From assembly GCF_947495275.1 (NCBI RefSeq), contig NZ_CANLYL010000003.1, positions 434,001 through 498,000 on the forward strand: a stretch of DNA of 64,000 nucleotides. The letters run 5' to 3'. Under the pieces are notes generated by a model, which worked only from the letters and a program-made list of their open reading frames with translations, had not been told where the DNA came from and made no database searches. The DNA comes from an uncultured Roseobacter sp. (GTDB taxonomy: Bacteria; Pseudomonadota; Alphaproteobacteria; Rhodobacterales; Rhodobacteraceae). Position numbers and translations under genes: made by a program. Of the stretch, positions 1 through 64,000 are shown one piece after another. Each line of letters opens with the position of its first letter. Position 1 is the first letter of the stretch.

Positions 1-98
1 GTGGCGTTGGAGATCGAGTCAGGATCATGAACCTGACATCACGCGCAACGCTATTCGGCCAAATTCAACCCGACGGCTCCGTGCAAGTTCAGAATTAG
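1..98 (+). CDS. flgA: FlgA C-terminus (flagellar P-ring assembly chaperone), partial
   Basis: Only the last 31 codons are inside the window, read in the frame beginning at base 3 and ending at TAG 96-98. The tail contains GDRVRIMN and QPDGSVQVQN, which matches the conserved SAF-like C-terminal end of FlgA, the periplasmic chaperone for P-ring assembly around the flagellar rod. The flgH start follows 9 bases later, so the two are probably co-transcribed. The rest of the gene lies upstream of the window. The call rests on this short motif and on the flgH neighbour. Confidence 0.75.
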   Translation, partial: GVGDRVRIMNLTSRATLFGQIQPDGSVQVQN

Positions 99-107
99 AG
101 GTTTCAT

Positions 108-839
108 ATGAAAGTTCCCTGTTACGCAATGATGTTTGGTTTTGTGCTCGTCACAGCTTGTGGCCGCATGGATCATTTGGGCAAAGCGCCATCGTTTACA
201 TCCGCAGCAGAAACCACCGAGCACAATGCAATGATGTCGCCTGGCTTACCGTTGCGTGCAGACGCAAAGGGCCCAACAGAACGAGCGTCACTGTGGTCGG
301 GGGCGCGACAATCGCTTTTGGGTGACCGTCGCGCTGTTCAGCAGGGCGATATCCTGACGGTTGTGATTGAAATTGATGAAGAGGCGGAAATTTCGAACGC
401 GACAGACCGTTCTCGTTCGGGCTCAGAAAGCCTTGGTATTCCAGGTCTCTTTGGCTTGCCTCAACGGATTGATGAAAGACTGCCAGAGGGAGCATCGACC
501 TCAGAAGCTGTGTCTATCAATTCAAGCAGTAGTTCGTCGGGCGATGGTTCAGTCAAGAGAAATGAGAAACTCACCCTACGAATTGCAGCCACAATTGTCG
601 ACGTACTACCAAATGGGGTTTTGTCCATTGCAGGCAGTCAGGAACTTCGGGTGAATTTTGAGATGCGAGAGTTGCTGGTCACTGGTTATGTCAGACCAGA
701 AGATATCTCCAGACAGAACGAAATAACATACGATAAGATTGCGACTGCGCGCGTCTCATATGGTGGTCGTGGCCAAATCTCTGACGTTCAACAGCCGCGG
801 TTGGGCCAACAGGTTCTCGACGGCGTCTTGCCATTCTAG
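108..839 (+). CDS. flgH: Flagellar L-ring protein FlgH
   Basis: This 243-residue protein is the outer-membrane L-ring subunit of the flagellar basal body. The N-terminus is a lipoprotein signal with the lipobox LVTAC ending at Cys18. The middle carries the FlgH pattern, including SLWSGARQSLLGDRRA, the GDILTVVIEI strand and a Ser-rich linker. The C-terminus contains VRPEDISRQNEI and ARVSYGGRGQISDVQQPR, typical of the family. Length is normal. It sits between flgA and fliL in one co-directional run, so it belongs to a flagellar operon whose upstream part is outside the window. Confidence 0.95.
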   Translation: MKVPCYAMMFGFVLVTACGRMDHLGKAPSFTSAAETTEHNAMMSPGLPLRADAKGPTERASLWSGARQSLLGDRRAVQQGDILTVVIEIDEEAEISNATDRSRSGSESLGIPGLFGLPQRIDERLPEGASTSEAVSINSSSSSSGDGSVKRNEKLTLRIAATIVDVLPNGVLSIAGSQELRVNFEMRELLVTGYVRPEDISRQNEITYDKIATARVSYGGRGQISDVQQPRLGQQVLDGVLPF

Positions 840-851
840 GAGTAGCCCTCA

Positions 852-1373
852 ATGAAAAAACTACTGCCAATTGTGATGCTTCTGGTTGGGTCGGGGGCCG
901 GCGTGGGCGCGGGTATCTTTCTGCGACCACCTCCGGAACCAGTGGATGTCGCTGTGGAGAAAGAAGAAGGGGCGGAACATGAGAAATCCGTAGAAAAAAG
1001 CGCTGATGAACACGAGCAGGCGGCTTCCGATGAACTTGCTACAGATGGCATGGAGTATGTTCGATTACCGAACCAGTTTGTGATTCCTTTGGTCGATAAA
1101 GAGCGCGTATCTGCATTGGTTGTCATGACTCTTAGTCTAGAAGTGACACAGGGATACGCGGAAGAGGTCCTGGAAAAAGAGCCCAAGCTCAGAGATGAAA
1201 TTTTGCGCGTCCTGTTTGATCATGCGACCGTCGGGGGTTTCAATGGTGAATTTGCAAATACTGATAATCTCGATGTAGTAAGACGCAATCTGCGTAAAGT
1301 CGTTCAGAATGTGTTGGGACCGGAAATCGGCCATGATGTGCTAATTTTCGAAATTGCGCGCCAAGATTACTAG
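852..1373 (+). CDS. fliL: Flagellar basal body-associated protein FliL
   Basis: A 173-residue single-pass inner membrane protein. Residues about 4-24 form a transmembrane helix with a GAGVGAGIF small-residue motif, followed by an acidic periplasmic linker and then the FliL domain (YVRLPNQFVIPLVDKERVSALVVMTLSLEV, here read as two adjacent conserved strands). FliL surrounds the MotAB stator and stabilises torque generation. The start follows flgH by 12 bases with a modest GGAG ribosome site. It is the last flagellar gene visible: the run stops at the integration scar downstream. Confidence 0.9.
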   Translation: MKKLLPIVMLLVGSGAGVGAGIFLRPPPEPVDVAVEKEEGAEHEKSVEKSADEHEQAASDELATDGMEYVRLPNQFVIPLVDKERVSALVVMTLSLEVTQGYAEEVLEKEPKLRDEILRVLFDHATVGGFNGEFANTDNLDVVRRNLRKVVQNVLGPEIGHDVLIFEIARQDY

Positions 1374-1479
1374 TGGAGAGAATTCGGTAGCCGCCACCGT
1401 GTTGAAGTATTCTATTTGCAGGTCGCCTTCTCCTCCTGAGTTATTCGGCCTTTCAAACGAGGACCTGGCAAGGTTTGGT

Positions 1480-1681
1480 TGAGCAGCCCCACTTGAGTGG
1501 TCCAAATTGAAAGTTAGTGCATGATTGGCCTTTGGTCCATCAAGACGATGGCTTCAGGCGCAGGCGGGCGGTAGCCCAAAGCACTGTGTGGTCGCTTGGT
1601 GTTGTAGTGGTTCCTCCATCTTTCGATAATGATTTGGGCCTCACGGAGCGAATAGAAGATTTCACCGTTGAGCAATTCGGT
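1480..1681 (-). mobile_element. IS3-family insertion sequence remnant (3' end of transposase plus end)
   Basis: The leftward reading frame ending at TAA 1514-1516 encodes the C-terminal ~53 residues of an IS3-family OrfB transposase, including LLNGEIFYSLREAQIIIERW and NTKRPHSALGYRPPAPE, the signature end of the DDE domain. Nothing of the N-terminal part is present. Downstream of the stop, around 1480-1504, is a sequence reading TGGACCACTCAAGTGGGGC on the minus strand that resembles the terminal inverted repeat of such elements. The element is therefore a truncated right end, not a mobile unit. The terminal repeat is inferred from position and from memory of related elements. Confidence 0.75.
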
Positions 1682-1746
1682 CTTAGGTAGCAAATGCACC
1701 AAATTGCCATCTGGATGGCTGGCGAGATCTTGTGTGGAATGGCGGC

Positions 1747-1958
1747 ATGTCGAAACCATTGATTGTTCACACGCTGACAGAGAAGCGGGCCGAGATACTG
1801 GGCCAGATTTAAGCATTCGAGGCGTAGTCGCACATGCGAAGCACGATCTGGCGCATGTGAACGCGACGATTGAACTGTTCGCCGCACCTGAGCGGCAGCG
1901 TGCCCGGTACATTGTGAGCCATGGGTTCTTCAAGAAGGGCGAGATCGCGGATAGATAG
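1747..1958 (+). pseudogene. Broken small conserved hypothetical gene
   Basis: From ATG 1747 the frame gives MSKPLIVHTLTEKRAEILGQ and stops at TAA 1810. The coding sense continues in another frame as AHAKHDLAHVNATIELFAA and VSHGFFKKGEIAD before a further stop at about 1956-1958. Joined, these read as one helical, probably coiled-coil, protein that I associate with a small family seen near mobile elements. The function is unknown. The two-frame structure shows decay, in keeping with the surrounding IS and integrase remnants. Confidence 0.5.
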
Positions 1959-2098
1959 TTGAAACGTATTGCGGCGAAGGTTGGTTTGAAATCCGCCCGG
2001 ATCGAAACGGGTGAACGACCGGACCGGAGGAGTTCGCCGCATCGCCGAAACCTCATTTGTGTACTCGTATCTGGAACAGTAGAGCATCTTTGATGAGC

Positions 2099-2768
2099 CT
2101 GCCCCGAATAGGCCTCAAGGTCACGCAGGAACTGCCCAAAGACCTTCTCATGGGTAATGGCGGCTCGGTTGGTCACCTTCACTGGCAGCAGTGCCCCCTT
2201 GATAGCCAGTGTAGGATCGTTCTCTGCCCGCAGAGTTACTATTGCGAGGCGGAATACGGCAGAAATGGTCCCGCGCAGCTTCTTTGTGGTTTCGCGCCGT
2301 CCGCTATGTTCGACCTTCTTGAGCAAGAGCAGGATTTCGGCAGCACTGATTTCGTTGATGGGTCGATGGTGCAAGGGCTCGACCAAAGTATGGGTATACC
2401 AGATTTTCTTGCGCATGGTGGCGTCAGCCAGCTCCCGGTCATATGACTGCTGGATGTATTCTTCGGCCACCAACAGGAATGTGGTGCACGCTTGCGTTTC
2501 CGCTTCGATCTGTTCAATCCGCTTTTGGACCGCCACCTTCGGCCAAGAGTGAACGCGCCTCGTCTCGCTTTTGACGGGCCTGCACGAGGGTCACATCAGG
2601 ATATCGGCCATGCGACAACAAGCGCTCTTTGCCCAGATGCCGGTATTTTTGTTGCCAGAGTTTGGAGCCGTTTGGCTACATCAAAACGAACAGTCCACCT
2701 CCGTCAGACAGCTTATAGGGCTTTGCCTCAGTTTTTGCCTTACTGATTTTCAGGTCTGTTAGTGCCAT
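2099..2768 (-). pseudogene. Tyrosine recombinase (phage-type integrase) pseudogene
   Basis: Starting at ATG 2768, the minus strand encodes MALTDLKISKAK and KPYKLSDGGGL, the N-terminal DUF4102 arm-binding domain of P4-type integrases. An in-frame TAG at 2676-2678 interrupts it where a lysine is usual. The same frame resumes with PNGSKLWQQKYRHLGKER and RYPDVTLVQARQKRDEAR. A frameshift near 2530 then moves the core-binding domain (AEEYIQQSYDRELADATMRK, then KKLRGTISAVFRLAI) into another frame. Homology ends near 2099, so the catalytic domain with the R-H-R-Y residues is gone. The gene points away from the adjacent tRNA-Leu, the usual arrangement for an element integrated into that tRNA. Confidence 0.85.
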
Positions 2769-2867
2769 TGGGGGTATCGAGCGTTCAGCTATGGTCAAAA
2801 GCCTATCTCCAAAACGCAAAAAAGTCCATGAAAATGGATCTTTAAGAGTATCTATGTTCCGGAGAAT

Positions 2868-2953
2868 TGGTGCCCAGGAGAGGACTCGAACCTCCACGTC
2901 CATACGGACACTAGCACCTGAAGCTAGCGCGTCTACCATTCCGCCACCTGGGC
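2868..2953 (-). tRNA. tRNA-Leu (anticodon CAG)
   Basis: The minus strand folds as a class II tRNA of 86 bases with an encoded CCA. The acceptor arm pairs GCCCAGG with CCTGGGC, the D-arm region contains TGGCGGAATGGTAGACGCG, the anticodon stem CTAGC/GCTAG encloses the loop TTCAGGT with anticodon CAG, a variable arm follows, and the T-loop reads GGTTCGAGTCC. It abuts the integrase pseudogene and is the likely historical attachment site. Confidence 0.95.
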
Positions 2954-3181
2954 CGGTGTCGTGAAGTCTGCGTTTAAGCCCAAGTCTGCGAGGTGTCAAA
3001 CGGAAATTCCGCTAGAAGCTCAGGTGCTGAGAGCGGCGAGATGTTCGACCTGATCTGATGCAAAATGTGCCCTCTGTTCTCATATACAATGGTCAGTTGA
3101 TCAAAGGGTGCGCGAATTCCACCTTGTTTCAAAGCTTGCACAGAGGTACATCCAGAACGAAGGCGTCATTTGGGGCAGTAC

Positions 3182-4165
3182 ATGACTAAACTCGTTACGA
3201 TCTATGGGGGTTCTGGGTTTGTCGGGCGATACATCGCACGGCGGATGGCCAAAGCAGGTTGGCGCGTCCGTGTGGCCGTACGACGTCCCAATGAGGCAAT
3301 CTTTGTGAAGCCCTATGGTGCGGTTGGACAGGTCGAACCTGTCCTTTGTAATATACGAGATGACGCCTCTGTACGATCGGTTATGTCGGGTGCTGATGCG
3401 GTGGTAAATTGCGTCGGCATTCTGGCTGAAGCGGGCAGGAACGAATTCGACACAGTCCAGGCAGAGGGTGCTACGCGTGTTGCCCGGATCGCTGCCGAAG
3501 AAAGCGTCGGCAAGTTGGTCCATTTGTCTGCAATTGGCGCCGATTTGGAATCGGGCAGTGAATACGCACGGACAAAGGCGGAGGGTGAAGCAGGCGTTTT
3601 AAACGAGATGCCCACAGCGGTGATCCTGCGACCGTCCATTGTTTTTGGACCAGAAGACCAGTTCTTTAACCGGTTTGCATCCATGACCCGCCTTGGACCG
3701 ATCCTGCCGGTCGTTGGAGCGGATACGAATTTCCAACCTGTATATGTTGACGACGTCGCGAAGGCGGCAGAGCTGGCATTGACCGAAAGTGTTGAGCCCG
3801 GCGTCTATGAACTGGGCGGCCCCGAGGTCGACAGCTTTCGCGGCCTGATGCACCGGATGCTGGAGATTATTCACCGCCGGCGCCTTGTTGCGAACATGCC
3901 ATTCTTCGTGGCGCGGATCATGGCGTTCGGGTTTGATATGATGCAAACGATCAGTCTTGGCCTCTTTACAAATTCGATGATCACACGCGATCAGGTGCGC
4001 AATCTGACAAATGACAATGTGGTTGGTGAAGAAGCAAAGGGTTTCGCCGAGCTTGGCATTCAACCCGTGACCATGGCCTCGGTTCTACCGGACTACCTGT
4101 GGCGTTTCCGCCCCTCGGGTCAATATGATGCGATCAAGGACTCTGCGAAAAATCTGCGCACTTAG
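3182..4165 (+). CDS. Complex I NDUFA9-like NAD(P)-binding protein
   Basis: A 327-residue extended SDR-fold protein. The N-terminus MTKLVTIYGGSGFVGRYIAR is a Rossmann GxxGxxG dinucleotide-binding motif. Later motifs include VVNCVGIL, HLSAIGAD, a YxxxK pair in SEYARTKAEGE, and RPSIVFGPEDQFFNRF. These features match the alphaproteobacterial homologues of the NDUFA9 subunit of respiratory complex I. I chose ATG 3182 over an in-frame ATG at 3170 because the fold begins immediately after it. The stop overlaps the convergent uppP stop. A general sugar-epimerase role cannot be excluded, but the FFNRFA segment favours the NDUFA9 group. Confidence 0.8.
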   Translation: MTKLVTIYGGSGFVGRYIARRMAKAGWRVRVAVRRPNEAIFVKPYGAVGQVEPVLCNIRDDASVRSVMSGADAVVNCVGILAEAGRNEFDTVQAEGATRVARIAAEESVGKLVHLSAIGADLESGSEYARTKAEGEAGVLNEMPTAVILRPSIVFGPEDQFFNRFASMTRLGPILPVVGADTNFQPVYVDDVAKAAELALTESVEPGVYELGGPEVDSFRGLMHRMLEIIHRRRLVANMPFFVARIMAFGFDMMQTISLGLFTNSMITRDQVRNLTNDNVVGEEAKGFAELGIQPVTMASVLPDYLWRFRPSGQYDAIKDSAKNLRT

Positions 4166-4965
4166 GCGTAGGCGTAGATCAAAAGAACGACGCCCAAGAG
4201 TACCCGATAGACCACGTAAGGCGTGAAGCTGATGCTGCGCAGGAGCCGCATCATCAGTGACAAAGCCACAAGTGCTGCGACAAAGGCGAAGGCAGCCGCA
4301 ATAAGCCCGTCGCGCGCGATCGCCCAATTGGCCTGCTGGATGACGTCGAGGCTCAATAGTGCGCCCGATGCCAGGATGGTGGGGATCGACATCAGCATTG
4401 ACAGCTTCGCTGCGCTTTCTCGGTCATAGCCCAGGCGGCGCGCGGCGGTGATCGTGATTCCGGATCGCGAAGTGCCAGGTACCAAAGCCAGTATTTGCGC
4501 TAGCCCCATAATCATCGCATCCTTGATGCTCCACGCCTCAGAAGTCTTTTCAGTGGTTCCGATCTTGTCCGCCCAAAAGAGCACTAGGCCAAAAAGCAAC
4601 ATGGTCCAGCCAATGACTGCGACCGATCGCATCGCCTCATCAAGGCCGGTTAACTTGATGATCAAGCCCGCGACAATCACCGGGATCGTTGAGAGGATCA
4701 GGCAGAGCGCCAAGAAGGCACCCTGGGTATCGACCCGACCGCGTGCAAGACGGCCCGCGCCCAAAAGGGCGATTTTGACGTCCGCGCGGAAATACAAGAC
4801 CACGGCAATAAGCGTGCCAACGTGCACCGCCACATCAATCGCAAGACCCTGATCCGGGCCACCTGTCAGCGCAGGCAACAGTACAAGATGTCCAGATGAG
4901 CTGACCGGCAGGAATTCCGTCAAGCCCTGTATCGCTGCAACCATAAATAGTTGAAAAAGAGTCAT
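4162..4965 (-). CDS. uppP: Undecaprenyl-diphosphatase UppP (BacA)
   Basis: A 267-residue polytopic membrane enzyme that dephosphorylates undecaprenyl diphosphate to recycle the lipid carrier for peptidoglycan and other wall polymers. It carries both signature stretches: QGLTEFLPVSSSGHLVL near the N-terminus with the catalytic Glu, and PGTSRSGITITAARRLG in the middle. Eight or so hydrophobic segments follow. The ATG at 4965 (MTLFQLFMVAAIQ) fits family N-termini; an upstream in-frame ATG at 5070 would add a 35-residue tail that is not typical. Its stop overlaps that of the convergent NDUFA9-like gene by four bases. Confidence 0.93.
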   Translation of the reverse strand: MTLFQLFMVAAIQGLTEFLPVSSSGHLVLLPALTGGPDQGLAIDVAVHVGTLIAVVLYFRADVKIALLGAGRLARGRVDTQGAFLALCLILSTIPVIVAGLIIKLTGLDEAMRSVAVIGWTMLLFGLVLFWADKIGTTEKTSEAWSIKDAMIMGLAQILALVPGTSRSGITITAARRLGYDRESAAKLSMLMSIPTILASGALLSLDVIQQANWAIARDGLIAAAFAFVAALVALSLMMRLLRSISFTPYVVYRVLLGVVLLIYAYA

Positions 4966-5187
4966 CCGGCATTGTCCAATCGGGTTGAATATCGAGTGGT
5001 ATAAGCACAGGAAATCAAAAGGAAAGAGTCGAATTAGGACCGATTCGGAGTTATATTCCGGCGATTTCAAGGTATATGCTGCTTTGCAGCGTCAAACTTA
5101 TTCATTATAGGTCAGTACAGATGACTTTATTTCCAATCGCGATTGGCGTAAGCGTGCGGTTCGGGACTTTTGTGGAGGAATTGGGCA

Positions 5188-6621
5188 ATGGCGGAACAAT
5201 CCATGTTGAAATTTGTCACTGTCGGGCGGGATATGCCGGAGAAACGCTCCGCCGATCTACGTCGGGAGGATTTCAACGAGATTTACGCGGAGTACGCTGA
5301 AGCCAAGGCCGCAGAGCAATCCAGCCGATGCAGCCAATGCGGTGTGCCCTATTGCCAGAGCCATTGTCCGCTGCACAATAACATCCCCGACTGGCTGCGC
5401 CTGACCGCCGAAGGGCGCTTGCAGGAGGCCTATGAGGTCAGTCAGGCGACCAATACCTTCCCCGAAATCTGCGGCCGTATCTGCCCGCAGGACCGACTGT
5501 GCGAAGGCAATTGCGTGATCGAACAATCCGGCCACGGCACCGTCACCATTGGAGCGGTGGAAAAATACATCACCGATACCGCTTGGGAAGAGGGCTGGGT
5601 TCAGCCGATTGCGCCCACACAGGAACGCACGGAATCAGTCGGCATTATCGGGGCCGGACCGGGCGGGCTGGCGGCGGCAGATGTGCTGCGTCGCGCAGGT
5701 GTGCAGGTCACAATCTACGACCGCTATGATCGCGCGGGCGGATTGCTGACCTATGGCATCCCCGGCTTCAAGCTGGAAAAGGACGTGGTTATGCGCCGTA
5801 ACACGCAGCTTGAAGCAGGCGGCGTCGTTTTTGAGCTGAATACCAACGTGGGTGAGGACATCTCTTTTGCTGATCTGCGGGCCCGGCACGACGCGGTGAT
5901 CATCGCCACAGGTGTCTATAAAACAAGGGAAATCGAAGCGCCGGGCGTGGGCGCGGCCGGTCTTGTGCGCGCAATTGATTTTCTGACGGCCTCCAACCGC
6001 AAGAGCTTTGGCGATGCGGTGCCCGAGTTCGATTCCGGTGCGCTTGACGCCAATGGCAAACGCGTCGTGGTGATCGGCGGCGGCGACACGGCGATGGATT
6101 GCGTGCGCACCTCTGTCCGGCAGGGCGCGACATCGGTCAAATGCCTCTATCGCCGGGACCGGACGAATATGCCCGGCTCGCAACGCGAAGTGCAGAACGC
6201 CGAAGAGGAAGGCGTCATCTTTGAGTGGCTGTCCGCGCCCAAAGGATTTGCAGGCGATCCCGTGACCGGCGTCATGGTGCAGAAAATGCGCCTCGGCGCG
6301 CCGGATGCCACCGGGCGTCAGGCTCCCGAAGTGATCGAAGGGGCCGACTACGTGGAAGACGCCGATCTGGTGATCATGGCGCTGGGGTTTGAGCCCGAAG
6401 ACCTGCCGACGCTCTGGGATCAGCCCGAACTGCCCATCACGCGCTGGGGCACGATCAAGGCGGCTTTCACCACAGGCGCCACCGATCTCAACGGCGTTTA
6501 TGCGGTAGGTGACATCGTGCGCGGTGCGTCTCTGGTGGTATGGGCGATTCGCGACGGGCGTGATTGTGCCGAGGCGATCCTCGACCGGTTTGGCGCGGCG
6601 ACGGCCGTGGCAGCGGAGTGA
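5188..6621 (+). CDS. gltD: Glutamate synthase (NADPH) small subunit GltD
   Basis: A 477-residue flavoprotein that passes electrons from NADPH through FAD to the large subunit GltB. The N-terminal third has two cysteine clusters, CSQCGVPYCQSHCP and CGRICPQDRLCEGNC, for the [4Fe-4S] centres. An FAD-binding GAGPGGLAAADVLRRAG motif lies near residue 153, and the NADPH-binding VVIGGGDTAMDCVRTSVRQG motif lies in the C-terminal half. The start is set by the GGAGG site at 5174-5178, eight to ten bases before ATG 5188. It is separated from gltB by four small genes in the same direction, unlike the direct adjacency seen in many bacteria. Confidence 0.97.
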   Translation: MAEQSMLKFVTVGRDMPEKRSADLRREDFNEIYAEYAEAKAAEQSSRCSQCGVPYCQSHCPLHNNIPDWLRLTAEGRLQEAYEVSQATNTFPEICGRICPQDRLCEGNCVIEQSGHGTVTIGAVEKYITDTAWEEGWVQPIAPTQERTESVGIIGAGPGGLAAADVLRRAGVQVTIYDRYDRAGGLLTYGIPGFKLEKDVVMRRNTQLEAGGVVFELNTNVGEDISFADLRARHDAVIIATGVYKTREIEAPGVGAAGLVRAIDFLTASNRKSFGDAVPEFDSGALDANGKRVVVIGGGDTAMDCVRTSVRQGATSVKCLYRRDRTNMPGSQREVQNAEEEGVIFEWLSAPKGFAGDPVTGVMVQKMRLGAPDATGRQAPEVIEGADYVEDADLVIMALGFEPEDLPTLWDQPELPITRWGTIKAAFTTGATDLNGVYAVGDIVRGASLVVWAIRDGRDCAEAILDRFGAATAVAAE

Positions 6622-6628
6622 TCCCGAC

Positions 6629-6667
6629 GTGCACAGACCATGCACAGGCGGTGCACAGGCTGTGCAC
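6629..6667 (+). repeat. Four TGCAC iterations at exact 11-bp spacing
   Basis: The core TGCAC occurs at 6630, 6641, 6652 and 6663, each 11 bases from the next, with the inner units reading close to TGCACAGGCG. Three copies extend to the palindrome GTGCAC. The block lies between the gltD stop and the start of the next gene. Its spacing near one helical turn would put all copies on one DNA face. Whether it is a protein-binding array, an RNA structure or a chance slippage product is not known. Confidence 0.7.
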
Positions 6668-6706
6668 CGGGGCGAGGCCTGCGGAAAGATGCAAAGGACA
6701 TCGATT

Positions 6707-7405
6707 ATGACCTATTCGGGGCGACATGCGGTTCTGACAGTCTGCGCAGCGCTGAGCGCTCTCTTGTCCTTTGGTGCCTCAGCCGCGGCTGCACAGGGTC
6801 TGGCCGAAGTTCCGGAAGGGTGCCAGCCCGTGGCGACGGTCCACAAAAACGGCTGCACAACAACAACGATTTCGCAATGCAGCAACGCAACCTGGCAAGC
6901 TGTGAGTTATCGGCGGGGCAAGCCGCTTGGCACCCTGAGCTATGACCGCGATTGGGGATTTTTCAAGTGGCAGACCCACGAGTCCAATAAGCTGACACTG
7001 GAACTGGTTCCTGGAACCGGAGCGGCCATGAGCCGCGCGGCCCTGCTGGAAACCGGCCGACATGATGCATCCGGTGAATTCCGGTTGACCACCAATATTA
7101 TAGAGGGTCAGCCCTACATCCTGACCGGCAACACCGAAAAAACCGGGGCGACCGAAGTCATCAGCGGTGAAACCTACACCTTCTACAAGGCGCGTCGGCT
7201 GTTCGAGCGCGAAGTCGGCAAGGGAGGGCTGTCGTTCGAAGTCGATGTTCTGATCGCGGAAGACCGGGATCTCATGATCGAGGGCCGCTGGTCGCGCAGT
7301 GTCATGGGCGGCAACGAAGAGGTTTTTGAATTTGCCCCCCGCGCCATTGCCCGGCCCGGAGACAGCGGATTTCTGGCCACCTTATCGGAGTACGGCTGTG
7401 AGTGA
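6707..7405 (+). CDS. Predicted secreted protein of unknown function (first of a paralogous pair)
   Basis: A 232-residue protein with an N-terminal signal peptide (hydrophobic stretch CAALSALLSFGASAAAAQG, predicted cleavage after AAA/AQG). The mature part begins with PEGCQPVATVHKNGC and ends with YGC, with internal cysteines that could form disulfides in the periplasm. It shares with the protein at 8275-8958 the spaced pattern PEGC, two further cysteines, W, a FF or FE region, and a terminal PG-x-GF-x-YGC. No function is recognised. ATG 6689 is an alternative start. Its stop overlaps the GTG start of the following gene, so it is translationally linked to it. Confidence 0.75.
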   Translation: MTYSGRHAVLTVCAALSALLSFGASAAAAQGLAEVPEGCQPVATVHKNGCTTTTISQCSNATWQAVSYRRGKPLGTLSYDRDWGFFKWQTHESNKLTLELVPGTGAAMSRAALLETGRHDASGEFRLTTNIIEGQPYILTGNTEKTGATEVISGETYTFYKARRLFEREVGKGGLSFEVDVLIAEDRDLMIEGRWSRSVMGGNEEVFEFAPRAIARPGDSGFLATLSEYGCE

Positions 7406-7847
7406 GGCCCCAGATACCCGTTCGGGCCAGTGCATGTGCGGCGCTGTGCGCTTTGTCGCGAAAGAGGTGCCAAAGACGATCAGCGCCTGCCATTGCCAGA
7501 TGTGTCGCCGCTGGACTGGCTCCGCCCTTTTGGAGGTCAGCGTGCCAGAGGATGCCGTTACATGGGAGGGGGTCGAACACATCGTAACCCGCCAATCCAC
7601 ACCCTGGGCGGAGCGGGCATGGTGCCGCGAATGTGGCTCTGGCGTTTATTTCCGCATGACAGCCGAAAATGAGTTTTCCGGAACGCTGGACATACCTTTG
7701 GGTATTTTTGACGACCCGAATGGTTTTGAGATGACCCACGAAATATTCATCGACCACAAGCCAGACAGCTTTGCCTACGCAGGGGAACGACGACAGCTGA
7801 CGCGCGCAGACTGCGTTGCAAAATTCGATCGGTTGGACAGCGTATGA
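7398..7847 (+). CDS. GFA-fold (glutathione-dependent formaldehyde-activating-like) zinc protein 1
   Basis: A 149-residue CENP-V/GFA family protein. It has the zinc ligands in order: CMCGAVRF near residue 15, CHCQMCRRWTG near 34, and CRECGSGVYF near 74. GFA-fold proteins are named for an activity on S-hydroxymethylglutathione, but most members have no proven substrate. The GTG at 7398 overlaps the previous stop by eight bases and is the only sensible start before the first zinc motif. The stop overlaps the ATG of the second GFA gene. The role at the glutamate synthase locus is unknown. Confidence 0.85.
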   Translation: MSEAPDTRSGQCMCGAVRFVAKEVPKTISACHCQMCRRWTGSALLEVSVPEDAVTWEGVEHIVTRQSTPWAERAWCRECGSGVYFRMTAENEFSGTLDIPLGIFDDPNGFEMTHEIFIDHKPDSFAYAGERRQLTRADCVAKFDRLDSV

Positions 7848-8278
7848 CCGGCCCGTCGATCATAAACGGGCGTTGCCTCTGCGGTGCCGTAACAGTGCAA
7901 GCCCATGCGCCAAAACCCATCTTGCGGGCGTGCCACTGCGACATGTGCCGCCAGCACACCAGTGGCATGTTCATCTCGATCGCGACCGAACAAGAGGGCA
8001 TGGTCATCGACGGCCCGGCGGTGTCGTTTCAGTCATCGGAGTGGGCCGAGCGCGGCTTTTGCGGCACCTGCGGGTCAACCCTTTGGTATGGAACCAAACA
8101 TGATGGCGCGCGTCATCTGGCTGCGGGCCTTTTCGAGCAGGCAGCGGGGGCCCGGCTTAAGCTGGAATTTTTCAGCGACATGTGCCCGCAGGGCTATGGG
8201 CTGAAAGGTGATCACCGGCGTCTGAATACGCGCGAGACCCTTGAGATGTTCGAGGGCAGCGAAGGCGACGAGACATGA
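7844..8278 (+). CDS. GFA-fold zinc protein 2
   Basis: A 144-residue paralogue of the preceding protein with the same ligand order: CLCGAVTV, CHCDMCRQHTSG and CGTCGSTLWYG. The start overlaps the previous stop as ATGA, and its own stop overlaps the ATG of the next gene. The tight coupling of the four genes between gltD and gltB argues for one transcript. As for its partner, the family name does not establish formaldehyde chemistry here. Confidence 0.87.
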   Translation: MTGPSIINGRCLCGAVTVQAHAPKPILRACHCDMCRQHTSGMFISIATEQEGMVIDGPAVSFQSSEWAERGFCGTCGSTLWYGTKHDGARHLAAGLFEQAAGARLKLEFFSDMCPQGYGLKGDHRRLNTRETLEMFEGSEGDET

Positions 8279-8958
8279 GAGTTTTCGCAGCGCTCCTTTT
8301 GATCTGTCTTGGCCAGGCCGCAATGGCGGATGGCTCCCGGTTTTACCCACCCGAGGGGTGTACCGGATTCCTGACCGTGCAGAACCGCAGCTGCGAGGTC
8401 ACCAACTACTGGACCTGCGAAGGCGAGGCAGCGGGCGATCAATGGTCCATTGATTTGGGCCCGGACGGGCCGATCTACCTGTCAAAAATCGACTACGAGA
8501 CGCAATGGATCGACAGTTACGAATTCTCACCGGTGCTGCGCGAACAGATTGTGCTGCCTGCAAAAGACCCTGCCAGTTTCACCGACCTGTTGCGTGACGG
8601 CGTGGATACGTTTGATTTCCAGTTGAGCAGTCCCGAGGGCATCAGCCGAGTTGTCGGCGCCGACCGCATTGTCGAGCGCGGCATTGAAATTGACGGTGAA
8701 CCGCTGATGCGCACGGAATACGCGGTACGTGTCACGGCGGCAGATGGTACCATGATCTGGGAAGCCGAAGGATACGAGTATATCTCGGAAAAACACCGGC
8801 GCTTTTTCACCGGACTGCGCGAGGGGCGCGATCAGAACGGCTCCTATTCCTATGACGGCTCGCCTGTCGACTTCATCTATCCCGGAGAGCCGGGATTTTT
8901 CTCCAAGACACCGCTTTACGGATGCGCGGCCTTGACCGTCCGCTATGCCCCGAACTGA
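8275..8958 (+). CDS. Predicted secreted protein of unknown function (second of a paralogous pair)
   Basis: A 227-residue protein with a short signal peptide (MRVFAALLLICLGQAAMADG). The mature sequence starts YPPEGCTGFLTV and has cysteines at NRSCEV and YWTCEG, ending with PGEPGFF and LYGCAAL. The cysteine spacing and the terminal motif match the protein at 6707-7405, so the two look like diverged duplicates flanking the GFA pair. It begins inside the preceding stop codon and ends 13 bases before gltB. The function is unknown; the periplasmic location is inferred from the signal peptide. Confidence 0.75.
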   Translation: MRVFAALLLICLGQAAMADGSRFYPPEGCTGFLTVQNRSCEVTNYWTCEGEAAGDQWSIDLGPDGPIYLSKIDYETQWIDSYEFSPVLREQIVLPAKDPASFTDLLRDGVDTFDFQLSSPEGISRVVGADRIVERGIEIDGEPLMRTEYAVRVTAADGTMIWEAEGYEYISEKHRRFFTGLREGRDQNGSYSYDGSPVDFIYPGEPGFFSKTPLYGCAALTVRYAPN

Positions 8959-8971
8959 AAGGACCTGATCC

Positions 8972-13504
<4,533 letters not shown>

Positions 13505-13512
13505 TACGCGTT

Positions 13513-13533
13513 GCCGGGCTCCAGAAGCCCGGC
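13513..13533 (+). terminator. GC-rich hairpin after gltB
   Basis: GCCGGGCT pairs perfectly with AGCCCGGC around a five-base loop, nine bases after the gltB stop. No U-run follows, so it is at best a weak intrinsic terminator or an mRNA 3' stabiliser. Confidence 0.5.
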
Positions 13534-13587
13534 GCTGACTGATCTATCACGGTTCACAAAACATCGCCACGCGCCTATAGCTGGCAT

Positions 13588-14316
13588 ATGGCAAAGAGCA
13601 GAAAGAAGACGGCAAAACCGCGCAAATCCACTGCCAAGCGTAAACCCTCCCCGGGCCGCTGGCTACGCTACTTGTGGCGGGCAATTTTTGGTGTTGCGAT
13701 CGTGATTGTTGCTCTGATTGCTCTGGGTCGCGTGCTCAATCCGATCACCACGCCTTACATGTTCGCCGAATCGCGTCGCCTTGGCGGGATTGATCACAAC
13801 TGGGTCGCCTTGACGGCCATCGCGCCTGCCATGGCGCGGTCCGCCGTCGCGGCTGAGGATGCAAATTTCTGCAACCACTGGGGGTTCGATCTGCCCGCGA
13901 TCAAGGACGCCATCGCCGAAGGTGGCAACCGGGGCGCATCGACGATCAGCCAGCAAACCGTGAAAAACGTCTATCTCTGGCACGGGCGCAACTACACGCG
14001 CAAAGCGCTCGAGGCCTTGCTGACACCGGTGCTTGAGGCGCTCTGGCCCAAGGCACGCATCGTCGAGGTCTACCTCAACGTGGCGGAATTCGACGAAGGT
14101 GTCTTTGGCGTGAAGGCAGCGGCTCAGCATTACTTTGGGGTCAGCCCGGCGCAACTCTCTGATCTTCAGGCCGCGCGCCTTGCGGCCATCCTGCCCGACC
14201 CAAAGAGACGCTCGGCCAGCAAACCTACTGATTTCGTTCGTAAAAGAACCCGTGCGATCCTGTCCGGTGCGGCAACAATCAGCAAAGACGGCCGCTCCGC
14301 GTGTTTCGAGAGTTGA
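13588..14316 (+). CDS. mtgA: Monofunctional peptidoglycan glycosyltransferase MtgA
   Basis: A 242-residue inner membrane enzyme of family GT51 that polymerises lipid II into glycan strands without a transpeptidase domain. A Lys/Arg-rich cytoplasmic start is followed by one membrane helix (residues about 30-50). The catalytic glutamate lies in AAEDANFCNHWGFD, and GGNRGASTISQQTVKNVYLW and VEVYLNVAEFDEGVFGVKAA are the other conserved GT51 motifs. Length is normal for MtgA. It stands alone in its direction between gltB and a glutathione transferase. Confidence 0.95.
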   Translation: MAKSRKKTAKPRKSTAKRKPSPGRWLRYLWRAIFGVAIVIVALIALGRVLNPITTPYMFAESRRLGGIDHNWVALTAIAPAMARSAVAAEDANFCNHWGFDLPAIKDAIAEGGNRGASTISQQTVKNVYLWHGRNYTRKALEALLTPVLEALWPKARIVEVYLNVAEFDEGVFGVKAAAQHYFGVSPAQLSDLQAARLAAILPDPKRRSASKPTDFVRKRTRAILSGAATISKDGRSACFES

Positions 14317-14371
14317 ATCCACGCGCTGATGCAGGCATTGAAGAGCAACCACGCAAAATCCGGATGATCCC

Positions 14372-15037
14372 ATGGCGCGACTGTTTCATGTCCCTCTCTC
14401 CCCTTTTTGCCGCAAGGTGCGCCTGAGCCTTGCGGAGAAGAAGATCGAGGTGGAACTGGTCGAGGAACGCTACTGGGAGGCGGATGCCGATTTTCTGCGA
14501 CGCAACCCTGCGGCCAAGGTGCCGGTGCTGCGACTTGACGGGATCATGATGGCCGAAAGCACGGCAATCTGCGAATACATTGAAGAAACACGCCCCGATC
14601 CGGCCCTGATGCCCAAGGACCCGGTGGCCCGGCTGGAAGTGCGCCGTCTGGTAAGCTGGTTTGACGACAAGTTTCACAACGAGGTCACGTCCAAGCTGCT
14701 TTACGAGCGCGTGAACAAGAAAGTGACCGGGCAAGGCTATCCCGACAGCACCAACGTCAAGGCCGGTGCCAAGGCGATCAAATATCACCTCGATTACATG
14801 ACATGGCTGCTCGATCACCGGCGCTGGCTGGCAGGCGACGTCATGACACTGGCGGATTTCGCCGCCGCCGCTCATCTCAGCGCGCTGGATTACATCTCGG
14901 ACGTGGACTGGAACCGTTCCGACGTGGTCAAGGACTGGTACGCCAAGATCAAATCCCGGCCTGCGTTCCGGTCCATTCTGGCCGATCAGGTGTCGGGTTT
15001 CCCGCCGCCCAAGCACTACAATGATCTGGATTTCTGA
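14372..15037 (+). CDS. Glutathione S-transferase family protein
   Basis: A 221-residue protein with an N-terminal thioredoxin-like domain (LFHVPLSPFCRKVRLSLAEK) that has Ser and Cys near the usual glutathione-contact position, the conserved cis-proline in AKVPVLRL and the ESTAICEYIEE motif. An all-helical C-terminal domain follows, with WLAGDVMTLADFAAAAHLSA as the helix-capping motif. Substrate cannot be inferred. It is 39 bases upstream of queG and may share its transcript. Confidence 0.9.
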   Translation: MARLFHVPLSPFCRKVRLSLAEKKIEVELVEERYWEADADFLRRNPAAKVPVLRLDGIMMAESTAICEYIEETRPDPALMPKDPVARLEVRRLVSWFDDKFHNEVTSKLLYERVNKKVTGQGYPDSTNVKAGAKAIKYHLDYMTWLLDHRRWLAGDVMTLADFAAAAHLSALDYISDVDWNRSDVVKDWYAKIKSRPAFRSILADQVSGFPPPKHYNDLDF

Positions 15038-15076
15038 GCCAGACCAGCGGGATCGCCACGCGACCCGTGCTGCGCC

Positions 15077-16123
15077 ATGACCGATCTGAAACAGCGCCTG
15101 ATCACCGAGGCCGATGCGGTGGGCTTTGTCGCCTGCAGGATTTGCAAACCCGACGCCCTGCCTGATCTGCCGGACCGGTTGAAGGATTTCATCACAGCTG
15201 GCTACCACGGCCAGATGGGGTGGATGGCGGAGCGGATGCATTGGCGCGGCAATCCTGCGGCCTTATGGCCGGAGGCGAAATCGGTGATCATGCTGGCCGA
15301 AAGCTACACGCCTGAACATGACCCGCTGGACATCCTGAACCATCCGGAACGCGGTGCTATTTCGGTCTATGCGCAGGGGCGCGATTACCACGATGTGGTG
15401 AAAAAACGTCTCAAACGGCTGGCGCGTTGGCTGCTGGACGAGGCTGGCAAGGATGAGCAGGTCAAGGTGTTCGTCGATACGGCCCCGGTGCCCGAAAAGG
15501 CGTTGGGGGCGGTTGCGGGGCTGGGCTGGCAGGGCAAACACACCAATCTGGTAAGTCGCGACTGGGGCAATTGGGCCTTTCTGGGCGCGATTTTCACAAC
15601 GATTGATCTGGAGGCTGATGCGGCGGAAGTGGATCACTGCGGATCCTGCCGGGCCTGTCTGGATGTCTGCCCGACCGATGCGTTCCCCGCGCCTTACCGG
15701 CTGGATGCGCGGCGCTGCATTTCCTACCTGACCATTGAACATAAAGGACCGGTGCCGGAAAATCTGCGCCGTCAGATGGGCAACCGCATCTACGGTTGCG
15801 ATGATTGCCTTGCGGTCTGCCCCTGGAACAAATTCGCCGTGGCCGCACGTGACATGCGGTTATCATCCCGCCCGGAACTGACCGCTCCGCATCTGGCAGA
15901 GCTTGCACAGCTGGATGACGCAGGGTTTCGCGCCCTGTTTTCCGGCTCACCCATCAAGCGGATCGGGCGCGACAGGTTCGTGCGCAATGTGCTTTATGCC
16001 ATCGGTAATGCTGGTCAATCCGCGCTTGTCCCTGTTGCTGCCGAGCTGACCCGCGACCCTGACCCTACCGTGGCCGAAGCCGCCCGTTGGGCGGTGGCGC
16101 AATATGCCGATCAATGTTGCTAA
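15077..16123 (+). CDS. queG: Epoxyqueuosine reductase QueG
   Basis: A 348-residue cobalamin-dependent iron-sulfur enzyme that converts epoxyqueuosine to queuosine at tRNA wobble position 34. Two [4Fe-4S] clusters are supplied by [16 protein letters not shown] and [13 protein letters not shown]. The N-terminal part has the flavin-reductase-like B12-binding fold with SVIMLAESY and [18 protein letters not shown]. The C-terminal end carries a HEAT-like [10 protein letters not shown] segment. Length is normal. CobO at 43945-44544, needed for the adenosylated form of B12, shows that the organism handles cobalamin. Confidence 0.96.
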
Positions 16124-16180
16124 AGTGCTGGCAAGAGCAGTGAAATCATTTACATCGCTCTGAGCGGTTGGAGAACGTGA

Positions 16181-18187
16181 ATGGCTTTGGTTTTGGGCGT
16201 CGATACGGGCGGGACATATACGGACGCGGTGCTGATCCGCGACGAGACAGAGGTTATCGCGACGGCCAAATCCCTGACAACGCGGGCGGATCTCGCGATT
16301 GGCATTGGCAAGGCGGTCTCCTCGGTGCTGGAAGGATCCGGGTGTCAGGCGGCCGAGATTTCCATGGCCTCGCTGTCGACGACGCTGGCCACCAATGCCC
16401 TCGTCGAAGGACAGGGCGGGCGCGTCGGTCTGATCTACATCGGTTTCCGCGAAAGGGACCTTGCCGCCCATGGATTGCGTGACGCGCTGAATGGAGACCC
16501 CTATCTGGTCTGCGAAGGTGGGCATGATCATGCGGGAGCAGAGGCCAAGCCCCTGGACGAGGCGGCGATCACTGCATTTTTGAGCGCGCATCAGGGCGGC
16601 GTCAGCGGATTTGCCGTTGCGGCGCAATTTGCCACACGCAATCCGGCACATGAGCTGCGTGCAGCCGCTTTGGTAAGTGAGATCAGCGGTGTGCCGATAT
16701 CATCGTCGCATCAGTTGTCTGCACGTTTGAACGGGCCGAAACGCGCCCTGACGGCCGTTCTCAATGCGCGGTTGATCGGGATGATCGACCGGCTGATCGG
16801 ACGGGCCGAAGAACAACTGACCGCGCTTGGTGTCACAGCCCCGCTGATGGTGGTGCGCGGCGACGGCGCCCTGATTTCGGCGGAACAGGCGCGCGCGCGC
16901 CCCATCGAGACAATCCTGAGTGGCCCGGCCGCCTCCATCGTTGGCGCGCGGTGGCTGACCGGGGCGGATCGCGCGCTTGTCAGCGATATTGGGGGTACCA
17001 CGACGGATATTGCGGTGTTGCAAAACGGCAAACCGACCATTGATCCGGCGGGCGCACAGGTCGGCCCGTACCGGACCATGGTTGAAGCGGTGAAGATGCG
17101 CACCACGGGATTGGGCGGCGACAGTGACGTTCGGGTTTTGGTTGAAGGATTGACCGGCGGTATTGAGCTTGGGCCTCGGCGCGTTGTGCCTATTTCTCTG
17201 CTCGCGACAGAAGCTGCGGATATGGTTCACTACACTCTGGATCTGCAGCTGCGCAACGCTGTGCCGGGCGATCATGACGCCCGGTTTGTGCGCGCCCTTT
17301 CCGGTCAGGCACACAAGGGTTTGGCCCCCCGAGAAGAAGTGTTGCTGGAGCGTATCGGTTCTGATGTGCACCCCCTTGGCGATATTCTGCGCGCGCGTAT
17401 CGAAGGAAGCGCCCTTAATCGGCTAATTGAGCGCGGCATCGTGCAGATCGCCGGCATCACGCCATCGGATGCAAGCCATGTTCTGGGCAAAACCTCTGAC
17501 TGGGATACCGTGGCTGCTGAAAAGGCGCTGCGCCTTATTGCACGCAAACGTACCGGGTCCGGGAATGTTTTGGCACCCAATGCAGATGTCATGGCGCAAA
17601 TGATTGTAGACCAGCTTACCCAACAAACCGTTCTGGCGCTGCTGGAAACCGGCTTTGCGGAGGAAGCCGAAACTTTCGGAGGATCGCCAAAAGACCTTGC
17701 CCGACATGCGCTGATGCAACGCGGTCTGTCGCAACATCGAAATCTGTTGCGCGTCGATAGCGGGCTGAATGTGCCGGTTGTGGGCCTCGGTGCGTCAGCT
17801 CATAGCTATTATCCGGCCGTGGGACTTGCCGTGGGTGCGGAAGTGATCTTGCCGGAGCATGCCAATGTGGCCAATGCCATCGGAGCGGTTGTCGGACGGG
17901 TGACAATGCGGCGCAGCGGGACTGTGACCACGCCAGGTGAGGGCAAATACCGGGTCCATCTGGATGAAGGGCCACAGGATTTCACAACTCAGGATGACGC
18001 GATAGCTCTGTTGGAAAAGATCCTACGTTCGCAAACCAGGGATCAGGCGGTCGCCGCAGGCGCTGCCGACATCCAGATCACGGTCGAGAAAGAAGTGCGC
18101 ACCGCAGGCGTCGAAGCCCGCGAGGTCTTTGTGGAAGCCGTGATCACCGTATCTGCAACAGGACGCCCGCGGGTTGCAGACGCCTGA
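16181..18187 (+). CDS. Hydantoinase/5-oxoprolinase family protein (HyuA-type), stand-alone
   Basis: A 668-residue ATPase of the ASKHA fold. The N-terminal phosphate-binding loop is GVDTGGTYTDAVLI, and the second is SDIGGTTTDIAVLQNGKP near residue 268. Family members open hydantoin, 5-oxoproline or acetone-like substrates with ATP, normally with a HyuB partner. No HyuB gene lies next to it: the downstream neighbour is a convergent chemoreceptor. The C-terminal part contains GLGASAHSYYPAVG and HANVANAIGAVVGRV. GGAGA precedes ATG 16181. The substrate is unknown. Confidence 0.85.
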   Translation: MALVLGVDTGGTYTDAVLIRDETEVIATAKSLTTRADLAIGIGKAVSSVLEGSGCQAAEISMASLSTTLATNALVEGQGGRVGLIYIGFRERDLAAHGLRDALNGDPYLVCEGGHDHAGAEAKPLDEAAITAFLSAHQGGVSGFAVAAQFATRNPAHELRAAALVSEISGVPISSSHQLSARLNGPKRALTAVLNARLIGMIDRLIGRAEEQLTALGVTAPLMVVRGDGALISAEQARARPIETILSGPAASIVGARWLTGADRALVSDIGGTTTDIAVLQNGKPTIDPAGAQVGPYRTMVEAVKMRTTGLGGDSDVRVLVEGLTGGIELGPRRVVPISLLATEAADMVHYTLDLQLRNAVPGDHDARFVRALSGQAHKGLAPREEVLLERIGSDVHPLGDILRARIEGSALNRLIERGIVQIAGITPSDASHVLGKTSDWDTVAAEKALRLIARKRTGSGNVLAPNADVMAQMIVDQLTQQTVLALLETGFAEEAETFGGSPKDLARHALMQRGLSQHRNLLRVDSGLNVPVVGLGASAHSYYPAVGLAVGAEVILPEHANVANAIGAVVGRVTMRRSGTVTTPGEGKYRVHLDEGPQDFTTQDDAIALLEKILRSQTRDQAVAAGAADIQITVEKEVRTAGVEAREVFVEAVITVSATGRPRVADA

Positions 18188-18207
18188 ATTCAGGGCGAGA
18201 GTACTGT

Positions 18208-20289
18208 TTATGACGCCAAACGAGCGGATGCCTCTGTCTCATCAATGTACCCGCTGCTGTCGATCTTGAAAGAAGAGGTAATCTGCCCGAGCGACGTGAC
18301 CTCATTGGCCAGAAGCTGAGTGGCGGCATTTGTTTCTTCGAACATCGCGGCGTTCTTTTGGGTGACGTCATCGAGGCTGCCGATGGCAGACGTGATCTCA
18401 CCCAACCCACTGGATTGTTCCGACGCTGCCGCGGCGATGTTACCAACCATATTTGCAAGATCTGCAACGAAATTTTCGATCTCCGATAGGGATTCCCCGG
18501 TTTTCGAGACCAAATCCACGCCCTCTTTCACCTGATCGACGGAGGTCGAAATCAGTTTGGCGATCTGCGTGGCGGCCTCCGAAGACCTGAGCGCCAGAGC
18601 GCGCACTTCCGACGCGACAACCGCAAACCCTCGACCGGCCTCACCGGCGCGTGCCGCTTCAACACCTGCATTGAGGGCAAGCAAATTTGTCTGAAATGCG
18701 ATGTCGTCGATAACTTCAGTGATCTTTGATATCTCCGACGAACTCGATGAAATCGCATCCATGGCGTTACGCGCATCTGTCATCACACCAGAACCGGCGG
18801 AAGCACGCGTCTTGGTTTTATCAACCACATCGCGCGTGTTTTCGGCGATCTCGGCGGTTGATTTTACCGAAGCCGCCATTTGTGTAATCGCGGCAGCAGA
18901 TTGCTCAAGGGAGGATGCCTGGCTTTCCGTTCGGCGACTCAACTCATCTGACGCGCTGGAGATTTCAGTCGTTCCCTCACTGATTTTCTGATTGCTTTGC
19001 AGCACGGCCTGAATGCTGGCTTTCAGATGATCCTGAGCATCGTTGAAATCGGCCTTCAGGGCTGCGTATTCTTCGGGGAACCGCTCGGTGATCGGTGTGC
19101 TGAGATCACCCTTGGCCAAACGCTTCATCGCCAGCTGAAGTTCCTCCACCACGCGCCGTCTCTCGGTGATGTCTTGAGCGTATTTGACCACCTTGTAAGG
19201 TTTCCCGTCCGGACCGAGGATTGGATTATAGGAAGCCACCAGCCAGATATCCCGGCCATCCTTGCGTTGCCGTTTAATTTCACCGGATATGATCTCGCCG
19301 GTTTTCAAACGCTCCCAATGGGCCGCATATTCCTCACCCTTGGCGTCCTCGTCACTGACAAAAATACGGTGATGTTTCCCCTTCACTTCATCGAGAGTAT
19401 AGCCGACCGCATCCAGAAACAGCTGATTGGCAGCCAGAATTTCACCGTCGAGCTTGAATTCGATACAGGCCTGCACCCGGCTGATCGCGTCGACCTGTTC
19501 GTTGGATCGACGCCGTTGCGATACATCTGTTGCAAACTCCACAATTCCGGTCTGTCTGCCGTCGTTGTCCAGGATGGGTGCGTAGCTGCATTGCAGCCAT
19601 TTCTGCTCACCTTCTTTGGTAAATCGTTCGTAGCGACCAGACAGAAACTGCCCGCCGGAAACGTCTGCCCAGAATTTCTTGTAGTCATCTGTCTTTGCAA
19701 ATATCGGGTTGAGCAGCTTGCGATGGTTCTGCTGGATCAATTCGCCTTCGGAATATCCCAGAATGTTGAGGAAATTATCGTTCACCTCGACAATGGTACC
19801 ATCGAGATCATAGACCACTTTGCCCTGTTCGCGTGAAAGTGCGTCCATTTGACTGAGCAGGCGGGCAGTCTCGGAAGAGGAAGCCTTGACGCTTTCAGTA
19901 ATGTCGTGGGCGATTTTCATCACCTTGACCAACTTGCCGGTCCCGTCAGTGATCGGCAGATAGGTCGCAGAGAGCCAGATTTCACGTCCGTCCTTCGCGA
20001 CTCTCTGGACGGTTTCGGCAGATGCCTCACCGGGCGCGACACTGACAATGAGCCCGGCACCCTGCGGATCGGGTGCGCCACCCGCTGCAAGAAATTTTGC
20101 ATGAGGCTGGCCGACGATTTCATCTTTCGCATAGCCAAAAATATTGCAAAACAAAGGGTTAGCATCTAGCACGACACCTTGTGGGTCGAACCATGCGATG
20201 GCGTGGCTGTCATTCAGCGCCGCGAGGAGGATCGTGGTCTCATCAGAGGAATTTGACTTCTTTTTCTTCGAACCAAAAAAGGATGGCAT
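18208..20289 (-). CDS. Cytoplasmic methyl-accepting chemotaxis protein with three PAS domains
   Basis: A 693-residue receptor without any predicted membrane segment. Three PAS domains with PAC extensions occupy roughly residues 20-135, 140-260 and 265-385; each has the pattern of a [13 protein letters not shown]-like start and an Fxx[18 protein letters not shown]-like end. A HAMP-like linker ([19 protein letters not shown]) leads to the signalling domain, whose hairpin tip reads [20 protein letters not shown]. This is the architecture of aerotaxis or redox sensors. ATG 20289 has an AGGAG site seven bases upstream and is preferred over ATG 20310. The ligands (haem or flavin) cannot be read. 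Confidence 0.93.
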
Positions 20290-20360
20290 GGGATTCTCCT
20301 GCTTCAACACCAGATGTGTTAAATAGAGACCCTTAAAATCGTCTTTATGCTGATAGGTTT

Positions 20361-20384
20361 CCCGCGCGAAAAAAAACGCGCGGG
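20361..20384. terminator. Strong hairpin with an A8/T8 loop
   Basis: CCCGCGCG and CGCGCGGG pair perfectly around a loop of eight adenines (plus strand). It lies between the leftward MCP start and the msrA stop at 20397. On the minus strand, which is the msrA direction, the T-run is in the loop rather than after the stem, so classical intrinsic termination is uncertain. It could still insulate msrA transcripts from the chemoreceptor gene. Confidence 0.5.
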
Positions 20385-20396
20385 CAAAAAGTCTGG

Positions 20397-20918
20397 TTAT
20401 TCCGCTGCTGCCACGCTGCCATCACGCTTGGGCAAAACCCAATCCGCGCGCGGGAAATGGCAAGTGTAGCCGTTGGGGATACGTTCGAGATAGTCCTGAT
20501 GTTCGGGCTCGGCTTCCCAGAATGCGCCCACAGGCTCCACTTCGGTCACCACTTTGCCCGGCCAAAGGCCTGACGCTTCAACATCAGCGATGGTTTCGCG
20601 CGCGATTTGCTGCTGTTTTTCATCCACATAGTAAATGGCAGAGCGATAGCTGAGCCCTCTGTCATTGCCCTGCCGATTGGGCGTGGTCGGATCGTGGATC
20701 TGGAAAAACAACCCCAAAAGATCGCGGTAACTGAGTTGCGCGGGGTCAAAGATCACTTCGATCCCTTCGGCATGGGTGCCATGGTTGCGATAGGTTGCAT
20801 GGGCCACATCGCCACCAGTATAGCCCACACGGGTCGAGATCACGCCGGGTTTCTTGCGGATCAGGTCCTGCATCCCCCAGAAGCACCCGCCCGCCAGCAC
20901 TGCGCGTTGATGGCTCAT
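20397..20918 (-). CDS. msrA: Peptide methionine-S-sulfoxide reductase MsrA
   Basis: A 173-residue repair enzyme that reduces the S-epimer of methionine sulfoxide. The catalytic cysteine lies in [19 protein letters not shown] near the N-terminus, with [21 protein letters not shown] and [16 protein letters not shown] as the other family motifs. ATG 20918 overlaps the msrB stop as ATGA, which fixes the start; a longer reading frame upstream belongs to msrB in another frame. The pair is translationally coupled. Confidence 0.96.
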
Positions 20919-21364
20919 GCGACGTCCTCCACCTGATCGAGATAGGCCCCGTAGCCTTCGGCCTCCATGTCGTTGCGGTGCACAAAGCGCAGGCTCGCGG
21001 AGTTGATACAATAGCGCAGCCCGCCGCGGTCGCGGGGACCATCGGGGAAGACATGGCCCAGGTGACTGTCCCCATGGGTTGAGCGGACCTCGGTGCGCAC
21101 CATGCCCAGAGAGGCATCGCGCAATTCCGTGACATGCGCAGGCTCGATCGGTTTGGTGAAGCTTGGCCAGCCGCAGCCGGATTCGTATTTGTCAGCAGAG
21201 GCAAACAGCGGTTCGCCGGAGACGATGTCCACGTAGATGCCCGGCTCCTTATTGCCCAGCAGCTTGCCGGTACCCGGGCGTTCAGTGCCGTCCTGCTGTG
21301 TCACGCGGTACTCTTCCGGCGATAGTCTGGAAATCGCCTCCTTGGTTTTCTCATATGTGGGCAT
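20915..21364 (-). CDS. msrB: Peptide methionine-R-sulfoxide reductase MsrB
   Basis: A 149-residue enzyme for the R-epimer of methionine sulfoxide. It has [26 protein letters not shown] and the catalytic cysteine in [12 protein letters not shown]. The two CxxC pairs that bind structural zinc in many MsrB proteins are not seen, so this is the zinc-free type. A strong AAGGAG site precedes ATG 21364. It is the first gene of the msrB-msrA pair and diverges from the glutathione peroxidase gene, which is also involved in oxidative damage control. Confidence 0.96.
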
Positions 21365-21501
21365 GGCATGCTCCTTTTGATCTTTGACTATATAAATGGG
21401 ACAAAAACATCTGAATGGAAGAGGAAACTCTTGGGGGCCGCTTCACGTGTCTTTGATCGAAACCGACCTATATTGACAGACACGCGCTTGAGGAGCCTTT
21501 C

Positions 21502-22023
21502 ATGAAACAGATCATCGCAGCCGTTTTCGGGATCATGGCCGCCACAGGCACCATCGCTGATATCTCGGATCATAGCTTTGCCTCCATTGATGGCGGCACT
21601 TTGAACACGGGCGATTGGTCCGGACGTCCTGTGCTGGTCGTGAACACTGCGTCACAATGCGGGTTCACCGGGCAATATGACGGGTTGCAGGCGCTCTATG
21701 ACAAGTACAGAGAACGCGGGTTGGTCGTTCTGGCGGTGCCTTCGGATGATTTTCAACAGGAGCTGGGGAGTGCCGAAGAGGTCAAGGAGTTCTGCGAGAT
21801 GAATTTCGGCCTCGATCTGCCGATGACAGATATTACCGGTGTCAAAGGCCCAACGGCCCATGCGTTTTACCGCGAGGTGGCAGCGGAGACCGGGTTCACC
21901 CCACGCTGGAATTTCAACAAGGTGCTGATCGGACCAAATGGTGACGTCGTGGGCACCTGGGGTGCAACCGTCAGACCGCAATCAGCCCGGATCACCCGCG
22001 AAATCGAGCAGTTGCTGCAATAA
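21502..22023 (+). CDS. Secreted glutathione/thioredoxin peroxidase (GPx family, Cys type)
   Basis: A 173-residue protein with a signal peptide (MKQIIAAVFGIMAATGTIAD), so it probably acts in the periplasm. The peroxidatic cysteine is in VVNTASQCGFTGQYDGLQAL, followed by the usual glutamine region and the WNFNKVLIGPNG motif with the conserved Trp and Asn. It uses cysteine, not selenocysteine. AGGAG lies before ATG 21502. It diverges from msrB across 137 bases and is followed by a methyltransferase 39 bases downstream. Confidence 0.9.
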   Translation: MKQIIAAVFGIMAATGTIADISDHSFASIDGGTLNTGDWSGRPVLVVNTASQCGFTGQYDGLQALYDKYRERGLVVLAVPSDDFQQELGSAEEVKEFCEMNFGLDLPMTDITGVKGPTAHAFYREVAAETGFTPRWNFNKVLIGPNGDVVGTWGATVRPQSARITREIEQLLQ

Positions 22024-22062
22024 CACCAATCTCAATGGTCAGGCACAGGAAGGATCGGGGCG

Positions 22063-22692
22063 ATGCCAGAAAAGAAACATAGTCTCGACAATGCCTATGC
22101 GCTCGAAACGCCTGAGGACAACAAGGCGCTATATGCAGGCTGGGCAGAGACCTACGACCAGACATTCGCGGCAGAGATGGATTTCATCATGCCAGATCAT
22201 GTGGCGCAGCTGTTCTGGGCGATGGGTGGGCGCGGGCCTGTTCTGGACGCGGGAGCTGGTACCGGGCTGGTGGCGGAAAAAATTCTCAAATCAGGAGATT
22301 GCATACTCGATGCTTTCGACCTTTCCGCCGAAATGCTCGCCGTGGCACGTGGCAAGAATATATACCGCCAGACCATCCAGGGCGATCTGACCGCAACGCT
22401 GCCCTTTGCCGATGGCAGCTACAACGCCGTGGTCAGTGCCGGAACCTTCACCCACGGGCATGTGGGGCCCGAAGCGCTGGATGAGCTGATACGGGTGGCG
22501 GGTCATGGGGCGCTCTTTGTGCTGACCATCAAAACCGAACATTACCGCGAACGGGGCTTTGCCGACAAATTCGAGTTCCTGTCAAATCGCATCGAGGGGT
22601 TTGAGACCTCCGACATGCCGATTTATGGGGCCGGGGCAAAAGGAGATCACGCGAAGGATCGTGGCCTGGTCACGGCTTTCAGAAAACGGTGA
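22063..22692 (+). CDS. Class I SAM-dependent methyltransferase
   Basis: A 209-residue Rossmann-fold methyltransferase. Motif I is VLDAGAGTGLVAEKIL, with an acidic residue at DAFDLSAEMLAVARGK for ribose contact and LPFADGSYNAVVSAGTF as motif IV. The N-terminus carries LYAGWAETYDQTF, common in small-molecule methyltransferases. The substrate is unknown. It follows the peroxidase gene in the same direction and is convergent with the DoxX-like gene ten bases later. Confidence 0.85.
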   Translation: MPEKKHSLDNAYALETPEDNKALYAGWAETYDQTFAAEMDFIMPDHVAQLFWAMGGRGPVLDAGAGTGLVAEKILKSGDCILDAFDLSAEMLAVARGKNIYRQTIQGDLTATLPFADGSYNAVVSAGTFTHGHVGPEALDELIRVAGHGALFVLTIKTEHYRERGFADKFEFLSNRIEGFETSDMPIYGAGAKGDHAKDRGLVTAFRKR

Positions 22693-22702
22693 CACCTTCG
22701 GA

Positions 22703-23182
22703 TCAGGCGGTTTTGGCGGACCTGCGGGACCGGAGCGTGTCAACCGCAAGCGTGTCCTGTCGCCGAAACACGATCAGCAGCACGCAGGCTGCGAAGGTGA
22801 TGATCGTCGGGTAGAACACATGCGAATTGAAGACAATGCGATCCACACCGCTGATGTACCACCGGTAAGGATCGATGATCGCCCACCAGACGCTGGCCGC
22901 CGTGAAGCCATGGATCAGCGCCTGAACCGGCAAGGCGAATTTGCGCCACAGGCCGATGACGCACAGCACGCCGATGATCACCTGAAAGCCGCCGAATGCA
23001 GTGCCCAGCAAGGCTCCCGTGGTTTCATCAATCTCGATATTGCGCCGCAGCGCAAAGGGTGTCGTGGCTTTGACAAGCTTGTTGAGCCCGACCCAGACCA
23101 GCAGGAAGCCCGTGCTCACCCGCAAGAATAGCAGGCCGAGCCGTTGTGCCCAAAGGGACGTGATGCCGTCATCGATACCCAT
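22703..23182 (-). CDS. DoxX-like four-helix membrane protein
   Basis: A 159-residue integral membrane protein with four hydrophobic segments (LGLLFLRVSTGFLLVWVGL, GAFGG-type helix near residue 65, a helix near 90 and a C-terminal one ending VLLIVFRRQD). The arrangement resembles DoxX/DUF417-type proteins. No catalytic residues can be named and the function is unknown. It is convergent with the methyltransferase and lies 41 bases after the start side of the frameshifted regulator. Confidence 0.6.
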   Translation of the reverse strand: MGIDDGITSLWAQRLGLLFLRVSTGFLLVWVGLNKLVKATTPFALRRNIEIDETTGALLGTAFGGFQVIIGVLCVIGLWRKFALPVQALIHGFTAASVWWAIIDPYRWYISGVDRIVFNSHVFYPTIITFAACVLLIVFRRQDTLAVDTLRSRRSAKTA

Positions 23183-23223
23183 CGGATCCTCCGCAGTGTT
23201 TGGTTTGGCCTAGGATTCTGACC

Positions 23224-24205
23224 CTAAACCCCGCCCTTCCAGACAAGCTTGGCGGTGCCGCCGTCAAGGCCCGGGCTGATGCCATAGGCCGCCCGATAGC
23301 TTTTGGAGAAATGTGAGAGCGATTTGAACCCGCAGGCAACACACACATCCGTTACCGAGAAATCGGTCTGGCGCAACAGATCGCGGGCTTTTTCGAGCCG
23401 CAGGCGCAGGTAGTGGCGTTTGGGCGAGATGCCTGCGTATTTGGCAAAGAGCCGTTCGAGCTGCCGGGTTGATACGCCGACGATCTGCGAAATCTCATCC
23501 GGGCTGAGCGGGTCTTCAATATTGTTGTCCATGATTTGCATGGCCATGGCGAGCTTGGCATTGCGTACCCGAGCGCGGCTGCAAGGCCATGCGCTGGGCA
23601 TGATCTGGCAGGCGCGGATCGGTATAGACCATCTGGTCGGCCACCCATGTCGCAAGCTCGGTCCCGTAATCGGCCTTGATCCGCTCCAGCATCATGTCCA
23701 TCGACGCGGCCCCACCCGCAGTGGTAAAAACCCGACCGTCGATGGAAAATATCGCGTCTTCCATGATCACATCCGGCAGGATTTCCGTCAGAGCCGCGCG
23801 ATATTCCCAATGGGTTGTCACCCGTTTGCCCGCCACCAGACCGGCCAGTGCCAGCACATAGGTGCCGGAGGACAAAGCGCCGAAATCCATGCCGCGGCGC
23901 ACCTCGCGGCGCAGCCAGTTGATCAGTTTTTTGCTGGCGCTGTTGCCGACGTCTTCGCCAGCGCAAATGACAATGGTTTCATCACGCGCCAACTCGGTCA
24001 GCGGGCCGTCCACCGCCGTTGTGACCCCGTTATAGGCGCGCACCGCCTCGCCGGTCTCGCTGAGCAGACGCCATCTGTAATAGGTCCGCCCGTCGGGATG
24101 ACGGTTGGCAAGGCTGAGGGCTTCGAGGGCGCAGGCAAACCCCAGTTGCGAATAGCCGGGAACCAGAACGAAAGCATAGGATTGAGGTGTGTCTGGCGAG
24201 GTCAT
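23224..24205 (-). pseudogene. GlxA-type AraC regulator interrupted by a frameshift
   Basis: The first segment (24205 down to about 23571) encodes a DJ-1/PfpI-like sensor domain with YAFVLVPGYSQLGFACALEA, a nucleophile-elbow-like GALSSGTYVLALAG and TTAGGAASMDMMLERI. The second segment (about 23570 to 23224) is in another frame and encodes the AraC helix-turn-helix domain: VRNAKLAMAMQIMDNNIEDP, then STRQLERLF and FKSLSHFSKSYRAAYGISPG. Together they make one ~327-codon GlxA family protein. The break is at a GGG run (minus strand, 23568-23570); GGGGG would restore the frame. The gene may be inactivated or the break may be a sequencing error. Confidence 0.85.
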
Positions 24206-24282
24206 CTGGGCTTTGCATTTCTGGCCATGTTGGGTCTGATATGCAGGCTAGCCACAAAAATCCGGCGCTGGATAGCCGAAAA

Positions 24283-25152
24283 TCACCGTTTGCTCTGCCG
24301 CGATAGCTGAACCGCCAGAATCCCCAGAGTGATGATGGCCACGCCCAATACGTCCTGCGCGCCCAATGCCTCGCCCAGCAGAAGGGCCGCAATGGCCACG
24401 CCAAAGAAAGGATTGAGGAAATGGAAGGTCGCTGCGCGTGTGGCCCCAATGCGGTTGACCAGCCAGAACCACACGAAGGTGGCCGCCAGCCCCGGTACGA
24501 GCGTGGTATAAAGGAAGGCGGCGGCAAGGGGCCAGCTGGGGGTCACCTGTGGTGTCTCGAAAACTGCGGTTGCGAGGGCAAGCGCCGCGCAGCCCACGAG
24601 CATCTGCAGACCCACGATCATCAGAAAATTACCCCCCGATGTCGCCCCTCGTACCGCGAGCGTTGCGATGGTCAGGGCGATCACACCGATCCCACAAAGC
24701 AGCAGGCCCATCAGATCGACACCTCCGGTGATGCGCGACCCCATGATCAATCCGACGCCAAGGGTCCCTGCAACCAGCCCGGCGGCCGCCAGGGGTTTGA
24801 GGCGTTCGCCCAGAAAGGCCCAGCCCGCCAGCGCCACGAGAAGCGGCATGGTCGAGGCGATAATGGCCGCGACGGAGGCCTGAATGGTCTGCATCGCCAC
24901 GAAATTCAGCCCCAGATAGACGGCGTTTTGCAAGATGCCAAAGATGATCGTGGCGCGCCATTGCGCAGGTGTCAGATGCCACGACTGACCCAAAGCGCGG
25001 GCAATGGCGACACCCAGCAGCCCCGACACAAGGTAGCGCAGGGTCAGTGCCGCCAGCGGAGAGGCGTCGGCGACGATGATCCGCGCGGAGGTGAAGGCCG
25101 AAGACCACATCAGGGCAAAGGCAAGCCCAGCCAGAATCGCGCGAATATCCAT
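24283..25152 (-). CDS. EamA/DMT-family transporter
   Basis: A 289-residue protein with ten predicted membrane helices in two EamA repeats. The first repeat starts LAGLAFALMWSSAFTSARI and the second FLYTTLVPGLAATFVWFWLV; FHFLNPFFGVAIAALLLGEA is the typical end of the second repeat. Such proteins export amino acids or other metabolites; the substrate is unknown. ATG 25152 (MDIRAILAG) is preferred over ATG 25215, whose extra 21 residues are not family-like. It lies downstream of no clear partner, and diverges from the ClpP-like gene. Confidence 0.85.
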   Translation of the reverse strand: MDIRAILAGLAFALMWSSAFTSARIIVADASPLAALTLRYLVSGLLGVAIARALGQSWHLTPAQWRATIIFGILQNAVYLGLNFVAMQTIQASVAAIIASTMPLLVALAGWAFLGERLKPLAAAGLVAGTLGVGLIMGSRITGGVDLMGLLLCGIGVIALTIATLAVRGATSGGNFLMIVGLQMLVGCAALALATAVFETPQVTPSWPLAAAFLYTTLVPGLAATFVWFWLVNRIGATRAATFHFLNPFFGVAIAALLLGEALGAQDVLGVAIITLGILAVQLSRQSKR

Positions 25153-25314
25153 GGGGGCCTTTCCGACGCCTTTGCCTGCCGGGGCGAACATTTCGCAATT
25201 CTCCAACGAGGGCAAGGTGCTGGCGGGGCGTTTTTATCAATGACCCGAGCGCGATGGACAATCCGGCCTGCCCCGCTACACTTCCCGCATAGGTTTAATT
25301 TGCGGAGAGACCCC

Positions 25315-25908
25315 ATGTCCGAAAAGATGCTCGATGATACCAGCAAGCAGCCCGACAAATCCGGTGATGGCCGGATCGAGGCGCTGTTTTTCAAAAGCCG
25401 AAATGTGATCATCACCGGTGAGATCGATGACAAGCTCGCGCAGCGCACCGTGACCCACCTGCTGGCGCTGGCGGAGGAAAGCGACGATCCGATCAACGTC
25501 TATATCTCTTCGCCCGGTGGCCATGTGGAGAGCGGCGACATGGTGCATGACGTGATCAAATTCATCCGCCCCACCGTTCGCACCATCGGGTCCGGCTGGG
25601 TGGCCAGCGCGGGGGCGCTGATCTTTATCGGTGCGGCCCCGGAAAACCGGTACTGCCTGCCCAATACGCGGTTCCTGCTGCATCAACCACGCGGCGGGAT
25701 TGGCGGGCAGGCCACCGACATGATGATCCAGGCCGAGCAGATCCGGATCATGACGGAACGGTTTTATGCGCTCTTTGCCGCAGCCACGGGTCAGACGCCG
25801 GAAAAGATCGCAGAGGACATCCGCCGCGATTTCTGGCTGACCACGCAGGAAGCCTTGGATTACGGGCTGGTAGGCAAGGTGATCTCGTCGATCAACGAAC
25901 TGAGATAA
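25315..25908 (+). CDS. ClpP-like ATP-dependent protease subunit (divergent paralogue)
   Basis: A 197-residue serine peptidase of the ClpP fold. The catalytic triad can be placed: Ser in GWVASAGALIFIGA, His in RFLLHQPRGGIGGQATD and Asp in RRDFWLTTQEALDYGLVG. INVYISSPGGHVESGDMVHD is the conserved substrate-binding strand. The Ser motif differs from the GQAASMGA of house-keeping ClpP and no clpX lies beside it, so this is probably a second, divergent ClpP rather than the main one. CGGAGAG precedes ATG 25315. Partner ATPase unknown. Confidence 0.87.
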   Translation: MSEKMLDDTSKQPDKSGDGRIEALFFKSRNVIITGEIDDKLAQRTVTHLLALAEESDDPINVYISSPGGHVESGDMVHDVIKFIRPTVRTIGSGWVASAGALIFIGAAPENRYCLPNTRFLLHQPRGGIGGQATDMMIQAEQIRIMTERFYALFAAATGQTPEKIAEDIRRDFWLTTQEALDYGLVGKVISSINELR

Positions 25909-25958
25909 CGGTGGTACCAGGCGAGGGGCTACGATGTCCCTCGCTTGGACACCCCGCA

Positions 25959-25986
25959 TAAAAAAGGGCCGCGACTCGCGCGACCC
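25959..25986 (-). terminator. Rho-independent terminator of the HU gene
   Basis: On the minus strand GGGTCGCG pairs with CGCGGCCC (one G-U pair) around CGAGT and is followed by six T residues. It lies 25 bases after the HU stop codon. Confidence 0.88.
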
Positions 25987-26010
25987 CCTGTAGTCAAGCG
26001 TGATTGGCGA

Positions 26011-26298
26011 TTAGCCGTTCACGCTGTCTTTAAGCGCTTTGGCGATGGTCATCTTGACCACCTTGTCCGCGTCTTTTTTGAATTGCTCGCCGGTGGCAGG
26101 GTTACGCACCATGCGCTCAGGGCGTTCGCGGCAGTAGATTTTGCCGACGCCAGGCAGGGTAACGGCACCACCGCCTGAAACTTCACGTGTGATCAGGTTG
26201 CATACGGCTTCAAGGGCCGCACCTGCAGATTTCTTGTCCGCGCCCATCTCTTCGGCCAGTGCCGCGACGAGTTGCGTCTTTGTCATTGGTTTTGCCAT
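26011..26298 (-). CDS. HU-family DNA-binding protein
   Basis: A 95-residue nucleoid protein. The N-terminal helices read MTKTQLVAALAEEMGADKKS, followed by GGGAVTLPGVGKIYCRERPE and the DNA-binding beta-arm with RMVRNPATGEQ and VVKMTIAKALKD. The arm proline and arginines are in place. A strong GAAGGAG site precedes ATG 26298. It is a single-gene unit with its own terminator. Which of the HU types it is cannot be decided from one sequence. Confidence 0.94.
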   Translation of the reverse strand: MAKPMTKTQLVAALAEEMGADKKSAGAALEAVCNLITREVSGGGAVTLPGVGKIYCRERPERMVRNPATGEQFKKDADKVVKMTIAKALKDSVNG

Positions 26299-26357
26299 GT
26301 TCTTATTCTCCTTCGCTGCCCGAACAGTTGGGCCTCATTTCCGAAATCTACCCGGAT

Positions 26358-26375
26358 GTTGTGTATGAACACAAC
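26358..26375. promoter_or_regulatory. Perfect inverted repeat upstream of the HU gene
   Basis: GTTGTGT and ACACAAC form a perfect 7-bp inverted repeat around ATGA, 60 bases before the HU start codon and within its expected promoter region. It looks like a regulator-binding palindrome; no regulator is known. Confidence 0.45.
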
Positions 26376-26438
26376 GATTAGTAGAGCAATGCAAGGAAAA
26401 ACATGCAAAATTAACCTATTTTGTGGGGTTTTCGGGCG

Positions 26439-27902
26439 TCAGAGGAAGGCAGTCTCCTCAAAGGAGCGCAATTTCCGGCTATGGATACGTTCCAGCGGCA
26501 TTGTGCGCAACCGTTCCATTGCGTGAATCCCGATCATCAAATGGCGCGCCACCTGTGTCTTATAGAAATCCGAGGCCATGCCCGGCAGCTTCAACTCACC
26601 GTGCAGCGGTTTGTCGGAGACGCATAACAGCGTGCCATAGGGCACCCGGAACCGGTAGCCATTGGCGGCGATCGTCGCACTTTCCATGTCCAGAGCGACA
26701 GCGCGCGATTGGCTGAGGCGTTGCACCGGGCCGGACTGGTCGCGCAACTCCCAGTTGCGGTTGTCGATGGTGGCCACCGTACCCGTGCGCATGATGCGCT
26801 TGAGCTCATAGCCTTCGAGTGCAGTCACCTGAGCTACGGCCTGTTCCAGCGCGATCTGGATTTCGGCCAGCGCCGGGATCGGCACCCAGACGGGCAGATC
26901 GTCGTCCAGCACGTGATCTTCGCGCAAATACGCATGGGCCAGCACGAAATCACCCAGTGCCTGCGAATTCCGCAGCCCGGCGCAATGTCCGACCATCAAC
27001 CACGCATGGGGCCGCAGCACCGCGATGTGATCCGTGGCAGTTTTGGCATTCGAGGGGCCAACCCCGATGTTGACCAGCGTGATGCCCGACCCGTCAGCGC
27101 GCTTGAGGTGATAGGTGGGCATCTGCGGTGTCTTGATGGCGGCTGCAAGGGGCTGATCGCCACCCGTGATGGTGGCATTGTCTGTTGAGACAAATGCGGT
27201 ATAGCCGGAGGATGGATCATCCAGTTGTTCGCGCGCATAGGCCTCGAATTCGGAGACATAGAACTGGTAGTTGGTGAAGAGCACATGGTTCTGGAAATGC
27301 ACCGGATCGGTTGCGGTGTAATGCGCCAGACGGGCCAGCGAATAATCGACCCGTTGGGCGGTAAAGGGTGCCAGTGGCCCGATGCCATCGGGTGAGACAT
27401 AGGTGCCGTTCACGATGTCATCATTGGTGGTGCTCAGATCCGGTACGTCAAAGATATCGCGCAAGGTAAATTCCGCGGCACCTTCCTGTGGCACCGTGAT
27501 GCTGCTGTCGTTGGCAACAGCGAAGTGCACCGGGATCGGTGTGGTCGACGCCCCGATGCTGACCGGCTGGTCATGGTTTTCGATCAAAAGGCCAATCTGC
27601 TGCACCAGATAGTGCCGAAAGAGATCAGGCCGGGTGATGGTGGCGCGGAAGCTGCCGGGCGCGGAGACATGCCCGTAACTGAGGCGCGTATCGACTTGCG
27701 CGTAGCTTGATGTTTTGAACAGCACCTCGGGATAAAAGGCGCGAACACGAGACGCGGGCGCGCCTTCGGCCATAGCTTTGATGAAGTGTTTGCATAGGAA
27801 TTCGGTGGCCTGATTGTAAAGCTCTTCAAGCCTTGCAACGGCAGCTTTTGCATCGCGGAATTCTTCTGTTTCGGGGACGTCTGGCGTCAGGATATCTGTC
27901 AT
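26439..27902 (-). CDS. amn: AMP nucleosidase
   Basis: A 487-residue enzyme that splits AMP into adenine and ribose 5-phosphate. The N-terminal domain is the AMP nucleosidase-specific region (AVARLEELYNQATEFLCKHF, YPEVLFKTSSYAQVDTRLSY). The C-terminal nucleoside phosphorylase domain contains LVNIGVGPSNAKTATDHIAV, GHCAGLRNSQALGDFVLAHA and the purine-binding LDMESATIAANGYRFR. The ATG overlaps the stop of the adenine deaminase gene as ATGA, so the two are translationally coupled: Amn makes the adenine that Ade then deaminates. Confidence 0.96.
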   Translation of the reverse strand: MTDILTPDVPETEEFRDAKAAVARLEELYNQATEFLCKHFIKAMAEGAPASRVRAFYPEVLFKTSSYAQVDTRLSYGHVSAPGSFRATITRPDLFRHYLVQQIGLLIENHDQPVSIGASTTPIPVHFAVANDSSITVPQEGAAEFTLRDIFDVPDLSTTNDDIVNGTYVSPDGIGPLAPFTAQRVDYSLARLAHYTATDPVHFQNHVLFTNYQFYVSEFEAYAREQLDDPSSGYTAFVSTDNATITGGDQPLAAAIKTPQMPTYHLKRADGSGITLVNIGVGPSNAKTATDHIAVLRPHAWLMVGHCAGLRNSQALGDFVLAHAYLREDHVLDDDLPVWVPIPALAEIQIALEQAVAQVTALEGYELKRIMRTGTVATIDNRNWELRDQSGPVQRLSQSRAVALDMESATIAANGYRFRVPYGTLLCVSDKPLHGELKLPGMASDFYKTQVARHLMIGIHAMERLRTMPLERIHSRKLRSFEETAFL

Positions 27903-29701
27903 GAAAGGGGCTCAATTACTGGAATGAATTCAAAGCTGCGCACATCGACCAATCCAAGATCAGAGATGCGCAGCTCGGGGATCACCACAAGGGCGAGCAG
28001 CGAGTGCTGCATGTAGGCATTGTTGAGGGAGCAGCCACAGTCGCGCATGGCCCGCATCATCTGGTCGGCTTTGGCGGCCACCTCCGTGGCGGGGCTGTCG
28101 GACATCAGGCCAGCGATGGGCAGTTCGACAAGGGCGAGCTCAATGCCGTCCTTGAAGATCACGATGCCGCCGCCAACCTCTCCCAGCCGGTTGGCCGCCA
28201 TGGCCATGTGATCGGCATCTGTACCGACCACGATCATATGGTGGCTGTCGTGGGCCACGGTCGAGGCCATCGCCATGGGGCCGTCGTAGCCGAAACCGGA
28301 CACAAAGGCGTTTGTGACCGACCCGGTGGCGCGGTGGCGCTCGACCAGGGCGATCTGGCAGACCTCGCCAGTGGCTTGTACCCGGCCTTCCGTCACCGGC
28401 AGTTCAAATTGCAGGGCTTTGGTGGGCGCCTGATTTTCGACCACACCGATGACGTTGGCCCGCACGGCATTCGCCCCGGTTGGCGCGGGAATGGCGAAAT
28501 CATCCGCCGCAAGCATCTTGCCCATGCGCACGGTCTGCCGCGCGGTGTCAGGCCAATTGTAGTGCGGGCAATCGACAAGACAGGCGCCGTTTTCGGCCAC
28601 GATCTGACCGCGCGCGATCACGGTTTCAATGGGCAGCGTTTTCAGGTCCGACGTCAGGATCACATCCGCGCGCCTGCCGGGCGTCAACGAGCCGATCTCG
28701 CGTTCCAGACCAAAATGCGTGGCGGTATTGATCGTGGCCATCTGCAACGCGACGATCGGGTCGCAGCCGCAGTCGATTGCATGGCGCACGACGCGGTTCA
28801 TATGCCCGTCATTCACCAAAGTGCCGGAATGACTGTCATCGGTGCACAGGATCATGTTGCGTGGATCGAGGCCCTTTTCGGTGATTGCGGTGATCTGGGT
28901 TTCGACGTCATACCAGGCTGAGCCCAGTCGGATCATCGACCGCATCCCCTGCCGCATGCGCGCGATCGCGTCAGCCTGGCAGGTTCCTTCATGATCATCC
29001 GCCGGACCGCCCGCCACATAGCCCGCAAAGGCAGGCCCCAGATCGGGCGAGGCATAATGTCCGCCCACTGTTTTGCCTGCGTTCTGGGTGGCGGCGATTT
29101 CCGCCAGCATCTTCGGATCAGCGTTCGACACGCCGGGGAAATTCATCATCTCGCCCAATCCGATGATCCCCGGCCATTGCATGGCTTCTGCCACATCCTC
29201 TGCCGTAATCTCGAACCCTGTGGTCTCCATCCCCGGCGCGGACGGTGCGCAGGAGGGCATCTGGGTGAAGATATTCACCGGCTGCATCAGCGCCTCGTCA
29301 TGCATCATGCGCACGCCTTCCAGACCCAGAACATTGGCGATCTCGTGCGGATCAGTGAACATCGACGTGGTCCCATGTGGGATCACGGCGCGCGCAAATT
29401 CCGCCGGGGTCAACATGCCGCTTTCGATATGCATATGCCCGTCGCATAGACCGGGGATCATGTAGCGGCCCTGTGCCTCGATGATCTGCGTCTCGGGGCC
29501 GGTGCAATGCGCAGCATCCGGCACAACGCAGGCAATACGCCCTGACGCCACGGCAATGTCGTAACCGGGCAGAATTTCGCGCGTATGGACATTGACCCAC
29601 ACACCGCCTTTTATCACGGTGTCAGCAGGGGTACGCCCGGTCGCCACCTCAATGAGCTGTGCTGCGGTATCGGGCCATGAAGGAAAAGGAGCATGCGTCA
29701 T
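27899..29701 (-). CDS. ade: Adenine deaminase
   Basis: A 600-residue amidohydrolase converting adenine to hypoxanthine and ammonia. It has the metal-binding GLCDGHMHIESGMLTPAEFA near residue 90, HGTTSMFTDPHEIANVLG, the GHYASPDLGP region, and LCTDDSHSGTLVNDGHMNRV. The C-terminal half contains HDSHHMIVVGTDADHMAMAA, typical of Ade. ATG 29701 is chosen; a GTG at 29716 would overlap the divergent VOC gene region further. It is the first gene of the ade-amn pair for purine salvage. Confidence 0.95.
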   Translation of the reverse strand: MTHAPFPSWPDTAAQLIEVATGRTPADTVIKGGVWVNVHTREILPGYDIAVASGRIACVVPDAAHCTGPETQIIEAQGRYMIPGLCDGHMHIESGMLTPAEFARAVIPHGTTSMFTDPHEIANVLGLEGVRMMHDEALMQPVNIFTQMPSCAPSAPGMETTGFEITAEDVAEAMQWPGIIGLGEMMNFPGVSNADPKMLAEIAATQNAGKTVGGHYASPDLGPAFAGYVAGGPADDHEGTCQADAIARMRQGMRSMIRLGSAWYDVETQITAITEKGLDPRNMILCTDDSHSGTLVNDGHMNRVVRHAIDCGCDPIVALQMATINTATHFGLEREIGSLTPGRRADVILTSDLKTLPIETVIARGQIVAENGACLVDCPHYNWPDTARQTVRMGKMLAADDFAIPAPTGANAVRANVIGVVENQAPTKALQFELPVTEGRVQATGEVCQIALVERHRATGSVTNAFVSGFGYDGPMAMASTVAHDSHHMIVVGTDADHMAMAANRLGEVGGGIVIFKDGIELALVELPIAGLMSDSPATEVAAKADQMMRAMRDCGCSLNNAYMQHSLLALVVIPELRISDLGLVDVRSFEFIPVIEPLS

Positions 29702-29751
29702 GTCCCTAGGTGCCACGGGATTTGGGGATGTTCAAGCGGGGAGCTGCATTG

Positions 29752-30171
29752 ATGGACTATGAAACCGTATCCGCCGAGGATTTCGGCAAAAGCCTGCGCG
29801 GGATCGGTCTGAACCTGCTGGTGCGCGATGTCCGCGCCGCTTCTGCCTTTCTGCAAACGATATTCGACGTCGGGGTGCACCGTCTGAGCAATGATTTCGC
29901 CATCATCACCTATGGTGACGAGGTTTTTCAGCTGCACAGCGACGGCACCTACAGCGCCAATCCGCTGCTGAACATCCTGCCGGAGAACCCGCCGCGCGGT
30001 GCTGGCGTTGAAATCCGATTCTACGACACCGACCCCGACGAGGCGGTTGCCCGGGCGCATGCGCTGGGCGCGATGATCCTTCAAGAGGCGACGGACAAAC
30101 CGCACGGGCTGCGCGAAGCCTATATCCTGTGTGACGATGGTTACGCCTGGGTGCCGAGCCGCCCCTTGTAG
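29752..30171 (+). CDS. VOC (glyoxalase/bleomycin-resistance fold) protein
   Basis: A 139-residue protein with the beta-alpha-beta-beta-beta pattern of the VOC superfamily: SLRGIGLNLLVRDVRAASAF starts the first module and AGVEIRFYDTDPDEAVARAH the second. Metal ligands cannot be placed with confidence. GGGGAG lies eight bases before ATG 29752, which favours this start over ATG 29710. The 3' end overlaps the convergent LysR gene by 31 bases. The function is unknown. Confidence 0.75.
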   Translation: MDYETVSAEDFGKSLRGIGLNLLVRDVRAASAFLQTIFDVGVHRLSNDFAIITYGDEVFQLHSDGTYSANPLLNILPENPPRGAGVEIRFYDTDPDEAVARAHALGAMILQEATDKPHGLREAYILCDDGYAWVPSRPL

Positions 30172-31034
30172 AACGTGGCCAGTTCTGCCTTCAGCCAGCT
30201 TGTGAAGGCTTCGGCTGCAGGCATCGCCTGAGCACGTGGGGCACGGATCAGATAGTAGGCTTCCTGCATTTCGGCGCGGTGCGCAAAAGGCGCGATCAGA
30301 TGTCCGGCCTCCATCAGACCCGCGACAATGGCGTCGTGACCAAGCGCCATGCCGCCCCCCGTTATGGCCACTGAAAGTGGGACGGAATAGGTGGTTGCAT
30401 AGGTGACCGGCGGGTCCGGCCAATCGAGCGATTGCTCCTCAGCCCAGACAGCCCAGGTGCCCATCATGTTGGAGCAATCGTAAAGCGGCTGGTCCGCCAG
30501 CGTTGCCAACGTGACGGGATAGCCCGGCGTGCAAACGGGGTAATAGTGGTCAGTCGCCAGAAGCTCTGCATGCACTTGATCCGACGGGCGCAGCGAGTAG
30601 CGGATTTCGACATCCGCCCCTTCGGCCATGTCCCGTGCTTCCCAAAGCTCGGTGGAGATGTTGATCTGCACCTCCGGATGTGCCTGCCGAAACCGTGCCA
30701 GCCGCGGGGCCAGCCATTGAATGGCAAAGGTGAGGTTGCACTGGATTTGCAACGCATCGCCTTCGTTGCGGGTCAGCGCGCGGGTGCCATGCGCTAGCGT
30801 GCGAAAAGCGTCCCGGACCACCGGCAGATAGCTGACCCCCGTTTGCGTGAGTTCCAAGGCCCGCGCCCGGCGGTGAAAGAGCGGTCGACCCAGAAAGCCT
30901 TCGAGCGATTTGATCTGCTGGCTCACAGCGCTTTGCGTCATGTTGAGATCGCGCGCGGCCCCGGTGAAACTTAGGTTCCGGGCGGAAGCTTCAAAGGCGC
31001 GGAGCCAGTTCAAAGGCGGTAAATCGGCCATCAT
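30141..31034 (-). CDS. LysR-family transcriptional regulator (GcvA-like)
   Basis: A 297-residue regulator. The N-terminal winged helix reads PLNWLRAFEASARNLSFTGA and ARDLNMTQSAVSQQIKSLEG, close to the GcvA group. The remainder is a two-lobed periplasmic-binding-like effector domain. It is transcribed away from the class II aldolase-like gene across 104 bases, a common arrangement for LysR proteins controlling the divergent operon at 31138-36994. ATG 31031 is an equally possible start. The effector is unknown. Confidence 0.9.
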   Translation of the reverse strand: MMADLPPLNWLRAFEASARNLSFTGAARDLNMTQSAVSQQIKSLEGFLGRPLFHRRARALELTQTGVSYLPVVRDAFRTLAHGTRALTRNEGDALQIQCNLTFAIQWLAPRLARFRQAHPEVQINISTELWEARDMAEGADVEIRYSLRPSDQVHAELLATDHYYPVCTPGYPVTLATLADQPLYDCSNMMGTWAVWAEEQSLDWPDPPVTYATTYSVPLSVAITGGGMALGHDAIVAGLMEAGHLIAPFAHRAEMQEAYYLIRAPRAQAMPAAEAFTSWLKAELATFYKGRLGTQA

Positions 31035-31137
31035 AACCCATTCAGTAGCTTTACTTATGCGTGAGCTACGATTTTTTCGTTGGTCAAGCAAGCCGGTTGG
31101 GTGTTGTGATACCATCGAACGACCCCGGAGGACCCTT

Positions 31138-31893
31138 ATGTCTGTCACCGAATTGCGCGCCAATATGGATCATTGGCAGGAACGCGTGGATCTCGCCGCC
31201 GCCTTTCGCTGGACGGTGCGGCTGAACATGCATGAAGCCGTGGCCAATCATTTCAGCCTTGCGATCAACGAAGACGGCACCCGGTTCTTGATGAACCCCA
31301 ATCAGATGCATTTTTCGCGGATCAAGGCCTCTGATCTGATCGTGGTGGATGCCAATGACCCGGCAAGCATGGAAGGGCCGGATGCTCCGGACCCAACGGC
31401 CTGGGGGTTACATGGCGGGTTGCACCGGCACTGCGCCCATGCGCGTTGCGCCATGCATGTGCATTCGCCCTATGCCACGGCGCTGGCCGCACTGGCCGAC
31501 AGCCGCCTGCCGCCCGTCGACCAAAACGCCTGCACCTTCTTCAACCGCTACGTGATTGATGAAAACTATGGTGGTTTGGCCTTTGAAGAAGAAGGCGAGC
31601 GCTGTGCGCAACTCTTTGATGACCCGAAGAAAAAAGTCATGATCATGGGCAACCACGGGATCATGATCATCGGTGATACGGTGGCCGACACCTTCAACCG
31701 GCTCTACTATTTCGAACGGGCCTGCATGACCTACATCATGGCGCTGCAAACCGGCCAGCCGCTGCGGGTGCTGCCGGATGATATCGCCGAAAAGACCGCG
31801 CGGGAACTGGAGGACTATCCCGAACAGGACGCGCGCCATCTGGCCGAACTCAAAGCCATCCTGGACGAAGAAGGGTCAAGCTATGCTCAATGA
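31138..31893 (+). CDS. Class II aldolase/adducin family protein
   Basis: A 251-residue protein with the zinc-binding fold of fuculose-phosphate aldolase. Likely ligands are the histidines in CAMHVHSPYATALAAL and NHGIMIIGDTVADTFNRLYY; RLNMHEAVANHFSLAI carries the N-terminal substrate-side motif. Members act as aldolases, epimerases or decarboxylases, or have unknown roles. It heads the rightward run controlled, by inference, by the divergent LysR regulator. Its stop overlaps the next start by 11 bases. Confidence 0.85.
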   Translation: MSVTELRANMDHWQERVDLAAAFRWTVRLNMHEAVANHFSLAINEDGTRFLMNPNQMHFSRIKASDLIVVDANDPASMEGPDAPDPTAWGLHGGLHRHCAHARCAMHVHSPYATALAALADSRLPPVDQNACTFFNRYVIDENYGGLAFEEEGERCAQLFDDPKKKVMIMGNHGIMIIGDTVADTFNRLYYFERACMTYIMALQTGQPLRVLPDDIAEKTARELEDYPEQDARHLAELKAILDEEGSSYAQ

Positions 31894-32899
31894 TGCCCGA
31901 ACCGCTGGCCTTCCCGACAGCGCCGAAACACGGGAGGCAGGTCGCTGGAACTTCCGCCCGCAGGTACCGCTGGCGCAAAACCCGCTGTTTCAATGGCCCC
32001 CCAGACCGGCCGCGATTTTCCGTTGGTACGCCGCTTTCTGGCTGGAGATTTCCACCACCACGCTGTGTTTCGTGTTGGCGCTCGCCGCATATTTCGTGAT
32101 TCTACCCGAACTGGCCGAGATGCAGGTGCTGGCTTGGGGGGGGGTGATCAAGGTCTGGCTGGCCAATCTGGTCCCGCAGGTGATCTGCGCAGGCACCCTG
32201 CATTACTGGCTGATCATGCGCAAAGGTCAGGGGGAAAAGACCAAATACGACCCGCGCGATCAGGCGCGCAACAACGGCACCTTCACCTTCGGCAATCAGG
32301 TTCATGACAATATGTTCTGGCACATCGCCAGCGGCATCACGCTCTGGACCGCCGCGCAGGTGCTGGTGTTCTGGGCGATGGCCAATGGCTATGCGCCTGT
32401 GATGCTTTTTCCCGGCAATCCGGTCTGGTTTGTGGCGTTTTTCGTGCTGCTGCCGATCTGGTCGAGCTTTCATTTCTACTGGGTGCACCGGCTCTTGCAC
32501 TGGCCGCCGCTTTACAAGGCGGCGCATGCGCTGCACCACCGCAACGTCAACGTGGGCCCCTGGTCCGGCATTTCGATGCATCCCATCGAACATCTGTTGT
32601 TCTATACGAATTTCGCGATCCATTTCGTGGTGCCCAGCCATCCGCTGCATGTGCTGTTTCATGGCTATGTGCAATCCACGCATCCTGTCTTTTCGCACTC
32701 CGGCTTTGAGGAGATCATCGTTGGTGACAAACGACAGGCCAAGGCAGGCGTGTTTTTCCACCAGCTGCATCACCGTTATTTCGAATGCAATTATGGCACT
32801 GTAGAGATGCCGTGGGACCGCTGGTTCGGCAGCTATCACGATGGATCAGCGCAGGCCACTGATGAAACCCGCGCGCGCAAAAAGCAGATGTACACGTGA
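31883..32899 (+). CDS. Fatty acid hydroxylase/sterol desaturase superfamily membrane protein
   Basis: A 338-residue integral membrane di-iron enzyme. Several hydrophobic helices precede the histidine clusters: HFYWVHRLLHW, HALHHRNVNVGPWSG, HPIEHLLFY and HQLHHRYFECNYG, which together give the eight-histidine pattern of the superfamily. The substrate is unknown. The start overlaps the aldolase-like stop. An unusual feature is a run of nine G residues at 32136-32144 in the coding strand (W-G-G-V codons), where slippage would shift the frame. Confidence 0.87.
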   Translation: MLNDARTAGLPDSAETREAGRWNFRPQVPLAQNPLFQWPPRPAAIFRWYAAFWLEISTTTLCFVLALAAYFVILPELAEMQVLAWGGVIKVWLANLVPQVICAGTLHYWLIMRKGQGEKTKYDPRDQARNNGTFTFGNQVHDNMFWHIASGITLWTAAQVLVFWAMANGYAPVMLFPGNPVWFVAFFVLLPIWSSFHFYWVHRLLHWPPLYKAAHALHHRNVNVGPWSGISMHPIEHLLFYTNFAIHFVVPSHPLHVLFHGYVQSTHPVFSHSGFEEIIVGDKRQAKAGVFFHQLHHRYFECNYGTVEMPWDRWFGSYHDGSAQATDETRARKKQMYT

Positions 32900-33005
32900 T
32901 GCTCTGCCGTTTTGTGGATGATCTGACGCGCTGGACAAGCACGCGCCGGTTGGGAAGATAGGCGGGCAGATCGCCGCTTTTCCCTGACACCACACGAGAA
33001 TCCCC

Positions 33006-34169
33006 ATGACAAACTACGGTCTGACCGATGAACACCAGATGATTGCGGATACGGTCCGGTCATTTGTGGAGAACGAAATTTATCCTCATGAAGCGCTGGT
33101 CGAGCGCACCGGTGAGGTGCCGCAGGAGATTGCGCAGGAGATCAAGCGCAAGACCATCGAGCTTGGATTTTACGCCTGCAACTTCCCTGAAACGGTGGGC
33201 TGCGCAGGGCTCAACCATCTGGAATTTGCGCTGGTGGAGCGGGAGTTGGGGCGCGGGTCCATGGCGCTCAACCATTTTTTTGGCCGCCCGCAGAACATCC
33301 TGATGGCCTGCGAGGGCGAACAGGTCGAGCGCTACCTCATGCCCGCCGTGCGCGGCGAGCGGATGGACGCGCTGGCGATGACCGAACCCGGGGCCGGATC
33401 GGATGTGCGGGGAATGAAATGTGCCGCCGTGCGAGAGGGCGGCGATTGGGTTGTGAACGGCACCAAGCATTTCATTTCCGGTGCGGATCACGCCGATTTC
33501 ATCATCGTTTTCATCGCCACCGGTGAGGATCAGACCCGCAAGGGCCCCAAGAAACGCATCACCGCCTTTCTGGTGGATCGCGACACGCCGGGCTTTACCA
33601 TTCGCGAGGGCTACAAATCGGTCAGTCACCGGGGGTACAAGAACATGATCCTCGACTTTGACGATTGCCGTCTGCCGGACACCCAAGTGCTGGGCGCGGT
33701 CGATGGCGGGTTCGAGGTGATGAACACCTGGCTTTATGCGACCCGGATCACCGTGGCGACCATGTCGGTGGGGCGTGCGCGGCGGGTCTTTGACTATGCG
33801 CTGACCTATGCTGCGGAGCGCGAACAGTTCGGCCAGAAGATCGGCAAGTTTCAGGGCGTCAGCTTTCAGCTTGCCGATATGATTACCGAGATTGATGCGG
33901 CGGATTTGCTGACACTCGCCGCGGCGGATCGGCTGGACAAAGGTTTGCCCGCGAACCGCGAGATTGCCAGTGCGAAGCTTTATGCCTCCGAAATGCTGGC
34001 GCGGGTCACGGATGCGGCCATCCAGATTCATGGCGGCATGGGGCTGATGGACGACTACCCGCTGGAACGGTTCTGGCGTGACGCGCGGGTGGAGCGAATC
34101 TGGGACGGAACCTCGGAAATTCAGCGCCATATCATAAGCCGCGATCTGCTGCGCGCGCTTGGGGCCTGA
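33006..34169 (+). CDS. Acyl-CoA dehydrogenase family protein
   Basis: A 387-residue FAD enzyme that oxidises an acyl-CoA to the 2-enoyl-CoA. Motifs include AMTEPGAGSDVRGMKCAAV, NGTKHFISGADHADF, EREQFGQKIGKFQGVSFQLA and QIHGGMGLMDDYPLERFWRD. At the place where medium- and short-chain dehydrogenases have the catalytic base in YEGT, this protein reads WDGTSEIQRHIISRD, so Asp stands in for Glu if the alignment by eye is right. The substrate is unknown. The next two genes supply CoA activation and hydration, so the three form a short beta-oxidation-like path. Confidence 0.9.
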   Translation: MTNYGLTDEHQMIADTVRSFVENEIYPHEALVERTGEVPQEIAQEIKRKTIELGFYACNFPETVGCAGLNHLEFALVERELGRGSMALNHFFGRPQNILMACEGEQVERYLMPAVRGERMDALAMTEPGAGSDVRGMKCAAVREGGDWVVNGTKHFISGADHADFIIVFIATGEDQTRKGPKKRITAFLVDRDTPGFTIREGYKSVSHRGYKNMILDFDDCRLPDTQVLGAVDGGFEVMNTWLYATRITVATMSVGRARRVFDYALTYAAEREQFGQKIGKFQGVSFQLADMITEIDAADLLTLAAADRLDKGLPANREIASAKLYASEMLARVTDAAIQIHGGMGLMDDYPLERFWRDARVERIWDGTSEIQRHIISRDLLRALGA

Positions 34170-34176
34170 GAGCACA

Positions 34177-36228
34177 ATGGCGAAGGATTTGACGCGCCTG
34201 TTGCGCCCGCGCAGCATCGCCGTGATTGGCGGGGGCGCGTGGTGTCGGCAGGTCATTTTGCAGGCTCAAAAAATGAGCTTCGATGGCGGGCTGCATCTGG
34301 TGCATCCGCGCGAGATCGAAATCGAAGGGGTCAAGGCGGTTGCCAAGATCAGCGACCTGCCTGATGTGCCGGATGCGGTGTTTATCGGCGTCAATAGGCA
34401 GGCAACCGTTGAGGCAGTGACGGCCCTTTCGGCCATGGGCGCGGGCGGGGCGGTGTGCTTTGCCTCGGGCTTTTCCGAAGCCGCCGCAGAAGACGGAAAC
34501 GCCACCACGCTGCAACGGCAACTGGTTGATGCCGCCGGGGACATGCCGATCCTCGGGCCCAATTGTTATGGGTTCATCAATGCGCTGGACGGCGCACTGC
34601 TCTGGCCGGATCAGCATGGCTGCGACCCTGTCCCGCGCGGTGTCGCCATACTGACCCAAAGTTCCAACATTGCGATCAACCTGACCATGCAGCGCCGGGC
34701 TCTGCCCATTGCCTGCATGGTGACCTGCGGGAACATGGCGCAGACCCGTCAGGCGGAAATTGCCATGGCCCTGCTGGACGATCCACGCATCACCGCCATC
34801 GGGCTGCACATCGAAGGTTTTGGTGACACGGGGCAGTGGCATGATCTGGCGATGAAGGCGCAGGAAAAATCCGTACCACTCATCGCGCTCAAGGTCGGCG
34901 CGTCCGACCAGGCACGCAACGCCACGATATCGCATACGGCCTCTCTTGCGGGTAGTGACGCAGGCGCGCAGGCCTTGTTGGACCGGTTGGGGATCGCGCG
35001 CCTGCATGACTTGCCCAGCTTTCTGGAGACGCTGAAGCTCTTGCATTGCAACGGGCCGCTGACCTCAAATGCGCTCTCCTGCATCAGTTGTTCCGGGGGT
35101 GAGGCCAGTCTGGCCGCCGATACCGCCGCGCATTCTGCCCTCACATTCCCGGCCCTGACCAATGATCAGGAATCTGCCCTCTTAGAGGCTCTTGGGCCGA
35201 TGGTTTCCCTATCCAACCCCTTGGACTATCACACATATGTCTGGGGGGATGTTGACAAGATGACCGCCGCCTGGCTGCCGATGGCCGCGAGGCATGTGGG
35301 ATTGACCCTGATCGTTATCGACTATCCCCATACGGATGCGAGCGATTGGCAAAGTGCCACCCAGGCCGCAATCGCCGTCCGAAAGCGCGGTGGCCAGCCC
35401 GTCGCCGTGGTGGCAACGCTGCCGGAACTGATGCCGCGCGAGGTTGCCCGCGACTTGATGGCGGCGGGCGTTACGCCCTTATGTGGTCTGCGCGAGGCGA
35501 TGAATGCGGCTGAAGCCGCGGCCCAGATGCGCGCGCCGCACCGGATGCCGCCGCTTGTGCCAGGGCATGATCGGACCGTCGCCCCTTTAAGTGAAGCCGA
35601 CGCAAAAGAGCTGTTGCGCGGGTTCGGGGCCGACACGCCGCGCGCGGTCGCTGTGCATGGTGCCGGCGACGTGGCGGTAGCCTCTGATCTGGCGGCACCC
35701 CTGGTGCTGAAAGGGCAAGGCATCGCCCATAAATCAGAAGCCGGTGCCGTGATGTTGAACCTCACTCACGATGCGCTTGCCGTCACGGCGCAGCGCATGA
35801 AGGCCCAAAGTTTTCTGATCGAGGAAATGGTGCAAGGCGGTGTTGCCGAATTGCTGATCGGGGTGACACGCGATGCAGCACACGGGTTTGTGCTGACCCT
35901 CGGCGCGGGCGGTGTGATGACCGAGCTTTGGCAGGACACGACGTCGCTGCTTTTGCCGGTGACCGAAGACGATGTGACGGCGGCCCTGACCCGGTTGAAA
36001 ACCTACCCGTTGCTGACTGGGTTTCGTGGCAGGCCCGCTGCCGATCTGACCGCGATCACGCGGGCCGTGATGGCCCTGCAAAGCTTCGTTATTGCACATG
36101 CCGAACGGATCGGTGAGGCTGAGATCAACCCACTTATCTGCACTGCTGACCGCGCCGTGGTTGCGGATGCGCTGATCACCATGACCCCTGACACAAACGC
36201 GCAAGGAGAGCCTGATGGAGCCGATTAA
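34177..36228 (+). CDS. Acyl-CoA synthetase, NDP-forming (acetate-CoA ligase family)
   Basis: A 683-residue protein combining both halves of the ADP-forming CoA ligase superfamily. An N-terminal CoA-binding Rossmann domain (LLRPRSIAVIGGGAWCRQV) is followed by the phosphohistidine domain with ATISHTASLAGSDAGAQALL and a C-terminal ATP-grasp domain (VLKGQGIAHKSEAGAVMLNL, FVLTLGAGGVMTELWQDTTS, AEINPLICT). It should attach CoA to a carboxylic acid. The substrate is unknown; related enzymes act on acetate, pimelate-like acids and, in DddX, on DMSP. It starts 7 bases after the dehydrogenase and overlaps the hydratase gene by 14 bases. Confidence 0.88.
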   Translation: MAKDLTRLLRPRSIAVIGGGAWCRQVILQAQKMSFDGGLHLVHPREIEIEGVKAVAKISDLPDVPDAVFIGVNRQATVEAVTALSAMGAGGAVCFASGFSEAAAEDGNATTLQRQLVDAAGDMPILGPNCYGFINALDGALLWPDQHGCDPVPRGVAILTQSSNIAINLTMQRRALPIACMVTCGNMAQTRQAEIAMALLDDPRITAIGLHIEGFGDTGQWHDLAMKAQEKSVPLIALKVGASDQARNATISHTASLAGSDAGAQALLDRLGIARLHDLPSFLETLKLLHCNGPLTSNALSCISCSGGEASLAADTAAHSALTFPALTNDQESALLEALGPMVSLSNPLDYHTYVWGDVDKMTAAWLPMAARHVGLTLIVIDYPHTDASDWQSATQAAIAVRKRGGQPVAVVATLPELMPREVARDLMAAGVTPLCGLREAMNAAEAAAQMRAPHRMPPLVPGHDRTVAPLSEADAKELLRGFGADTPRAVAVHGAGDVAVASDLAAPLVLKGQGIAHKSEAGAVMLNLTHDALAVTAQRMKAQSFLIEEMVQGGVAELLIGVTRDAAHGFVLTLGAGGVMTELWQDTTSLLLPVTEDDVTAALTRLKTYPLLTGFRGRPAADLTAITRAVMALQSFVIAHAERIGEAEINPLICTADRAVVADALITMTPDTNAQGEPDGAD

Positions 36229-36994
36229 GACAACCCGAAAAGGGGCAATTTTGCAGGTGACGCTCGACCGGCCAAAGGCGAATGCGATTGATCTGAGAAC
36301 CTCCCGCATCATGGGCGAGGTTTTCGCCGATTTTCGCGATGATGCAGAGCTGCGCGTGTGCATTCTGACCGGCGGCGGCGAAAAGTTCTTTTGCCCCGGA
36401 TGGGATCTGAAAGCGGCGGCAGAAGGGGACGCTGTTGACGGGGATTACGGCGTGGGCGGCTTCGGCGGGTTGCAAGAATTGCGCGACATGAACAAACCCG
36501 TCATTGCGGCGGTGAACGGGATCGCCTGCGGCGGTGGGCTGGAACTGGCGCTGAGCGCGGATATGATCCTGGCGGCGGATCATGCCACTTTCGCGCTGCC
36601 CGAAATCCGCTCCGGCACGGTGGCCGATGCGGCCTCGGTCAAGCTGCCCAAGCGCATCCCCTACCACATTGCGATGGAACTGCTGCTGACCGGGCGCTGG
36701 TTTGATGCCGAGGAGGCCAAGGGTTGGGGCCTGATCAACGAGATCGTGCCTGCCGCGGATCTGATGGCGCGCGCCTGGGCGCTGGCGGAACTTCTCGCCT
36801 CGGGTCCGCCGCTGGTCTACGCGGCCATCAAGGAGATCGTGCGCGACGCTGAGGACTCCAAGTTTCAGGACAGCATGAATCGCATTACCAAACGCCAGTT
36901 GCCAACGGTGGATCGGCTGTACGCTTCTGAGGATCAGATGGAAGGTGCGCGCGCCTTTGCTGAGAAGCGTGATCCCGTTTGGAAAGGCCGTTAA
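36215..36994 (+). CDS. Enoyl-CoA hydratase family protein, carnitinyl-CoA dehydratase (CaiD)-like
   Basis: A 259-residue crotonase-fold enzyme. The oxyanion-hole loop is AVNGIACGGGLELALSADMI. The two acidic catalytic positions of enoyl-CoA hydratase are present, in GGGLELAL and FALPEIRSGTV. The stretch KLPKRIPYHIAMELLLTGRW resembles CaiD more than FadB. It hydrates or dehydrates a CoA ester made by the two upstream enzymes. AAGGAG precedes ATG 36215 inside the ligase gene. A carnitine-related substrate is only a guess from similarity. Confidence 0.88.
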   Translation: MEPIKTTRKGAILQVTLDRPKANAIDLRTSRIMGEVFADFRDDAELRVCILTGGGEKFFCPGWDLKAAAEGDAVDGDYGVGGFGGLQELRDMNKPVIAAVNGIACGGGLELALSADMILAADHATFALPEIRSGTVADAASVKLPKRIPYHIAMELLLTGRWFDAEEAKGWGLINEIVPAADLMARAWALAELLASGPPLVYAAIKEIVRDAEDSKFQDSMNRITKRQLPTVDRLYASEDQMEGARAFAEKRDPVWKGR

Positions 36995-37041
36995 CGCGCT
37001 GAGTGCTTGAACCTTGTGGCCGGGACGTCCACCTTGGGCAT

Positions 37042-37920
37042 ATGACAAAGACACTTCTTTCAATTGGTCACGGCTTCAGCGCCCGCGCCCTGGCTGCGCG
37101 TCTGATCCCGCAGGGCTGGCGTATCATCGGCACCACGCGCAGCGATGCCAAAGCGTCTGAGATCGCCGCCACAGGTGTTGACCCGGTGATCTGGCCCGGC
37201 ACTGATATTGGCCCCATGCTGGCGCAGGCGGATGCGCTGCTGGTTTCTGCCGGACCGGGACCGCAGGGTGATCCGACACTTGCAGAAATGCGATCCGACA
37301 TTGCGACCGCCGCCGCGCATCTGGATTGGGTCGGGTATCTTTCGACAACCGGTGTTTACGGCGACCATCAGGGGGGATGGGTCGATGAAACCTCGGCCCT
37401 GACACCATCGACCAAGCGCGGTCAGGCCCGTGTCGAGGCTGAAGCTGCATGGCAGGCAATCCCCGATCTCAAGCTGCATATTTTCCGGCTTGCGGGGATT
37501 TACGGCCCCGGACGCGGCCCCTTTGCGAAGGTCCGTAAAGGCACGGCGCGGCGCATCATCAAGAAAGGTCAGGTGTTTTCGCGCATCCATGTTGAGGACA
37601 TCGCGCAGGTGTTGGAGGCCTCACTGGCGAAACCCGATCCCGGCGCGATCTACAACCTTTGCGATGATGACCCGGCCCCGCCGGAAGACGTGATTGCCTA
37701 TGCTGCCGAATTGCTTGGCCTGCCGCTGCCGCCCGCAGTGGATTTCGAGACCGCGGAGATGACCCCGATGGCGCGCAGCTTCTACGCGGAGAGCAAAAAA
37801 GTGCGGAACGATCGGATCAAACAGGCGTTGGGTGTTCAACTGCTTTACCCGACCTACCGGGTTGGGCTGAACGCTTTGCTGCAAGAGGAACTGCAAGATC
37901 GGGACGTTTCGGACATATGA
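37042..37920 (+). CDS. NAD(P)-dependent SDR-type protein (YeeZ-like)
   Basis: A 292-residue extended SDR-type protein. It starts MTKTLLSIGHGFSARALAAR, with a glycine pattern looser than the usual GxxGxxG, and has LSTTGVYGDHQGGWVDETSA and FRLAGIYGPGRGPFAKVRKG, typical of the YeeZ group with a predicted nucleotide-sugar-epimerase-like fold. A YxxxK pair is not clear. The function is unknown. It starts 47 bases after the hydratase and its end lies just before the exoD-like gene. Confidence 0.8.
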   Translation: MTKTLLSIGHGFSARALAARLIPQGWRIIGTTRSDAKASEIAATGVDPVIWPGTDIGPMLAQADALLVSAGPGPQGDPTLAEMRSDIATAAAHLDWVGYLSTTGVYGDHQGGWVDETSALTPSTKRGQARVEAEAAWQAIPDLKLHIFRLAGIYGPGRGPFAKVRKGTARRIIKKGQVFSRIHVEDIAQVLEASLAKPDPGAIYNLCDDDPAPPEDVIAYAAELLGLPLPPAVDFETAEMTPMARSFYAESKKVRNDRIKQALGVQLLYPTYRVGLNALLQEELQDRDVSDI

Positions 37921-37939
37921 TGACTGGCCGCTGACCCAT

Positions 37940-38500
37940 TTGCTGGATGCGGTGGATAACGCCGCGACAGATGAGAAGGTGGCGGTGCAGGAAATCGTGT
38001 CTGAGATCGGGGACCGTACCATTACGCCAGTCATTCTGGTGGTCGCACTTTTTCTTGTCTCACCTCTTTCCGGTGTGCCCGGTATTCCGACGATCTGTGC
38101 CGCGATCATCGTCATGCTCGCGCTTCAGGCGCTGATGGGGTACCAGCTTTGGTTGCCTGAGAAGGTCATGGCGATGCAGATATCAAGATCTGCTCTGGAG
38201 CGCGCCGTGCAATGGTTGCGCGGGCCTGCCAGCTGGATTGACCGAAACTCCCACCCCAGGCTCCAGTACCTGACCCGCGGACCTATGCGTATGCTGATCC
38301 TTGCGCAATGCGCTGTCATTCCGCTGGGCTGGCCCGCGTTGGAACTGGTGCCCGGGGTCACATCGCTGGCGGCTGCGACAATCGGGCTTTTCGCATTTGG
38401 CCTTTTTGCTCGCGACGGATACTTCGTCATTGCTGGCTATATCGGCATGGTTGCCGTGCCGCTGGGGGCGGTATTGCTGGTGAGTGCAGCGATGGGGTGA
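37940..38500 (+). CDS. ExoD-like exopolysaccharide synthesis membrane protein
   Basis: A 186-residue membrane protein of the ExoD family: VQEIVSEIGDRTITPVILVV and LVSPLSGVPGIPT near the N-terminus and several hydrophobic helices to the C-terminus (AVIPLGWPALELVPGVTSLA). The only conventional start in this frame is TTG 37940. Frame-compatible codons upstream read YDDWPLTHL, which look like part of the family N-terminus, so the real start may be an unusual codon or a small frame error near 37917-37922, where ATGATGACT occurs in other frames. The role in polysaccharide export is by family only. Confidence 0.8.
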   Translation: MLDAVDNAATDEKVAVQEIVSEIGDRTITPVILVVALFLVSPLSGVPGIPTICAAIIVMLALQALMGYQLWLPEKVMAMQISRSALERAVQWLRGPASWIDRNSHPRLQYLTRGPMRMLILAQCAVIPLGWPALELVPGVTSLAAATIGLFAFGLFARDGYFVIAGYIGMVAVPLGAVLLVSAAMG

Positions 38501-38503
38501 AGC

Positions 38504-40435
38504 TCAGGCCCGCGCTTCACCGATCTGAGCCACTCCCAGAACGTCTAGGACCTTGCTCTCAATATCCGAAGCGTTCAGTTTGGCGACGGCGTACATGTCC
38601 GCCGGGCTGGCCTGATCAATGAAGATGTCCGGCAGCACCATGGAGCGATATTTCAGACCGGTGTCAAAGACGCCTTCTTCGGCAAGCAACTGCGCCACAT
38701 GGCTGCCGAAACCGCCCACCGCGCCTTCTTCGATGGTGATCAGCGCTTCATGTTCTGCGGCCAGATTCAGGATCAACTCCCGGTCGAGCGGTTTGGCAAA
38801 ACGGGCGTCTGCGACGGTCGGTGTGATCCCTCGCGTCCTCAGGGCTTCTGCTGCCTTCTCGACTTCCGCCAGACGGGTGCCAAAAGACAAGAGTGCAACG
38901 CGTGCGCCCGCAGAGATGATCCGCCCCTTGCCAATCTCAAGCGGTGTGCCGCGCTCTGGCATCTCCACGCCCTGACCTTCACCGCGGGGAAAGCGAAAGG
39001 CGATGGGCCCGTCATCATAGGCGGCGGCGGTCGCCACCATATGTTTCAGCTCCGCCTCATCGGCGGCGGCCATCACCACAAAACCCGGCAGATTGGCGAG
39101 GTAGGCGACGTCAAAGGCACCGGCATGGGTGGCCCCGTCCGCCCCGACCAATCCGGCACGGTCAATGGCAAAGCGCACAGGCAGGCGTTGAATGGCCACG
39201 TCATGCACCACCTGATCGTACCCGCGCTGTAGAAAGGTCGAATAAAGCGCGCAGAACGGTTTCATGCCGCCCGCCGCCAGCCCGGCAGAAAAAGTCACGC
39301 CGTGCTGCTCCGCGATGCCCACATCAAAGCATCGGCTGGGATATCTTTCGGCAAAAAGGTTCAGGCCGGTGCCATCGGGCATGGCAGCCGTGATGGCACA
39401 AACCCTGTCATCCTCGGCGGCTTCCTGTAGCAGGCTGTCGGCAAAAACGCGCGTGTAGCTTGGCGCGTTGGAGGGAGTTTTTTTCTGCTCGCCTGTGATC
39501 ACGTCGAATTTGGCGGTCGCATGCCCCTTGTCACGCGCGGTCTCGGCGGGCTCGTAGCCTTTGCCTTTCTTGGTCAATACATGGATCAGGATGGGTCCGG
39601 TCGCCCGCGCCTTCACGGTGCGCAACACCGGCAGCAGCTGATCCATATCGTGCCCATCAATGGGGCCTAGGTAGGAAAACCCCAGTTGTTCAAAGAGCGT
39701 GCCCCCAACGGCCATGCCTTTGAGGATATCCTTGGCGCGTTTGGCCCCTTCTCTGAAGGGTTCGGGCAACAGGCTCACCGCCCCCTTGGCAGCAGCCTTA
39801 AAGTCCTGAAAGGGTTCTTCGGCATAAAGTCGGCTGAGGTAGGTGGACATCGCCCCCACGGGCGGCGCGATGGACATTTCATTATCGTTCAGAATGACGA
39901 TCAGCCGTTTTTTCAGGTGGCCCGCGTTGTTCATCGCTTCATAGGCCATGCCAGCGCTCATCGACCCATCACCGATCACGGCGATCGCATCACCCAGACC
40001 TTCGGGCACAACGCCACCCAGATCGCGGGCAACGGCAAAGCCCAGAGCGGCAGAAATCGAGGTGGAGCTATGTGCCGCCCCAAAAGGATCGTAGGGAGAT
40101 TCCTTGCGCTTGGTAAAACCGCTGAGGCCATCCTTCATGCGCAGCGTACGAATGCGGTCGCGCCGCTCGGTCAGGATTTTGTGCGGATAACATTGGTGGC
40201 CGACATCCCAGATGATCTTGTCGCGTGGCGTGTCAAAGACAGCATGCAGCGCAACGGTCAGTTCCACCACGCCCAGGCCTGCCCCCAGATGCCCGCCGGT
40301 GACGGATACCGCCGAGACAGTTTCCGACCGCAATTCACGGGCCAGTTGTGTCAACTGCCGATCCGACAGTTGTTTCATGTCAGCCGGTCGATTGATCGTG
40401 TCCAGCAAAGGTGTGTCCGGTCTGTCTGACGTCAT
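38504..40435 (-). CDS. dxs: 1-deoxy-D-xylulose-5-phosphate synthase
   Basis: A 643-residue thiamine-diphosphate enzyme that condenses pyruvate and glyceraldehyde 3-phosphate, the first step of the MEP isoprenoid pathway. The TPP and metal site is in [39 protein letters not shown] and [20 protein letters not shown] are typical of Dxs. The transketolase-like pyrimidine domain has [20 protein letters not shown] and [20 protein letters not shown]. It lies ten bases after ispA in the leftward xseB-ispA-dxs operon. Its cofactor thiamine is taken up by thiBPQ in the same window. Confidence 0.97.
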
Positions 40436-40445
40436 AGCAAAGCTC

Positions 40446-41315
40446 TCAATGCGCGCGCGTTACAACGAAACGCGCAGCCTCTTTTAGTGTGTTGGCATCA
40501 TTTCCGTAACCCGCCAGGCTGTCGCAGGCTTCATCAATCAGGTCAGCGGCCCTTTGACGTGCGGTATCCAGCCCCAGGAGCGAAACAAAGGTGGCTTTGC
40601 CGGCACTGGCGTCTTTGCCCACCGCCTTGCCCACGGTTGCACTGTCTCCGGTGACATCCAACACGTCATCTGCGATCTGAAACGCCAACCCCAGAGCGCG
40701 TGCATAGGATTGCAGAGGGGTTGTATCGGCCTCCGCCATTGCGGCACCAGCCGTCGCCGACCATTCGATCAAGGCACCGGTCTTGCCCTGCTGGAGTGTC
40801 GTGATCTCGGCCAGGGTCAGAGGCTCTGCTGCTGTTTCCGCCGCAATGTCCAATGCCTGGCCCAAGACCATACCCTGCACACCGCTGGCGCGCGCCAGAC
40901 GCAACACCAGATCTGCGCGCACCGATGGTTTGGCGCTGGTCTCGGCGCGGCTCACGAGTTCAAAGGCGAGGGTTTGAAGTGCATCCCCTGCCAGAACGGC
41001 CGTGGCTTCATCCCATTTCTTATGCACGGTCGGACGCCCCCGTCGCATGTCATCATCGTCCATGCACGGCAGATCATCATGCACCAGCGAATAGGCGTGC
41101 AACGCTTCAATGGCGGTGGCAGGCCAGATGGCATGGGTCGCGTCAATGCCATGCAGGCGGGCGCTTTCAAGTACCAGAAAACCACGCAACCGCTTACCGC
41201 CATGGGTCGCATGGGCCATGGCGTCCACCACAGGCACATTGTCCAGGGCTGCCAGAACAAGGTCGAAATGCTTTTGGATGGCCTGAGCAGACGCGCTCAG
41301 ACGGTCGGCAAACAT
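40446..41315 (-). CDS. ispA: Farnesyl/geranylgeranyl diphosphate synthase (IspA type)
   Basis: A 289-residue trans-prenyltransferase that extends allylic diphosphates with isopentenyl diphosphate. The first aspartate-rich motif is [20 protein letters not shown] and the second is [14 protein letters not shown]. It has [16 protein letters not shown] near the N-terminus and [20 protein letters not shown] near the C-terminus. Chain length is probably C15, typical for IspA next to xseB and dxs. It starts two bases after the xseB stop. Confidence 0.95.
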
Positions 41316-41317
41316 GC

Positions 41318-41560
41318 TCAGAGCCCTTCGACCGGTGTCGTGCCTGCCGCGTTTCCGTCACCATCCAATGTGATGGCGGCAACCTTTTCCTCAGCTTCCT
41401 TGAGCTTGGTTTCACAGCGGGCCTTCAGCGCCGCGCCACGTTCATAAAGGGCGATGCTCTCATCCAGGGCCACATCGCCACGTTCGAGCTGGCCCAGAAC
41501 CTTTTCCAGCTCGGCCATCGCTTGTTCGAAACTCATTTCACCTACGGGCGTGTCCGTCAT
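41318..41560 (-). CDS. xseB: Exodeoxyribonuclease VII small subunit
   Basis: An 80-residue helical protein: MSFEQAMAELEKVLGQLERG, then VALDESIALYERGAALKARC and KLKEAEEKVA, the XseB signature. It binds XseA in the single-strand DNA exonuclease. xseA is not in the window. It is the first gene of the conserved xseB-ispA-dxs operon. Confidence 0.94.
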   Translation of the reverse strand: MTDTPVGEMSFEQAMAELEKVLGQLERGDVALDESIALYERGAALKARCETKLKEAEEKVAAITLDGDGNAAGTTPVEGL

Positions 41561-41643
41561 TGCCGCTTTCCTGTTCCAAAGTCGTTGCAGACCATAGCGC
41601 CCAAGTGCGGGCGTTGCCAGTCCGTCCGGTCAACAATGTCGGG

Positions 41644-42345
41644 TTATTCGGGTGCCAGCATGTATCCTGCACCCCGCACGGTTTGCAGATAGCGCGGTTG
41701 CTTGGGGTCTTCCTCGATCTTGCGCCGCAGCCGGGTAATCTGAACGTCTACGGCGCGTTCCTGCGCTTGTCCGCGATCGCGCCCCAGTTCCTCGACCAGT
41801 TTGGCGCGGCTGATCGGTTCGTTGCAACTGGCAGAGAAGATTTTCATCAACTGCATCTCTGTGGCGGTCAGCCGCACAAGTTCTTCGCCCTGCCACATCT
41901 CGCCACGCTCCATATCGTAGCGAATGGCCCCAAGCGACAGCACCTTGGGCGCAATCTGATCGGCGGGCGCTTCGGGCATCCGGCGCAGGATTGCATTGAT
42001 GCGCAGTAACAGCTCCTTTGGCTCGAAGGGCTTGGCGAGGTAATCATCCGCACCCGCTTCCAATCCTTCGATCCGATTGCCGGTTTCACCTTTTGCCGTC
42101 AGCAACAGGATCGGCACGGCACGGGATTCTCGCAGAGATTTGGTCAGGGTCAGCCCGTCTTCGCCCGGCATCATCACATCCAGAACGATCAGATCGAAAT
42201 CCAGACCGGACAGAATGCGCCGTGCGTGTTCCGCGTCGCGTGCTGCCGTGACCAGAAACCCGTTCCGCATCAGAAACTTTTGCAGCAATGTCCGAATGCG
42301 CTCATCATCATCTACAATCAGCAGATGGGCGTCCATATCACTCAT
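41644..42345 (-). CDS. petR: OmpR-family response regulator PetR
   Basis: A 233-residue DNA-binding response regulator. The receiver domain has the acidic pair in LLIVDDDERIR, the phospho-acceptor Asp56 in LIVLDVMMPGEDG and the lysine in DDYLAKPFEPKELL. The C-terminal winged helix includes LTATEMQLMKIFSASCNEPI and VDVQITRLRRKIEEDPKQPR. It follows a MarR-family gene with an ATGA overlap, the arrangement called petPR in Rhodobacter capsulatus, where petR was described upstream of the bc1 genes and as needed for growth. Here the pair lies about 11 kb from petABC. No cognate kinase is adjacent. Confidence 0.88.
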   Translation of the reverse strand: MSDMDAHLLIVDDDERIRTLLQKFLMRNGFLVTAARDAEHARRILSGLDFDLIVLDVMMPGEDGLTLTKSLRESRAVPILLLTAKGETGNRIEGLEAGADDYLAKPFEPKELLLRINAILRRMPEAPADQIAPKVLSLGAIRYDMERGEMWQGEELVRLTATEMQLMKIFSASCNEPISRAKLVEELGRDRGQAQERAVDVQITRLRRKIEEDPKQPRYLQTVRGAGYMLAPE

Positions 42346-42854
42346 GTGCCGCTGTCCCTCAGCCGCGTGTACGCAAAACGCATTTCCCGGTCCATCATCG
42401 CCTCCAACACCGTTCGAAACCCTGCGACGGCTTCGGGTCCGGCATCTCTGAATGCCATCCGCATCCGCGCGCGTTGGGCGTCTGACAGCTTCTGCTCCAA
42501 CGCCTGACCATCCTCGGTCAGAAACAGATGCCTTTCGCGTTTATCCACTTTACCGACCTTGCTTTCAACCAGTCCATCTTCGATGAGCGTACGAAGGACG
42601 CGGTTGAGCGACTGTTTGGTCACGCCGAGTATATTAAGCAGGTTATTAACCGTCGTGCCCGGCGCGCGGTTGATGAAGTGCACGGCGCGATGATGCGCAC
42701 GACCATAGGCCAGATCGCTGAGGATACGGTCTGGATCAGCCGTAAATCCGCGGTAGGCAAAAAACATTGCCTCAATACCCTGCCGTAGCTGCTCGTCGGT
42801 CAAAAACAGAAGGTTTTCACCGCTTTGGGCTGTTGTTGATCGCCCGTCTGCCAT
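42342..42854 (-). CDS. petP: MarR-family regulator PetP
   Basis: A 170-residue winged-helix regulator. The recognition region reads GTTVNNLLNILGVTKQSLNR and VLRTLIEDGLVESKVGKVDK. The N-terminal dimerisation helices include GIEAMFFAYRGFTADPD. The gene name rests on the direct overlap with petR as in Rhodobacter capsulatus petPR. A palindrome at 42895-42913 lies upstream, between this gene and divergent ilvE, and could be its own operator. Confidence 0.85.
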   Translation of the reverse strand: MADGRSTTAQSGENLLFLTDEQLRQGIEAMFFAYRGFTADPDRILSDLAYGRAHHRAVHFINRAPGTTVNNLLNILGVTKQSLNRVLRTLIEDGLVESKVGKVDKRERHLFLTEDGQALEQKLSDAQRARMRMAFRDAGPEAVAGFRTVLEAMMDREMRFAYTRLRDSGT

Positions 42855-42894
42855 CGGTTTGCCTCAAAATACAATAATCAACTTGAGCCAGTAT

Positions 42895-42913
42895 ATGTCA
42901 GTGTTGTTGACAT
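42895..42913. promoter_or_regulatory. ATGTCA-N7-TGACAT palindrome between petP and ilvE
   Basis: Perfect 6-bp inverted repeat with a 7-base spacer, 41 bases upstream of the petP start on one side and about 113 upstream of ilvE on the other. Size and position fit an operator for a dimeric regulator; PetP itself is a candidate. No consensus is known to me. Confidence 0.4.
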
Positions 42914-43025
42914 TCCAAGAGTGAACGGCTATCGAATCGCATCTTTTGCGCAATATTATGTCCGTATCGGACGTATCTGGCGCAATAAATGCAAATCTGG
43001 CGGCAAACCTAGGGAAGGAAAGACG

Positions 43026-43895
43026 ATGGCAGGCGCTTACAATGACCGCGACGGCAAGATCTGGATGAATGGCCAAATGATCGAATGGCGCGAGGCCAAT
43101 GTCCATATTCTGACGCACGCAATGCACTATGCTTCGTCCGTCTTTGAGGGTGAGCGCGCCTACAACGGCAAGATTTTTAAAAGCCGTGAACATTCCGAAC
43201 GCCTGATCCGATCAGCACAGATGATAGATTTCGAAATCCCCTACACGGTGGACGAAATCGAAGCCGCAAAGGTCGAAGTTCTGGCCGCAAGTGGGCTGCA
43301 GGACGCCTATGTGCGCGCCATCGCGTGGCGCGGGGCTGGTGAAGACATGGGGGTAGCCTCCGCGCGCAATCCGGTGCAACTGGCGATCGCTGCCTGGGAA
43401 TGGGGTGCGTATTACGGGGATGCCAAGATGAAGGGCGCCAAGCTCGACATCTCCAAATGGAAGCGCCCCAGCCCCGAGACGATCCCCAGCCATGCCAAGG
43501 CCGCCGGTCTTTACATGATCTGCACCATGTCAAAACACGCGGCGGAGGCGAAAGGGTGCTCTGATGCGATGATGTTCGACTATCGCGGTTATGTTGCCGA
43601 AGCCACGGGGGCGAATATTTTCTTCGTCAAGGACGGTGAAGTTCACACGCCGGACCCCGACTGTTTCCTCAATGGGATCACCCGCCAGACCGTTGTGGGC
43701 ATGCTAAAGGATCGTCAGATCAAGGTGCATGAGCGGCACATCATGCCCGAAGAACTGGAAGGGTTCGAGCAATGCTGGCTGACGGGTACGGCGGCAGAAG
43801 TCACTCCCGTGGGTCAGATTGGCGACTATAACTTCGAGGTCGGCAGCATCACCCGCGAAATCGCCCAAAGCTACGAAAAACTGGTACGTGCCTGA
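43026..43895 (+). CDS. ilvE: Branched-chain amino acid aminotransferase
   Basis: A 289-residue class IV PLP aminotransferase that interconverts valine, leucine and isoleucine with their 2-oxo acids. Motifs include IWMNGQMIEWREANVHILTH, HYASSVFEGERAYNGKIFKS, the lysine-containing SHAKAAGLYMICTMSKHAAE that holds PLP, and EATGANIFFVKDGEVHTPDP. Strong GGAAGGAAAG precedes ATG 43026; longer upstream reading frame is not part of the family. It diverges from petP. Confidence 0.95.
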   Translation: MAGAYNDRDGKIWMNGQMIEWREANVHILTHAMHYASSVFEGERAYNGKIFKSREHSERLIRSAQMIDFEIPYTVDEIEAAKVEVLAASGLQDAYVRAIAWRGAGEDMGVASARNPVQLAIAAWEWGAYYGDAKMKGAKLDISKWKRPSPETIPSHAKAAGLYMICTMSKHAAEAKGCSDAMMFDYRGYVAEATGANIFFVKDGEVHTPDPDCFLNGITRQTVVGMLKDRQIKVHERHIMPEELEGFEQCWLTGTAAEVTPVGQIGDYNFEVGSITREIAQSYEKLVRA

Positions 43896-43944
43896 AAGTT
43901 CATTGGCGGGTGGCAATGCCGCCTGCCGAAGTCCTTGACCGGGG

Positions 43945-44544
43945 TCAGAAATCGACGCCGCGCTGCGCTTTGATCCCGGCCTTGTAAGGGTGTTTGACCT
44001 CGGTCATTTCGGTGACCAGATCGGCAAATTCCATCAGCTCAGGCTTCGCATTGCGACCAGTCAGGATGACGCCGGTGCGCTTGTCACGGCCTTTCAGGCT
44101 TTCGATGACCTGTGCCACGTCGAGATAGTCGTAACGCAGGGCGATGTTGATCTCGTCCAGCACGATCAGGTCATAATCCCCGCTCTCCATCATCTGGACA
44201 GCCTTGCCAAATGCGGCCTGGGCCGCCGCAATATCGCGCTCCCGGTCTTGCGTATCCCAGGTGAACCCTTCGCCCATCGTATGCCAGGTCACATCGCCCA
44301 ACTGGTCGAAAAACCGCCGTTCTCCGGTTATCCACTTGCCTTTGATAAACTGGACAACGCCCACTTTCTGCTTCCATCCAAGCGCGCGGATGACCACACC
44401 AAAAGCGCTGGAAGACTTTCCCTTGCCGTTGCCCGTATGTACCAGCACCAGCCCCTTTTCCGGGTCCTGTAACTCGGCAACCTTTGCGCGGTGCTTGGCC
44501 TGCACTTCTTTCATCTTTTCCTTGTGGGTCTCTGGGTCGCTCAT
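43945..44544 (-). CDS. cobO: Cob(I)yrinic acid a,c-diamide adenosyltransferase CobO (BtuR)
   Basis: A 199-residue P-loop enzyme that adenosylates cob(I)alamin or its precursor. The nucleotide loop is VHTGNGKGKSSSAFGVVIRA, with GVVQFIKGKWITGERRFFDQ, LIVLDEINIALRYDYLD and the C-terminal KHPYKAGIKAQRGVDF as family motifs. An AGGATCAGG site precedes the ATG. It is 15 bases downstream of a DMT transporter gene in the same direction. No cobalamin riboswitch was seen next to it. Confidence 0.95.
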   Translation of the reverse strand: MSDPETHKEKMKEVQAKHRAKVAELQDPEKGLVLVHTGNGKGKSSSAFGVVIRALGWKQKVGVVQFIKGKWITGERRFFDQLGDVTWHTMGEGFTWDTQDRERDIAAAQAAFGKAVQMMESGDYDLIVLDEINIALRYDYLDVAQVIESLKGRDKRTGVILTGRNAKPELMEFADLVTEMTEVKHPYKAGIKAQRGVDF

Positions 44545-44559
44545 TTCCTGATCCTCTGG

Positions 44560-45534
44560 TTAGGGGGCACCTGAAGGTGGCATATTGGGCTTGGATTTGC
44601 TGCGGTCCAGCCCCAATTGACGTTCTCGCCAAATGATCAGCACGCCGCCCGCGATGACAAGGGTGGCACCGAGGATGATCGGACCGGTGGGGACTTCGCT
44701 AAACGCCACATAACCGATGATGCTGGCAAAGATCATCGAGGCATAATCAAAAGGTGCCAGCATGGAAGCGCCGCCAAAACGATAGGACGAGGTGACCATG
44801 ATTTGCGCAACCCCGCCCACGAGCCCTGCAGTTACCAGCCAAATAAATACCGATCTGTCCGGCCAGACCCAGACAAAAGATGGGTGATCGACAACCCACC
44901 CGATGGGCGCGGAGAACAGGGCAAGGCAAGTTGCCGTGGCGGAGAAGTAAAAGACAATCGCCGCCGTGTGGTCGGTCTTGACCAGCCGTCTGACGTGGAT
45001 TTGCACGAGGGCCCGCAAGATCGAGGCCACCAGAACCATGATGGCCCCCAGTGTCGCGGCTTGTGACAGATCATCAGATCCGACACTCAGGCGTGGTGCC
45101 ATGACGATCATGACGCCGACAAGCCCGAGGCCGACCGCAGACAGGCGAAATATCCGGACCTTCTCGCCCAGCAATACAGCCGCGAAAAGCACTGTGAACA
45201 TGGGCGACGCATATCCGATTGCCGTGACTTCAGGTAACGGCAGAAGACCAAGCCCGGCAAAGGTCAGGCCCATGGCGGTGGTCCCGAAAACCCCGCGCCA
45301 GACGTGGCCCATGAGGTTGGAAGGGATCAATCCTTCACGGAGCTGACCGCGCTGCCAGAGCCATATCGCAATGATGGGCATGGCGCACAAGGACCGGAAA
45401 AACACCGCCTCACCGGGCGGCACTTCGCCTGAAACACCTTTGATGATGGCCGCCATCACCATGAACAGAAAAACCGCGCAGAGCTTTAAAGCAATAGCGC
45501 GGCCGGGGCGATTTTGAGTGAGGTCTTGGGCCAT
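44560..45534 (-). CDS. EamA/DMT-family transporter
   Basis: A 324-residue protein with ten hydrophobic helices in two EamA repeats: GEAVFFRSLCAMPIIAIWLW, then GYASPMFTVLFAAVLLGEKV, and YASMIFASIIGYVAFSEVPT in the second repeat. The type resembles RarD/S-adenosylmethionine-carrier-like transporters of alphaproteobacteria. The substrate is unknown. It lies upstream of cobO in the same direction and may share its transcript. It is not closely similar to the DMT protein at 24283-25152. Confidence 0.85.
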   Translation of the reverse strand: MAQDLTQNRPGRAIALKLCAVFLFMVMAAIIKGVSGEVPPGEAVFFRSLCAMPIIAIWLWQRGQLREGLIPSNLMGHVWRGVFGTTAMGLTFAGLGLLPLPEVTAIGYASPMFTVLFAAVLLGEKVRIFRLSAVGLGLVGVMIVMAPRLSVGSDDLSQAATLGAIMVLVASILRALVQIHVRRLVKTDHTAAIVFYFSATATCLALFSAPIGWVVDHPSFVWVWPDRSVFIWLVTAGLVGGVAQIMVTSSYRFGGASMLAPFDYASMIFASIIGYVAFSEVPTGPIILGATLVIAGGVLIIWRERQLGLDRSKSKPNMPPSGAP

Positions 45535-45606
45535 GGGCCTCTCTTGCGCCCGTGGTGGTGAAAGATCAAGCGCGCAAGGGATGCCACGCTTGATCCTCCT
45601 TTATTC

Positions 45607-45987
45607 TCAGTTCAGGGCTGCGACGCCAAGCGGAACCGAGAATTTCAGGCACCAGATGTAGATTTCATTGTAGTCATCTACATTTACGGAAGCAGGCACG
45701 GTGTAGACCTGTTTGCCGTTCAGATTTTGCAGCACGCCCAGATCTGCTTCTGGTGCATAGCTGCCATCCTTACCGAAGGCCACGCGTGGGTCAGGCGCGC
45801 CATCCAGCGAGAATTTTTCGTCCAGAGTCACCGTTGCGGTACCATCGGCGTTTTTCACGACCGTTACACCGCCGGTTGTAATGTGGTCGCTTTTACCGAT
45901 GAAACTGCCGGAAGTTTCAGCAGCGGCACCAAAGGCTGCAAGGACAGTAAGGCCGAGAGCAAGGAACGCGTTGAGGATGATTTTCAT
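45607..45987 (-). CDS. Secreted DM13-domain protein
   Basis: A 126-residue protein with a signal peptide (LALGLTVLAAFGAAAETSG). The mature part is one DM13 domain: GSFIGKSDHITTGGVTVVKN, FSLDGAPDPRVAFGKDG and the conserved cysteine in YNEIYIWCLKFSVPLGVAAL. DM13 domains are proposed redox or electron-transfer modules with a conserved Cys. The ATG 45987 gives a clean signal peptide; a longer reading frame from 46068 does not. It diverges from the TetR gene across a large inverted repeat, so that regulator probably controls it. Confidence 0.85.
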   Translation of the reverse strand: MKIILNAFLALGLTVLAAFGAAAETSGSFIGKSDHITTGGVTVVKNADGTATVTLDEKFSLDGAPDPRVAFGKDGSYAPEADLGVLQNLNGKQVYTVPASVNVDDYNEIYIWCLKFSVPLGVAALN

Positions 45988-46046
45988 GGAACCAGTCTTT
46001 CTATTTTCAGGCTGTTGCGGTTTGTGATAGCGGCAAGTTAGGATTT

Positions 46047-46098
46047 GGAACCATTTAGTACAATACACGTTTGCGTGAATTGTGTAACGATTGGTTCC
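46047..46098. promoter_or_regulatory. Large nested inverted repeat between the DM13 and TetR genes
   Basis: The outer arms are GGAACCA (46047-46053) and TGGTTCC (46092-46098). The inner arms are ACAATACACG and CGTGAATTGT, matching 9 of 10 positions around TTTG. The whole 52-bp block is close to a two-fold symmetric operator lying between the divergent starts at 45987 and 46133. The TetR-family protein next to it is the obvious ligand. Confidence 0.65.
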
Positions 46099-46132
46099 GA
46101 ACTATATTGATGCTGGCGCACAGGAGTAAAAA

Positions 46133-46726
46133 ATGGCACGGCCTCGAGAGTTCAAGACAGATGACGCGATCAAAAAGGCCGCCAATGTCTTTTGGGAAAA
46201 AGGCTATCTGGAAGCGTCACTGCCTGACTTGCTCGATGGCATGGGGTTGACGCGCGGCAGCCTCTACAAAGCCTTCAAGGATAAGAAAACGCTTTTTCTT
46301 CTGGTGCTTGCCCATTACGAGGACGAAGCTGTCGGTGCGGCCAAAGCCTGTCTCACGGATAGCTCCGTGCCGGATGGTCGTGATAGAATTCTCAGCCTTT
46401 TCGCCGCTCTTTGCGCGGCAGTGGCAGCAGGCGATACGCGCGGGTGTTTGTTGTGCTCTGCGGCCGCGGGCTATGAAATGTCTGATCCGGATATCGCGGC
46501 AGCGGTCGAAAAGGGCATGAGTGGCATTCGCGAAGGTTTGGAAGCGGCTATGAACGATTCTCCCCTGCACGCAGGAATACCGGACGTCGAGCGTCGCGCC
46601 ATCGCCAATGTCCTGTTGACCCAATACATCGGGCTGCGCGTGCTGGCTCGTTCCCGCATGCCGCTGGGCATCGTCGAGCAAAGCGTTGACAGCATCAGAC
46701 GCCTGTTGGAAATGGATGGCGCCTAA
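46133..46726 (+). CDS. TetR-family transcriptional regulator
   Basis: A 197-residue repressor-type protein. The N-terminal helix-turn-helix is [20 protein letters not shown] and [20 protein letters not shown]. The C-terminal ligand domain has [18 protein letters not shown], as in several AcrR-type regulators, with cysteines that might sense redox or electrophiles (inference). AGGAG precedes ATG 46133. Its last bases overlap the convergent aroC stop by four. It probably represses the divergent DM13 gene and itself through the adjacent inverted repeat. Confidence 0.9.
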
Positions 46727-47823
46727 CCAATGTGTCCGCGGTTCTCGCCGATCTGACCGCGATGCAGCAGCATATGGTCGAGCAGAACACAGGCCATCAT
46801 CGCTTCGCCAACCGGAACAGCGCGGATACCCACGCATGGATCATGCCGACCCTTGGTGATGATCTCGGTCTCTTCGCCCAACTTGGTGATCGTGCGGCGC
46901 GTGGTCAGAATGCTGGATGTTGGTTTGACCGCAAAGCGCACGACAATGTCCTGACCTGTGCTGATACCACCCAGAATACCGCCCGCGTGGTTGGAGCTAT
47001 ATTCAGGCCCATCCGGACCCATTGTGATCTCATCGGCGTTCAGCTCACCGGTGAGCATCGCGGCGGACATGCCTTCACCAATCTCGACGCCCTTGACCGC
47101 ATTGATGCTCATCATTGCCGCTGCCAGATCCGTGTCTAGCTTACCATAGACCGGCGCGCCCAGCCCGGCGGGCACACCGCGTGCCACAACCTCTATGATC
47201 GCGCCGACGGAACTTCCTGACTTGCGCAGCTTGTCCAGATAGTCGGCCCAATCCGCGGCGGCCTGCGCATCCGGGACCCAAAAGGGGTTCTGGTCGATCT
47301 GGTTCCAGTCAAATCGCGCCCGGTCGATCTGATGCGGACCCATCTGGGTCATGTACCCCTTGATTTCAACGTTTGGTGCCATCGCTGCCATCGCTGCGCG
47401 CGCAAGCCCCCCGGCCGCAACCCGCGCTGCCGTTTCGCGCGCGCTGGAGCGCCCACCGCCGCGATAGTCGCGCAGCCCGTATTTCTGAAAATACGTGATG
47501 TCTGCATGACCCGGGCGGAACTTCTCCTTGATGTCGCCGTAATCTTTGGATCGCTGATCGGTGTTCTCGATCAACAGTTGCACCGGCGTGCCTGTGGTCT
47601 GACCCTCAAAAACGCCGGACAGGATTTTGACCTCATCCGCTTCACGCCGCTGCGTGGTGTATTTGTTCTGGCCGGGTTTGCGTTTGTCCATCCACTGCTG
47701 GATCATTGCCTCATCAATGGCGATACCCGGCGGGCATCCATCCACGGTCGCCCCCAGCGCAGGTCCGTGACTTTCACCCCATGTGGTGACGCGGAATAGG
47801 TGGCCAAAGCTGTTGATCGACAT
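46723..47823 (-). CDS. aroC: Chorismate synthase
   Basis: A 366-residue FMN-dependent enzyme that forms chorismate from EPSP, the last common step of aromatic amino acid synthesis. It has the family signatures [60 protein letters not shown] and [20 protein letters not shown], and ends with [27 protein letters not shown] precedes ATG 47823. Length is normal. Confidence 0.98.
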
Positions 47824-47920
47824 GAAACGCTCCTTTGATCCCGGTGCTTAGCGGGGCAGGCGGGTCGCCTCAAGAGCTTATCGCTTGCCAATCCCGCGCA
47901 ACCGCACTACCTGTCGCCCT

Positions 47921-48003
47921 ACCTCGGGGGGCCTTTCCGGCTGAGATGTGCATATGCGCGGACCCGTAGAACCTGAACCGGTTAAGACCGGCGGAGGGAA
48001 GGT
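47921..48003 (+). promoter_or_regulatory. TPP riboswitch (THI element)
   Basis: The segment has the conserved core of the thiamine diphosphate riboswitch: a CGGGGGGCC box, the CTGAGATG loop at 47941-47948, ACCCGTAGAACCTGA at 47962-47976 and GGCGGAGGGAAGGT at its 3' end. The outer helix P1 can form between ACCT at 47921 and AGGT at 48000-48003. It lies 48 bases before the thiB start, so it should lower thiamine transporter expression when TPP is plentiful. Confidence 0.96.
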
Positions 48004-48051
48004 GAGCTGATCATCCTCTTTCGCCGTTCGACGCATTTGAAAGGACTGATC

Positions 48052-49032
48052 ATGCGAAGAACTCTTCTTGTCACCAGCCTGTTGCTGGCCACTCAAGCCG
48101 GGGCCGACACCCCGGTGCTGACCGTTTATGCGGGTGATTATTTCACCTCCGAATGGGGTCCCGGCCCCAAGATCGAAGCCGGGTTCGAGCAAACCTGCAA
48201 CTGCGAACTGCAATTTGCCACCGGCGATCTGCTGCCGCGCCTGCTACTCGAAGGAGAGCGCACCAAGGCGGATGTCGTCATTGGCCTGACCTCCGACGTG
48301 ACCGCAAAGGCCCGCGCGACGGGGTTGTTTGCGCCACACGGTCAGGACAACGGCGCTCTGACATTGCCGATCGAATGGACGGATAACACATTCCTGCCCT
48401 TCAACTACGGCCACACGGCGTTCATCTACAATGAGACAACGATGGATGCGCCGCCCGCGAGTTTCGACGCGCTTCTGGAGATGTCTGATGACGTGAAACT
48501 GGTCATCCAGGACCCGCGCACGTCCATCTCCGGTCTGGCGCTGGTGCTCTGGGTTCAGGCCGTTTACGGCGAAAAAGCCGCGGATGTCTGGACAAAACTT
48601 GCCCCTAAAATCCTCACAGTGACGAAAGACTGGTCCGCCAGCTACGGCATGTTCACCGATGGTGAGGTTGACATGGTGTTGAGCTACACGACTTCGCCCG
48701 CCTACCACATGTTCGCCGAAGAGGATTTCACCAAGAAGGCCGCGATCTTCCCCGAAGGTCACTATTTTATGGTTGAGACCGTGGGCAAGATCGCCCAGAC
48801 CGACCAGCCGGAACTGGCCGACGCCTTCATGGCCTATGTGTTGTCGCAGGATTTCCAGCAGATGATCCCAACAGCCAATTGGTCCCTGCCGTCAGCGCTG
48901 CCCAAGGACCAGTGGCCCGAAGGCTGGGCGCAACTGGCCCTGCCGGAAAAGGTCCTCTTCTATTCGGAAGAAGAAGCAGCCAGCCTGCAGGCTGAAGCGA
49001 TTGAGACATGGCGCAGCGCGCTCAGCCAGTAA
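48052..49032 (+). CDS. thiB: Thiamine ABC transporter substrate-binding protein
   Basis: A 326-residue periplasmic binding protein. A signal peptide (LLVTSLLLATQAGADTPVLT) is followed by VYAGDYFTSEWGPGPKIEAG and WTDNTFLPFNYGHTAFIYNE, which fit ThiB. ATG 48052 has AAAGGA seven bases upstream; a TTG at 48037 is in frame but too close to that site. The TPP riboswitch precedes it and the permease gene overlaps its end by 25 bases. Confidence 0.95.
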   Translation: MRRTLLVTSLLLATQAGADTPVLTVYAGDYFTSEWGPGPKIEAGFEQTCNCELQFATGDLLPRLLLEGERTKADVVIGLTSDVTAKARATGLFAPHGQDNGALTLPIEWTDNTFLPFNYGHTAFIYNETTMDAPPASFDALLEMSDDVKLVIQDPRTSISGLALVLWVQAVYGEKAADVWTKLAPKILTVTKDWSASYGMFTDGEVDMVLSYTTSPAYHMFAEEDFTKKAAIFPEGHYFMVETVGKIAQTDQPELADAFMAYVLSQDFQQMIPTANWSLPSALPKDQWPEGWAQLALPEKVLFYSEEEAASLQAEAIETWRSALSQ

Positions 49033-50564
49033 TCGGCACTACCGGGATCGTCGCGGGCGGCTTTGTCGTCGTGGCGGTCCTGTTGTCCTTTCTGGGCATT
49101 GGCTTACGTGCCGAGGTTGGTCGCGGCATCGGACCTGCCGAATGGGCCGCGATCCGCTTTACGGTGGTGCAGGCACTCCTGTCGGCGCTGATTTCGGTGC
49201 TCTGCGCCATTCCCTTGGCCCGGGCGCTGGCCCGGCGACGGTTCATCGGGCGCGGTTTTCTGATCACCCTGTTGGGAGCCCCGTTCATCCTGCCTGTGAT
49301 TGTCGCGGTGCTGGGGCTCCTGACTGTCTTTGGCCGATCAGGCTGGGCAAATGCCGCTTTGGGCTATTTTGGGGTACCCCCGCTTTCAATTTACGGGCTG
49401 CACGGCGTGGTTCTGGCCCATGTTTTTTTCAATCTGCCACTGGCAACGCGGCTCCTGCTGCAAGGCTGGCAGAGCATCCCAGCCGAGCGGTTTCGGTTGG
49501 CCGCCCAGCTCAACTTACCGCCGCGGATGATCCGGCGCACCCTAGAATACCCGTTGCTCGTGCAAATCGTGCCCGGTGCGGCAGCGCTGGTGTTCGTCAT
49601 CTGTTTGACCAGTTTTGCCGTGGCCCTCACGCTGGGCGGCGGGCCGCGTGCGACAACCATCGAACTGGCCATCTATCAGGCGTTCCGGTTTGATTTTGAC
49701 CTCGCCCGCGCGGCATTGCTGTCGCTTATTCAACTTTTTCTTGCCGGGGGGGCTGCGTTGATCGCGCTGTGGATTATCCCGAATTTCCCGCTTGGCGCCG
49801 GTCTGGATCGCACCCTGCAACGCTGGGATGCGCGGTCGGGCCTGCAACAGGTTCTGGACGCAATTGTCATCGCATTGGGCAGCGCGTTCCTGCTGCTGCC
49901 GCTTCTGGCGATTGTTCTGGCCGGATTGCAAGGTCTGCCGGAAATGCCTGCGGTTGTGTGGAAAACGGCGGGGAATTCGCTTGGTGTTGCGGTGCTCAGT
50001 ATCCTTACCCTGCTGATCATTGCACTGCCGATGGCCGGATGGATCAGTACGCGCAGGGCAGGTGGCGCCGAAGCCATCGGGCTGATCGGTCTTTCCGCCT
50101 CGCCCCTGATGATCGGTACCGGCTGGTTCATTCTGATCAATCCGATTGCCGATCCGGTACCTCTGGCCCTGCCGGTGACGGCGCTGATCAATGCGATGAT
50201 GGCGCTGCCTTTTGCCCTGCGGATACTTGTGCCGCCGATGCGGGACACGCTGGTTACCTTCGACCGTCTGTCGCGCTCTTTGGGCCTGCGCGGTTGGTCC
50301 GCCTGGCGGTGGTTGGTGCTGCCGCGGTTGCGCGCCCAAATCGGTTTTGCTGCGGGTCTGACCGGCGCGTTATCGGTCGGGGATCTTGGCGTCATCGCCC
50401 TTTTCGCAGACCCGGACCGGGCAACACTGCCGTTGCAGATGTACCGCTTGATGGGCGCGTATCGTACCGAGGCCGCCGCCGGCGCGGCGTTGCTGCTGCT
50501 CGCGATGGCATTGGGGCTTTTCTGGCTCTGCGACAAGGGAGGCCGCTGGCGTGCTGAAGCTTGA
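49008..50564 (+). CDS. thiP: Thiamine ABC transporter permease
   Basis: A 518-residue protein with two BPD_transp_1 permease halves fused, as in ThiP and other iron/thiamine-type importers. Each half has the EAA-type loop: SIPAERFRLAAQLNLPPRMI in the first and TFDRLSRSLGLRGWSAWRWL in the second. About twelve membrane helices are visible. It overlaps thiB upstream and thiQ downstream, consistent with one transporter operon. Confidence 0.95.
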   Translation: MAQRAQPVIGTTGIVAGGFVVVAVLLSFLGIGLRAEVGRGIGPAEWAAIRFTVVQALLSALISVLCAIPLARALARRRFIGRGFLITLLGAPFILPVIVAVLGLLTVFGRSGWANAALGYFGVPPLSIYGLHGVVLAHVFFNLPLATRLLLQGWQSIPAERFRLAAQLNLPPRMIRRTLEYPLLVQIVPGAAALVFVICLTSFAVALTLGGGPRATTIELAIYQAFRFDFDLARAALLSLIQLFLAGGAALIALWIIPNFPLGAGLDRTLQRWDARSGLQQVLDAIVIALGSAFLLLPLLAIVLAGLQGLPEMPAVVWKTAGNSLGVAVLSILTLLIIALPMAGWISTRRAGGAEAIGLIGLSASPLMIGTGWFILINPIADPVPLALPVTALINAMMALPFALRILVPPMRDTLVTFDRLSRSLGLRGWSAWRWLVLPRLRAQIGFAAGLTGALSVGDLGVIALFADPDRATLPLQMYRLMGAYRTEAAAGAALLLLAMALGLFWLCDKGGRWRAEA

Positions 50565-51243
50565 AGATGTCGTGATGTCTCAGGGGAATTTTGCCCTGAA
50601 GGCCGATTTCAGCGTCGAGCCGGGACGTAAAACCGCCGTGATCGGACCTTCGGGTGCCGGAAAGTCCACCCTGCTTGGTGCGATTGGAGGGTTTTTGCCG
50701 CTACGCGGTGGCAAACTATGGTGGCAGAAGCGAAACATCACCCATGCTGCGCCGGGCGAACGTCCGATTGCGATGCTGTTTCAGGATAACAACCTGTTCC
50801 CGCATCTCAGCATCGCCAGAAACATCGGGCTTGGCATTCGGCCGGACCTGAAATTGTCGGCAAGCGATCAGGACCGCATCGGTAAGGCGCTGGAGAGAGT
50901 GGGCCTGCGCGAGATGGTAGACCGAAAACCGGGGGAACTTTCGGGCGGCCAGCAAAGCCGTGCCGCTTTGGCCCGCGTGCTGGTTCAAAATCGGCCAGTG
51001 ATCCTGCTGGATGAGCCCTTTGCGGCCTTGGGGCCCGCCCTGCGGCATGAAATGCTCGATCTTGTGCATGATCTGAGCAATGAGACAGGTGCCACCCTGT
51101 TGATGGTAACCCATGACCCGCAGGATGTGCGGCGCATTGCCGATGACGTGATTTTTGTCGAAGGCGGGCGGGCTGAAGCGCCGCAACCGGCGGCGGCGCT
51201 GCTTGAGAACCCGCCGCCAGCCCTGCGCGCCTACCTCGGCTAG
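50551..51243 (+). CDS. thiQ: Thiamine ABC transporter ATP-binding protein
   Basis: A 230-residue ABC ATPase: Walker A in AVIGPSGAGKSTLLGAIGGF, Q-loop in AMLFQDNNLFPHLSIARNIG, signature LSGGQQSRAALARVLVQNRP and Walker B in VILLDEPFAALGP. The start is GTG 50551 inside the end of thiP. It couples ATP hydrolysis to uptake of thiamine captured by ThiB. The stop overlaps the convergent ribH stop by four bases. Confidence 0.95.
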   Translation: MLKLEDVVMSQGNFALKADFSVEPGRKTAVIGPSGAGKSTLLGAIGGFLPLRGGKLWWQKRNITHAAPGERPIAMLFQDNNLFPHLSIARNIGLGIRPDLKLSASDQDRIGKALERVGLREMVDRKPGELSGGQQSRAALARVLVQNRPVILLDEPFAALGPALRHEMLDLVHDLSNETGATLLMVTHDPQDVRRIADDVIFVEGGRAEAPQPAAALLENPPPALRAYLG

Positions 51244-51683
51244 GCCGCCTTGGCGCGCAATGACGCGCGTGCTTTCAAAATCCCGAGTACCGCTGATGCG
51301 GCCTCTTTGCCCTTGGTCACAAAATGGGCGCGATAGATCGCGTTGTGGTGATTAGTTTCCTGATAATGATGCGGTGTCAGTGAAACGGATAAAACCGGCA
51401 TGCCTGTATCCAGACCGACCCTCATCAACCCGTCCACGACGGACTGTGCCACAAAATCATGCCGGTAGATGCCGCCATCAACCACAAACGCGGCACAGAT
51501 CACGGCGTCATAGTGACCGGTGGCGGCCAGATCGCGGGCCATCAAGGGCATCTCGAACGCCCCCGGTACGTCAAAAACCTCGACCTGTGAGGCAGGTATT
51601 TCCTGGGTAAATCCATCATAGGCGCGGTCCACGATATCCGCGTGCCACTGCGCTTTGACGAAGGCGAAACGGGTGTGTGTCAT
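51240..51683 (-). CDS. ribH: 6,7-dimethyl-8-ribityllumazine synthase, type II (RibH2-like)
   Basis: A 147-residue enzyme of riboflavin synthesis, joining 5-amino-6-ribitylaminouracil with 3,4-dihydroxy-2-butanone 4-phosphate. VDGGIYRHDFVAQSVVDGLM and VLSVSLTPHHYQETNHHN resemble the RibH2 type known from Brucella and rhizobia rather than the GATxHFDYV pattern of the usual RibH. AAGGAG at about 51693-51698 favours ATG 51683 over ATG 51689. It is preceded on the same strand by an FMN riboswitch and has no other rib gene beside it. Confidence 0.93.
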   Translation of the reverse strand: MTHTRFAFVKAQWHADIVDRAYDGFTQEIPASQVEVFDVPGAFEMPLMARDLAATGHYDAVICAAFVVDGGIYRHDFVAQSVVDGLMRVGLDTGMPVLSVSLTPHHYQETNHHNAIYRAHFVTKGKEAASAVLGILKARASLRAKAA

Positions 51684-51764
51684 GATCATGATCTCCTTTT
51701 TGGTCCAGACACGTCCACCCAAGGCGATCACGATCACACAAGGCACACTGGCCCGGCGTTTTCG

Positions 51765-51903
51765 CATTCTCTTTCATCCGGACTATGACCGTCGGCTCTG
51801 GCATCTCACCAGATCTGCTTGTCACCTCGCAAGAGGCCGCTCGCGGGCTCGCAGCCTGTTGCTGCATACCGCCGGTGGGGAATTTCGCCCCGCCCTGAGA
51901 ATG
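51765..51903 (-). promoter_or_regulatory. FMN riboswitch (RFN element)
   Basis: Read on the minus strand, the block has all RFN landmarks: TCAGGGCGGGGCGAAATTCC, CCACCGGCGGTA, AGCCCGCGAG, GATCTGGTGAGATGCCAGAG, CCGACGGTCATAGTCCGGAT and GAAAGAGAA. The closing helix pairs CATTCTC (at 51903) with GAGAATG (ending at 51765). It ends 81 bases before the ribH start and should shut off ribH when FMN is high. Confidence 0.97.
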
Positions 51904-51969
51904 ACCGTAACTTGCCAAGCCGCGCCAAAGCCTGCAAGAGAAAATGCAACACAAATCAAAGGCAGGTCG

Positions 51970-52602
51970 ATGCACCCGAACTCCGTTTTCCACACTCATG
52001 ACGATGCCGCCAACCTTGAATACGCGCGCGAACGCGCCTTTGGTGTGCTGGCGGTCAGCGGGGCAGAGGGGCCATGGCTGTCGCATATTCCGTTTCTGCT
52101 GGACGAGGATGGGGAGACGGTTTGGTTGCATTTGCTGCGCTCGAATCCGATTGCGCGGGCCTTGAAAGAGGCCGATTTGCCCGCGCGCATCGCGGTATCC
52201 GGGCCTGACAGCTACGTGTCACCCGATTGGTACGGCGTGATTGATCAGGTGCCGACGTGGAATTATGTGGCCGTGCATCTGACTGGAATGCTGGCGTTGC
52301 GCCCGCAGGACGAACTGCATAATCTGCTCGATCGCCAGACGGCTTTTTTCGAAGAACGTCTTTTGCCTAAAGCGCCATGGACCACATCGAAGATGTCAGA
52401 CGGCGTCATGGACCGGATGATGCGGGCGATTGTGCCCTGCCGTATGAAGGTCACGGGTGTTGATGGCACCTGGAAACTCAACCAGAACAAGCCCGATGAC
52501 GTCCGCGAACGTGCTGCCGATCATGTGGAAGCCTATGGTCAAGGTACCGACATTGCCGTTCTGGCAGCCCTGATGCGGGCCGCCAATGGACAGGGCCAAT
52601 AG
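51970..52602 (+). CDS. FMN-binding negative regulator family protein (PaiB-like)
   Basis: A 210-residue protein of the PaiB/transcriptional regulator family with a split-barrel flavin fold: LAVSGAEGPWLSHIPFLLDE, VSPDWYGVIDQVPTWNYVAV and MKVTGVDGTWKLNQNKPDDV are the conserved stretches. PaiB-type proteins are thought to bind FMN. It diverges from the FMN-riboswitch-controlled ribH, with 66 bases between the riboswitch start and its ATG. The biochemical function is unknown. Confidence 0.88.
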   Translation: MHPNSVFHTHDDAANLEYARERAFGVLAVSGAEGPWLSHIPFLLDEDGETVWLHLLRSNPIARALKEADLPARIAVSGPDSYVSPDWYGVIDQVPTWNYVAVHLTGMLALRPQDELHNLLDRQTAFFEERLLPKAPWTTSKMSDGVMDRMMRAIVPCRMKVTGVDGTWKLNQNKPDDVRERAADHVEAYGQGTDIAVLAALMRAANGQGQ

Positions 52603-52642
52603 CTCTGCTAGGGTCGCCTGAAACCCGCGAAAGGAAATGCCG

Positions 52643-53254
52643 ATGAAACTCTTCCACTCCCCTGCGTCGCCATTCGTGCGAAAAGTTGTCGTTTTGCTCC
52701 ATGAGTTGGACAGGGCAGATGAGGTTGAAATCTCGGATGTGACTTCGACCGCTTTCGCAACGGATGAAGGGCTGGCGGCGAGCAATCCGCTGGCCCGTAT
52801 CCCGGCGCTGGTGCGCGACAACGGCACGACACTTTATGACAGCCGGGTGATCACCGCTTTTCTCAACGATCTTTACGGCGGCAGGATGTATCCGACCGGC
52901 ACATCGCGGTGGGAGACCCTCACGTTGGAGGCAACGGGAGACGGTATCATGGATTCCGCGGTTTCAATGGCCTATGAGGCGCGATTGCGTCCTGAAGAAA
53001 TGCAATATGGCGACTGGATCGAGGCGCAGTGGACCAAGGTGTCGCGTGCGATCTCCGTTTTGAACGCACGCTGGATGAGCCACCTGTCGGGTCCTATAGA
53101 CATGGGTCACATCTCGGTAGCCTGCGCGCTTTCGTACGTCGATTTTCGGCATGGCGCGCGGAACTGGCGGGCGGGCAACGACGCTCTGGCCAAATGGCAC
53201 GAAAACTTCGATTCGCGGGCGTCGATGCAGGCGACATTGCCCCCTGTGGGATAG
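52643..53254 (+). CDS. Glutathione S-transferase family protein
   Basis: A 203-residue protein. The thioredoxin-like domain reads MKLFHSPASPFVRKVVVLLH, with Ser-Pro at the glutathione site, NPLARIPALVRDNGTTLYDS with the cis-proline, and SRVITAFLNDLYGG. The helical C-terminal domain includes GHISVACALSYVDFRHG. AAGGA seven bases upstream favours ATG 52643 over ATG 52637. The substrate is unknown. It is upstream of petA by about 200 bases but probably not part of that operon. Confidence 0.9.
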   Translation: MKLFHSPASPFVRKVVVLLHELDRADEVEISDVTSTAFATDEGLAASNPLARIPALVRDNGTTLYDSRVITAFLNDLYGGRMYPTGTSRWETLTLEATGDGIMDSAVSMAYEARLRPEEMQYGDWIEAQWTKVSRAISVLNARWMSHLSGPIDMGHISVACALSYVDFRHGARNWRAGNDALAKWHENFDSRASMQATLPPVG

Positions 53255-53453
53255 ACTCGCGCGGCGAATGATGATTTCAACGCAACATACGCATGGAATT
53301 CGCGAATTCTGGGCATGCCTGCGACGGTTTGCGCGTGTTTGGTCACTGGACGGCGCGTCAGCACAACGCTACATACCCGCATGAGTAAGGCTGCGTTTTT
53401 CGCGGCCAGTTTGACTTTTGGCCGATCATTGGCCCTGGAAATGGAGTAAACCC

Positions 53454-54014
53454 GTGTCCCACGCAGAAGATCACGAAGGCACCCGGAGGGATTTCCTTTA
53501 TTATGCGACCGCCGGAGCCGGTGCCGTCACCGCCGGAGCGGCCGTTTGGCCCTTGGTCCACCAAATGAACCCTTCCGCGGACGTGCGCGCCCTTGCCTCG
53601 ATCCGTGTGGACGTTGGCGATGTCGAGCCCGGCACGCAGTTGACCGTGAAATGGCTGGGCAAGCCGGTGTTCATTCGCCGCCGCACCGAGGAAGAAATCT
53701 CTGCCGCGCGCGATGTCGAATTGAGTGATCTTCCCGACCAGAAAGCGGAAAACGCGAACCTGAGCGGTGACGCTGATGCGTCTGACGAAAACCGCGCTCT
53801 CGACGAGACCGGCGAATGGCTGGTGATGATGGGTGTTTGCACGCATCTGGGCTGCGTACCTTTGGGAGATGCAGGCGATTTTGGCGGCTGGTTCTGCCCG
53901 TGCCACGGATCGCATTACGACACATCCGGTCGTATTCGCAAAGGGCCTGCACCGACGAACCTGCCGGTGCCTGTCGCAGAATTCGTGGACGAAACCACGA
54001 TCAAACTCGGTTAA
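53454..54014 (+). CDS. petA: Ubiquinol-cytochrome c reductase iron-sulfur (Rieske) subunit
   Basis: A 186-residue subunit of the bc1 complex. A twin-arginine signal ([19 protein letters not shown]) stays as the membrane anchor. The [2Fe-2S] ligands lie in [11 protein letters not shown] and [13 protein letters not shown]. The start is GTG 53454 with GGAG at 53443-53446; it gives the usual [14 protein letters not shown]-terminus. Between TM and cluster there is the long insertion (residues about 75-115) seen in alphaproteobacterial Rieske proteins. It is the first gene of petABC. Confidence 0.97.
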
Positions 54015-54026
54015 GGGAGACATCAG

Positions 54027-55355
54027 ATGGCTGGAATTCCTCACGACCATTATGAGCCGAAGTCAAACGGTGAAAAGTGGCTGGCCTCGCGCCTGCCCGT
54101 AGTTGGTCTTCTCTACGATACGTTGATGATCCCAACCCCCAAGAACCTCAACTGGATGTGGATTTGGGGCATTGTGCTAACCTTCTGTCTTGCGCTGCAG
54201 ATCGTCACCGGCATCGTGCTGGTGATGCACTACACGCCGCACGTCGATCATGCGTTTTCGTCGGTCGAGCACATCATGCGCAACGTGAATGGCGGCTACA
54301 TGCTGCGGTATATGCACGCAAACGGCGCTTCGCTGTTCTTTATCGCGGTTTATGCCCATATTTTCCGTGGTCTCTACTACGGGTCCTACAAGGCCCCGCG
54401 CGAGATCACATGGATCATCGGCATGCTGATTTACCTGATGATGATGGGCACTGCCTTCATGGGCTACGTGCTGCCATGGGGTCAGATGTCTTTCTGGGGC
54501 GCGACAGTTATCACCGGCCTCTTTGGCGCAATCCCCTTCATTGGTGAAGCATTGCAGACTTGGCTTCTGGGTGGACCAGCGGTGGATAACGCTACGCTGA
54601 ACCGCTTCTTCTCGCTGCACTATCTTCTGCCCTTCGTGATTGCAGGTCTCGTGATCGTGCACATCTGGGCCTTCCACACTACGGGCAACAACAACCCGAC
54701 CGGCGTCGAAGTGCGCCGCACATCGAAGGAAGAAGCGGAAAAAGACACGCTGCCCTTCTGGCCTTACTTCGTGATCAAGGATCTCTTTGCCCTGGCGGTT
54801 ATTCTGGCCGTGTTCTTCGCCGTTGTCGGCTTCATGCCGAACTACCTGGGACACCCCGATAACTACATTGAGGCCAATGCGCTGGCGACACCTGCACACA
54901 TTGTGCCTGAATGGTACTTCCTGCCATTTTACGCGATCCTGCGTGCCTTCACCGGCGAGGTCTGGGTGGTGCAGATCGCCTCCTTCTTCACCGGTGGTAT
55001 CATCGACGCGAAGTTCTTTGGTGTTCTGGCGATGTTTGGTGCGATTGCCGTTATGGCGCTGGCACCCTGGCTTGACACCTCTTCCGTCCGCTCGGGTCGT
55101 TATCGCCCGATGTTCAAATGGTGGTTTGCGCTGCTGGTTATCGACTTCTTCGCCCTGATGTGGCTGGGTGCGATGCCGGCAGAAGAACCCTATGCGACCT
55201 TCTCTCTGATCGCATCGGCCTATTGGTTCGCCTACTTCCTCGTGATCCTGCCGTTGCTGGGTGTGATGGAAAAACCGCTCGCCCGTCCGGAAACCATCGA
55301 AGAAGACTTTGCGGCACACTATCCCAAGTCCTCTGACGCCACGCCTGCAGAATAA
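54027..55355 (+). CDS. petB: Cytochrome b subunit of the bc1 complex
   Basis: A 442-residue membrane protein carrying both haems b and the two quinol sites. Haem-ligand histidines sit in [20 protein letters not shown] and [20 protein letters not shown]. The Qo-site motif is PEWY in [18 protein letters not shown]. Length and the extended C-terminus fit alphaproteobacterial cytochrome b, which is not split as in cyanobacterial b6. It lies 12 bases after petA with a GGGAG site. Confidence 0.98.
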
Positions 55356-55369
55356 AGGAACACAAGATC

Positions 55370-56155
55370 ATGTTCAGAACATTTACGCTTAGTGTCGTGG
55401 CGGCTTTCGGGCTGGCCACGTCCGGTCTGGCAGCGGGTGGTGAAGGTCACGTCGAGGACTTCGATTTTTCCTTTGAGGGGCCCTTTGGCACCTACGATCA
55501 GAACCAGTTGCAACGCGGGCTTCAGGTCTACACCGAAATCTGCTCCGCCTGCCACGGCCTCAAGTTCGTACCCATCCGCTCGTTGGCTGAAGAAGGTGGA
55601 CCCCATCTGCCTGAAGATCAGGTGCGGGCCTATGCCGCGAATTTCGAGGTTTTCGATGCCGAACTTGACGATTTCCGTCCGGCGCTGCCAGCTGATCACT
55701 TTCCGGAATCAGGTCTTGAGAACGCTCCCGATCTGAGCCTGATGGCCAAGGCGCGGGCGGGTTTTCATGGCCCCTACGGTCTCGGCATCAATCAGTTCTT
55801 CAAGGGCATTGGTGGCGCGGAGTACATTGCCTCGCTGCTGACCGAATATACTGGTGAGGAAAAAGAAGAAGCGGGTGTGACGCTCTATGAGAACAAGGCT
55901 TTCCCCGGAGGCTGGATTTCCATGGCGCCCCCGCTTTATGGCGAGGACGTCGAGTTTGCCGATGGCCATGAGAACGACCTTCATCACATCGCCGAAGATG
56001 TCTCGGCCTTCCTGATGTGGACAGCAGAGCCGAAAATGATGGCGCGCAAGCAGGCCGGTTTTGTAGGTGTTTTGTTCCTGACGCTGCTCTCCGTTCTGCT
56101 TTACCTGACCAACAAGCGCATCTGGGCGCCTGTGAAGGGCAAAGAAACGTCCTGA
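55370..56155 (+). CDS. petC: Cytochrome c1 subunit of the bc1 complex
   Basis: A 261-residue c-type cytochrome. An N-terminal signal peptide ([20 protein letters not shown]) directs it to the periplasm. The haem is attached at [17 protein letters not shown] and the second ligand Met is expected in the C-terminal part ([15 protein letters not shown] region). A single C-terminal helix ([20 protein letters not shown]) anchors it. AAAGGA precedes ATG 55370. It ends petABC, 21 bases before a strong terminator. Confidence 0.97.
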
Positions 56156-56176
56156 ACGCCTCGGAAATTCTGAATT

Positions 56177-56214
56177 AAAAAAACCCCCCGTGCATTTGCT
56201 GCGCGGGGGGTTTT
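56177..56214. terminator. Rho-independent terminator, usable in both directions
   Basis: CCCCCCGTGC (56184-56193) pairs with GCGCGGGGGG (56201-56210) with one G-U pair and a seven-base loop. Rightward it is followed by four T residues and ends petABC. Leftward it is followed by seven T residues, a better U-tract, so it could also end a transcript coming from the right. Confidence 0.93.
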
Positions 56215-56417
56215 CCGTCTGCACCTTCTCAAGGAAGGCTAATGACAGACCCTGGGGAGAGTCAGAATCGGGTGGTTGGAGGCTTCACGGTTAGTTGGCA
56301 GCTAAAAGCTCTTTCGCCGTGATCTCATCCCTGTCCCATACCGTTAAATTCGTTTTTCGTTACCAACTTGCTGGCCTTGATATTCAAGGCGAATACTCGT
56401 TACCGGTCACCGCTAAT
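56177..56417 (-). ncRNA. Candidate CRP-controlled small RNA (hypothetical)
   Basis: The 370 bases between the petC terminator and the small gene at 56590 hold no open frame worth calling. On the minus strand there is a TGTGA-N6-TCACA site centred near 56458, a possible -10 hexamer TATTGT at 56429-56424, and then about 240 bases ending at the T7 side of the bidirectional terminator. A start near 56417 would put the site at about -41.5. The interval contains a perfect hairpin GCCTTGA/TCAAGGC (56374-56390). This is a prediction from signals only; there is no expression evidence. Confidence 0.25.
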
Positions 56418-56450
56418 AAATTAACAATACCTTGACGGGCGATCCCTGTA

Positions 56451-56466
56451 TGTGAACTGGATCACA
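56451..56466. promoter_or_regulatory. CRP-like palindrome TGTGA-N6-TCACA (site 1)
   Basis: TGTGAACTGGATCACA is a perfect match to the symmetric half-sites recognised by Crp-type regulators. It lies in the gap after petC, about 400 bases from the 3' end of the Crp/Fnr-family gene at 56866-57540, which lacks the cysteines of Fnr and so may bind such a site. Confidence 0.6.
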
Positions 56467-56589
56467 TTGTGGGAATTTCGTGCGATTTTTTCATGACGTG
56501 AAGCGGTGCAAATCGTGCCCAAATTGAACTGAGACACAACAGTTCCAATACGGATTGTGAGTTGAACAGCCACCTGCCAAATCCTTCTT

Positions 56590-56739
56590 TCAGAAACGTT
56601 TGTGGGTTTTGTCGACCATTGACTGAGCCACGCGAAATTCGCGGTCAGTCTCTACCAGCCACGCAATCATCGCCTTGACCGGAGACGGTTTTGGCGGTTT
56701 GCGGGTTGCGTCGATTGGTGTCTTGTTAGGCCGTTCCAT
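56590..56739 (-). CDS. Small hypothetical protein (49 residues)
   Basis: A 49-codon reading frame from ATG 56739 to TGA 56590. The product has a basic, proline-rich start (RKPPKPSPVKAMIAWL) followed by an amphipathic helix VETDREFRVAQSMVDKTHKR. A GGG ribosome site lies eight bases before the ATG. It is in the same direction as, and 126 bases after, the Crp/Fnr-family gene. A CRP-like palindrome at 56842-56857 and a TATAGG hexamer at 56800-56795 suggest its own promoter. The function is unknown; coding status rests on the ribosome site and composition. Confidence 0.5.
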   Translation of the reverse strand: MERPNKTPIDATRKPPKPSPVKAMIAWLVETDREFRVAQSMVDKTHKRF

Positions 56740-56841
56740 TTTAATATCCCTTTTGTGCCTTTCCCGGAAATCGCCGGGGGTGTTGGATCAGAGCCCTATA
56801 CCTCTGATGCTCCCAACATGGCGCAAAAACGAATCAACGTC

Positions 56842-56857
56842 TGTGAAACGGGTCACA
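56842..56857. promoter_or_regulatory. CRP-like palindrome TGTGA-N6-TCACA (site 2)
   Basis: TGTGAAACGGGTCACA is a second perfect TGTGA-N6-TCACA palindrome, just after the stop of the Crp/Fnr-family gene. If TATAGG at 56800-56795 is a -10 element, the site centre is about 62 bases upstream of the start of transcription of the small gene, the class I position of Crp activation. Confidence 0.6.
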
Positions 56858-56865
56858 TGCCGCAA

Positions 56866-57540
56866 TTAAATCTGGTGTAAATCTGCCATGACCTGCAGGG
56901 CGTCGCGGTCGAGCACCTGAACCCCGCCGCGCGTGGATTCAATGACCCCTGCGCGTTTCCAAAGTGACAGGGTCTTGGACACCGCCTCCCGCGTTGCGCC
57001 GACAAATTCCGCAAGCTCGGATTGTGACAGGGTCAGCGTCGAAAGATGGTCCGAGCCATCTACCGTGAGGTAGAGTATCTTGCGCGCCAATCGCGCAGGC
57101 ATTGGCAGGAAGACCTGCTCATTCAACTGGCTGCTCATCCAGCGCATGCGCTCTCCGGCCAATTGGATCATGTCAATGCCCAGGTCCGGGGCTTCGCGGA
57201 TGGCGCGCAGCATATCAGCGTTTTTGACGCCTCTGAGACGGGACTTCTCGATTGCCGTGACAGTTGCGGTGCGCGTCCCAGGATCGAAAAGCGCTATTTC
57301 CCCGAACAATGCACCAGGGCGCATCACGTCCAATGAAAGCTTGCGCCCTTCCCGAGACAGCACGCTGAACTCCAAAGAACCTGATACAATTGCGTAGAGC
57401 GTATCTCCAATGTCTCCCTGCTCGAAGAGCACTTCTCCTTCGTCCAGCGCGACCTCTGTGGCGACCGATGCGAGGAGTTCGGACAGATTCTTGGATGCGT
57501 GGGCAAGAAATCCCGTGTTCGGCAATGTAACTGTATCCAT
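56866..57540 (-). CDS. Crp/Fnr-family regulator without Fnr cysteines
   Basis: A 224-residue protein with a cyclic-nucleotide-binding-like domain (LDEGEVLFEQGDIGDTLYAI, PGALFGEIALFDPGTRTATV) and a C-terminal winged helix (LTLSQSELAEFVGATREAVS, KTLSLWKRAGVIESTRGGVQ). There is no cysteine, so it is neither an oxygen-sensing Fnr nor a cysteine-haem type; a cyclic nucleotide or another small ligand is likely. The GEIALFDPGTRTATVTA segment holds the phosphate-binding-cassette position. Two perfect CRP-like palindromes lie within 415 bases downstream. Confidence 0.9.
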   Translation of the reverse strand: MDTVTLPNTGFLAHASKNLSELLASVATEVALDEGEVLFEQGDIGDTLYAIVSGSLEFSVLSREGRKLSLDVMRPGALFGEIALFDPGTRTATVTAIEKSRLRGVKNADMLRAIREAPDLGIDMIQLAGERMRWMSSQLNEQVFLPMPARLARKILYLTVDGSDHLSTLTLSQSELAEFVGATREAVSKTLSLWKRAGVIESTRGGVQVLDRDALQVMADLHQI

Positions 57541-57688
57541 TTCGGACCTTTCCCAATTCCGGTCACCCGACTGTCAAGACGGGCAAGCGTAGCCTGCGCA
57601 TGCGCCAGTTTCAATCATAACGGGCATCACCGTTAATTCTGATGGCGCATTTGTTGGAGGAGAGAAACCAGAAGGCATCGAAAAAAGG

Positions 57689-58048
57689 TCAGCGATGAAA
57701 CCCGCTGATCCGCGCATCAAATGTGGCACCCAATCCGGCCAGAGCGGCGCGAACCTCATCATTTGAAGGTCCATAGACAGTGAACCGCACCGCCTCAAAG
57801 GTCGCAAAAAACCGATCTGCGAATTTTTCGCCGAAATTGCCCAGATGAACCATGACGGCCGCATTGTCAGCATAGCGCTCCAGCACGGTGCAGCGCGTTT
57901 TGTCGGCATTCACGTAGTACTCGTAAGTCAAAGCGCCCGGTTCAGTTTCACGAGTGGCCGCAACCATCTCTTCAACCAGGGGCTGGACTGCATCCCCTTT
58001 ACCGTCCTGGATATTCATTTCCAGAACCCATTCTATGTGATCTTCCAA
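57689..58048 (-). CDS. Antibiotic biosynthesis monooxygenase (ABM)-fold protein
   Basis: A 119-residue protein with a dimeric alpha-beta barrel pattern: VLEMNIQDGKGDAVQPLVEE opens the domain, EPGALTYEYYVNADKTRCTV and LERYADNAAVMVHLGNFGEK follow. Such proteins act on quinones or aromatic compounds, or have unknown roles. TTG 58048 has GGAG seven bases upstream and is the preferred start; ATG 58087 would add 13 residues. It is a single leftward gene between the Crp/Fnr-family gene and mtaB. Confidence 0.7.
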   Translation of the reverse strand: MEDHIEWVLEMNIQDGKGDAVQPLVEEMVAATRETEPGALTYEYYVNADKTRCTVLERYADNAAVMVHLGNFGEKFADRFFATFEAVRFTVYGPSNDEVRAALAGLGATFDARISGFHR

Positions 58049-58139
58049 GTCACCTCTCCCACAAGGTGCTTTCAGAGTAACGATCAACGCCTTCGATTGT
58101 CACGTCATTTCTAGGGATCAGCTACACAAGACCGTGCGT

Positions 58140-59393
58140 TCATGCCAGAAGAACGTTGTCGCGACCGCCTGTGATCGTCAGATCAACGATCTGTCCTGTC
58201 GGCTGTGGCTCTGAAACACGGACTTCGCAAAACTGTTCTGTACGTCCCATATGGGGCGCTTCCATGAGGATTTTATGAGAGCGTCCCAACTGGGCCGTAA
58301 CATGTTGCTCCACCTGCGTGGTACCTGCCGCTCGCAACCGGGCAGCACGCTCCTTGATCGCCTTGCCCTCTACGGCAGGCATTCGCGCTGCTGGAGTGCC
58401 GGGACGAGGCGAATAGGGGAACACATGCAGCCATGTGAGATCACATTCTTTCACCAGGGCCAGCGAGTTCTCAAACATCGCTTCAGTCTCGGTCGGGAAA
58501 CCGGCGATTATATCTGCACCAAAGGTCATATCGGGGCGCAGCTTGCGCGCCTCTTGTGAAAATCTGATCGCATCGTCGCGAAGGTGACGCCGTTTCATGC
58601 GTTTGAGGATCAAGTCATCCCCGTGCTGCAGCGATAAATGCAAATGCGGCATTAGCCGGGGTTCCGTGGCGATGGCCTGCATCAGGTTTTCATCAACTTC
58701 GATGCTGTCAATGGAACTGATGCGCAACCTCTGAAGGTCTGGCACCAATCGCAGAATGCGCATCACCAGATCACCGAGTTTGGGTTCTGCCGGCAGGTCC
58801 GCTCCCCAGCTTGTCAAATCGACGCCGGTCAGGACAACCTCGTTATAGCCTTTGTCGACCAGCCGCTTGATCTGATCGACCACAACGCCAGCAGGAACTG
58901 ATCGCGAATTTCCACGCCCGTAGGGAATGATACAGAAGGTGCACCTATGATCGCACCCATTTTGCACCTGTACATACGCGCGGCTGCGGGTGCCGAACCC
59001 ATCGATAAGATGACCGGCTGTCTCGGTAACAGACATGATGTCATCCACCTGAACGGCCTCGGTTTGACCTATGAAATCGGTTGCCAGCCCTTGCCAGGTT
59101 GAATTCTGCATCTTCTCGGTGTTGCCGATCACCGCGTCTACTTCTTCCATTTGGGCAAAGGTTTCAGGCTCTGTCTGGGCGGCGCAGCCAGTGACGATCA
59201 GGCGTGCATCAGGATGCGTGCGGCGTAGTTTGCGAATATCCTGACGGGCTTTGCGCACGGCCTCGGCGGTCACGGCACAGGTATTCACGATCACCGCGTT
59301 CCTGAGGCCGGCAGCTTCGGCAAGCTCCTTCATCGCCTCGGTCTCATAGGCGTTCAGACGGCAGCCCATCGTTGAGAAAACGGGGGCGTTCAT
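58140..59393 (-). CDS. mtaB: tRNA t6A37 methylthiotransferase MtaB
   Basis: A 417-residue radical SAM enzyme that turns t6A37 into ms2t6A37 in tRNA. The N-terminal UPF0004 domain has the cysteines of the second cluster in [37 protein letters not shown] and [14 protein letters not shown]. The radical SAM triad is [22 protein letters not shown]-terminal TRAM-like part is short. The ATG overlaps the dapF stop as ATGA. The typical MtaB length and NxYE motif separate it from MiaB and RimO. Confidence 0.95.
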
Positions 59394-60232
59394 GAAATCT
59401 CATCCAGAAAGGCGGCGGTCAGAGTGCCGTCGAATACATGGGTCGTGGGTCCGGTCATCCAGACGCCGTCGTCTCTCCAGTCAATATGGATCGTGCCTCC
59501 ATCCAGGTCGATCCTGACCTTGCGACCGGTAAGCCCTTTGCGCGCTGCCGCAACGCCCGTGGCACAGCTCGATGACCCGGACGCCAGGGTGATCCCGACG
59601 CCCCGTTCCCAAACACGCATTCGAATATGGTCGGGGCCTATGATCTGCGCGATCTGAACATTGGTGCGCTGGGGATAAAGCGGGTGGTGCTCGTGCGCTT
59701 TGCCAAAACTGGCCAGATCGACAGCTGCCACGTCATCCACAAAAAACGTGCAATGCGGGTTGCCCATACCCGTTGCGACAGGAGATCCCGTGATTGGAAG
59801 CGTCAGCGTATCCATTGCAGAGGCAAGTGGAATCTCAGACCAATCAAGCTGAGGTTGACCCATGTTCACGGCGGTCATCCCATCGCCCGCATCACATGCA
59901 GACAAAGGGCCGCGATCTGTACTGAGTTTGAGTGTCGATTGTCCCGTCTCGTGCATGACAAAACGTGCAATACATCGCGTTGCATTTCCACAGGTCGCAG
60001 AAAGCGATCCGTCTGCGTTATAGAACGTCAAATGCAGGTCTTCGGCACCGTTGGTAATGACGGCAAGCTGATCAAATCCAACGCCTCTGTGGCGATCGCC
60101 AAGCGCTTGTGCAAGCGCAGGTGTCACATCAATATTTTGGGCGCGCGCGTCCAGCACGACGAAGTCGTTTCCCAACCCATGCATCTTCATGAAGGGTAAT
60201 CCGAGCTGATGATCACTACGCATTTCGGCCAT
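59390..60232 (-). CDS. dapF: Diaminopimelate epimerase
   Basis: A 280-residue cofactor-free racemase that makes meso-diaminopimelate for lysine and peptidoglycan. The two catalytic cysteines lie in [16 protein letters not shown] and [36 protein letters not shown] is the family N-terminus. In-frame ATGs at 60232, 60223 and 60190 are all possible; none has a strong ribosome site, so the start is uncertain. A longer frame to 60307 is not family-like. It is coupled to mtaB. Confidence 0.94.
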
Positions 60233-60329
60233 ATAAGCTGCCGCGGCAAAACTATCCAGTATGTCTGTTGAAAAACAACAATTAAGGGCTTGACCCTCCC
60301 CCTGCACCTTTCTAAGTAAGCCGCCTAGT

Positions 60330-60405
60330 GGGCCGTTAGCTCAGTTGGTAGAGCAACTGACTTTTAATCAGTGGGTCACAGGTTCGAATCCTGTACGGCT
60401 CACCA
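60330..60405 (+). tRNA. tRNA-Lys (anticodon TTT)
   Basis: A 76-base class I tRNA with encoded CCA. GGGCCGT pairs with ACGGCTC in the acceptor arm, the D-arm is AGCTCAGTTGGTAGAGC, the anticodon loop is CTTTTAA with anticodon TTT, and the T-loop is GGTTCGAATCC. It marks the boundary between the core genome and the small unknown genes and GHKL ATPase to its right, so it may be an integration site. Confidence 0.97.
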
Positions 60406-60435
60406 CTGTTTCTCCAAAGAGATCAAGACGATGAA

Positions 60436-60455
60436 GGCCGCCCTACTGGGCGGCC
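60436..60455 (+). terminator. Hairpin after tRNA-Lys
   Basis: GGCCGCCC and GGGCGGCC pair perfectly around TACT, 30 bases after the tRNA. A weak T-rich stretch follows (CTCTTGCCTTT). A tRNA transcription terminator is the likely role. Confidence 0.6.
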
Positions 60456-60504
60456 ATCCTCTTGCCTTTCCGGGTTCTGCAACAATTCTACAACAATAGG
60501 CAGT

Positions 60505-60723
60505 TTACACCTTCGCTGCGACAAGGCGGCTGCGTAAAATGTCGATCTGGTCGATGGTTTGGCAGAGCGCCCACGGTGACTGGCGCTCCTTGTCGATCAA
60601 TTGCGCTGCAATCTGAGCAGCAAGACGTTGTGTCGGCTTGCCATAGAAGGCATCTCGGTCACTCAGCGTTGCTCTCAGGTGCTGTTGTAGCTTCGTCGTT
60701 GCACGTATCTGATCGCAGTTCAT
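60505..60723 (-). CDS. Small hypothetical protein of the tRNA-Lys island
   Basis: A 72-residue protein, mostly helical and polar (TKLQQHLRATLSDRDAFYGK, then SPWALCQTIDQIDILRSRLV). No family is recognised. Its ATG overlaps the stop of the preceding 93-codon gene, so the two are coupled. Small paired genes of this kind are common in phage- or plasmid-derived islands (inference). Confidence 0.6.
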   Translation of the reverse strand: MNCDQIRATTKLQQHLRATLSDRDAFYGKPTQRLAAQIAAQLIDKERQSPWALCQTIDQIDILRSRLVAAKV

Positions 60724-61001
60724 GCTGCCATCTCCTTCGCAACAACTTGAGCAAGGCCTTCATATCGCGCCTGCATTTCGCGCAACTTCTTTGCCATCTG
60801 CTCGATTGCTGTGACGGCAAAGCCAAACTCTTTGCTTGCCATTAGGATCGAAAGAACTTCCCGATCATCTTCGTTCTGAATGCACAGCTTGTGTCCTGCA
60901 ACCAGCATTTCCCTTGCTTGGAAACCTATGTCGATTTCATCAGGGTGGGTTGAGAGTATCGCAAGAGTGCGGGTAAGGTTTTTATCGGTATTGTGGATCA
61001 T
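60720..61001 (-). CDS. Small hypothetical protein of the tRNA-Lys island
   Basis: A 93-residue protein with a helical C-terminus that could form a coiled coil (FAVTAIEQMAKKLREMQARY). No family is recognised. It starts 90 bases from the divergent 175-codon gene. With the downstream 72-codon gene it makes a two-gene leftward unit that ends near tRNA-Lys. Confidence 0.6.
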   Translation of the reverse strand: MIHNTDKNLTRTLAILSTHPDEIDIGFQAREMLVAGHKLCIQNEDDREVLSILMASKEFGFAVTAIEQMAKKLREMQARYEGLAQVVAKEMAA

Positions 61002-61091
61002 GGCGTTTCCTTTCGTTTTGCCATTTGTTTCGCTAAGTCATCGTTGAACTTTAGCTTGCAGACAAATTCGCAAATCAGAATGGAGTTGAAT

Positions 61092-61619
61092 ATGGGCGGA
61101 CAGGGGCGTGAACCTAACAAGCTGACGCCCCAAGAAAGCGTAGCTTTCCAAAAGGAACTCGAAGACTTCCAGCCAGAAAAGCCCATGGACAGTGACGATG
61201 CCACAGGCGCGCCGAGCGGCAAGCGATACTCACGGGAGGTCGCGTTTCGGGCATGGGAATACCTCGAAAGGCACGATCCGGCAAAGCCATTACCGACTTG
61301 GGTGTCGGCTTACCTACGCGATGTGGCTGGCAGGGTACTCACAGATCTTGGACCGCTGGGCAGCTTGTCACCCGCTTCTGCCCATGCAGCAATTGGCATG
61401 GTCGGTGAACAATGGCCATCGCATCACCCAGATTCGGTCTATTCGATCATCAGTGCATGGATCGACCCGGATCGACCGGGCGGCCCGTTGGTCAGCGGGC
61501 GTAAAGCTGGCGCTGTGCGCTATATCGAAAAATACATGAAGAACGATCCCAATGCCCGCGTTGACACCGTGATTGAATGGTATCGCAAGGGACAGAAGGC
61601 TGCAAAGAAGTTGGGTTGA
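61092..61619 (+). CDS. Hypothetical protein of the tRNA-Lys island
   Basis: A 175-residue protein with a disordered, charged N-terminus (QKELEDFQPEKPMDSDDATG) and a folded remainder with conserved-looking stretches AFRAWEYLERHDPAKPLPTW, AYLRDVAGRVLTDLGPLG and WPSHHPDSVYSIISAWID. No family is recognised. GGAG six bases before ATG 61092 fixes the start. It is convergent with the GHKL ATPase gene 17 bases later. Confidence 0.65.
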   Translation: MGGQGREPNKLTPQESVAFQKELEDFQPEKPMDSDDATGAPSGKRYSREVAFRAWEYLERHDPAKPLPTWVSAYLRDVAGRVLTDLGPLGSLSPASAHAAIGMVGEQWPSHHPDSVYSIISAWIDPDRPGGPLVSGRKAGAVRYIEKYMKNDPNARVDTVIEWYRKGQKAAKKLG

Positions 61620-61636
61620 ATAACCTTAATTTTGCG

Positions 61637-63631
61637 TCACTCATCTAACAGAACAGCGGTGAAAGCCTGATTTCGCTTCTTGGCCATCTCGACGAGGGTG
61701 TCATATCCGAAGGCCTGAATGAAAATCGAACCGTCCCGGCGATAGCGTGTCCAAATCTTGGGATTGTAGTCATTTGAAAAGTCGTGTTTTCGCAGCACTT
61801 CAACTAAACTCGAAGTCAAATCTGCGATGATATAGGCTTGGCGTCGGGCCACATTACCAAATGACATGTGCTGCCCGTCTGTTCGCGTTATTCCACCCGC
61901 CGCAATTGCCTTTTCTAGCGTCTCGATCACTTGGGTAACCGGGTCGGTCTTGGCCGGTCCAAACCGATAATCATTTCGACTCGGTTTCTTAAACTCTACG
62001 ATAGTCAGGCTGGTACCGTCTTCATCGCCGAGCACCATTGTGTCGTCATAGAACAGGAGGTCCGTTACCTTGTCACCTTTCTTGCGCCCGCCGCCATGCA
62101 TCGTGCGATCACTAGAAACGTAGGGCAAGAAAGCCAATGCGTCGTCAATGAGCCAAAGGTTGTGCTGGAAGTATTCAACGTCGGTGCTATCGCTGAAGCG
62201 ACGAAAAATCAGGGAGTGAACATCGTCTTCGGAGCCTCTGCGGTCGCTGTCGTCGAACCTCCGAGCAGCGTCGATCAATTCAATGATGCTTTTGCGATGC
62301 AAAACATACTCGGCCAAAGCCTCTTTCTTGCCTGCGTCAATCCGACTGGCCAGTTCCTGAATATTTTCTATGTAAGAGTCTGGGTTATTGGCGGCTTCTG
62401 TAATCTGCTTCAAGAGATCGCCAGTGTTTCTATATCGGAGCAAGGCAAGGTCTTTGACGAATTCCTCCGCCCCCCAATTATTGGGCTTGCGTTGGACGTA
62501 TTCAGAGAGGGTTTGCCCGCCCAAACCCAGACGCAGTATTGGGTTCTCATGGAGCGCCAGGTTTAGCTCTGCGGCTTGACCCGTCTTGATCTTCTCGATC
62601 TGCTGTTGCTCACGATCTTGAATCTTCTCACAGACAGCGCCCACAATTTCTTCAACTGCCTTTGGCGGCAGGTCCAAGCTGGTGCGCGAGTCGTTCAGGC
62701 GGGTCTCAAAGGCATCGCCTCGCACGACAGCAACAATGATAAATTTGCTGTCGTCCTCATCCACGAAGTGCGTGGCACCTAACTTGTTTGACAGGTCGCG
62801 GGGGTGTCCAACAATCCGGTCCGCCGCAGCGAAAAGAAGGCAATGGCTTTTGAACTGTCGCGTCTTGGGTATCTTGGTCAGCGTGTAATTCAGGGCGCAG
62901 GTTGCGCCGTCGATGGAGGTGTCGATCTGGCCCGCGGCATGTTCAACGAATACTGCCTTGAAATAGCTGGTGATGTTCTCTGGTTCTTCATCGTCGAATT
63001 GCAGATGAATTTCAGGCAATCCACGATACAAGAAATACGGTAAAAAGTGCGATCCAATTTGATCCTTTACATCCTGCTTCGACAGTCCGCCGATAAGCTC
63101 GAACCAATCAGCCAGTGGCTCATCCAACTCGACACACAAACCGCAACCGGAAAAATCAGGCTCACCGTCGTGAAAAATGATTTCCTCGTCTTGCGAAATG
63201 TCAAAGCGGAAGGTCTTTGCCGCCTCGGCAGCAGATGTTTCAAACCTGCTGGAGTAGTGAATACGCGAAAACACCTTGAACGCTATGAAGCGACCAAATC
63301 CGCGTCCGCGTTTGCTGAGTTTGTATCCGCTGAAAGGAGTCCGAAACGACTTATAGTTTTCGTCATTCAAACCTACGCCATTATCAGTGACACTGATCAG
63401 CACTTTGTCCGGATCGTTTAGGTTTTCGAATTTAACGAGAATTTTCCCTTTCCGAGAGGCTTGGTCATCAAAACGCTGTTCGATGCCATCCATTGAGTTC
63501 GAAAGGGCCTCGAATACTGGTAGCAGAAAGCCTTGCACATTTACCGACAAATTGGTGCGCTCAAGAACTGCCAGCATGTCCGGCTTGATCAAGGCATCCG
63601 CCTCAGTCGCAATGTGATCAAAATCTTCCAA
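61637..63631 (-). CDS. GHKL-type ATPase with PD-(D/E)xK-like C-terminal domain, possible defence protein
   Basis: A 664-residue protein. The N-terminal Bergerat ATP-binding fold is visible: N-box FEALSNSMDGI with Glu41 and Asn45, G1 box VTDNGVGLND with Asp83, and G2 box KRGRGFGRFIAFK around residues 108-120. This resembles HSP90/MutL/MORC-type ATPases. The C-terminal third has a nuclease-like core: TDLLFYDD near residue 524, then LTIVEFKKPSRND with Glu546 and Lys548, as in Shedu-like and other PD-(D/E)xK enzymes. The middle is helical and charged. ATP-driven nuclease action against invading DNA is a plausible inference from the fold pair and the island setting; no known system name fits. Confidence 0.8.
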   Translation of the reverse strand: MEDFDHIATEADALIKPDMLAVLERTNLSVNVQGFLLPVFEALSNSMDGIEQRFDDQASRKGKILVKFENLNDPDKVLISVTDNGVGLNDENYKSFRTPFSGYKLSKRGRGFGRFIAFKVFSRIHYSSRFETSAAEAAKTFRFDISQDEEIIFHDGEPDFSGCGLCVELDEPLADWFELIGGLSKQDVKDQIGSHFLPYFLYRGLPEIHLQFDDEEPENITSYFKAVFVEHAAGQIDTSIDGATCALNYTLTKIPKTRQFKSHCLLFAAADRIVGHPRDLSNKLGATHFVDEDDSKFIIVAVVRGDAFETRLNDSRTSLDLPPKAVEEIVGAVCEKIQDREQQQIEKIKTGQAAELNLALHENPILRLGLGGQTLSEYVQRKPNNWGAEEFVKDLALLRYRNTGDLLKQITEAANNPDSYIENIQELASRIDAGKKEALAEYVLHRKSIIELIDAARRFDDSDRRGSEDDVHSLIFRRFSDSTDVEYFQHNLWLIDDALAFLPYVSSDRTMHGGGRKKGDKVTDLLFYDDTMVLGDEDGTSLTIVEFKKPSRNDYRFGPAKTDPVTQVIETLEKAIAAGGITRTDGQHMSFGNVARRQAYIIADLTSSLVEVLRKHDFSNDYNPKIWTRYRRDGSIFIQAFGYDTLVEMAKKRNQAFTAVLLDE

Positions 63632-63781
63632 ATTCTACACCTCACAATTGACCCCATTCTTCTGATTTTCGCATCCGTTAGTCCAGCCGAATCCTGCATC
63701 GCTTCGTTGGTTCTCAGCTTTTGCCTACCCTTATCCTGAGCGGAACCGACCTGCGCCCGCGACACAGGCAGTGCTGGCTCA

Positions 63782-64000
63782 TTACCAACAGTCCTCACGA
63801 GGCACTTGCCCCAAGCCTTCGCAGTAGTGGAACACTTCATACAGGTGCGGCGGGTATTGGTCCGCGAAGCGGCGTAGCTCCCGGTCTGATGGTTCGTCTG
63901 TCCATTCGACGATCAGTGATGTCTTGTCTGACTGGTCGCCAGTGGTGCGGGACGGGTCATACTTGGGTGTTTCGGTTGTTACGATCTCATAGGATGCCAT
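63782..64000 (-). CDS. Hypothetical protein, reaching the window edge
   Basis: A 72-residue reading frame whose ATG is the last codon position of the window, so the true start may lie outside. The product is acidic and ends HYCEGLGQVPREDCW. No family is recognised. It is in the same direction as the GHKL ATPase gene, 150 bases upstream of it, and could be its operon partner. Confidence 0.45.
   Translation of the reverse strand: MASYEIVTTETPKYDPSRTTGDQSDKTSLIVEWTDEPSDRELRRFADQYPPHLYEVFHYCEGLGQVPREDCW

Follow-up and report, generated by a model that had tools for sequence, protein, structure and literature searches.

A paraMORC3-type GHKL ATPase-nuclease gene carried by a satellite-like element integrated in tRNA-Lys of an uncultured Roseobacter

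The gene, its product and the element around it

The window analysed here, a stretch of 64,000 nucleotides from an uncultured Roseobacter sp., holds near its end a tRNA-Lys gene, one end of an element integrated into that gene and, on the minus strand, a long ORF whose product combines a GHKL ATPase domain, an S5-type middle domain, a helical linker and a PD-(D/E)xK nuclease domain (Table 1). The start of this ORF is uncertain, as in close relatives the longest ORF starts at points ranging from 16 residues before that of the window gene (L039) to 7 after it (L041). The gene has a GC content of 50.5%, against 58.6% for positions 1-60300 of the window. In comparison with the close chromosomal relative L039, codon position 3 is 56% identical and position 1 is 87% identical, with a dN of 0.085 and a dS of 1.50 (close to saturation); judged from the codon-position identities and from dN/dS, the gene is under purifying selection.

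Table 1. Coordinates of the gene, its domains, its element and compared loci (window positions unless a locus handle, L, is given)
Feature	Position	Strand	Remarks
tRNA-Lys(ttt)	60330-60405	+	Integration site of the element; 1.2 kb from the nuclease gene, with three small ORFs between
attL repeat	60361..60407	+	45/47 identical to attR
Small element ORF, 72 aa	60505..60723	-	No assigned function
Small element ORF, 93 aa	60720..61001	-	Related ORFs at the corresponding end of L190 and L194
Element ORF, 208 aa	60993..61619	+	No assigned function; 74% identical relative in the same place in L189
GHKL ATPase - S5 - PD-(D/E)xK nuclease gene (paraMORC3 / GHKL-Shedu type)	61637..63631	-	664 aa, TTG start
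GHKL (Bergerat) ATPase domain	63116..63577	-	~residues 19-172; HATPase_c and AlphaFold2 model; limits by eye
E41 codon, N-box glutamate	63509..63511	-	Invariant in 78/78 rows
N45 codon, N-box	63497-63499	-	Invariant in 78 rows
G1 box D83-N-G-x-G87	63371..63385	-	D83, G85, G87 invariant; N84 nearly invariant
G2 box G111-x-G113-R114	63290-63301	-	G111, G113, R114 invariant
S5/transducer-like middle domain	62597..63115	-	~residues 173-345; model matches Hsp90, MORC, topo VI
Long helical linker	62249..62596	-	~residues 346-461; AlphaFold2 model
PD-(D/E)xK nuclease domain	61637..62248	-	~residues 462-664; E468, D524, E546, K548
Small ORF, 72 aa	63782..64000	-	Between the cargo gene and the terminase genes, the latter just outside the window
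Terminase ORF pair	L015:8726-9604 and L015:8029-8742	-	Overlapping; window coordinate = L015 + 55999
attR repeat	L016:395-441		Outside the window, just past the integrase; repeats the 3' half of tRNA-Lys
220-aa gene beside close relatives	L024:14115-14780; L039/L040/L051 from 12004; L043, L050 near 12.0-12.65 kb
Slot of L189			SLATT_3/SLATT_1 and DUF5677 proteins
Slot of L190	L190:4233-5108		291-aa protein; no Pfam or PADLOC match at E<=0.01
Slot of L191			N6/N4 methylase and AlwI/NucS-like nuclease
Slot of L192			Eco57I-type methylase and BsuBI/PstI-type restriction enzyme
Slot of L193	L193:12319-15830		GHKL protein (HATPase_c_3, 572 aa) and 598-aa neighbour
Slot of L194			DRT2 reverse transcriptase, E 1.7e-120
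Slot of L195			C5 cytosine methylase

The original prediction, made from the letters of the window, had named a full set of GHKL motifs, and the N-box, G1 and G2 are indeed intact in this ORF; Pfam HATPase_c matches residues 39-144 (E=5e-8) and exceeds its curated cut-off. No further Pfam family was matched at E<=1, NCBIfam returned weak matches only, mostly to ATPases and far below cut-offs, and a PADLOC scan assigned no name. The two nuclease motifs named for the last third are also present, with D524 lying within TDLLFYDD and E546-x-K548-x-P550 within IVEFKKP, and to these can be added the helix-A glutamate, E468, which had been missed. An alignment of 78 rows was built from the window protein and 77 of the 105 usable ORFs, near-copies and some others being left out of it as well as of the 70-row tree described below (L052, L067 and L069, in which no frame stayed open across half of the match, had been dropped beforehand, and the partial L146 and L147 were unused). 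Invariant over all 78 rows are E41, N45, D83, G85, G87, G111, G113, R114 and R272 and, towards the C-terminus, E468, H472, S507, D524, E546, K548 and P550, with R316 of the middle domain nearly so. Since this invariance holds at identities to the window protein that go down to 20%, the motifs are not due to chance. Residues 492, 493 and 496 are selected by the pattern scan used for finding relatives, and thus their invariance is no evidence.

The predicted structure points the same way. In a fold comparison, model residues ~5-350 match Hsp90, MORC2/3/4 and topo VI, and for the C-terminal model a second structural aligner places restriction-fold structures at the head of its list, with Shedu first, tied with the nickase N.BspD6I. 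Foldseek gave no match for the C-terminal model at E<=0.001. Sequence searches of the PDB returned no nuclease, either with the single protein (one weak kinase and one unrelated match) or with the 78-row profile (weak kinase and MutL-type ATPase matches and the enzyme AdmH). The HATPase_c match, the invariant active sites and the model matches together bear out the claim that an ATPase and a restriction-fold nuclease share one polypeptide, and the ranking of the structures agrees with its description as Shedu-like.

The element itself spans ~15.0 kb, its attL and attR repeats being 15,034 bp apart. Beyond the window, on the minus strand, there follow two overlapping ORFs, the first matching the terminase large subunit and the second phrog_27743, such that the terminase seems to be split into an ATPase part and a downstream part; an IMG/VR search with the downstream half found no relative. 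Next on this strand are a portal, a possible scaffold protein (E 0.004) and a 1028-aa helicase-like protein (E 2e-4), and the far end carries an excisionase-like protein and a tyrosine integrase. Congener G266 has this tRNA-Lys behind the same upstream gene; the ~9 kb that follow contain nothing that matches an element protein, and in the T-arm of the tRNA both differing bases are those of attR. The congener locus is therefore, on this sequence comparison, an empty integration site, and integration replaced the 3' half of tRNA-Lys. Site-specific integration with att repeats, a feature of phage satellites, is thus found in this element. The original prediction had placed the gene in a defence island beside a tRNA; the mobile and defence context stands, and a more exact description of the setting is a cargo slot in a 15-kb element that has integrated into this tRNA-Lys.

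Known enzymes of the same plan, and the distribution of relatives

The gene had also been put forward as undescribed, and this cannot be maintained. The available text of Iyer, Abhiman and Aravind defines paraMORC3, in 2008, as a GHKL and an S5 domain with a C-terminal E-D-ExK domain, sporadic, mobile and prevalent in proteobacteria and Bacteroidetes, the groups that also hold most of a subset of stand-alone genes (PMC2292703). Compared by this published description, the window protein shows all of these features (intact N-terminal GHKL motifs, an S5-type domain and a C-terminal restriction-fold E468-D524-E546xK548) and differs in nothing of its domain plan; it sits in an integrated satellite-like element. 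The same architecture was shown to be anti-phage in 2025: in the portions of Adams et al. available, VcSduA is a GHKL and Shedu-type nuclease protein with an entwined clamp structure that protects against T1-like phages and vibriophage X29, both activities are needed in that E27A and K557A each abolish protection, and the enzyme is linked with paraMORC3 and Shedu type I-D (PMC12137116). The domain order is shared, E41 and K548 of the window protein occupy places equivalent in architecture to those of E27 and K557, and the numbering of Vibrio relatives (E27-E28, K556-K558) fits these published positions. One difference lies in ancestry, the window branch being alphaproteobacterial and 25-27% identical to the Vibrio-type and enterobacterial relatives that stand in for VcSduA (Vibrio L092 27%, L105 26%). 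By its tested paraMORC3 features and its likeness to VcSduA, the window gene is, as far as sequence can tell, of a known kind.

How, then, does the protein relate to other well-known families that contain one or other of its parts? Pfam SduA_C (DUF4263) gave no match to the window protein at E<=1 and none in its own genome; among 16 family members a single one matched, at E=0.15. The protein is not filed as Shedu by Pfam because this signature failed, though the nuclease-domain fold appears, from the model, to be shared. The entries for the Shedu SduA proteins of Bacillus cereus and E. coli (PDB 8ti8, 8ti9, 8ps4, 8ps5) name no GHKL domain, and a PDB title gives the B. cereus nuclease domain as an octamer. 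The ATPase modules of MORC, Hsp90 and topo VI differ from the window protein in having no fused PD-(D/E)xK domain.

Within the same family of bacteria the protein is patchily distributed, tblastn matching it in 11 of 248 genomes; one of these is its own, in two the match is split or partial, and in three it is weak and limited to the ATPase part. Relatives occur in 55 plasmid records, of which 48 cover at least 80% of the query, 30 are typed as conjugative and 19 are from Agrobacterium, Ti plasmids being among them; one phage record also carries a relative. A pattern scan of genome contigs yielded 349 relatives among 353 stretches, the best 80 of the 349 being retained, and a scan of IMG/VR yielded 30 among 43 stretches. 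Hosts belong to the Pseudomonadota, Bacteroidota, Bacillota, Planctomycetota and Verrucomicrobiota, with Rhodococcus represented on plasmids. In a 70-row tree the window protein falls within an alphaproteobacterial clade of 15 (support 100), itself nested in a 27-row alphaproteobacterial group (support 100), and the Vibrio and enterobacterial members lie across the root, on a side that also has 22 alphaproteobacterial rows; the tree was made by a quick method with a midpoint root, and the program flags long branches that meet near deep forks. On this sequence tree the window protein is on an alphaproteobacterial branch separate from the Vibrio-type members. As an observation apart, L077-L080 hold an almost identical gene in almost identical flanks, which include metal-efflux-type genes, in four differently named records (Sphingomonas zeae, S. 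yabuuchiae, a Mesorhizobium MAG and "Arthrobacter sp. TPD3018"), which reflects either recent spread or mislabelled records.

Fourteen annotated regions around relatives, chosen for diversity from 56 records (13 plasmids and one phage), were read. Defence-type genes lie within about 5 kb in eight, comprising RnlA/RnlB, abortive-infection genes (twice), PIN and TIR genes on a Ti plasmid, AbiEi/AbiEii, type I restriction-modification (twice, once with Shedu) and SAVED/ThiF/nucleotidyltransferase genes, the last of which we take to be CBASS; the other six have no clear defence gene within that distance. The expectation that known defence genes would be neighbours is thus borne out for part of the regions, and in those read the homologues were not found mostly in conserved core neighbourhoods. 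Of 95 loci, 7 have their nearest HsdM-like gene at a distance of up to 5 kb and none has it at 5-10 kb, the sequence surveyed amounting to 818,101 and 677,010 bases respectively. The 1,104 neighbour ORFs of 118 loci, near-copies included, revealed no partner gene conserved family-wide; the widest of the 25 listed clusters of at least 3 loci are recombinases (14 loci), HsdM-like (10) and integrase-like (8) proteins, with every other listed cluster in 5 loci at most. PADLOC tallies (84 proteins and 309 matched families near; 84 proteins and 128 families far) are not leaned on because families were counted rather than proteins, and regions ~10 kb from the relatives are rich in defence families too, which weakens them. 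On one Ti plasmid (NC_002377.1, L026) the relative lies at 8055-10085, near repB/repC, and is followed by PIN, trypsin-like and TIR-domain genes.

Proposed function

The reading that best suits these data, to which a probability of roughly 0.7 is given, is that the product is an ATP-gated anti-phage nuclease carried as cargo of a satellite-like element. On binding ATP, the GHKL domains of a dimer would shut around DNA as a clamp, the S5 domain would relay the state of the ATPase to the nuclease, and the restriction-fold domain, with a predicted active site of E468, D524, E546 and K548, would cut the invading DNA. Since the family as a whole retains no partner for modification or specificity, the enzyme would probably recognise invading DNA by its physical state, for instance its ends or topology, and not by sequence. 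By blocking competing phages the cargo gene would help both element and host. The domains, the invariant active sites, purifying selection, the element's boundaries and the shared cargo slot are shown by the present data; protection that needs both activities comes, by analogy, from VcSduA alone, as described in the available text (PMC12137116), and the trigger of the nuclease may be of the kind proposed here. Points that weigh against this reading are the low identity to Vibrio-type relatives, the missing SduA_C signature, the lack of a Foldseek match for the C-terminal model and the tie of Shedu with N.BspD6I, and the six annotated regions in which no clear defence gene was seen nearby.

Might the enzyme work with a partner? 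In all four closest relatives (L024, L039, L040 and L051) a gene for a 220-aa protein starts directly behind the nuclease gene, the last three copies being 78-81% identical to that of L024, and in L043 and L050 it is adjacent but convergent (45-47% identical). The six copies share an invariant RNxIQH stretch, presumably reminiscent of HEPN ribonucleases, and a PDB sequence search gave two matches only, at E 0.04. The protein is also encoded on seven further plasmids; it has no match in the window's own genome, and no fetched locus outside the window's branch has the gene. Its presence beside close relatives and absence from the own genome lower confidence in the anti-phage reading slightly, as the window gene stands alone by design or by loss and a partner may be lost; in its own genome the enzyme probably acts alone. 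The six adjacent loci, together with Abi-type or toxin-antitoxin neighbours beside some relatives, are also what favours an abortive mechanism, whereby infection would trigger the ATPase and unleash indiscriminate cleavage and cell death, the 220-aa protein serving as toxin or regulator in the close relatives. This is considered unlikely, given that among the fetched loci the gene was found in that branch only and that it is missing here, and that VcSduA protects at all multiplicities of infection tested, read by its authors, in the text available, as direct restriction (PMC12137116).

A somewhat smaller chance still is given to a target other than phages, with rival plasmids or further mobile elements being kept out of the cell. 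Wadjet, which senses topology, is the comparison here, and the 55 plasmid records with relatives, 30 of them typed as conjugative, as well as the Hsp90/MORC/topo VI-type clamp in the model, suit such a role; relatives are however also found on phage-like elements, that of the window included, and phages are what VcSduA blocks in the published portions available (PMC12137116). The Hsp90-like fold of the model would likewise fit chaperone or repair roles. A GHKL domain with an endonuclease is the plan of MutL as well, and Iyer et al. 2008, in the text available, allow for functions of stand-alone paraMORC3 other than restriction-modification (PMC2292703), but the patchy, mobile distribution and the lack of any neighbourhood conserved across the family make a MutL-like repair or housekeeping role very improbable. 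To our knowledge, an anti-phage test of this enzyme class exists only from Vibrio; an anti-phage role for the window protein would extend the class to a deep alphaproteobacterial branch and to widespread plasmids.

Related elements and their cargo slot

A portal search matched 18 of 394 genomes of the family, the own genome included, and every other one whose portal match reached 60% identity, seven in total (L189-L195), was fetched. These seven share, in the same order, both terminase parts, a 203-aa protein, a 127-aa protein, the portal and the integrase; the terminase parts are matched separately in all seven, with separate ORFs seen in five, and helicase and excisionase matches occur in three. 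They adjoin tRNA-Asn (three) or a predicted tRNA-Gly (four), and in six a part of the tRNA is repeated at a distance of 15,220, 15,190, 15,329, 14,690, 14,538 or 14,198 bp; the last three of these also have a second, nearer copy, and L194 yielded no such repeat. Portal, terminase and integrase turned up in each of four elements whose 72 ORFs were scanned against PHROG; none of the 25 families listed, out of 36 matched, is a capsid or tail family, and some ORFs remain unassigned.

The slot between the tRNA and the terminase, in which the window gene lies, is occupied by different genes in the seven relatives (Table 1; selected slot ORFs were scanned by Pfam and PADLOC). Six of the seven slots are defence-related when GHKL and SLATT proteins are counted, and four when only DRT2, restriction-modification and methylase genes are; the 598-aa neighbour in L193 has weak sigma70_r4-like and RNA_pol_A_CTD-like matches. 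P2-like phages and P4-like satellites likewise exchange defence genes at a single site, according to the text available of Rousset et al. 2022 (PMC9122126); the window's element differs in being of another family, ~14-15 kb long with its own portal and terminase, in the window genome's family. The word 'satellite' is absent from a survey of Rhodobacteraceae prophages (PMC8224337), and a search of one literature collection gave no account of such satellites in this group among the matches listed.

A broader reading, held tentatively and at a little under even odds, joins these observations: the window gene would be one interchangeable cassette of an undescribed Rhodobacterales satellite family and a weapon that spares its helper. 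Such satellites, ~14-15 kb and tRNA-integrating, would bring their own portal and two-gene terminase, be supplied with capsids by the helper, and swap defence genes (GHKL-nuclease, DRT2, type II restriction-modification, SLATT effectors) in the fixed slot beside the tRNA, the GHKL-nuclease killing competing phages yet sparing the helper whose capsid the satellite needs. Both the satellite nature of the element and its dependence on a helper are inferred here. What is new is the setting, as defence cargo of a tRNA-integrated satellite-like element with a swappable slot, the kind of enzyme being ordinary. The fixed slot of this family could be mined for new defence genes, and slot genes without an assigned function, such as that for the 291-aa protein of L190, become candidates. 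The element as the regular vehicle of the nuclease gene was also considered and rejected, as no element protein lay near any other homologue among the loci fetched at that time.

Beyond attR, up to the contig end (L016:577-8917), lies a second island. It holds a multiubiquitin protein (PF14452) beside a DUF6791 protein, an RNA 2'-phosphotransferase-like ORF and an XRE/ImmA-like pair (both assigned by eye), and a trio of which the third member is RES-type and the first two are, we presume, sce7726-like and beta-like. The same trio, at ~30% identity to the L016 proteins, directly follows a GHKL-nuclease gene on a Lachnospiraceae contig (L085:7804-10511).
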